From Candidatus Iainarchaeum sp. (GTDB lineage Archaea; Iainarchaeota; Iainarchaeia; JAFGOX01): a stretch of DNA of 35,191 nt. Of the stretch, positions 1 through 35,191 are shown piece after piece (within the stretch, counting starts at the first letter, position 1; every line of letters begins with the position of its first letter). A program made the position numbers and the translations under genes. The notes under the pieces were generated by a model. It searched no databases and had not been told where the DNA came from. It saw only the letters and a program-made list of their open reading frames with translations. Location of the stretch: the NCBI GenBank assembly GCA_016926295.1, contig JAFGOX010000041.1, positions 1-35,191 of the forward strand, in the 5' to 3' direction.

Positions 1-270
1 GTGGCGACCTGCACAATTGAATCTGCAAGCGCGACTAATGATACAATTTCAATAAGGTTAACTAATGATGTCAGTGATGTTTCAGTTGATATGATTCATG
101 TAACCGGTGGAGAAACCCCTGGCAGTTATGCATGCGAAGGGCCAGACTTAACTTATGGGAATGTATCTGAAATCAATTCAACCACCTGCACAGGATTAAG
201 CATTGCTCCTAACGATGCATTGAGAATCACTGGAACAAAAAACTTGTGGTGCACAGCAACAGCAAGATAA
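1..270 (+). CDS. C-terminal part of a secreted or pilin-like protein, 5' truncated by window edge
   Basis: ORF is open from base 1; Cys/Thr/Ser-rich beta-type sequence; ends TAA at 270. True start probably lies outside the window. Confidence 0.4.
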   Translation: MATCTIESASATNDTISIRLTNDVSDVSVDMIHVTGGETPGSYACEGPDLTYGNVSEINSTTCTGLSIAPNDALRITGTKNLWCTATAR

Positions 271-351
271 AAACCACAAAATTTTCTCTTTTTCTTATTT
301 TTATTTAATAATTAGAATTCAGCACGTATTAAACTTCAGAATTAGTGTTAA

Positions 352-470
352 AAGGTAGCAGCACGCTGGGCTTCCCGTGTGGAGCACAGTACCAACCAAC
401 GCACAGAAGGCTTAATTTCCAGGTTCGGAATGTTTCTGGATGTGGCCCCCCTGTTATGGCAGCTACCAAC
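352..470 (-). rRNA. rrf: 5S ribosomal RNA
   Basis: Reverse complement contains CATTCCGAACCTGGAAATTAAGCC (5S loop B/C consensus); terminal helix GGTAGC...GCTACC; about 118 nt. Confidence 0.9.
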
Positions 471-479
471 TGAATACTT

Positions 480-518
480 AATAAAAAGAAATAAAAAGCT
501 AAGCTATTTGACTTAGCT
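480..518 (-). terminator. Hairpin plus T-rich tract at the 3' end of TBP
   Basis: Inverted repeat AGCTAAG (497-503) / CTTAGCT (512-518) overlapping the TBP stop, followed on the minus strand by CTTTTTATTTCTTTTTATT. Confidence 0.55.
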
Positions 519-1079
519 CTTCAAGGTCTTGTTTATCAGCTCTTTTGTCTTGAGAATTCCCTGCTCTATATCCTTTCTGTTTCTGGCTCCTGCGCAAATA
601 AGCTTCCCTGTCCTGAACAGCAGGATTGCCACTTTCGGCTTGTCAAAATGTATGATTGCGCCGGGGAACTGCTCTGCCTCATATTCGACCAAATCTGAAG
701 ACAAGGCCAGATTGTAAAGGTCGATTACACGATCTAACTGGGATGATGCGACCATGTTCGAGACTTTGAATTCCTTGCTTCCGCGGAGCTTATTCTTCAA
801 GCTTGGGAACTTCTTCCTCAAAATGCCCATGAAGTTGCTGATTGCTTTTCCTATGTCATCCTCGTTGCTTGCACCTGTGCAGACTATTTTTCCGTTTCCA
901 AACACAAGTAATGTGCTTTTCGGGGATGAAAGTCTGACAATTGCGCCCGGGAACTGCTCTGGCTCAAATTCTACGTTTGACAGCTCCATGACCAAATCGA
1001 CAAGGTTTAGCTTAACTCCCAGTTCGCTTGAAGCGACCATATTTACAATAGTATAACTTGGAACTTTCTTTGCCGGCAT
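513..1079 (-). CDS. tbp: TATA-box binding protein
   Basis: Two direct TBP repeats (SYTIVNMVASS...FPGAIVRL / KVSNMVASSQL...FPGAIIHF). Start moved from 1118 to 1079 (MPAKKVPSYTIVN), behind an AGGTGGG SD. Confidence 0.95.
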   Translation of the reverse strand: MPAKKVPSYTIVNMVASSELGVKLNLVDLVMELSNVEFEPEQFPGAIVRLSSPKSTLLVFGNGKIVCTGASNEDDIGKAISNFMGILRKKFPSLKNKLRGSKEFKVSNMVASSQLDRVIDLYNLALSSDLVEYEAEQFPGAIIHFDKPKVAILLFRTGKLICAGARNRKDIEQGILKTKELINKTLKS

Positions 1080-1100
1080 ATCTACCCACCTTTTTAAAGA

Positions 1101-1137
1101 GTATTTAAATAGAGGCAAGAAGCCTTTTTAAAGGCTT
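1101..1137 (-). promoter_or_regulatory. TBP promoter region with TATA box (ATTTAAATA) and upstream 8-bp inverted repeat
   Basis: TATTTAAAT at 1102-1110, about 22-30 nt upstream of the ATG; AAGCCTTT (1120-1127) TT AAAGGCTT (1130-1137) just upstream. Confidence 0.5.
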
Positions 1138-1224
1138 TATAAAGGACTTTTGACTGTACACATTTTAAAGGCTATTGGGTAAAATATACTGTAAATAGCG
1201 AAAGATTTAGTGAGAGGTGAGTAT

Positions 1225-1503
1225 ATGACAACAAAAACCCATGGGTATAGGTGCAAAACAAGACGCAAATTAAAGAAAAGAGGCCTAACTCACGTAACAG
1301 ACTTCATGAAGGAATTTAATGTTGGTGACAAAGTACTGATCAAGATAGATTCATCAGTGCAGACAGGACACCCGCACCCGAGATTCAACAACAGAACCGG
1401 ATTGGTTAAGGGAATGCAGGGAAACTCATACCTGGTTGAAATTATGGACATCAACAAGAAGAAAACCATGATAGTAAGTCCCATTCATCTAAAGCCACAA
1501 TAA
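1225..1503 (+). CDS. rpl21e: 50S ribosomal protein L21e
   Basis: THGYRCKTRRKLKKRGL...GDKVLIKIDSSVQTGHPHPRFNNRTGLV typical of L21e. ATG at 1225 behind GAGGTGA is preferred over the GTG at 1210. Confidence 0.95.
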   Translation: MTTKTHGYRCKTRRKLKKRGLTHVTDFMKEFNVGDKVLIKIDSSVQTGHPHPRFNNRTGLVKGMQGNSYLVEIMDINKKKTMIVSPIHLKPQ

Positions 1504-1516
1504 TTGGAGGATTATA

Positions 1517-1888
1517 ATGATTGGCAAGAAAATACTGGACAAGAAATATGTTTCATTACCCGCAGTAATGAAAATGCTAAATGAAAGACTGGGCGAAAAC
1601 GAGCCGAGCTACGAACAGGAGGCTACTTTAAAATATGTGGACAAATTCGCAAAAATAAGCTCCGAAGCAGCTGAAAAAATGGCAAAAGAGCTCATTGACC
1701 TAGGGTTCCTTGATGACAAAGAGGTTGTCAAGGTAATCGACATAATGCCACAGGACTATGATGACATAAATGCCATAGTTCAGAGAAGAACCGGCGTTTT
1801 AGAGACTAGTGACGCACAGAAAATCATAGACATTGTGAAGAAATACGAGAAAGAGAAGCCCAAAAAGAAAGAAACCAAATCCAAATAA
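1517..1888 (+). CDS. rpoF: DNA-directed RNA polymerase subunit F (Rpb4 homolog)
   Basis: Rpb4/RpoF-like sequence and conserved position between L21e and DUF655. Confidence 0.88.
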   Translation: MIGKKILDKKYVSLPAVMKMLNERLGENEPSYEQEATLKYVDKFAKISSEAAEKMAKELIDLGFLDDKEVVKVIDIMPQDYDDINAIVQRRTGVLETSDAQKIIDIVKKYEKEKPKKKETKSK

Positions 1889-1898
1889 GTGATATATA

Positions 1899-2456
1899 AT
1901 GAAGGAAGAAAATGCATTGGTACTGGACTATCTGCCAGAGGGCAGGTACACTGATTACAAGCGTAATCCCATAGTGCAGGGTCTGGGCACCAGTCGTTTC
2001 ACCCTTCTTGAACTAATCCCAAAAGCAGGAACCAGCTTCGTTAACTTGGAGCAGGTATTTGTCGGAAAGGGAGACAGGGAAAAGATAACTCTTGTGAAAA
2101 GGGTGCTTAAGCCTAGCGAACTTACAAATGAGGCAAAGGCAAATCTTGAACCAGCAGTAGAGAAAATAGTTGATTCAGATATATCCCGATTCCTTAACTT
2201 CTACAACAAGGCCGGTTCACTGAGCGTCAGGCTTCACCAACTAGAACTGCTTCCGTCAATAGGAAAGAAACACGTCCAGAGCATAGTCAAGGAAAGGGAA
2301 AAGAAACCGTTTGAAAGCTTCAAGGAAATATCAGAAAGGATATCCTTATTGCCGAATCCAAAAAGAATAATTATACAAAGAATAATCTCTGAAATAAACG
2401 GAGAGGAAAAATATTATCTTTTTGCCAGACCAATGACCCCGCAAAAGAGGGTTTAG
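1899..2456 (+). CDS. DUF655 family protein (HhH-containing, probable RNA-binding)
   Basis: VLDYLPEGR...RNPIVQGLGTSRFTLLEL and HhH-like LPSIGKKHVQSIVKEREKKPFESF; conserved neighbourhood. Confidence 0.85.
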   Translation: MKEENALVLDYLPEGRYTDYKRNPIVQGLGTSRFTLLELIPKAGTSFVNLEQVFVGKGDREKITLVKRVLKPSELTNEAKANLEPAVEKIVDSDISRFLNFYNKAGSLSVRLHQLELLPSIGKKHVQSIVKEREKKPFESFKEISERISLLPNPKRIIIQRIISEINGEEKYYLFARPMTPQKRV

Positions 2457-2457
2457 T

Positions 2458-2682
2458 CTATTTGCTAAACCAACCCTTTTTCTTTGGTTTCTGCGGCGTT
2501 GAAGTCTCAGCATTCATGAAATCCATTTCAGATTCTATCATGTCCATTCTGTCGACTAACTCTTTAACCACATCAGTAAGCCTGTCAATCTGGCTTGCTG
2601 TCATTTTGTCCTTTACTTTTCCAGACTCCAGAGCATTTTTCACTGTGGTAAGTTTTGATTTGAGTTGTTTATAATTTGTCAT
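2458..2682 (-). CDS. Small predicted coiled-coil protein with basic C-terminus
   Basis: 74-aa ORF with ATG; divergent from 2746 gene and separated by TATA-like AT-rich DNA. Confidence 0.55.
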   Translation of the reverse strand: MTNYKQLKSKLTTVKNALESGKVKDKMTASQIDRLTDVVKELVDRMDMIESEMDFMNAETSTPQKPKKKGWFSK

Positions 2683-2745
2683 GGGAAAATCACCTCGTTA
2701 TTATAAATACACATTATTTATAAACCATCACTTTGAGATTTCATT

Positions 2746-3507
2746 ATGGACTTATTATCTGAGCTTTACAAACTGATGATTAAATATCATTTCAAACAGG
2801 GAAAAAGCGAAAAAAGATTTATCCTGATTAATTCTGAAATTCTGAAATCAGTTGCAAAGGACCTGAATGCAAAGAAAGATGAAACTGTTTTTGTCAGATA
2901 TGCAAATGCCGGATTCGCAATAAGAGAGTTAAAATCCAAAATAATTGTTGCAGATGCAGAGCCGTATATAAAAGTTCTCAAGGGCGAACTTAAAAATATA
3001 AAAATTGTAAACCTGTCAGAGAAAGTAAAGGCAGAAAAGCTTCTTGTTTTCCCGCCAATAAACAAAGCAAAGGAAGAAACTGAAATGGCCGCAGTGAGCA
3101 AGGCAACAGCAATACTTCTTTTACCATTAGAGCTTGACCTTGCAATATCCGCATATCCGGGAGAGTATGATTACAGTGCAACCAGCGTGATAATCCAAAT
3201 CCTGTCTGAAATAAAGGAAAAGAAAATTGTTTTGCCCGCGGAATTCTATCCAAGAGCAGAAAGCAAGATGTACCTGATAAAACTAAAACCGAAAAAAAGC
3301 AGCATAAAGGACGCAGATCATTTCAAGAAATTCATTTCCGGACTGTTCAAGTACAAAAACAGGACAATACAGAAGGCGCTAAAACTCGCAAACAAAGAAA
3401 ACAATTGGAAGCTCTCTGATGAAAAAATAGAAAGTGTAAGCTTAGATGAAAAGGTTTTCCTGATAACTCCGAAAGAATTTGAAAAAATATACTGCGAACT
3501 TTTCTAA
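2746..3507 (+). CDS. KsgA/Dim1-like protein (rRNA adenine dimethyltransferase fold) with degenerate SAM and catalytic motifs
   Basis: C-terminal half aligns by eye with KsgA (PGEYDYSATSVIIQ, PAEFYPRAESKMYLIKLKP, FKKFISGLFKYKNRTIQKALK); position after L21e-RpoF-DUF655 is the usual ksgA position; motif I and NLPY absent. Confidence 0.75.
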   Translation: MDLLSELYKLMIKYHFKQGKSEKRFILINSEILKSVAKDLNAKKDETVFVRYANAGFAIRELKSKIIVADAEPYIKVLKGELKNIKIVNLSEKVKAEKLLVFPPINKAKEETEMAAVSKATAILLLPLELDLAISAYPGEYDYSATSVIIQILSEIKEKKIVLPAEFYPRAESKMYLIKLKPKKSSIKDADHFKKFISGLFKYKNRTIQKALKLANKENNWKLSDEKIESVSLDEKVFLITPKEFEKIYCELF

Positions 3508-5063
3508 ACCTTCATCGGCGTGATTTCAAAGTCCCTGCCGGTGTATTCCTCGATTATCATCTTTTCTATTTCTACCGGATTGTTTGCCTTTGCAAAATTC
3601 TGCGCGTCAAAAAGCTTTGCCTCATTCTCGGCAAATATCTCAAAAAGAATCTGGCCCTTCTTGACCCGCGAACCGTTCATAACATACAACTGAATTCCCG
3701 CCCCTTTTGTTATCGGCGAGCCTGCAATTCGCGCAATTTTGTTCACAGTTCTGTTGTTGATTATCGCCACAGTTCCGTTCTTTTCTGAGCGGAATTCATA
3801 TCTTTGCTTTCCGACAGGTATGTCTTCTGACTTTATATCAGGATTACCGCCCTGCGCCTTGATTATTCTCCTGAACTGAGTCAATGCCTTCTTGTTCTCG
3901 ATTGTCTTTTTCGCAATCTCATATCCTTCGCCCTTGCTGCAATGCCCGGCCATCTCCAGAAGTTTTCCGGCAAGCAGACAGGACTTGTCTGCCAAATCCT
4001 CAAATCTCTTTCCTTCAAGAATTTCCAGAACGTATTTTGACTCAAGCGCCGGCCCTGCCACTCTCCCGACAGGCTGGTCGCCGTCAGTTATCAAAACATT
4101 TACAATTATCCCGACTTTGGCGCCGACTTCCACAAATTTCCTCGCAAGCTCTTTCGCCTCATCCATATTCTTGACTTTGACATGCGGCCCCATAGGAATA
4201 TCTATGACTGCATAAGTCGCTCCAACCGCCAGTTTCTTTGCAAGAACAGATGAAACAAGCTGGCCCTGGGGGTCAAGGGAAAGCGGATGCTCTACTTTTA
4301 TGATCTTGTCATCAGCTGGCGCAAGATTTACTGAGCCGCCCCATATAAGCGCGCCACCGGTTTCGTCAACTATTCTTTTTATCTCGGCAATATTATGCTC
4401 AACCGGCATCAAAACCTCCAACGTGTCTGCAGTGCCGGCTGCTGACGTTATCGCCCTGCTACTAGTCTTTGGCATTATGTAACCCAAAGAAGTCACAATA
4501 GAAACAACAAGGGGAGATGTTCTGTTTCCGGCCACTCCGCCGATCGAATGCTTGTCTAAAATCTTCCTGTGCCCTAATCCAAGACTCTCCCCGCTTTCGA
4601 CCATGTGCTTTACCATTGACACAATCTCATCATCTGTGAAACCGTGATTGTAAACCCCTGCAACAAAATAGGTTATCTCGACCTCGCTCAGATTATTAGT
4701 GCTGATATCATAAATTATCTGCCCTATCTCTTCATCGCTTAGTGTCTCTCCGACCAGTTTCCTTTTTATCGCATCAATGGATTTCGGCTGTTCGGCAACA
4801 GTAATAAAAAGTTTGTCCCCTGTCTTCGAATTAAGCCTTTTCCCAACACTTCCAAATAAGCCTATCTGCTTGGGCTTGACAATTGTCTCTGTTGTGTTGA
4901 CTATTGCGGTCATCACTTTCTGGTTGGATGGATTTTTTATGCGCACACGCGACAAAGTAGGAGCATCAAGCTTTTTTGATGTAATTTCATTAAGGAGAAT
5001 TATTGGCTTGTCCGCATCCATGTCAAGTACCTTTGCTAACAAAGGCAGCTCATAGGTGTTCAT
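3504..5063 (-). CDS. deoA: AMP phosphorylase (archaeal thymidine phosphorylase-like family)
   Basis: DKHSIGGVAGNRTSPLVVSIV...PKTSSRAITSAAGTADTLEVL; paired with R15P isomerase gene. Confidence 0.92.
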   Translation of the reverse strand: MNTYELPLLAKVLDMDADKPIILLNEITSKKLDAPTLSRVRIKNPSNQKVMTAIVNTTETIVKPKQIGLFGSVGKRLNSKTGDKLFITVAEQPKSIDAIKRKLVGETLSDEEIGQIIYDISTNNLSEVEITYFVAGVYNHGFTDDEIVSMVKHMVESGESLGLGHRKILDKHSIGGVAGNRTSPLVVSIVTSLGYIMPKTSSRAITSAAGTADTLEVLMPVEHNIAEIKRIVDETGGALIWGGSVNLAPADDKIIKVEHPLSLDPQGQLVSSVLAKKLAVGATYAVIDIPMGPHVKVKNMDEAKELARKFVEVGAKVGIIVNVLITDGDQPVGRVAGPALESKYVLEILEGKRFEDLADKSCLLAGKLLEMAGHCSKGEGYEIAKKTIENKKALTQFRRIIKAQGGNPDIKSEDIPVGKQRYEFRSEKNGTVAIINNRTVNKIARIAGSPITKGAGIQLYVMNGSRVKKGQILFEIFAENEAKLFDAQNFAKANNPVEIEKMIIEEYTGRDFEITPMKV

Positions 5064-5957
5064 TCAATCACCTCTGTGAATTAGTGAGACAAAAGTTGAC
5101 GGCAAAACAAAGCCTTTCTCGCAAATAATTGCATTCACATACTTTGATTCGGTCTTGTCAAATGCCGGATTCTTTACTTTGATTTTTTTATTTTTGAATG
5201 TTGCAACTTCTTTTGTCGACCTATGCTCTATTGTTGTGTGTTCCTTGATAAGAGTCTCGGGGTCAAATTTGTAAGTGCTTGCTGCAACATAATAAGGAAT
5301 ATCATATTTGTCAGCCAGAACAGCATAAATCGCAGTGCCAACTTTGTTGATAACATCTCCGTCAGAGGTTATCGCATCAGCGCCTGTAAGATAAACATCA
5401 ACATCACGCATAAGTTCCATCACTGCAGTGTCAACAATATAGGTCACATCAATTCCCGCTTTTGAAAGTTCCTCTGCGGCCAGTTTCCCCTGCAATAACG
5501 GTCTGCTTTCAGTGACGATAACATGCGGGTTTTTCTTCATTTTCTGCAAAGTTTTTATTAATTCCATAACAGTCGAAGAGTGGCAATGCGTTAAGATTGT
5601 TGAATCCTTTGGAATGTGATGCGCCCCTATAACCGCAATCTCCTCATTGACTTTCTTCAGCTCGTCAAAGTACCTGTTGCAGGCGTGCTTCAAACTTACT
5701 TTCGGATTGTCTGCGTATCTTATGTTTCGGTAAACAAAGGCAATTGATTTCCTGAGAGCAGGCTCAGTAGGCCTTTGGGCAATAAGATAATCAGCATTCT
5801 GCTTGAATTCCTTGAAAAACTGAGTTTTGGTTTTGTACTCATAATTAGAAAGAGATTTCAGTGCTTTTAATGAGCTTTTGGCTACATTGGTGGCCCCCTG
5901 AACTTTTAATGCTTTGATATCCCTACCAATAGACACAATTTCCTTTCTAAGCACCAT
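5064..5957 (-). CDS. Ribose-1,5-bisphosphate isomerase (eIF2B-like family)
   Basis: ILTHCHSSTV and TGADAITSDGDVINKVGT motifs; stop codon directly abuts the AMP phosphorylase start. ATG at 5957 preferred over 5981 given TATA-like GTATATAAACC upstream. Confidence 0.88.
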   Translation of the reverse strand: MVLRKEIVSIGRDIKALKVQGATNVAKSSLKALKSLSNYEYKTKTQFFKEFKQNADYLIAQRPTEPALRKSIAFVYRNIRYADNPKVSLKHACNRYFDELKKVNEEIAVIGAHHIPKDSTILTHCHSSTVMELIKTLQKMKKNPHVIVTESRPLLQGKLAAEELSKAGIDVTYIVDTAVMELMRDVDVYLTGADAITSDGDVINKVGTAIYAVLADKYDIPYYVAASTYKFDPETLIKEHTTIEHRSTKEVATFKNKKIKVKNPAFDKTESKYVNAIICEKGFVLPSTFVSLIHRGD

Positions 5958-6050
5958 ATAACCGCAAAGGAAAGAAGACACAAGGGTTTATATACTTTTT
6001 TAAGCTAGTTTCTATAAAAAGGCCAGCGAGTTATTGGGGTGGATTCAACT

Positions 6051-7184
6051 ATGGATAAAATTGTAAAAGATGCAGTGAGAAGAACAAGGTCAAATTTAAA
6101 ATCAAACAAAGAAACAAAAAAAAGATCAATCAAGAAAATGAATAATCTTGATGAGATACTAACAGAATGCACAGCAAAGATTAAAGTCATTGGAACCGGC
6201 GGTTCAGGAAACAATACATTGCAAAGAATGATGGAAATCGGAATAACCGGTGCACAAACAATTGCAATGAACACAGATGTTCAGCAATTGACTCACACCG
6301 AATCAGACGATAAGTTACTTATCGGAAAAGAAACCACCCAAGGTTTAGGCGCCGGCTCAGACCCTGACGTCGGAGAAGCAGCTGCAAAAGAATCAATGGA
6401 AGAGATTGGTGAAAAATTAGCAGATGCGGATTTAGTTTTTGTCACATGCGGACTTGGCGGGGGAACCGGTACAGGTTCAGCACCAGTAATCGCAGAAATC
6501 GCAAAATCAAAAGGCGCATTAACAATCGCTGTCGTAACTTTGCCTTTCACAGTTGAAGGCAAGAAAAGAATGGAAAACGCACTTGACGGTTTAAACAAAC
6601 TAAAGAAAGCCGCAGACACAGTTGTTGTTATCCCAAATGACAAACTACTTGAAGTAGCTCCAGACCTTCCAATCAAAGGGGCATTCAAAGTAGCAGATGA
6701 AGTTCTCACAAATGCAGTCAAAGGTATCACAGAGCTTATCACACTACCCGGACTTGTTAACCTTGACTTCGCAGACCTTAGAACTGTACTGCAGAAATGC
6801 GGCGCAGCAATGATAGGACTTGGCGAATCATCAAGAGACTCAAGCCTTGACTCAAGAGCACTTGATGCAGTTGAAAATGCATTGACATCACCATTACTTG
6901 ACATTGACATTTCAGAAGCAAGCAAAGCACTTGTCAACGTAACCGGTGGAAACGACATGACTTTGAAGGAAGCAGAAATGATTATGGAAGCAGTTGCAGC
7001 CAAAATACACCCAAACGCGCACATCATCTGGGGTGCCAGAATCGATGACGACTTGGGTAAGGCGCAAATACAGGCCATGGTCATTATCGCAGGTGGAAAA
7101 ATACCTTATTTGGAAGCAGTTAAGGAAGAAGTTATGCGGGACGGCAAAAGAACCGTTGACCTCGGCCTTGACTACATAGAATAA
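6051..7184 (+). CDS. ftsZ: Cell division protein FtsZ
   Basis: [32 protein letters not shown] tubulin signature; followed by SecE/Spt5/L11. ATG at 6051 behind GGGGTG preferred over GTG 6039. Confidence 0.96.
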
Positions 7185-7245
7185 GCCCCAACGGCACGCC
7201 TTTAAATCTTTTGTTGTATTGTCAACATAGGACTAAGTGATTTTT

Positions 7246-7425
7246 ATGAGCAAATTCTCTGAATTGGTACATCAGTCAAAGAGAGTTATCAAAGCATCGA
7301 AGAAACCGACTACAAACCAGCTGAAGAACATTATGAGAGCAACTGGCCTGGGAATTGTGGTAATCGGGTTGATAGCCGTAGCAATGAAGCTGATTTTCAT
7401 TCTTACAGGCATAGCATACATTTAA
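7246..7425 (+). CDS. secE: Protein translocase subunit SecE (Sec61 gamma)
   Basis: 59-aa single-TM protein, KFSELVHQSKRVIKASKKPTTNQLKNIMRATGLGIVVIGLIAVAMKLIF; between FtsZ and Spt5. Confidence 0.88.
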   Translation: MSKFSELVHQSKRVIKASKKPTTNQLKNIMRATGLGIVVIGLIAVAMKLIFILTGIAYI

Positions 7426-7434
7426 GGTGAATTA

Positions 7435-7860
7435 ATGGCATTTTATGGAATAAAAACACAAGTAGGAAGAGAGAACCTTGTTACAGACATACTAGAGATG
7501 CGTATCAAGCACGAAAACATACCTGTTTACTCATTGATTGTAATTCCGGGTATGAAAGGGTACATTGTGGCAGAAGCAGACAGCGCGCAGGCGATAGTTG
7601 ATGCAACAAGGGGCAACGCACACATGCTCAAGGAGCCATTAAACAGCGATGACATATTCAAATTATTAGAAACAGAACCAATCATGAAAGAACTGAAAGA
7701 GGGTATGAGGATTGAGGTTCTTGGCGGACCGTTCAAAGGAGCAAAAGCCAAGATACTCAGGGTTAACAAGGCAAAAGAGGAAGTTACAATTGAACTCCTT
7801 GAAGGAACAGTTCCTATCCCGATTACAATCAGGGCAGAATTCGTGAGGGTTATACAATAG
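7435..7860 (+). CDS. spt5: Transcription elongation factor Spt5 (NusG-like)
   Basis: NGN domain plus KOW motif (EGMRIEVLGGPFKGAKAKILRVNKAKEEVTIEL); genomic context. Confidence 0.93.
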   Translation: MAFYGIKTQVGRENLVTDILEMRIKHENIPVYSLIVIPGMKGYIVAEADSAQAIVDATRGNAHMLKEPLNSDDIFKLLETEPIMKELKEGMRIEVLGGPFKGAKAKILRVNKAKEEVTIELLEGTVPIPITIRAEFVRVIQ

Positions 7861-7869
7861 GTGAAAACA

Positions 7870-7923
7870 ATGATTAAATTTTGCAAAAATTTAAACCTTT
7901 TCAACACAGGGGGTGTTGAATAA
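7870..7923 (+). CDS. Candidate 17-aa leader ORF MIKFCKNLNLFNTGGVE upstream of L11
   Basis: ATG 7870 preceded by AGGTGA SD at 7859-7864; stop TAA 7921-7923 overlaps the L11 ATG (TAATG). Confidence 0.4.
   Translation: MIKFCKNLNLFNTGGVE
7900..7920 (+). promoter_or_regulatory. Hairpin presenting the L11 Shine-Dalgarno
   Basis: TTCAACAC (7900-7907) AGGGG GTGTTGAA (7913-7920), perfect 8-bp stem immediately 5' of the L11 ATG (7923). Confidence 0.55.
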
Positions 7924-8393
7924 TGACAGACGTGAAATTTCTTATCGAAGGCGGCAAAGGCGGGGGAGGAGCATTAGGAATGCAGCTCGGTCCATTAGGT
8001 TTGCCACTTAACGATATAACAAAGGAAATAAATGAGAAGACAAAGGACTTCACAGGAATGAAAGTCCCCGTTACCGTGCATGTTGAAGACAAGACAAAAA
8101 AATGGTCTGTAGAAGTCGGAACACCTCCGGTCTCAGCATTGATTTTGAAAGAAATCGGTGCAAAAAAGGGAACCGGAAAAGTAAAGGAACAGCCAACAGG
8201 CGACCTTAAGATGGAGCAGATAGTTAAGATTGCAAAAATGAAGAAAGACTCAGTCAACTCCACCAACCTTAAGGCAACGGTGCTGCAGATAGCCGGCAGC
8301 TGCGTATCAGTAGGCTGCACAATTGACGGCAAAAGGCCACAGGACGTCCAGAAAGAAATAAAAGACGGCAAGCACGACGCGCTTTTCGAATAA
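7923..8393 (+). CDS. rpl11: 50S ribosomal protein L11
   Basis: LGPLGLPLNDITKEINEKTKDFTGMKVPVTV, EVGTPPVSALILKEIG, ATVLQIAGSCVSVGCTIDGKRPQDVQKEI. Confidence 0.95.
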   Translation: MTDVKFLIEGGKGGGGALGMQLGPLGLPLNDITKEINEKTKDFTGMKVPVTVHVEDKTKKWSVEVGTPPVSALILKEIGAKKGTGKVKEQPTGDLKMEQIVKIAKMKKDSVNSTNLKATVLQIAGSCVSVGCTIDGKRPQDVQKEIKDGKHDALFE

Positions 8394-8450
8394 GCGCAAT
8401 CTCTTTCTAATTAATAATATTTAAATAGGTGAAGGCATTATAGAAGCAGT

Positions 8451-10166
8451 ATGTACGCTGCTAAAAAGAAAATGCCGTTGTCCTTCAAGCACTTGCTTAT
8501 AGTTTTTGGACTTTCTATTTCAATAACTGTGGGAATAATCGCATTGCAGCTCATACTTAATATTAATATGCCCCCTATTCCAAAAATGGCAATAGGTTCG
8601 CCAAGGCTAGCAGAGGCAGAGCTTAAGTTCAGCGCAGCAGATTCTTTTGACCCTGACGGGAAAATAGTCGAGCATTTTTGGAATTTCGGCGATGGACTGG
8701 GCGCCAAAGGAAAGGATGTGACACACACTTATCTATCTGAAGGAACATACAATCTGACATTAACTGTAAGAGATGATGATGGCGGCGATGCATCACTAAG
8801 CCATGACCTTGTTATCATGCCAAGAAACATGCCCCCTGTAATTAGCGTTAATTATTCACAATCTTTCTTTACAATGACTCACCAGACTTTCGACGCAAGC
8901 GCATCAACTGATGAAGGGGCAATAGTAAGCTATTCATGGAATTTCGGAGATGGCGAAATCCTCACAGGGCCTGTTGTTACAAAAACATGGTACAAACCAG
9001 GAAATTACCAAGTGATACTGGATATTGTTGATAATTACGGAGCAACTGCAACACAAATTTTTGATATCTCTGTTGTAAATTCCCCACCAACGATTAATTT
9101 GAAAATAAGTAAAATAACTGCAGAGGCAAATGACCCTATAGATTTCGATGCATCAGACTCAACTGACAGAGAAGGGACTGTAGAGGGATACCTTTGGGAT
9201 TTCGGGGACGGAACAACTGCAACCGAACCAAAAGTAACGCACAAGTTCAGTCAGCCCGGAGAGTATAATGTAAACTTTACTGCAACAGACAATGACGGGG
9301 TAATTGAAACAAAACTAACAAAAATAAACATAATCGGAAATTACTGGCCGACTGCTGAGGCCGGAGAATCCTTCTCTGTAAGGGTTTTCAGCAATTTTGT
9401 TTTTGACGGAACCGGCGCGGATGCAGACGGGAAAATAGTTTTATATGAATGGGATGTTGAAAGCGACGGAATATACGACCTTAAATCAGAAAATACAGGA
9501 AGTTTGCAATACAGATACAATGAAACAGGAACATACACTGCAACATTAAGGGTTACTGATGATGAAGGCGCAACAGGAACTGACACAGTGACTGTGACAG
9601 TAAGGGACCAGAACAAAGCACCTACTGCGATGATGACCGTAGGAAACCAAAAAATAAAAGTAAACACAGACATAACATTCGACGCAACCCCTTCCTCTGA
9701 CTCTGACGGACAAATAGCAAGGTATGAATGGAACTTCGGGGACGGGTTCAAGTCCGATAAAAAAGTGGTAAAGCACCAGTATCCAAGTGATGGAAAATAC
9801 ACAGTAATATTAACTGTGGAAGACAATGAAGCCGCCAGAAACTCAATTTCAAAATACGTGATTGTTTACACTACTGCAAAAGACGAGGATGACTGGGTAA
9901 AACCCGTACCAGTAATAAGCTACAGGAAACTGGACTCACTGGTTTTTGAATTCTCAGACAACTCTTACGACCCTGACGGATACATAGCAAACAGAAAATG
10001 GGATTTCAATGGGGATGGAACCTTTGACGTCGACACAAACGAATGGGTTACCCCGATAAAAAAACAGTACACTTACGAAAAGGCCGGCAGCTATCTGGTC
10101 AAGCTCCTGGTAACTGATGATGACGGGGCTACAAAGTACCAGACGCAGTACATCTGGGTCGACTGA
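8451..10166 (+). CDS. Membrane-anchored exported protein with about six PKD domains
   Basis: N-terminal hydrophobic anchor; repeated FDxxxSxDxDGxIxxYxWxFGDG...HxYxxxGxYxxxLxVxDDxG units. Confidence 0.9.
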   Translation: MYAAKKKMPLSFKHLLIVFGLSISITVGIIALQLILNINMPPIPKMAIGSPRLAEAELKFSAADSFDPDGKIVEHFWNFGDGLGAKGKDVTHTYLSEGTYNLTLTVRDDDGGDASLSHDLVIMPRNMPPVISVNYSQSFFTMTHQTFDASASTDEGAIVSYSWNFGDGEILTGPVVTKTWYKPGNYQVILDIVDNYGATATQIFDISVVNSPPTINLKISKITAEANDPIDFDASDSTDREGTVEGYLWDFGDGTTATEPKVTHKFSQPGEYNVNFTATDNDGVIETKLTKINIIGNYWPTAEAGESFSVRVFSNFVFDGTGADADGKIVLYEWDVESDGIYDLKSENTGSLQYRYNETGTYTATLRVTDDEGATGTDTVTVTVRDQNKAPTAMMTVGNQKIKVNTDITFDATPSSDSDGQIARYEWNFGDGFKSDKKVVKHQYPSDGKYTVILTVEDNEAARNSISKYVIVYTTAKDEDDWVKPVPVISYRKLDSLVFEFSDNSYDPDGYIANRKWDFNGDGTFDVDTNEWVTPIKKQYTYEKAGSYLVKLLVTDDDGATKYQTQYIWVD

Positions 10167-10219
10167 AAGCTATTTAAAGCTAATTATGCATAGTATTTGT
10201 ATCTTATTGGCCGTTTTGA

Positions 10220-10246
10220 CTATCTTAGGATAGGAGGTCGCGATAG
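10220..10246 (+). promoter_or_regulatory. L1 mRNA leader with alternative hairpins around the SD
   Basis: CTATC (10220-10224) can pair with GATAG at 10229-10233 or GATAG at 10242-10246; SD AGGAGG lies at 10232-10237. Confidence 0.35.
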
Positions 10247-10247
10247 A

Positions 10248-10898
10248 ATGGTAAAGAAAGAAGAAATTGCACAGGCAATAGTCAAAGCTAAGGAATCGGA
10301 AAAGAAACGCAAATTTTCCCAAAGCGTAGATTTGATTGTAAACCTGAGAAAAATGGAATTCAAAGATCCTAGCAAAAGGTTCAACCTAGAGTTAACCCTG
10401 CCAAAAGGCCTTGGAAAAAATAAAAAAGGCGCTTTGTTCGCAAAGAGAATCATGGCAGACGAGGCAGCAGGAAAAATCGACAAAATCATAAGGGAAGAAG
10501 AGCTTGAAAAGCTTTCAAAGAAGGAAATAAAGAAACTTGCAGAAGAATACGATTTCTTCCTTGCAGATGTTACCCTGATGACAGTAATTGGTAAGAAAAT
10601 GGGTACAATCCTTGGTCCAAGGAGAAAAATGCCAAAACCACTACCTGATGTTAAAGCATTGCCAGTAATCTTGCCAAAATTAAAAAATACAGTTTTAATC
10701 TCAAATATAAGAAACGGAGAATTGGTATTGCATGCAAGCATTGGAACAGAAGCAATGTCTGATGAAGACCTTGTTACAAATGCAATGACAATACTAAATG
10801 CAATAATCGCAAAAATCCCAAGTGAAAAAGAAAACATCAGATCAATGATTATAAAAACAACAATGGGCAAACCAGTCAAGATTGAGGTGGCAGCATGA
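10248..10898 (+). CDS. rpl1: 50S ribosomal protein L1
   Basis: FNLELTLPKGLGKNKKGALFA..., GTILGPRRKMPKPLP; start reassigned to ATG 10248 behind AGGAGG. Confidence 0.95.
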   Translation: MVKKEEIAQAIVKAKESEKKRKFSQSVDLIVNLRKMEFKDPSKRFNLELTLPKGLGKNKKGALFAKRIMADEAAGKIDKIIREEELEKLSKKEIKKLAEEYDFFLADVTLMTVIGKKMGTILGPRRKMPKPLPDVKALPVILPKLKNTVLISNIRNGELVLHASIGTEAMSDEDLVTNAMTILNAIIAKIPSEKENIRSMIIKTTMGKPVKIEVAA

Positions 10899-11956
10899 GC
10901 GCAGGAAAATTGAAAACCAAAAGTTTTCAAAATTCAACGCCCGGCGTTGAAGAATTCAGGAAAGGCGCTGAAAAGCCAGCTGCATGGAAAGCAGAGGCAG
11001 TAAGTGAGCTTGCAAATCTATTAGGCAGCTACAATACTGTTGCCCTTGCAAACATTAGTGGCCTACCTGCCGCACAACTTCAGACAATCAGAAAAGGTCT
11101 TCACAAAGACGTCAAAATTATCATGACCCGAAGAAGCCTTCTTAAAAGAAGCCTTGAAATAGTGAAAAAGAAAAACCTTGAGAAATTAAGCGACAATATT
11201 AACGGACCGTTTGTATTACTTTTATCAAACAACAATCCATTTGAATTATACAACACAGTAAACAAGAAAAAATCAAAAGCACCGGCAAAAGCAGGAATGA
11301 TTGCACCAAACGATATTGTTGTTAAGGAAATGGACACAGGAATTCCACCAGGGCCTGCACTGACAGATTTGAAAGTTGCAGGACTTGATGTAGCTCCGAT
11401 AGGCGGAACTATCAAAGTAAAGAAAGATTGCACTCTAACAAAGGCCGGAGAAGAAATTAACAGCGCAGTTGCAAATGCACTGGGAAAACTTGGCCTTAAA
11501 CCAATGGAAATTGGTATCAATATAGCCGCAATTTGGGAAAAGGAAATGGTTTACAGCGCAGATGTGTTACGCATAGACGAGGACGAAGTAAGAGCAAAAT
11601 ACAGCACTGCGGCGATGAATGCATTCAACTTGGCTTTCAGCATTGGCTACTTCACAACAGACAACATCAAGTTGTTCATACAAAAAGCAGCAAGGGAAGC
11701 AAAATCACTGGCAAGAGAGGCAAACATACTAACATCAGAAACAGTGGGCGAAGTTCTTGCAAAAGCAGACATGCAGGCAAAAGCAATTTCTGCAAAATTA
11801 GGGGATTACGCTTCAAAAGCCGTTGAAGAATCTTCAGAGCAAAGCACTGAAGAAAAACAACCAGAGGTTGTTGAAAAGAAACCAGAAGAAACTCCTGCTG
11901 AACCTTCCGCAGAAGAACCAAAAGAAGAAGCACCAGAAGGAGAAAAAACTGAATAA
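10895..11956 (+). CDS. rpl10: 50S ribosomal protein L10 (aP0)
   Basis: L10 domain followed by insertion domain [32 protein letters not shown] overlap with L1. Confidence 0.94.
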
Positions 11957-11988
11957 AAATTAAGAAATATTCACTAGGAGGTAATAGA

Positions 11989-12294
11989 ATGGAATACGTA
12001 TACGCAAGCATGTTGTTACACAGCGCAGGTCAGGAAATAAACGAAGCAAATGTAAAGAAAGTTCTTGACGCAGCCGGCGTTAAAGCAGACGACGGAAGAG
12101 TAAAAGCACTTATCGCTTCCTTAAAAGACGTAAATATCGAAGAAGCAATCAAATCCGCAGCAGTTCCAGTAGCCGCAGCAGCACCCACAGCACCAGCAGC
12201 TGGTGGAGCAAAGAAGGAAGAGAAGAAAGAGGAAGAAGATGGTGCCAAGGCAGAAGAAAGCGCAGCAGCAGGTCTTGGAGCATTATTCGGTTAA
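11989..12294 (+). CDS. rpl12: 50S ribosomal protein L12 (aP1)
   Basis: [31 protein letters not shown]...[10 protein letters not shown]. Confidence 0.97.
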
Positions 12295-12335
12295 GCCCTT
12301 ACTTCCTTTACTTTTTTTGTTTTAGGTAAGGGCTT
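12293..12335 (+). terminator. Stem with T-rich loop at end of the L1-L10-L12 unit
   Basis: Perfect 10-bp inverted repeat AAGCCCTTAC (12293-12302) / GTAAGGGCTT (12326-12335) starting within the L12 stop; loop is pyrimidine/T-rich (CTTTTTTTGTTTT). Confidence 0.55.
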
Positions 12336-12372
12336 CGAAAACCTTTTTATATAGAGCCATTTATATCTCTAC

Positions 12373-12654
12373 ATGGCAAAGAAAACTGTTTCAAAGAGAA
12401 CTGTATCTGAGAGTTCAGAAAAAAAACAGACTAAACTTTTAATCAAATACTTGAACTTTTGGGGAACTGAAATCTCATATTTGGCATTAATTTTCCTGGC
12501 TCTTTTCTCATTGCTGATAATCGGCGCAATGGGTTACCAACTAGATGAAACAAGCCGCTATCTTATTTACACAATAATCGCAATGGGATTCATTCTAGTT
12601 CTAACCGCACAATACAAAAGAAAGAGTCTGGAACGCGAACTGGAAAAGCTTTAG
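12373..12654 (+). CDS. Small two-TM membrane protein
   Basis: 93-aa ORF with two hydrophobic segments; TATA-like TTTTTATATAG upstream at about 12345. Confidence 0.65.
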   Translation: MAKKTVSKRTVSESSEKKQTKLLIKYLNFWGTEISYLALIFLALFSLLIIGAMGYQLDETSRYLIYTIIAMGFILVLTAQYKRKSLERELEKL

Positions 12655-12663
12655 GGTGAGCTA

Positions 12664-14808
12664 TTGCAGATAAAATGGGCAGTCCTCATATTTTTTCTAA
12701 TTATCACACTAGCTAATTTCGCTAGTGCTATCAGCATAATTCTTCCTGCTGTAACAAAGGATGAGGTCGGACTGACAACCACTTTAAACGTAGGTATAAC
12801 TGCAGGAAATGGGCGTGTTTTCATGGCAACAAGCCCCCTAATCAGCACAAATACCCAGAAATCTGCAAGAGATGCTGTGGATGCAGCAGAAATCTACCTT
12901 AAAGAGGACCTAAGCCGGTATGATGTGCTGTTTAGCATAGATTCAGTAGCTACACAAGTAGACGGCCCTTCTGCGGGGGCGGCAATGGCCTTAGGAGTTA
13001 TTGCAGAGATGCAGAAAAGGAATATCCCCTCATCAGTAAGCCTTACTGGGACAATAAACAAAGAGGGTGAAATAGGGTATGTTGGCGGTGTGTTTGAAAA
13101 AGCATTGGCCGCGCATGAAATAGGAGTAAGTCTTTTCATAATTCCAAAAGGGGAGGCAATGCAAACTGCCCTTGTAGAGGAAACGCATGAGGTAACTCCA
13201 GGGCAATATACAACAACCCCTGTAAGCAAAGAAGTTGACCTAAGAGAATATGGCCCAAAAAACTGGAATATGATAATTGTCGAGGCAAGCACAATAAAAG
13301 ATGTTGTCCAGTATGCTTTTGCAACAGACATTAACACCGTTGTAATAAGCGAAGAAGATGACTATCCTGAATTCGATGCAAACCCTCTGCCTTTAACTCC
13401 CCGATTAGAAGGTTTCAAAACTTTTGTAATAAATTTCCTTCAAAGATGCCAGACAAATGTCAGCAACGCAAATTCCGCACTGGCACAAACAACAATCACC
13501 GACCAGTCGGTTATAAAAATAATCGGCAGCGAAATAGGGCGCGCACAGGACATGATTGACCAGGCAAACACGCTTATTGACAAAAACTACCTTTACACTG
13601 CAGCAAACTACGCATTCCTAGCATCAAACTCAGCCAATCTCGCGAAAGAGATTTTAGAGCATCCTTCAGCAATAATAGCAGGCTCCGAATATTACAAAGA
13701 GCTAAAAAACCAAAACCGTGCAAATTTGAATCTGACAATGGCATCATTATCAAACATAAAAATAACGCGTAATAATGTTGACTGGATTGTCTCAGCAAAG
13801 CAAAGGGCGCTTTGGGCAAAGGCAGAACTCGACGCATTGGATTTCATAGTAAGCGTGCAGAGCACCGAAGAGGTAAGCGGCTTGGACAATCTAAGAAGTG
13901 TGATAAGTGCGCAGGAATGGATAAGCACTGCCGACGAAATGATAGAAATCGCCAAAACAAAGGGCGGGGATGTTCTGGACATATCAAATCTAAAATATCT
14001 GTCAAATAACAAGACTATCGAACTTGAGGACTTAATCTCAACCACAACAATATCTGCCGACAATCAGGAATTGTTCAGCAGGTATTTTAATAGTGCAAAA
14101 GAGGCAAACACAAACGGATGGTACCTAACATCAATATACTCTTCGGCAGTTGCAAAAGGAATAATTGAGAGCCAGCAGATAACCGACAGAATAGTCTCAT
14201 CAACTGTCGACACAACTCAGCTTTTATCAGTACTGGAAAGCGACCTAAAGAACATGGAGGGAAGTGTTGAAAGCGCGCCGGCGCAGTTTGCAGAACTGTT
14301 CTGGCAGCACGCAAACTATTACAAGGATGCGGCAATATACCACAAAGAGCACCAGAAAAGCGACAAGGCCGAATCCGAGTTAAGCACAGGAATACTTCTC
14401 ATGTTCACATCAAAAAAATTAACAGATTATTCTAATGAAGCATACTCGCAAATAATATTCACAGAAGAAATTATCGAGGAAGAAACAGGCAGAATCTTGA
14501 TAAAATCAACGCCCAGCCTAATTGAAACTCTGCTTGCAATAACTGTGATACTTGGAATACTTGCAATAACAAGCATAACCTTAATCAAGACAAAATCGCA
14601 CTTTACAAAGGAACTACAAGCAATTGAGGAACCTGCACCCCAATATCCTGCAAACAGAGACGTTTCGCTTGATATAAAAACGTATGAGATTGCATTAAAG
14701 CATGCGAGAGAAGATTACCACAATAAGAAAATAAGCAAAATAAAATATGACAAACTATCAACGGCCTATGAAAACAAATTAAAAGAGCTTAGAAAGGAAA
14801 GAAGATAA
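12664..14808 (+). CDS. Exported, membrane-anchored Lon-like (S16-type) serine protease without AAA+ domain, COG1750-like
   Basis: TTG start after GGGTGA; signal-like N-terminus; DGPSAGAAMALG (catalytic Ser) and GGVFEKALAA (catalytic Lys); C-terminal TM and short cytoplasmic tail. Confidence 0.82.
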   Translation: MQIKWAVLIFFLIITLANFASAISIILPAVTKDEVGLTTTLNVGITAGNGRVFMATSPLISTNTQKSARDAVDAAEIYLKEDLSRYDVLFSIDSVATQVDGPSAGAAMALGVIAEMQKRNIPSSVSLTGTINKEGEIGYVGGVFEKALAAHEIGVSLFIIPKGEAMQTALVEETHEVTPGQYTTTPVSKEVDLREYGPKNWNMIIVEASTIKDVVQYAFATDINTVVISEEDDYPEFDANPLPLTPRLEGFKTFVINFLQRCQTNVSNANSALAQTTITDQSVIKIIGSEIGRAQDMIDQANTLIDKNYLYTAANYAFLASNSANLAKEILEHPSAIIAGSEYYKELKNQNRANLNLTMASLSNIKITRNNVDWIVSAKQRALWAKAELDALDFIVSVQSTEEVSGLDNLRSVISAQEWISTADEMIEIAKTKGGDVLDISNLKYLSNNKTIELEDLISTTTISADNQELFSRYFNSAKEANTNGWYLTSIYSSAVAKGIIESQQITDRIVSSTVDTTQLLSVLESDLKNMEGSVESAPAQFAELFWQHANYYKDAAIYHKEHQKSDKAESELSTGILLMFTSKKLTDYSNEAYSQIIFTEEIIEEETGRILIKSTPSLIETLLAITVILGILAITSITLIKTKSHFTKELQAIEEPAPQYPANRDVSLDIKTYEIALKHAREDYHNKKISKIKYDKLSTAYENKLKELRKERR

Positions 14809-14810
14809 TC

Positions 14811-16049
14811 TTATTCTTCTTCCTCAGCAAGCTTAACTTCCTTTATTCCTTCTTTAGCCACATTCTTTACCTTAGGTCTTTGCCTGCTTACCACAAATAC
14901 GCCAACCGTACTTATTATCGCTGTGCTAAGTATTACTGTGAAAACAACATCTGCAAACCATGCGGTTCCTGCAAGGCCCATTGAGAATGGCAATGAAGCA
15001 AGAACAGCAGCCGCCAAACCCCTTGGCACCATAACGGTCATTACTTTGATGTCCAGTTGCTTTCCGTATGATGCAACCTTTGCTGCCAGTGGCCTAAGCG
15101 CCAAAATTCCTGCAGATATTACAATACCCATAAGCAAATAATAAAATTCCCCGATTGTAACAAGGATTCCCATGTAAACAAAGAAGAAAGTCCTGATAAA
15201 GAAAGTGACCAATGAGTGGAAGTTCTTTGTTGTCTCATCTAATCCGAATTCAACTTTCTGGTATTTCAGCATTGTTGATATCGCCTTTCCATTACCCAGA
15301 ACCAGACCGAACATAAGGCATGCAAATGCTCCGCTACCGCCTAATGCCTCTGCGCAGGCGTAGATAAGGAAAAGCATTGAGAATGTAACAACGTAAGCAT
15401 ACTGCTCGCGTATAAGGTGCCTTAAAGCGGGGAGCCACGCAAGACCTACCACTAGGCCCAGCATTGCACCAATAGAGAATGCGCCAGCAACTGACTTTGC
15501 GGCATCAAAGGGCGCCATTCCGGTAATAACCGTCTGTATAATTGCAATCGTGACAACAATACAAAGCACGTCGGTAACTGCTGACTCTATGCTAAGCACA
15601 ATTTTAGTATCATCTCCTACACCCGGTATCCTTGCAACTAACGGAATAACAATCGGAGAGCTAACTCCGCCAACAATTGCTCCAAGAAGAACACCATTAA
15701 GGACTGATTCTCCACTTGCTACAACTACAACCGCAGTAACAAGCAAAGACATTAAGAATGCGCACAAAGCCAAAAGAGTTCCACGCGGCGCCTCACGAAT
15801 AACCTTGTAAAGGTTCATATTAAGTCCGCCATCAAACAGAATAATTATAATAGCCACGGCCGCAAACATCTCTGAAACCTGCATGAACAAAGACGGGTCA
15901 ACAACGTTAAACAGAGGCCCCAAAGCCAAACCAAAAAAAAGCAACCAAATTACGTTTGGTATTGCGGTTCTTTTGAAAATGTACTCGCCAAAGAAGCCTA
16001 ATAGCATTACGGCTCCAATCAACACAAGAGGTATTATAACATCTGCCAT
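14811..16049 (-). CDS. NhaP-type (CPA1) cation/proton antiporter
   Basis: About 12 hydrophobic helices; ILFDGGLNM, GGVSSPIVIP, SIESAVTDVLCIV motifs. Confidence 0.85.
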   Translation of the reverse strand: MADVIIPLVLIGAVMLLGFFGEYIFKRTAIPNVIWLLFFGLALGPLFNVVDPSLFMQVSEMFAAVAIIIILFDGGLNMNLYKVIREAPRGTLLALCAFLMSLLVTAVVVVASGESVLNGVLLGAIVGGVSSPIVIPLVARIPGVGDDTKIVLSIESAVTDVLCIVVTIAIIQTVITGMAPFDAAKSVAGAFSIGAMLGLVVGLAWLPALRHLIREQYAYVVTFSMLFLIYACAEALGGSGAFACLMFGLVLGNGKAISTMLKYQKVEFGLDETTKNFHSLVTFFIRTFFFVYMGILVTIGEFYYLLMGIVISAGILALRPLAAKVASYGKQLDIKVMTVMVPRGLAAAVLASLPFSMGLAGTAWFADVVFTVILSTAIISTVGVFVVSRQRPKVKNVAKEGIKEVKLAEEEE

Positions 16050-16099
16050 TTAATCCCTACTAGATTAGTTGCTGGGCTTTTTAATAGTTTCGCATGGGA

Positions 16100-19000
16100 T
16101 TATTCTTCTATTTTAATCGTTTCATCTGTAATCGGCTTCTGAACATCCTTGCCTGAAAGCTTTAATCCGACTACAGAAGAGCCATCTGCACCCCTGGCCA
16201 CACCAATTACCTGGTCCACAGCCCTGATTACTATGTCATTGTGGCTGATAATCACAAACTGTGAAATGTTTGCATAGTTTTTCAGCAGACCGCCAAGTTT
16301 GTTTGCATTAACTGCATCTAAAGCCGCATCGGCCTCATCCAAAATATAAAACGGCGCAGGTTTGTGCTGCTGTATTGCAAACAGGAAAGCCAAGGAAGTG
16401 AGTGTTTTCTCACCGCCACTCAACGCGTCTATATTCCTGAGCATTGCCCTGCCTTTTGGAGCCGCCTCAATAAGCAGACCTGAATTGAACAGGTCTTCCT
16501 CATTGTCAATCTTAAGCGTTCCTTTGCCTTCAGTAAGCTGCGGATAAACAGTCTCAAAGTTCACTCTGATTGAATCGAATGTTTCTCTAAAGGCTTTTTC
16601 CCTCTTAGAATCAATCTTTGATATCATATCGAGAACTACTTCTCTCTCGCGTCTCAAAATGTCAATCTTTTCCTCAATCTCATTAATCTTCTGAAGATAC
16701 TCATCGTAAAGAGTAAGGGCGCGCATATTGACTGCGCCAAGAGCTTCGATTTTTGCTTCAAGCTCCGGAAGCTGCCTCATTAGGTCACTAACCGAATCCT
16801 TGAGCGGCTCAACGCCAACATATTGCTTGAATTCCTCTTTCAAATCTGCCAGCTTTGTCTCGACTTTTGCCATGTTGATTCTGGCCTCATTAACAGACGA
16901 TTCTATTCCGCTTATTCGGCCAAGATGCTTGCCTTTTGACATTCCCAGCTCTTCAAGCTTCTTGTCAACCGCATCTTTTCTTTCCAATAAAGTTTCAAGG
17001 CTCTTTGAAGTCTTCCTTAATTCAATCTCTTTCTTTTCAAGCTCTTTTGAAAGGATTGTGATACTGTTATTCGAAACCTTTATTTCATTGTCAAATGAAT
17101 CTGTTTCTTTTGAAATATTTTCAATCTGCGCAACAGTTTCTTTCTTTCTGATTTCAAGACCCTGCTCAATTTCAGTCTTAAGTCTCTGAACACCTACAGT
17201 CTGGGTTGACATCGACTCTTTCAATGCATCTATCTGCTTGCTCAAGTCGTCTATCTCCAGTCTGCTTTTGCTTGCACGAGATTTTGCAACCAGGGTTTCT
17301 ATCTCTTTCTTCTCAGTTTCCAGTTGGCTTATCTTTGTCAATAGTTTCTCTGATTCTTTCTTCTTAAGCTTAACATGTGATTCAATATCCTTAACAGAAA
17401 CAAGCAATCCCTTCTGCGTATCCCCTAGTTGCTCAGAAAGTATGTTTCTTTCTTTCTCAACTTCCTTGATTTTTCCCTCAATCTCTGCGCGCTTTTCCCT
17501 TAGCTCGTTTGACTCTATTCTCACGCGCTCGATATCGCTTAAGGCATTGCGCTTCATTGCCTCGACATCCATAACCTGCTGTTCAAGCTCCTTGACCCTT
17601 TTAACATCCTTAATCGTAAGCGTCTTCTTGTTCCTTGAACCACCAAGCATTACTCCGGAGGATTCTGATATATCGCCATCTTCGGTAACCATTCTTATTT
17701 TTCCGACGCCAACCTTTCTCGCACTCTCAATTTTGTCAATAACAAGTGTGTCTCCAAAAATATACTCAAATGCAGGCCTGAAAGATTCTCTGAAATCAAC
17801 CAGATTTATGGCAAAGTCAATTGCACCGGCATTCTTTGCAAGCGGTTTCACTTCTGCAGTAATGGCCCGCCCTCTGATTTTATTGAGCGGGATAAAGGCA
17901 ACCCTTCCAAGATTCTTCTTCTTTAGATAATTAATACAATCTGTTGCGGTCTTATCGTCATCCACCACAACATAAAACATCTTCGAGCCGATTGCAGTCT
18001 CGATTGCAACAGCATTATTATCAGAGTACTTGCACAAATCAGCGACAGTGCCGTATATTCCTGAAATTTCACTTTTCTTTTTTGCCTCAATAAGGGCGTC
18101 AACTCCGGGTGGCTGCATAAGTCCTGCTGATTTCAAGGTTGAAAGCGTTGTTTTAAGCGAAACATAATCCTCTCTTATTGCCTTAAGCTCGTTCTCAACT
18201 GTTTCAAATTTCTTGTTTACTCTTTTCTCTTCCTCAAAATATGATGATATGCTTCTGTTAACGGAGTCAAGTTCGTTCTTGTAGGATGCAAGCTCTTCTT
18301 CAATTGCATCATATCTTGACTGGGCTTTTTTGATTGCCTCTTCTGCGCCCTGAGACTGCTCCTTCTTTATTTCAATTTCCCTTGTGTATGCGTCAATCGC
18401 GGCTTTTAATAAATAGAACTGCTCTTTCAGTCCGTCAATCTCTATTGACTTCTTCCTGAGCTGTGACTCGTGTTCGTAAGCGGACTCGTCCTCTTGCTTG
18501 TATTTCTCAAGTAATTCAGTCTGCTTGTCTCGGAGGTCCTTTAATTTCTTAAGTTCTGGGGCATTCTTCTCTTCCAGTGCTTTCAGCTCATTCTCCTTCT
18601 GGGTAATTTCAGATTCAATATTTGACTGCCTTTCGCGCAACTCCTGAATCGCCTGTGTATTTTTGCTAATCTGCTCTTTTCTTGACTTTGTCTTTTCCTT
18701 GTTAAGCTCAATATCGGTTCTTAATTTTTCCATGTCCTGCGCAAGCTTTGTCTGACCTGCCCCACCAGATTCAAGGATTTCCTTGTTCAGGTCCTTGAGT
18801 TTTTTGTCCCATGTCGATATCTCCGCATCAAGTTCCTCAATCTTTTCCTTTGCCTCTTTTATTTTTGTATCGCTGCTCTCAAGCAGTTTCCTGTTGTGCT
18901 CAAAGTCTTTTTCATATCTCTGTATTTCAGAGCCAAGGACTGTTGATTTTATTCTTTTTACCTTTGTATTGAGTTCCTGGAATCTTTCAGCATCCTCTTT

Positions 19001-21445
19001 GTCCTTCTTCAATGCGTCAAGCATCTCCTGCCTTTCGCCCTTAATAATATGCCATTCCTTGATCTTGTCTTCGACCTTGTCCAGTTGTCTCAGGGACTCC
19101 ACTTTCTTCTCTTCGTACTCTGCAATCCCTGCAACCTCGTCAATCACGGTTCTTCTCATTCTAGGGGTCATTTCAATAACCCTTTCAATATCTCCCTGCA
19201 AAACAACGTTATGGCCGGAAGTACTGATATTAAGACTCATAAGCAACGCATGGATTGCGCTCCTTGTGGTCCTTTTCCCGTCAATTCTATAAACCGATTT
19301 GCCCTGTTTGTCAATTGTTCTCGTGACAACATAATCCTTTTCCCCGTCCTTTAGGACAACACTAACGCGGGCCTTGCCATCAACTGACTTGTGAAAAACT
19401 AGGTCACTTAATCTGTCTGCACGAATTGTCTTAAGACTGGAAATTCCAAAAACAAACATCAGAGCGTCAATTACATTGGAATTATGAACAATACAATTTT
19501 CTGCAACAAAATTATGATAAGGAATTACGGTTAAATCATAAACATATTTGTCTTTTGGGACAATCCTTCTTATATCTACTATTTCTTCCCAATAAACCTC
19601 TGAATTGGCCAATCTGCGTAACAACGTTATTTTTTCTCTTACTAGGACACTATTACTTTTCATAAGTTGTGAGAATGCTAATTTAATTTTAGATAAGGTT
19701 TGTCTGTTTGGTACTCTGGCGCCACGTATAAAATCACTAATATTATTCGCAACACCTGCATATTGTGCAAATCCTTTTTGACTTATTCTAAACGTGTGTA
19801 AAAATAAATCCAACCCCAAAAAAAGCTCATTTTCATTAACTTTTTCTATTTCATTTAATTTACTCTCAAAAATATCTGCAACCTCAATTAATCCTGCCCT
19901 ACTTGGTGCACAAGATCCTTCTAAATAAGCCTTAAGCTTTGGATGCCCAAAACCACTGAGTTCTTTTGAATTAACTCTTAATATAGAAAACAAATCACGA
20001 ATAATTGGCTGAACACCCGGTATAACATCAAAATTTGGATTTGTTTTTTTATTTTGGAAAGATTCTAAAACCTGCGTCAAAGTTTCTTTCTTTTTACCAA
20101 CAAGATAAATGTTTTCATTAAACAAACCTAAATTTCCCTTACCATAAATAGATAATCTATAATGGGTTCTACGAACTTTGTTCTTAGTATTAGCTGCACA
20201 TTTCTCAGTCTTACTAATTGTTGAAGAAATTCCTAACCTAAGCAGAAGCGTTTGCATAGCATATATTATATCTTTGCTGGCTGAAGTAAGTTCAAGATGA
20301 TTTTTAGAAACGTGGCCGTCACCAGAAAAATAACTTCCAATTAAGTGGCCTATTTCCTCATTTGTTAACTCAAACACAAAAGGACTAAATTTCTTAGTTG
20401 CTGCATGTGCACCTTGTTTTAAACCAAAAAGGTTTTCAAGATAAACGCCTGCAGCATGAGAAAAAATCATTGAATCATAGCAATTTGGCTTATACTTCTT
20501 TGTATATGCCATAGCCCCAAACAGTTTCTTTGATAGTTTTTCAAAATCTGCTATTATTTTCTTATCTTCATTAATAATTCTAATTTGATTTGAATTCTGG
20601 AACCCGCCTTCTGCGAATAAGTAACCCGCATACCTTGCCAAATCTGCACTAATTTTTGGAACTGCTACTGTTTTGTTTTGTGATTTTGATTTAATTTCTG
20701 TAACAAAGCTAACTATTTCATTTTCTCTACCAATTGCACATAATATTTTTACAAGCCAATAAATATTAACTGCTTGTTTATCCCTTATTCCTTTAATTAC
20801 ATTTTTTGGGATTCCAACTTTAACTGACACATTTACAACTGAACCATAAGCCTTCATTAAATCTGAAATTAAAGAATATACCTTATCTGAATAAGGAACA
20901 TAAATATTATCTTCAAGCCCAAATAAATTAAGTAATAAATTATCACGCCTAAGATTAACTTCTAATTTTCGCGGAGTTGCGACTTTAGAACCAACACTAA
21001 GTTCTTCTGCCTTAGCTGAAGTTATCTTTCCATCTTTTAGAATAATTAAGGGGTGATAAGGTGTTGTTGTAATTTCTTTTCCCGAGCGTAACTTTATATT
21101 TAATAAATTTTCAGGTGCAGTACGTTTTATGAATGCCGTAACTGGAACTTGCTCAATTTTTGCAGTATTTGGATTTAATGAAAGAATTTCTATGCCTTCG
21201 GGGTTACCCAAAGTAAAAATCCCATCATCCATATTTTCTGTTTCTGCGGTCTTAAGGAGTGCAGTATCTACAATATCTTTAATAGTTCTAACCTTTCCAT
21301 TCGCTAATTGAATCTTAGAATCTCCAACTAAACACTTGCCGGAGCCGTTTGCCCCCACAACCGCGGTCAACCCATTAGCAACGGGTATGTCTGCCTTCTT
21401 GAAAGACTTGAAATTTCTAAGTTTAAGCGCATGTATCTTAACCAT
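16100..21445 (-). CDS. smc: Chromosome segregation protein SMC precursor with in-frame intein
   Basis: GANGSGK...S Walker A split by intein; C-terminal LSGGEKTLTSLAFLFAIQ and FYILDEADAALD; hinge and long coiled coils. Confidence 0.96.
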   Translation of the reverse strand: MVKIHALKLRNFKSFKKADIPVANGLTAVVGANGSGKCLVGDSKIQLANGKVRTIKDIVDTALLKTAETENMDDGIFTLGNPEGIEILSLNPNTAKIEQVPVTAFIKRTAPENLLNIKLRSGKEITTTPYHPLIILKDGKITSAKAEELSVGSKVATPRKLEVNLRRDNLLLNLFGLEDNIYVPYSDKVYSLISDLMKAYGSVVNVSVKVGIPKNVIKGIRDKQAVNIYWLVKILCAIGRENEIVSFVTEIKSKSQNKTVAVPKISADLARYAGYLFAEGGFQNSNQIRIINEDKKIIADFEKLSKKLFGAMAYTKKYKPNCYDSMIFSHAAGVYLENLFGLKQGAHAATKKFSPFVFELTNEEIGHLIGSYFSGDGHVSKNHLELTSASKDIIYAMQTLLLRLGISSTISKTEKCAANTKNKVRRTHYRLSIYGKGNLGLFNENIYLVGKKKETLTQVLESFQNKKTNPNFDVIPGVQPIIRDLFSILRVNSKELSGFGHPKLKAYLEGSCAPSRAGLIEVADIFESKLNEIEKVNENELFLGLDLFLHTFRISQKGFAQYAGVANNISDFIRGARVPNRQTLSKIKLAFSQLMKSNSVLVREKITLLRRLANSEVYWEEIVDIRRIVPKDKYVYDLTVIPYHNFVAENCIVHNSNVIDALMFVFGISSLKTIRADRLSDLVFHKSVDGKARVSVVLKDGEKDYVVTRTIDKQGKSVYRIDGKRTTRSAIHALLMSLNISTSGHNVVLQGDIERVIEMTPRMRRTVIDEVAGIAEYEEKKVESLRQLDKVEDKIKEWHIIKGERQEMLDALKKDKEDAERFQELNTKVKRIKSTVLGSEIQRYEKDFEHNRKLLESSDTKIKEAKEKIEELDAEISTWDKKLKDLNKEILESGGAGQTKLAQDMEKLRTDIELNKEKTKSRKEQISKNTQAIQELRERQSNIESEITQKENELKALEEKNAPELKKLKDLRDKQTELLEKYKQEDESAYEHESQLRKKSIEIDGLKEQFYLLKAAIDAYTREIEIKKEQSQGAEEAIKKAQSRYDAIEEELASYKNELDSVNRSISSYFEEEKRVNKKFETVENELKAIREDYVSLKTTLSTLKSAGLMQPPGVDALIEAKKKSEISGIYGTVADLCKYSDNNAVAIETAIGSKMFYVVVDDDKTATDCINYLKKKNLGRVAFIPLNKIRGRAITAEVKPLAKNAGAIDFAINLVDFRESFRPAFEYIFGDTLVIDKIESARKVGVGKIRMVTEDGDISESSGVMLGGSRNKKTLTIKDVKRVKELEQQVMDVEAMKRNALSDIERVRIESNELREKRAEIEGKIKEVEKERNILSEQLGDTQKGLLVSVKDIESHVKLKKKESEKLLTKISQLETEKKEIETLVAKSRASKSRLEIDDLSKQIDALKESMSTQTVGVQRLKTEIEQGLEIRKKETVAQIENISKETDSFDNEIKVSNNSITILSKELEKKEIELRKTSKSLETLLERKDAVDKKLEELGMSKGKHLGRISGIESSVNEARINMAKVETKLADLKEEFKQYVGVEPLKDSVSDLMRQLPELEAKIEALGAVNMRALTLYDEYLQKINEIEEKIDILRREREVVLDMISKIDSKREKAFRETFDSIRVNFETVYPQLTEGKGTLKIDNEEDLFNSGLLIEAAPKGRAMLRNIDALSGGEKTLTSLAFLFAIQQHKPAPFYILDEADAALDAVNANKLGGLLKNYANISQFVIISHNDIVIRAVDQVIGVARGADGSSVVGLKLSGKDVQKPITDETIKIEE
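19481..21334 (-). mobile_element. SMC intein (618 aa) with LAGLIDADG homing endonuclease
   Basis: N-terminal splice block CLVGDSKIQLANG, block B TTPYHPLI, LAGLIDADG-type YAGYLFAEGGF and IGSYFSGDGHV, block F VYDLTVIPYHNFVAEN, C-terminal CIVHN followed by Ser. Confidence 0.95.
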
Positions 21446-21479
21446 GTTGGGCCGCCCTGATATTTACTGTAGTTACTGA

Positions 21480-22304
21480 CTATTTCTTGTTTTCTGAATA
21501 ATAGTACGAAGGGACTAAAAACATATACCAAGCCAAAACCCCGTTTACAAGCGCCAGAGAGACGCTCAGAAGAGGCTCGTCCAGATTGATTAAGACAAAG
21601 CTTAGTAAGTTGAAAACTACCGTGACAATAATTCCGCTCGCCAAGACAAGCAGGAATATGTGCAAGTACTTGCCCCTTGAAAACTCCAGGCTTGCGCGTA
21701 TCGCCTTCTGCGGCTTCAAATCAGCATTCATTACAAATGCCGGAATTGCCACGAAAAGCTTTATTACAAACATGAAAGCCAGTACTGCAAATAATAGTAC
21801 GAATAATGTTGAAATTACTGTACTAATAATCCCCATATTCGGGAGTAATGTAAAGGCTTGGAACAATACAAGGAATAGCAATCCTACCACCATACTAAAA
21901 AGGAATAGCAGGAAGCTGAGTGATATCATTCCGGGGACTCTTTTGAATAATAATCCAAGCTCGTGAGAAAGGGGGGTGGTTTCTTTTGCTGACTTAACGC
22001 CGGCTGCTGCAAGGGCAAATAAGAAGACGCTAAAGAAGAATCCTACAAACCCTAACAGTATAAGGAAATTGAATGCGTCAGGCTGGGTTGCGTAAAGGGC
22101 GGACGGTACTGCTGCCAAGGGCTGGCCTGCCCCGAGGATGGTAAACATGGAGTCTGCCAAATCATATGACACATTTAGCAAATAGTCTGAAAATGCAAAA
22201 CTCATGATTAAATTTATAGCAATAAACAGAACCAAAATCAAGGGCGCTTTGGCGAATTGCTCAAAGGGCTTTATCAAATATTTTAGGCACATCTCTACCA
22301 CCAT
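21480..22304 (-). CDS. Multi-pass membrane protein of unknown function
   Basis: 274-aa ORF with about six hydrophobic segments. Confidence 0.75.
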   Translation of the reverse strand: MVVEMCLKYLIKPFEQFAKAPLILVLFIAINLIMSFAFSDYLLNVSYDLADSMFTILGAGQPLAAVPSALYATQPDAFNFLILLGFVGFFFSVFLFALAAAGVKSAKETTPLSHELGLLFKRVPGMISLSFLLFLFSMVVGLLFLVLFQAFTLLPNMGIISTVISTLFVLLFAVLAFMFVIKLFVAIPAFVMNADLKPQKAIRASLEFSRGKYLHIFLLVLASGIIVTVVFNLLSFVLINLDEPLLSVSLALVNGVLAWYMFLVPSYYYSENKK

Positions 22305-22398
22305 CTCCTTATTAAAACCTTTGCCTGCATAGGTTATATATTGAATTTAACCAACTAACGCACAAGTCTTTTTAAATGTATATAACAGGTGTTAAAGT

Positions 22399-22683
22399 AT
22401 GGAATTCCCATTGAAAATCAATATGTACTGCCCTAAATGCAACAAGCACTCCGAGCACAAGCTCAAGGAATGGAAAAAGGGTAAGCGAGACTTCATGAGA
22501 AAGAAAAGTAGATTTGTCTACGGAAAACGTTTCATGGGTTATGGTGCCAACAGGCCAAAGGCTACAGGCACTAAGAAGCAGGCAAAGCGTTTTATTGCAC
22601 TGGCAACCTGTAGTATCTGCAAAAGAAAAGTTTACTTCAAATCAGCAACAAGAATGAAAAAAGCACAATTAGCGCAAAAATAA
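22399..22683 (+). CDS. rpl44e: 50S ribosomal protein L44e
   Basis: YCPKCNKHSEHKLKEWKKGK...ATCSICKRKVYFKSATRMKKAQL. Confidence 0.95.
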   Translation: MEFPLKINMYCPKCNKHSEHKLKEWKKGKRDFMRKKSRFVYGKRFMGYGANRPKATGTKKQAKRFIALATCSICKRKVYFKSATRMKKAQLAQK

Positions 22684-22692
22684 GCTATTTCT

Positions 22693-22773
22693 ACTGGCAA
22701 TTTGTGAACAAATTTATACAATGTGAATCAGTAGCCAGTTTGCTCATCATTCCTAAGTCAGCGTTTGTTCACA
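22693..22773. repeat. Interleaved inverted repeats between L44e and tRNA-Phe
   Basis: ACTGGC 22693-22698 / GCCAGT 22734-22739 interleaved with TGTGAACAAA 22703-22712 / TTTGTTCACA 22764-22773 (perfect 10 bp). Confidence 0.5.
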
Positions 22774-22815
22774 TCATCATCTTCTTCTAAAGTAGGAGAA
22801 CAAGCATTTATAAAG

Positions 22816-22888
22816 TGGGAAGGGTGGGAATTGAACCCACGGCCTCTCGGTCTTCAGCCGAGCGCTCTCCCGACTGAGCTACCTTCCC
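22816..22888 (-). tRNA. tRNA-Phe (GAA)
   Basis: Reverse complement GGGAAGGTAGCTCAGTCGGGAGAGCGCTCGGCTGAAGACCGAGAGGCCGTGGGTTCAATTCCCACCCTTCCCA folds as a complete cloverleaf, anticodon GAA; no encoded CCA, no intron. Confidence 0.96.
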
Positions 22889-22973
22889 TAAAAGTCGGAT
22901 GTGAGATACTAAGCATTAGCGTAAAAAAGGCTTTAAATGTATTAGGTCAACCTGGCTGATTTCCTATTTAAAA

Positions 22974-24269
22974 ATGTTTCCACGCTCTAGTTTATATATG
23001 AGGGCGGGGAGATTAATACTGCTATTGTTAATTTTGCCTTTTTTTGTTAATGCGTATGAGTGCAATGTAGATATTACTAACTACACGACTGACACAACAG
23101 TCAGCGCAAGCAGTTCAATACTGTACAAGATATATGTTGCCAACAAGGGCAGCGATACAATTGACCTTATTTTCACAACCAACAGTCCTTACAGTTATGA
23201 TATAGACCCATTAACAAAATCCTTAAGCCCCGGAAGGGGCCAGTGGGTTGACTTCAGGGTTTATGTCCCCAGCTCAGCAAGCAACGGGCAAAAGCAGATT
23301 AATTTCAATGCAGTAAGATACGACGGAAGCACAAGCTGTGTGAATGAGGGCTATCTGTCACTTTACGTGATAAACGGCTCGGGGAATACAACCAGTGACA
23401 GCTTAAGCTATGAGAATGTGGAAATAACCAACTGGCCTTCAGACATGTCAAGTCTGGCAGGGCAAAGCCTGACTTTCGGATTTGTGCTGAAGAACAGGAG
23501 CTATGACGGAATAAGTGTTGACGTAGGACTTGACACCCGCATCAAGTGGGAGTGCGATACAACCAATGTTTATCTGGGCCCTTATGACTCAAAGAATATA
23601 CAGTTCACTGTTTACCCGACAAACAATGACGCAGGGAACAACACAGTAAAGTTCTTTGCGAATTACAAAGGGCATACATTGAGAAAGGAACTGGGGCTTC
23701 TGGTCTATGAAACTACTGAGGCAAATGATAAAACAATAACCGAACCCATAACACAAATCGGGCAATTGACTTTGGAAACAAAAGATCTGGAACGAAAAAT
23801 AGTCGGAAACAATGTCGAGAATGAATTCACTTTAGTTGTAAAAAATGAGAATCCGTTTGATACAGTCGCAGAGGAAATAGTAGTTGAGGACATTCCCGAA
23901 GACTGGAGCGTAAAGATAGAAAGAGACTCGTTCATGGTTTTTTCCGGGGAAATTGCGGAAACAAAAATCAAAATAATTCCAATCGGTGAGACCAGGGATG
24001 CTACAGCAAAAATCAGCATTTACTATGCCGGACAGAAGACAGGAACAACGACTATTGAAATAAACGAAGAACTTACCCCTTTGGGAGGAAGCGGTTTATT
24101 CCTTGGAGCTAGCGGGGGCGTTTTGCAGGCTGTGCTTGCAATAGTCGGCGCGGTATTGTTGATTATGTTTATCTCTAATTTAGTTAGACGATATGAATAC
24201 GAAAGAACAACGAAGGAACAGGAGCTTGCAAAAAGAAAGCAGGAAGAGCAGATGAGGCATTATTTTTAA
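22974..24269 (+). CDS. Exported, C-terminally membrane-anchored protein with NEW3/CARDB-like beta domains
   Basis: Signal peptide, repeated beta-sandwich-like sequence, C-terminal TM and charged tail. Start could be 22974 or 22998. Confidence 0.75.
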   Translation: MFPRSSLYMRAGRLILLLLILPFFVNAYECNVDITNYTTDTTVSASSSILYKIYVANKGSDTIDLIFTTNSPYSYDIDPLTKSLSPGRGQWVDFRVYVPSSASNGQKQINFNAVRYDGSTSCVNEGYLSLYVINGSGNTTSDSLSYENVEITNWPSDMSSLAGQSLTFGFVLKNRSYDGISVDVGLDTRIKWECDTTNVYLGPYDSKNIQFTVYPTNNDAGNNTVKFFANYKGHTLRKELGLLVYETTEANDKTITEPITQIGQLTLETKDLERKIVGNNVENEFTLVVKNENPFDTVAEEIVVEDIPEDWSVKIERDSFMVFSGEIAETKIKIIPIGETRDATAKISIYYAGQKTGTTTIEINEELTPLGGSGLFLGASGGVLQAVLAIVGAVLLIMFISNLVRRYEYERTTKEQELAKRKQEEQMRHYF

Positions 24270-24323
24270 AAATCAACAATCAACGAACCAAAAATACAAA
24301 TATTACTAATAGCATAATAAATC

Positions 24324-24554
24324 GTGAAGAAATTGAGAAGAGACTGGGGTGTTGAGCAGTTTCGGGCTGCCGAGCTGGAAATAAACCAATTGACAGAAAG
24401 AATAGACAATTTGGCAGCAAGGGACGATTTAAATCCTAACACGCAAAATGAGAGGCTGGACAGTTTAATCTGGGACAAATACTTATTGCAGATTAAGGTA
24501 AATAAAGAAAGGCTGCATATGAAAAGAATGCGGGAGAAACTTCTGGAGAATTAA
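24324..24554 (+). CDS. Small conserved-looking coiled-coil protein (GTG start)
   Basis: 76-aa ORF, compact spacing with the following ORF. Confidence 0.5.
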   Translation: MKKLRRDWGVEQFRAAELEINQLTERIDNLAARDDLNPNTQNERLDSLIWDKYLLQIKVNKERLHMKRMREKLLEN

Positions 24555-24555
24555 T

Positions 24556-24831
24556 ATGGATTATGAGGAAATAAAAAAAAATCCTGAGTATACCCGGATA
24601 ACTGACGAAATAACAAGGATAATTGAACTGACCCCCGAAGACATGTTTAATGCAATAAAGAAATGCCAAATAATGGGCCCGATTGTTGACTTCAAAGATA
24701 TTAAGAAAGACGAGTTCTTTATGAGCGAGTTCAATAAGATGAAACTAAAAATGATAGATATCGAGGCAGACCCACTGATAAGAAAAAGGAACGAACTGAT
24801 TGATTCATTAAAAAATAAAAATAAAAAATAG
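24556..24831 (+). CDS. Small hypothetical protein
   Basis: 91-aa ORF, ATG 1 nt after preceding stop; charged helical. Confidence 0.55.
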   Translation: MDYEEIKKNPEYTRITDEITRIIELTPEDMFNAIKKCQIMGPIVDFKDIKKDEFFMSEFNKMKLKMIDIEADPLIRKRNELIDSLKNKNKK

Positions 24832-24849
24832 AGAAGACAAGAAAGATTT

Positions 24850-25593
24850 TTACCTTCTTTTCTTGGCTGCTACTCGAGTTGGTTTTGCTTCTAATCTTTC
24901 GAAGAAACCATCGAATACTTGTTGGTGTTTCTTTGCTGATATGGCAATTGGGTCTTTAAGTCCCCATCCAAGTGCGATTGCTACTCCAACACCTAATGCT
25001 ACAGATACTGCAGCTACGAAAAGCACAAATGCCTGTTGAAGTATTGATATGTCAACACCCGGTAAGAACATTGGTAATGCTATTACTAATGCCATATATC
25101 CTACAAATACCTTTATTACAAAGGCTACGCTTTCAGCCATTGCTAGTTCTTTCTTTCCAATGATCATGTCACCAATGTACCTTGCGAATAGTAAGGCTGC
25201 GACAACGATCAAGATACCTTGTGCTAAGCCAGGAAGGTATGCTAATACCCAAAGTATTACTGTTGAGAAGTATCCAAGGCTTACGATTTCTGTAGCTTGA
25301 CCAAGGAACAAGAATATTATGTACAGTGTAAGAAAGAAGTTTATTATTGTTGTTAATGTGTATTTTCCTAGAGTCGGTGTAATTCCCTGTTTCGCTATCT
25401 TTTCCTCTATTTCAAACTCATCCATGGCTTTCCTGACAATTGTTGTAATTATCCATGCTACGATATAACCAATAGCAAAGAAAAGCAATACAACAATAAG
25501 TGCTAAAAATGCACCCAGAATGCCAGTTGCGGTATCTGCGAAGAAAGCTGACAACTTAGCATAAACGGCTGTTGGGAGTGTTTCTGCTGTCAT
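24850..25593 (-). CDS. Membrane protein with MscS-type conserved TM helices (no MscS beta domain)
   Basis: Repeated hydrophobic segments with ALGVGVAIALGWGLKDPIA near the C-terminus. Confidence 0.7.
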   Translation of the reverse strand: MTAETLPTAVYAKLSAFFADTATGILGAFLALIVVLLFFAIGYIVAWIITTIVRKAMDEFEIEEKIAKQGITPTLGKYTLTTIINFFLTLYIIFLFLGQATEIVSLGYFSTVILWVLAYLPGLAQGILIVVAALLFARYIGDMIIGKKELAMAESVAFVIKVFVGYMALVIALPMFLPGVDISILQQAFVLFVAAVSVALGVGVAIALGWGLKDPIAISAKKHQQVFDGFFERLEAKPTRVAAKKRR

Positions 25594-25759
25594 TTAATCT
25601 TCACCTCCATATATGAAGTGACTTTAATAAGCATACTTTCTTTATAAAGGTTTTGATTTAGACTGGATTCAAAAGTAGTTACAAAAGACTAAACAACAAA
25701 AAGTTTTCCAGATATTTTCGGAACATAAATCAGGGCCATAGCGCAGAATGCAAAAACCT

Positions 25760-25836
25760 GAAGTGTTCCCATTGCTAAAAACAAAATACAAAAAGAATAA
25801 AAAGAATGAACGGGACAGCCCAAAAAAAGCTGCCCG
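25760..25836 (-). terminator. Hairpin plus T-rich tracts downstream of TrmB-like gene
   Basis: CGGGaCAGC (25811-25819) / GCTGCCCG (25829-25836); on the minus strand followed by TTCATTCTTTTTATTCTTTTTGTATTTTGTTTTTAG. Confidence 0.6.
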
Positions 25837-25869
25837 CGTTGCATACACTTGAAATAGAGAAGAATTATC

Positions 25870-26634
25870 TTATTTCAGAAGTTTCTGGAAATTTTGGGCA
25901 AATTCTTGGCTTCTTACCCACAAGGCAACTTCGTTCTTTGCGCCACCGTTTTTTGCTTCAGGAGTTAAAAGCAAAATTGCGTGGTCGTTGTCGAACAACA
26001 TGAACCTGTATCCGTTTTCTGCGTGGTTCAAAGTAGCATAATCCCTCAACTTCTCTGCAGCTTTTGCATTTGCGCCTTTTATCGGTGCTCTAATGCTTAT
26101 CTTTACGCCTTTGTTCTTTGCGGCCTTCAAAGATTTCTGCAGTGTTGTTGATTTTCTTGCAAGCCCTGCTTCAGATGTCGATATGACAATGTTCTGGCTT
26201 GCATTTTCAATAAGCTCTTGCATCTTTGTGTAGATGTTACCTCTTCCTCTCAATGTCCATACAAGGTCCATTGACGCAGAATCAGCAATATCGCTACCAG
26301 AATCAGAAACAAGAACGTCTTTAAGTTCTCCAGTGATTGAATCAATGCTCTTAATGTGCGCTTCATGCTCAGAAGCTTTTGTTTTCTTAAGAACATCTGA
26401 AACTGCTGCTATTTCCCTTGCGCTGTATTTTACAGGTCTGCCGGGTTGTACCATGACAAAGCCCTTTTTCTCAAGGGATGCTAAAACATCATATTGCCTA
26501 GGTCTAGGTATCTTAGCCAAGGCACTTATTTTACCAGCTGTGGCTGAACCATTCTTTGACAATGCATAGTAGGTTCTAGACTCATACTGGTTTAGTCCAA
26601 GTTTTGACAATAAGTCTAATGCTGACTTTTCCAT
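25870..26634 (-). CDS. TrmB-family transcriptional regulator
   Basis: LLSKLGLNQYESRTYYALSKNGSATAGKISALAKIPRPRQYDVLASLEKKGFV wHTH typical of TrmB family. Confidence 0.87.
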   Translation of the reverse strand: MEKSALDLLSKLGLNQYESRTYYALSKNGSATAGKISALAKIPRPRQYDVLASLEKKGFVMVQPGRPVKYSAREIAAVSDVLKKTKASEHEAHIKSIDSITGELKDVLVSDSGSDIADSASMDLVWTLRGRGNIYTKMQELIENASQNIVISTSEAGLARKSTTLQKSLKAAKNKGVKISIRAPIKGANAKAAEKLRDYATLNHAENGYRFMLFDNDHAILLLTPEAKNGGAKNEVALWVRSQEFAQNFQKLLK

Positions 26635-26727
26635 TTTATTTCAACTCCTCTACCTCAAAGTGTATCTACTATACTATAATAACATTAGTAAAGTATTTAA
26701 ACATGTGCCCACTTATATTATATTAGT

Positions 26728-26820
26728 GTTACCCATAAGTAGGTGTAACAGGGGAGAATCAAGGGGAGAACAAAGTAAAATAAGCTCAAATAAGGCTTTT
26801 AAGCCAATATAAAGGCTTAA
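26728..26820. promoter_or_regulatory. Inverted repeats between TrmB-like gene and divergent NEW3-like gene
   Basis: GTTACccataagtaggtGTAAC (26728-26749); TTAAGCC (26799-26805) / GGCTTAA (26814-26820), with AAGGCTT at 26792-26798. Confidence 0.4.
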
Positions 26821-26845
26821 TAACCCTTAAAAAGAAGGTGCCTAA

Positions 26846-28372
26846 ATGAAGAAATTATGTGTCCTAATATGTCTTATTTTCATAGCTACAGTAGTTAATG
26901 CAGCCAGCCTAAGTGTAAACACACAACCAAACGAAATCACTCTTCAGGCAGGCAGCAACAAGACCGTTACTTTGAACCTTCACAGCGACACTATCCCTTT
27001 GGGGGTTAATATTTACGTAAATGAACCTTATTCAGTAAACGCATACACAAATAAGAGCTATTTCTACATGAATTCAAACGATACCAGCACAGATTTGTAT
27101 GTTTATGCGCCATGGGATGCCAACCCCGGAGATTATTACATTGAAATCGAGGCATACTCAAGCAATGAGTCTGCAAAAGCATATTTATTATTGCATATCA
27201 CTGAAAGACCCGAAGGCCCAGCATATGTGAATTTTACTTATGAGCCTGAATACTGTGTGGATTTGTACAGAGGGGAAAGCAAGATATTCAACCTTTGGGT
27301 GGAAAACGTGGGGCCGTCCAAAAGCTTTAACTTTGCTGTAGAGGAACAGCCAGATGACGTTGAGACAATAATCACACCATTCAGTTATGTGACAAACATG
27401 GGAAGCGGTGAAAAAATAAACAGAATCGCAACTGTGAAAGTCGGGGACGAAGCAGATCTTGGAGAGCAGAGTGTTCTGGTTGAATTAAGAGAAAAATCAA
27501 CAGACCGACTATATTCAACAGTAAACCTTTGTCTGAATGTTATGGAAAGAGAAGGCCTGTTGGTTTCTGCAAGCCCCGAGGAAATTGAAACTTACGGCGG
27601 AGAGACAGTTGAAGGAACAGTAATTGTAAAGAACACCGGAGACAAGGCAAAGGATTTGATACTTAGCTCGACTGTAGACTGGGCGAAATTATCAGAGAAC
27701 TCAGTCAGACTTAAGCCAGGAGAAACAAAAGAGATAAATCTTACAATGCAGGTTCCAACAGATCTGGAAAAAGGAAAATACGGAGTAAGGGTTACAGTAA
27801 AGAATGATATTACAAGAGCAGTAACTTTCTATCTTAATGTTCTGAAAGAGGATGTTGAAACAAGCTCAACAGTTTCACAATCAGAAATGAATACAAAAGA
27901 CGGAAAGCAGAATGTTGTCGACGCAGTTGTCACATTCAAGAACAATACAGAAAGCTCATATGAAAATGCAGAAATCAGAATAGATGACCTGCCTTCAGGT
28001 TGGAAATTCACTTCAGAAGTCTCAGAAATAACAATTAACCCGAAAGAGGAAAAATCAGTTCATGTTTACATCACCCCGAATGAAAGTGTGACAGAACCAA
28101 AAACAATCCATGTCTCACTTTACGAAAACGGAAGCAAGGTCGCAGAAGAGACGGTCACAATCGGCGAATACAATGTGCCGGCAGTTGGTATGTTCTCATT
28201 GGGAATGTTCTCAATAGAAAGTGTGATTATCCTGTTCCTTGCAACCGGATTACTTTACTTGGCTTGGGACAGATACAAAGACGAGATAATAAGCAGGTTC
28301 AGAAAAGAAAGGCCCGTACTTGCTCCGGAACCAGAAACTTCAAAAGAAGCTGAGGAAGAATTAGGAGACTAA
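26846..28372 (+). CDS. Exported protein with NEW3-like repeats and C-terminal TM anchor
   Basis: Signal peptide; repeated ETYGGETVEGTVIVKNTGDKAKDL...LKPGETKEINLTMQVP; TM near C-terminus. Confidence 0.8.
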   Translation: MKKLCVLICLIFIATVVNAASLSVNTQPNEITLQAGSNKTVTLNLHSDTIPLGVNIYVNEPYSVNAYTNKSYFYMNSNDTSTDLYVYAPWDANPGDYYIEIEAYSSNESAKAYLLLHITERPEGPAYVNFTYEPEYCVDLYRGESKIFNLWVENVGPSKSFNFAVEEQPDDVETIITPFSYVTNMGSGEKINRIATVKVGDEADLGEQSVLVELREKSTDRLYSTVNLCLNVMEREGLLVSASPEEIETYGGETVEGTVIVKNTGDKAKDLILSSTVDWAKLSENSVRLKPGETKEINLTMQVPTDLEKGKYGVRVTVKNDITRAVTFYLNVLKEDVETSSTVSQSEMNTKDGKQNVVDAVVTFKNNTESSYENAEIRIDDLPSGWKFTSEVSEITINPKEEKSVHVYITPNESVTEPKTIHVSLYENGSKVAEETVTIGEYNVPAVGMFSLGMFSIESVIILFLATGLLYLAWDRYKDEIISRFRKERPVLAPEPETSKEAEEELGD

Positions 28373-28887
28373 GGCCTGAACCAGTTTATCTTGTAATAAG
28401 TAACATCTGATTCTGCATCAACAAGTGCAAGAACCAGACTAGTTTTTACCCCATGAGCTAATCTTGCAGCTCTGGCAAAATCAAATGCCTCGACATCCTG
28501 ATTCTCAGAAAGAATATGCAGAATGAATTCAGTATGAGCTTCATCCATTGACTTTCCTCTCGGATAGACCCTGAAATCAGTTCCGTATTTCAATCCGGTC
28601 CTGACTATGTATCCCCTTTCGCGTATATCATTGTAAACAGCGTATTTCGACATGAAGCGCTTCTCGATTTTTTCGCCTTTTTTCATTAACTGTTCAAAAG
28701 AAAGTGCCTTTGAGCTTGAAACTACTTCAAGCCTTCCCTTTTCAACAAGATAGGCTGCTTCGTACATACTAAGCATGAGCTTTTTGTATTTCAGCTCACC
28801 ATAGCCTTTCTGCTTCATCTCACTGGCAAAATCCATGTCAGATACGATAACCTTGTCCTCAACTAATTCTCCGCTAACTACTTTCAT
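28369..28887 (-). CDS. endA: tRNA-splicing endonuclease EndA
   Basis: YIVRTGLKYGTDFRVYPRG, AHTEFILHIL, VTYYKINW catalytic Tyr/His/Lys context. Confidence 0.9.
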   Translation of the reverse strand: MKVVSGELVEDKVIVSDMDFASEMKQKGYGELKYKKLMLSMYEAAYLVEKGRLEVVSSSKALSFEQLMKKGEKIEKRFMSKYAVYNDIRERGYIVRTGLKYGTDFRVYPRGKSMDEAHTEFILHILSENQDVEAFDFARAARLAHGVKTSLVLALVDAESDVTYYKINWFRP

Positions 28888-28899
28888 TCAATCACCTAT

Positions 28900-29274
28900 T
28901 CAAACAACGTCCAGTGTGCATTTCAAGTCCTTTTTCAGGTTCCTTACAACTTTTGAAAAGAAATCCTCAGGAGTAAAAAGCAGGATGACTTTATTAGCCT
29001 TGTGCAGTTTCGCTGTGTTTGCAATAATCCTTTCTATTTCCCCCCATTGGACTATTCCCTTTGTATTGACTCCTTTTCTTATAAGATAGTCCTCAATCAT
29101 CTCAACCTTTTTCTCAATCTCAGATATATGCCCTAGCTCAGAGCCTGACGCTTTGCCCATTCTTTCTGCATCAACTATGCCCAAAACAATCGCATCATCA
29201 GCCTCCTTGACAATATTGTTCAAAAAGGCCTTCTCAAAATCCTGTCCGAAAAGAACAGGCAGAATTACCTTCAT
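28900..29274 (-). CDS. Universal-stress-protein-like small alpha/beta protein
   Basis: 124-aa ORF, starts 12 nt upstream of EndA ATG on same strand; KVILPVLFGQDFEKAF...KANKVILLFTPE pattern. Confidence 0.5.
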   Translation of the reverse strand: MKVILPVLFGQDFEKAFLNNIVKEADDAIVLGIVDAERMGKASGSELGHISEIEKKVEMIEDYLIRKGVNTKGIVQWGEIERIIANTAKLHKANKVILLFTPEDFFSKVVRNLKKDLKCTLDVV

Positions 29275-29314
29275 CCTATCTATAAAACTACCAAAGGTTG
29301 ATTTTTAAACGTTT

Positions 29315-29929
29315 ATGGCGGTTGTTAGTATGATGTTTTCTGAGCTTTTCAGGCAATGGATGGATATTTTCACACTGAAAATAGACATGAAAGAACTTTC
29401 AAAAGAGAAATCACAGTTAAGGGACGCGTTGATTTCCATCCTGCTTGCCGGTGTTTTGGTAGGCGTAATAAACATAATTAGGGCAATGATAGCCGGAAGC
29501 ATGGGAATAAGCACGACAAAGATTCTTTTTGGTTCTGCAGCTCCGGACATAGGACTTGAAATCGCAGCAATAGGAATTGTGGCAATGCCCGTGGCACTCG
29601 CATTCCTTTGGATAATTGTCAGTGGTGCAATGTATGCCGCAGCATTCGTCCTTGGCGGAAGGCACATGTTCACAGGTTATGCAAGAAATATCGGAATAAT
29701 ATTCGCTCCGTTCAGCATCGCATTCTCATTGACATCATATATATTACTTGCAGGGGCCGGCATATTGTTCCTGTACCAGATTGTTTTGGTTGTTTTGTTT
29801 GCCTGGCTGTTAACAATATTCACAATAACAACAAGGGAGTATTTCAGATTCAATACATTCAAGGCCGCATTAACAACGGTTCTGTTTTTGATAATAATGT
29901 TTTTCATAACCCCTGTACTTGCAGCTTAA
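29315..29929 (+). CDS. Yip1-domain-like membrane protein
   Basis: About five TM segments with N-terminal amphipathic region. Confidence 0.6.
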   Translation: MAVVSMMFSELFRQWMDIFTLKIDMKELSKEKSQLRDALISILLAGVLVGVINIIRAMIAGSMGISTTKILFGSAAPDIGLEIAAIGIVAMPVALAFLWIIVSGAMYAAAFVLGGRHMFTGYARNIGIIFAPFSIAFSLTSYILLAGAGILFLYQIVLVVLFAWLLTIFTITTREYFRFNTFKAALTTVLFLIIMFFITPVLAA

Positions 29930-29930
29930 A

Positions 29931-31274
29931 CTACTTGTTCTGAACAATTACTTTTGATTTGCACTTGGGGCATGTATACTCAGTCGTGTTTTCTTTTACA
30001 TTAACTGACTCTGCACAATTAGGGCAGAACTGTGTTCCGCAACTCGAGCAGAAAATCGCTTTCTTCAGCGGCGAACCGCAGGTCTTGCATGCTTTCTTTT
30101 CAGTGGTCTTGACTTTCTGTGTTCCTGCATCGGCACCAATTACATCAAGCTCTGCCATATCATCAATTGAAGGCAGGTCTTTCTTTCCAATTCCTTTATC
30201 TAGATCAACTATTGAAAGTTCATTATCCATTGTTGGCTCTGCATCGAGGTCTGATATTTCCCCGAATTTCAGAGGTTTCTCCCCCTCTCCAATTACACTA
30301 AGTTTTGGCATTTCCTCACTAAAGCCCACTGATGGAAGCGGTGCTTCGGTAAATGTAGGTGCTGGTGCGGCTTCGCGCCCTGGTCGACCCCTTCTTCCAT
30401 GTCTTTCAGGTCTTTCCCTGCCACGCTTTCTCTCGGCAGGTGGCGGTGATGGAGCTACTGCCCCTGGTGCGGGCGGTGCGGCCATGGGAACGGCTCGCAT
30501 TCTTTCCTCTCTTCTTTCTCTCCAGCTAAGATGTCTCTTTTCCTCTTTTGGCTTTTCTACCTTTTGCGGTTTTGGCTTTTCAGCTCTCTCGGGTTTGGGC
30601 TTTTCTGCTTTCGGCGCTTTCGGTTTCTTCACAAATCCAAACAAACCTTTCTTCGGCTTTTCAACTAACGGAATCTCTTCTTTCTTTTCAACTGCTTCTT
30701 TCAATGTCTTCTCTTTCGGCAAAGACTCTTTTGAAACCTTTATCGCACGCTTTTCTTTTGGAGTGACAACTGTAAGAAGTTCTGGCTCTTCAACTTCAAT
30801 CTCTGGCCTGCTGATAAACGGAATCTGAACTTTGGGAATTGAAATTCCTTTGCGCGGTTTCTCTGCCCTTACTATTCTCGCCTCAGCTTCCGGCTTTCTC
30901 TCTTTTAGTTTCTTGTAAAGGACATTCATTGGAACATTCTCGGCCTTTGCAACTCTTGTCTCCAGATACTTCTTAGGGACTGCAACCTCTATTTCAGATG
31001 GTGTAAACAATGCGGATTTTGTCTTTACAACCTGTATTGACACTGCGCCAATACCCAATAATGAAAAATACAATAAGTAAGGGAAAAACAATCCGATAAA
31101 AATGCTAACTAATGCTACGCCCCCGCCAATAATAACGCTTGCGCCCATTTTGTAGTCCATTGGCCATGAACGTACTTCCGGCAAGGCTAAACGGGTTATT
31201 GCATACCCAAAGGAACCAGACCCCAGTACAAGAAGGGCATATATCAAGACGTCAGACATCTTCCTATAAAACAA
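29931..31274 (-). CDS. Membrane protein with long disordered region and C-terminal zinc ribbons
   Basis: N-terminal hydrophobic helices, K/P/E/R/G-rich centre, CKTCG...FCSSCGTQFCPNCAE...YTCPKCKSK C-terminus. Confidence 0.75.
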   Translation of the reverse strand: MFYRKMSDVLIYALLVLGSGSFGYAITRLALPEVRSWPMDYKMGASVIIGGGVALVSIFIGLFFPYLLYFSLLGIGAVSIQVVKTKSALFTPSEIEVAVPKKYLETRVAKAENVPMNVLYKKLKERKPEAEARIVRAEKPRKGISIPKVQIPFISRPEIEVEEPELLTVVTPKEKRAIKVSKESLPKEKTLKEAVEKKEEIPLVEKPKKGLFGFVKKPKAPKAEKPKPERAEKPKPQKVEKPKEEKRHLSWRERREERMRAVPMAAPPAPGAVAPSPPPAERKRGRERPERHGRRGRPGREAAPAPTFTEAPLPSVGFSEEMPKLSVIGEGEKPLKFGEISDLDAEPTMDNELSIVDLDKGIGKKDLPSIDDMAELDVIGADAGTQKVKTTEKKACKTCGSPLKKAIFCSSCGTQFCPNCAESVNVKENTTEYTCPKCKSKVIVQNK

Positions 31275-31284
31275 ACAGGATTAT

Positions 31285-31713
31285 TTAAATCTTCTTGGTT
31301 TCCTTGAGTTTCCGGATAAACTTCCTGGCCTCCATCAAATCGCCCTCAGAAGGCAATCCTCTGTTATGTAATAAGTATAACAAGCTACCTTTACAGCCCC
31401 ATCTCCCTACAATGTTTGCGCTTTTAGCGTTTAATATATCTGCCATCTCGCGCAGGGCATCATCGTCAAAACCGTAAGTCCCGAACAAAATAACTTTCAG
31501 ACCGACCAAATCATCCAAGCTATTGAGGAACTTAACTATTTCCTTGGACGCAGACTTATTATAGCAACCTGTACCCACAGCCAGCAAATCAACATCGCCG
31601 ATTGAAACTACGTTCTTCACGTCTTCAGCAGTTGTACCAATCTCCTCGGCAATTGCATCAGCTACTTTTTTAGTATTTCCTGTGAGAGTTGAGTAAATTA
31701 CTTTAACATTCAT
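31285..31713 (-). CDS. Flavodoxin-like protein
   Basis: MNVKVIYSTLTGNTKKVADAIAEEI phosphate-binding loop. Start moved from 31764 to 31713 behind GGTGAAATT. Confidence 0.85.
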   Translation of the reverse strand: MNVKVIYSTLTGNTKKVADAIAEEIGTTAEDVKNVVSIGDVDLLAVGTGCYNKSASKEIVKFLNSLDDLVGLKVILFGTYGFDDDALREMADILNAKSANIVGRWGCKGSLLYLLHNRGLPSEGDLMEARKFIRKLKETKKI

Positions 31714-31863
31714 AATTTCACCTGAACAGCATCCTATAAACAGAATAGGAATATGTGGCATCATCTAATTATTTGGCGCATTTATTGTGCGCTTACAACT
31801 AACCTGTGGCTTATATAAAAAGTTAAGTTTTTATGCAAAGCAGTAATTATAGATAGTGATAAT

Positions 31864-32394
31864 ATGGCGGTTCTGGATTTACTTTGGCTTCCGGTTTTTG
31901 CACTTATTGGAGCATTGATTCCTACATTGTTAATTATCCCCTTGGTTTTCATCGGAGTTTATCTTTACAGGCACTTCCAAAAGCATCTTGAAGGATGGAC
32001 ATGGATAATGCTTGTGCTCCTTGTATCCTTTATATTAATATTCATAGTGTCAACGATACTGTATTTCACCCCGTCAATAATCTCGCCATATCAAAGCTCA
32101 ACCCCTGAAGACGGGCTGATAATAGAAAATCCTATAGACAATGTAATCTACACATTTATGGCTGCTTTATTCTCGGTTTTCCTTAAATCCCTGGCCTTTA
32201 CAACCTTTACATTACCCTTTATATTCGTGGGCGACTATATATATGATAAGGTGAAAGCTAAAATTAAGCATGAACAGGGCTGGATTGTGGGGGTATTGGC
32301 AGGCACATATGTCACAGTGTTCATATTCGTACTAATAAGCTATATTTTACCTTGGTTCTATCCAAGCTTGGCTTACATGCTGTTCTTCATGTGA
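31864..32394 (+). CDS. Small four-TM membrane protein
   Basis: 176-aa ORF, hydrophobic segments; probably co-transcribed with the next ORF. Confidence 0.65.
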   Translation: MAVLDLLWLPVFALIGALIPTLLIIPLVFIGVYLYRHFQKHLEGWTWIMLVLLVSFILIFIVSTILYFTPSIISPYQSSTPEDGLIIENPIDNVIYTFMAALFSVFLKSLAFTTFTLPFIFVGDYIYDKVKAKIKHEQGWIVGVLAGTYVTVFIFVLISYILPWFYPSLAYMLFFM

Positions 32395-32398
32395 GAAA

Positions 32399-35191
32399 AT
32401 GAATCAGTATATCAAAACCACCTTAAGCGTTTGCGCAATTTATCTTATTTTGCTAAGTGTGGTTGCAAGTTCAGTAGACGCACAGGCATATACGGGCCCT
32501 TTGGACTGCAATGACCGCGCGGGCTGTGATACAATCAGCCTGAGCAAAGAAGATGTTGACAGACTTTGGCAAGGACTGTATGGTGGAGATTCCCCAGTAA
32601 CTTTCCAGTCAGTTGAAGGAGGAGTTCTAACAGGGGTAAAATCAGATGTAGATGAAATCGTGACAACAGACGAATCCGGAGAGATTGCGCACGACCAGGA
32701 AATATCAACAGAGGAATTCTTCTGGGCCGGGCATCCTTTGGACAACCAGGTATGTCTGGGTCCGTTCTCTTTGGGTGCGCACATAACAAGAGACCTCAGA
32801 GTTGCGCAATGTCTTTCTGCAACAACAGAAGAGGCAAGGCAAAACTGCGAGGGCGTTTACGGTGACAATGACTTGATTGCAGACCTGAAAGCAGAAGTCG
32901 GAGCAGCACCGGACTACACAAAGAAGAACACTCTGATTAACGCAAGCTTCAACTCAAACATGCTTTGCTCCTCAGGGAACAACTGCAACTTTATCATATT
33001 CAGCGAATTCGAGAAAACATTCAACTTCACTTTGAGCGTTGTTGACATTGTTACAATTGCCGCGCCGGTTGTCGGAAAGGTCGCAACAACAAAAATACTT
33101 GGCGGAAAATCGGTTCTGGAAAGACTTAAGGTTGTCGGCGATGACTCATGGACAGAATCAATCCCCATACTCAAAACAATAGTCAAGAAATCCTATCCGG
33201 GGGCTTACAAAGACGAAGTTGCGGACATGATAGAAGCAAAATTCAAGTCAAGTAATGTTCTCAGATCAAAATACGGGGATGAAGGGTACAAATCATTCAA
33301 AAGCGTAAAAGATATTGACGGGGCACTTGATGACATTTACAAGAAAATGAGCCCGCGAGGTTTGGGCGAAACAGACGATGCGGCAAGACTTCAATTGCAG
33401 GCATTAAGAACCGAAGTTGCAAAGAAAGAGGCAAACATGGCAAAGGCTGGCGGAGGCTTCTATAACTCAAAAAAAGGAAGATGGGTCTCTGAAGACGATT
33501 ACGCTAGTGCGATAGCACCAGATGCAAAAACCAGCGACATAACTAATGTAGCTGATAATCTTTACGATGATGCTGCGTTAAAGAAAGCAGCACAGGCAAA
33601 CCCCACAGGGGGGATTGGTGATTTTGTAAGGGTGCCTGACCCTAAGGTTACTGCACCTGATAACCTTAAAATTTTAGATGATGAAGTAACAGAGCAAATT
33701 GCAAAATACAGATGGTCCACTGATGCCACAACAGGTGGAGCCCCGGGACTGGACTGGGCACAAGCAACAGACCAACAAAAAGAAATCTACAAACAAATAG
33801 CAATAAACGAGCAGAAGAAAGCTGTGCTTAATGGCGGAACAATTGAATTTGTTACTGACCAGGGCGCTACATATAAAGTAACCATTGACAAAACTGACGC
33901 TGAAGCATTTTCAAAAGAAATCATAAAAAAAGATGTATTAACAAAATCAACTAGTAGCGGAGGCTACATAGGCCTAACTGAAGAAGCAGGAGGAAAAATA
34001 CCTGCGCTTCCAAAAACATGGAGTGAAAAATACCTGCCTTCAGCAGCAGACCAGCAAAGTGTGGCAAAAGCCTACGCAGCAAAATTCGGAAAGTACACAG
34101 GCTATTATGGTTATCAGTTAATACTTAGGCCTGTAGGAAGGAACATTTTGAGAACTGCCGGCGGGGCAATCGGACTTCCAGTCGCAAGCTTCGCAGCTTA
34201 CAGAATACCTGCAAACTGGAGCACAGTCTACATGAAGCCCGGAAGTGAAAATGAAATTTACGATGACGCTTACATTGACATTTTATACAACAGGGAAGAC
34301 GACCCGAAGAACCCCTTCTCTGCTGACGGATTGGGAAATGGAAACCTGTTGCAAAGCTACATGGTACTGCTTGCAAGGCTTCCAGCAAACCTGCCAGTAG
34401 TTGGAGACGGGGTGCAGTCATGGATTGACGACCAGGAAAGAACAGACCACGTCGGAGACGGACAGGTGTATGTAACTTCACTGCCATTCGGAAAAACAGA
34501 AGAAGAGGCATCTTTCTCTGCGCAGGAAGGCGTTTTCATAATCAACAACGGAAAAACAAGCTTCTCTGCAAATGCATTGAGAATGTATGCGCTTGAGCTT
34601 CCTGACTCAGACGACAGGGAATTAGGACCTGTTGTTGCCACATACGCTCACCACACAGACCTTTCAATGCGCATGGCCGCAGGTGAGGGCGGACTTTCAG
34701 AAGGCGAGATAAATATCGGAGACGCAGCTAACAATAAAGAAGGCTGCTCGGACAATCCGTTAACTTATGATTTATTAGAGAAGACAGGAACAATGGGCGA
34801 AGGAACAAGATTAAACCTGAGTGCGGCAACTATTTTGACCGCATTCAACAACAACATGTGGCCGATACTTGGAACTTCATTCGCTGCAGCATCAGGACCT
34901 GTCGGGATTGCAGCATTAGTGCCAACACTTCTTGGACAGTGGGTAATCAATGAGTACGTAGTTGGCGACTGCATTGATACAACAGGTGGTTATTTCGTCA
35001 CAGGCCACCTTACAAAAGAGGAAGACGCTGCAGACGCAGGAGACATAGCAACTGACCTGGCGAATGCAGGAAAAGATTTCTTATCACCAACCTCAACAAG
35101 CGATGTACTTCCAACTCCGGATATATTAAAGGAAATAGATGCAAACGTCGCATCAATGCTGGGGGAAGCAGCAGGCGAACACCCGAAAATA
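32399..35191 (+). CDS. Large exported protein, 3' truncated by window edge (at least 931 codons)
   Basis: Manual translation from ATG 32399 gives MNQYIKTTLSVCAIYLILLSVVASSVDAQAYTGPLDCNDRAGC... with no stop through 35191. Absent from the ORF track because no stop occurs. Confidence 0.88.
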   Translation, partial: MNQYIKTTLSVCAIYLILLSVVASSVDAQAYTGPLDCNDRAGCDTISLSKEDVDRLWQGLYGGDSPVTFQSVEGGVLTGVKSDVDEIVTTDESGEIAHDQEISTEEFFWAGHPLDNQVCLGPFSLGAHITRDLRVAQCLSATTEEARQNCEGVYGDNDLIADLKAEVGAAPDYTKKNTLINASFNSNMLCSSGNNCNFIIFSEFEKTFNFTLSVVDIVTIAAPVVGKVATTKILGGKSVLERLKVVGDDSWTESIPILKTIVKKSYPGAYKDEVADMIEAKFKSSNVLRSKYGDEGYKSFKSVKDIDGALDDIYKKMSPRGLGETDDAARLQLQALRTEVAKKEANMAKAGGGFYNSKKGRWVSEDDYASAIAPDAKTSDITNVADNLYDDAALKKAAQANPTGGIGDFVRVPDPKVTAPDNLKILDDEVTEQIAKYRWSTDATTGGAPGLDWAQATDQQKEIYKQIAINEQKKAVLNGGTIEFVTDQGATYKVTIDKTDAEAFSKEIIKKDVLTKSTSSGGYIGLTEEAGGKIPALPKTWSEKYLPSAADQQSVAKAYAAKFGKYTGYYGYQLILRPVGRNILRTAGGAIGLPVASFAAYRIPANWSTVYMKPGSENEIYDDAYIDILYNREDDPKNPFSADGLGNGNLLQSYMVLLARLPANLPVVGDGVQSWIDDQERTDHVGDGQVYVTSLPFGKTEEEASFSAQEGVFIINNGKTSFSANALRMYALELPDSDDRELGPVVATYAHHTDLSMRMAAGEGGLSEGEINIGDAANNKEGCSDNPLTYDLLEKTGTMGEGTRLNLSAATILTAFNNNMWPILGTSFAAASGPVGIAALVPTLLGQWVINEYVVGDCIDTTGGYFVTGHLTKEEDAADAGDIATDLANAGKDFLSPTSTSDVLPTPDILKEIDANVASMLGEAAGEHPKI

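Follow-up and report, generated by a model that had tools for sequence, protein, structure and literature searches.

A degenerate KsgA/Dim1 ortholog, probably a pseudoenzyme, retained in the archaeal ksgA position of a Diapherotrites genome

KsgA/Dim1, a near-universal enzyme, adds two methyl groups to each of two adenines at the end of the small-subunit rRNA. The resulting pair, m6,2A1518/1519, is among the most conserved rRNA modifications, and the reason for the conservation of both the mark and the enzyme is unsettled. KsgA normally binds the immature 30S subunit at the platform, and in laboratory work the protein and the methylation are separable. To our knowledge, the natural departures from the standard enzyme were limited to its absence, in Nanoarchaeum equitans, and to repurposed mitochondrial copies, and a literature search returned no report of KsgA pseudoenzymes or of a degenerate but retained state. 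The locus described here, in which the gene at the ksgA position encodes a protein devoid of the usual SAM-binding and catalytic motifs, raises the question of what such a protein is and what it may be kept for.

The locus and the motifs of its product

The window, that is, the whole stretch of 35,191 nucleotides analysed, corresponds to positions 1-35191 of contig C2 in genome G000, a MAG of 592,378 bases in 52 contigs that is 79% complete. Its assignment to a phylum is based on the named matches of a GTDB scan (e.g. L092, L093, L094 and L095), which are labelled 'Candidatus Diapherotrites' and carry proteins that match those of relatives. The genes and sites of interest, in window coordinates, are the following:

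1210-1503, forward strand: ribosomal protein L21e (PF01157, E 2.4e-24)
1517-1888, forward strand: RNA polymerase subunit F, Rpb4 (PF03874, E 5.6e-12; NCBIfam subunit F)
1899-2456, forward strand: DUF655 protein, conserved neighbour upstream of archaeal ksgA (PF04919, E 9.4e-61)
2746-3507, forward strand: degenerate KsgA/Dim1 ortholog of 253 aa, probable pseudoenzyme as judged from its sequence (PF00398, AlphaFold/Foldseek, cluster position)
2887-2931, forward strand: site of SAM motif I (normally xLEIGxGxGxLT), residues 48-62, reading VFVRYANAGFAIREL (alignment)
3046-3066, forward strand: site of catalytic motif IV (normally N-[LI]-P-[YF]), residues 101-107, reading VFPPINK (alignment)
3244-3252, forward strand: motif VIII Phe/Pro, residues 167-169, FYP, retained (Phe and first Pro in 83 of 83 Diapherotrites orthologs)
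3346-3363, forward strand: C-terminal basic motif F-x-x-[KR]-x-[KR], residues 201-206, FKYKNR, retained (alignment)
3504-5063, reverse strand: thymidine/AMP-phosphorylase family protein (PF00591, PF02885, PF07831)

The coordinates of the open reading frame at 2746-3507 and the motif readings made in the first-pass annotation were correct, as was its placement of the protein in the ksgA position: the order L21e-rpoF-DUF655-ksgA is that of the archaeal cluster, and DUF655 also adjoins ksgA in the relatives included in the neighbourhood comparison. The phosphorylase-family gene is convergent with ksgA, and its last four bases overlap the ksgA stop. On the opposite strand, between DUF655 and ksgA, lies a 74-aa coiled-coil-like ORF (2458-2682, reverse strand).

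Pfam RrnaAD (PF00398) matches residues 118-230 of the window protein (E 2.7e-11, 43.5 bits against a cut-off of 24), placing it in the family, and also matches all 15 members of alignment A1 at E <= 0.01. By phmmer, the Dim1 proteins of M. jannaschii and P. horikoshii align over residues 6-226, the alignment to M. jannaschii Dim1 covering 15-226. The KsgA equivalog model TIGR00755 gives 52.5 bits, far under its cut-off of 171. The resemblance to KsgA, which had been assigned to the C-terminal two thirds, is indeed clear C-terminally, although it spans half of the protein, slightly under two thirds.

At motif I, where E-x-G-x-G-x-G is canonical in 70 of 70 other archaea, the aligned window protein reads V-R-Y-A-N-A-G: the acid and the first two glycines are replaced by V, Y and N, and Gly3 alone is kept. 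The motif X Gln is absent, the motif II acid is Ala and the motif III acid falls in a gap, the surrounding region reading IVNLSE. Motif IV has become F-P-P-I, with Asn replaced by Phe, Leu by Pro and Tyr by Ile. The motif VIII Phe and the C-terminal basic motif are both in place; across the aligned orthologs, the motif VIII Phe and first Pro are kept whether the SAM pocket is kept or lost.

The AlphaFold model of the protein, computed with 65 aligned sequences, reaches a mean pLDDT of 96.8 and a pTM of 0.91, and shows a Rossmann methyltransferase-like domain together with the KsgA C-terminal domain. Foldseek against the PDB places P. horikoshii DIMT1 at the top (8x3w, E 1.6e-19, TM 0.84), and the further matches include M. 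jannaschii Dim1, bacterial KsgA, TFB1M and the structure of E. coli KsgA L114P (3tpz), so that the first-pass reading of the protein as a KsgA homolog is upheld by its predicted structure. A relative from family f23, whose N-terminal half is even more altered, is modelled with a pLDDT of 97.0 and also returns KsgA/Dim1. Because both models are confident and match KsgA/Dim1, the two proteins are predicted to be folded and KsgA-like rather than products of damaged genes. Trivial causes of the broken motifs were discarded: a frameshift, because the N-terminal half aligns unbroken to relatives and folds at a predicted pLDDT of about 97; a sequencing error, because the same state is found in unrelated genomes; and chance, because a gene with broken motifs is present in 16 further genomes. 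Sequence and model thus establish the descent and the fold, and show that motifs X, I, II, III and IV are lost while the Phe of motif VIII and the C-terminal basic motif remain.

A second active copy elsewhere in the genome, which the first-pass annotation had envisaged, did not turn up: profile searches of the host MAG found no second KsgA, the sole further PF00398 match being a weak one on contig C24 (profile positions 34-92, E 0.006). Since this genome is 79% complete, there is room for an unseen second enzyme.

Motif and gene losses among Diapherotrites

The comparison covered 92 Diapherotrites genomes (phylum and class coincide there), among which the host genome is the only member of its order, and 83 KsgA orthologs were collected; most or all of the genomes compared are MAGs or otherwise uncultivated. 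The catalytic Asn of motif IV is found in none of the 78 scorable orthologs, compared with 67 of 70 KsgAs from other archaeal genomes. Its position is occupied by L (38 orthologs), F (21), S (5), E (5), A (4), T (3) or I (2), and the next one is Pro in 64, so that the motif mostly reads x-P-P-Y. Almost all proteins in another set, drawn from named archaea and bacteria, have Asn, the exceptions carrying SIP[FY]. One protein, L021 (G017:C49), was omitted from the tally as possible contamination; it is a second, bacterial-looking KsgA with SNLPF that accompanies G017's own SIPPY copy, by contamination or horizontal transfer. This phylum-wide loss of Asn suggests ribosomes without m6,2A in its usual form, and it modifies the earlier proposal that activity was lost in the lineage of the window: Asn had already gone throughout the phylum, whereas the loss of the SAM pocket is a later step that did take place in the window gene. 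Relatives did not show the intact motifs that would have pointed to an assembly error.

In E. coli KsgA, the L114P change is said to impair the second methylation, and N113A reportedly weakens the enzyme. Mono-methylating adenine enzymes carry (N/D)PP(Y/F/W), and in m6,2A enzymes a small hydrophobic residue at the position after the catalytic one lets the monomethylated base rebind (PMC3814359). The x-P-P-Y of Diapherotrites likewise has a Pro after the catalytic position. The x-P-P-Y proteins that keep the pocket probably still use SAM, may be weak or mono-methylating, and are predicted not to dimethylate. Outside the phylum, three archaeal KsgAs, L281 (G107), L283 (G187) and L291 (G114), have N-P-P-[YF], with Asn kept and Leu replaced by Pro, and these natural variants would be useful for comparing mono- and dimethylation. 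A further protein from outside Diapherotrites, L296 (G128:C7), reads CLQPRHL at motif IV; it is likely, from its sequence, to be another dead KsgA, and its genome is rated 100% complete.

In the alignment, motifs X, I, II and III are kept in most Diapherotrites orthologs. The SAM pocket has been lost in four groups, namely f1 (the window), f3 (G003, G004), f4-g6 (G005-G008) and f23, a recurrence that answers the earlier suggestion to look for the same loss in relatives. In f23, seven genomes were aligned and G087, G088 and G090, the last two partial, were added by a profile search with A1; the pocket-lost gene is retained throughout this family (10/10). Among the 14 pocket-lost proteins scored, Gly1 and Gly2 of motif I are almost all gone, and all 14 keep the Phe and first Pro of motif VIII and, C-terminally, the Phe and both basic residues. 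When pocket loss is mapped on a 16S tree, four changes are required, three of them forced by well-supported branches: pocket-lost G004 is paired with G072, and G006/G008 with G009, both partners being pocket-kept. G009 retains motif I, which G005-G008 of the same family have lost. Pocket loss has thus been repeated in separate clades, as sequences and models jointly show. Values of dN/dS within f23 and f4-g6, the two multi-genome groups computed, lie between 0.07 and 0.43, which suggests purifying selection on the pocket-lost gene, the f23 values being rough because dS is saturated in most pairs.

In two genomes the gene itself is missing from the cluster, with the expected site assembled in both. 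In G066, L21e, an ORF in the Rpb4 position and DUF655 are directly followed by an AMP-phosphorylase-family gene, of the same family as the gene that follows ksgA in the window, which marks the site of the deletion. In G001, L21e, an ORF in the Rpb4 position and DUF655 are followed by a 124-aa ORF and a RIO1 kinase. Profile searches found no KsgA C-terminal match elsewhere in these MAGs (78% and 80% complete, respectively). G002, G043, G048 and G073 were not counted as losses because DUF655 is missing there too and the region may be unassembled. Outside Diapherotrites, no convincing full KsgA match was obtained in the near-complete small archaeal genomes G108, G117, G121, G124, G136, G148, G168, G176 and G188, several such genomes giving no matches or only generic methyltransferase-like ones, which suggests further losses of ksgA.

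The target of the enzyme is present in the host: h45 of its 16S rRNA reads GTCTGTAGG-GGAA-CCTGCAGAC, with one compensated base pair relative to relatives. The tetraloop to which the first-pass annotation had drawn attention is therefore intact, but it does not discriminate on methylation, because the loop is GGAA in 30 of 31 genomes, the other being UGAA in pocket-lost G006 (L196); drift in h45 was accordingly set aside as a sign of lost methylation. The host 16S gene (L003, G000:C1, about 1501-3740, reverse strand) is about 2240 bases long and carries an insert of roughly 750 bases with a LAGLIDADG_3 homing-endonuclease ORF (2209-2946, reverse strand; PF14528, E 4e-14), i.e. an rRNA intron. 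The 16S gene of G007 is similarly long.

Possible roles of a KsgA without its active site

Compared with KsgA/RsmA/Dim1 dimethyltransferases, the window protein has the same fold, archaeal-type neighbourhood, motif VIII Phe, C-terminal basic motif and h45 substrate, but differs in the absence of the SAM motifs and of N-[LI]-P-Y and in its low score against the ksgA equivalog. The explanation that we consider probable is that the protein is a pseudoenzyme of the KsgA family, retained to assist small-subunit assembly without methylating, and marks the far end of a withdrawal from m6,2A that spans the phylum. The protein would be an orthologous KsgA/Dim1 that no longer binds SAM or methylates adenine and that keeps, with the KsgA fold, the docking surface for the immature 30S platform (h44/h45/h24); such docking presumably persists, because the C-terminal basic motif and the fold are kept. 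It would transiently occupy the platform as a non-catalytic assembly or quality-control factor, A1518 and A1519 would lack dimethylation in the host organism, and release from the 30S would now be independent of methylation. A changed release mechanism would be needed because the catalytically dead KsgA E84A of H. volcanii remains on the 30S irrespective of SAM and is dominant negative (PMC7897474). Both the role in assembly and the lack of m6,2A are inferred from sequence and predicted structure. A loss of activity would be tolerable, since H. volcanii, S. acidocaldarius and P. furiosus can each do without ksgA in the laboratory (PMC7897474) and N. equitans lives without the mark.

Loss of motifs is not by itself proof of inactivity, since the RNA polymerase of N. 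equitans is active despite radical active-site substitutions (PMC8204694). The window protein might thus still methylate h45 with an unusual active site, either through a pocket that is degenerate in sequence yet functional or by producing m6A at a low rate. In most Diapherotrites orthologs Asn is missing but motifs X, I, II and III are present, as is the Tyr of motif IV, for which reason SAM use seems to be selected in them; their x-P-P-Y resembles the motif of mono-methylating adenine enzymes (PMC3814359), and a structure of E. coli KsgA L114P exists. The window protein, however, has none of the acids of motifs I, II and III, lacks two glycines of motif I and the Gln of motif X, and has neither Asn nor Tyr at motif IV, and we hold methylation by it to be very improbable.

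If catalysis is gone, the gene could be a functionless relic on its way out. In favour of this reading are the dispensability of archaeal ksgA in the laboratory (PMC7897474), the missing gene in G066 and G001 and the lack of strong KsgA matches in several near-complete genomes outside the phylum. Decay is nevertheless improbable in view of an ORF that is intact, without stop or frameshift, and has a high-confidence predicted fold, of dN/dS values that stay below 0.45 in both the f23 and the f4 set and of retention across the whole of f23. Selection for a different role, as when mitochondrial mtTFB/TFB2M became transcription factors, has precedent in the recruitment of the KsgA family to new functions in mitochondria (PMC2614427, PMC6028840), and the f23 proteins do share a new FAFPGxxFR segment at the former motif I site. 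Yet every pocket-lost lineage has kept FxP and the C-terminal basic positions, and the gene still sits in a ribosomal/RNA polymerase cluster, which speaks against a transcription factor of the mtTFB type; repurposing is unlikely.

Retention as an assembly factor would place the window protein near the end of a series that runs from the replacement of Asn, in the ancestor of the phylum, through the erosion of the SAM pocket, in four groups, to the disappearance of the gene from the cluster, in two genomes. The wider claim that Diapherotrites as a whole phylum abandoned the h45 m6,2A pair, by ancestral Asn replacement, repeated pocket decay and some gene loss, has in our judgement about an even chance of being right. 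The ancestral change, joined in most lineages by Leu to Pro, would have left an enzyme making at most m6A or only binding SAM; this would have relaxed the pocket, whose repeated decay would have left proteins acting in assembly alone, and some lineages would have lost the gene altogether.

Several known systems resemble parts of this picture. N. equitans, for which PMC7897474 and PMC8997704 cite a bypass of RsmA/Dim1 and the former describes life without the m6,2A mark, is, like the window organism as we read it, a DPANN archaeon without KsgA-dependent m6,2A, but the gene is absent there and a degenerate protein is retained here; G066 and G001 are nearer to its state. Mitochondrial mtTFB/Mtf1 also belongs to the KsgA family and has its SAM and adenosine pocket blocked. 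Mtf1, however, keeps GxG and the SAM-contacting residues and is a transcription factor (PMC2614427), whereas the window protein has lost the motif and is encoded, in an archaeon, among ribosomal genes. The closest laboratory analogues are folded, inactive KsgAs, namely H. volcanii E84A and human DIMT1 E85A or NLPY to AAAA, the last of which is folded, stable and inactive (PMC8463865). These are engineered, however, and the archaeal mutant is trapped on the 30S, from which the natural version would have to be released differently.

One phylum thus holds pocket-intact orthologs without Asn, orthologs without a SAM pocket and genomes without the gene, which makes the role of KsgA without methylation testable by comparison. 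If the wider claim about the phylum is right, Diapherotrites would amount to a natural series in which what KsgA does structurally is separated from what it does chemically. Annotation of these genes as active RsmA is likely to be wrong.

Elsewhere in the window, positions 16100-21445 (reverse strand) encode a 1781-aa SMC-like ATPase with an apparent intein at Walker A (GSGK|CLVGD ... VHN|SN), read by eye.
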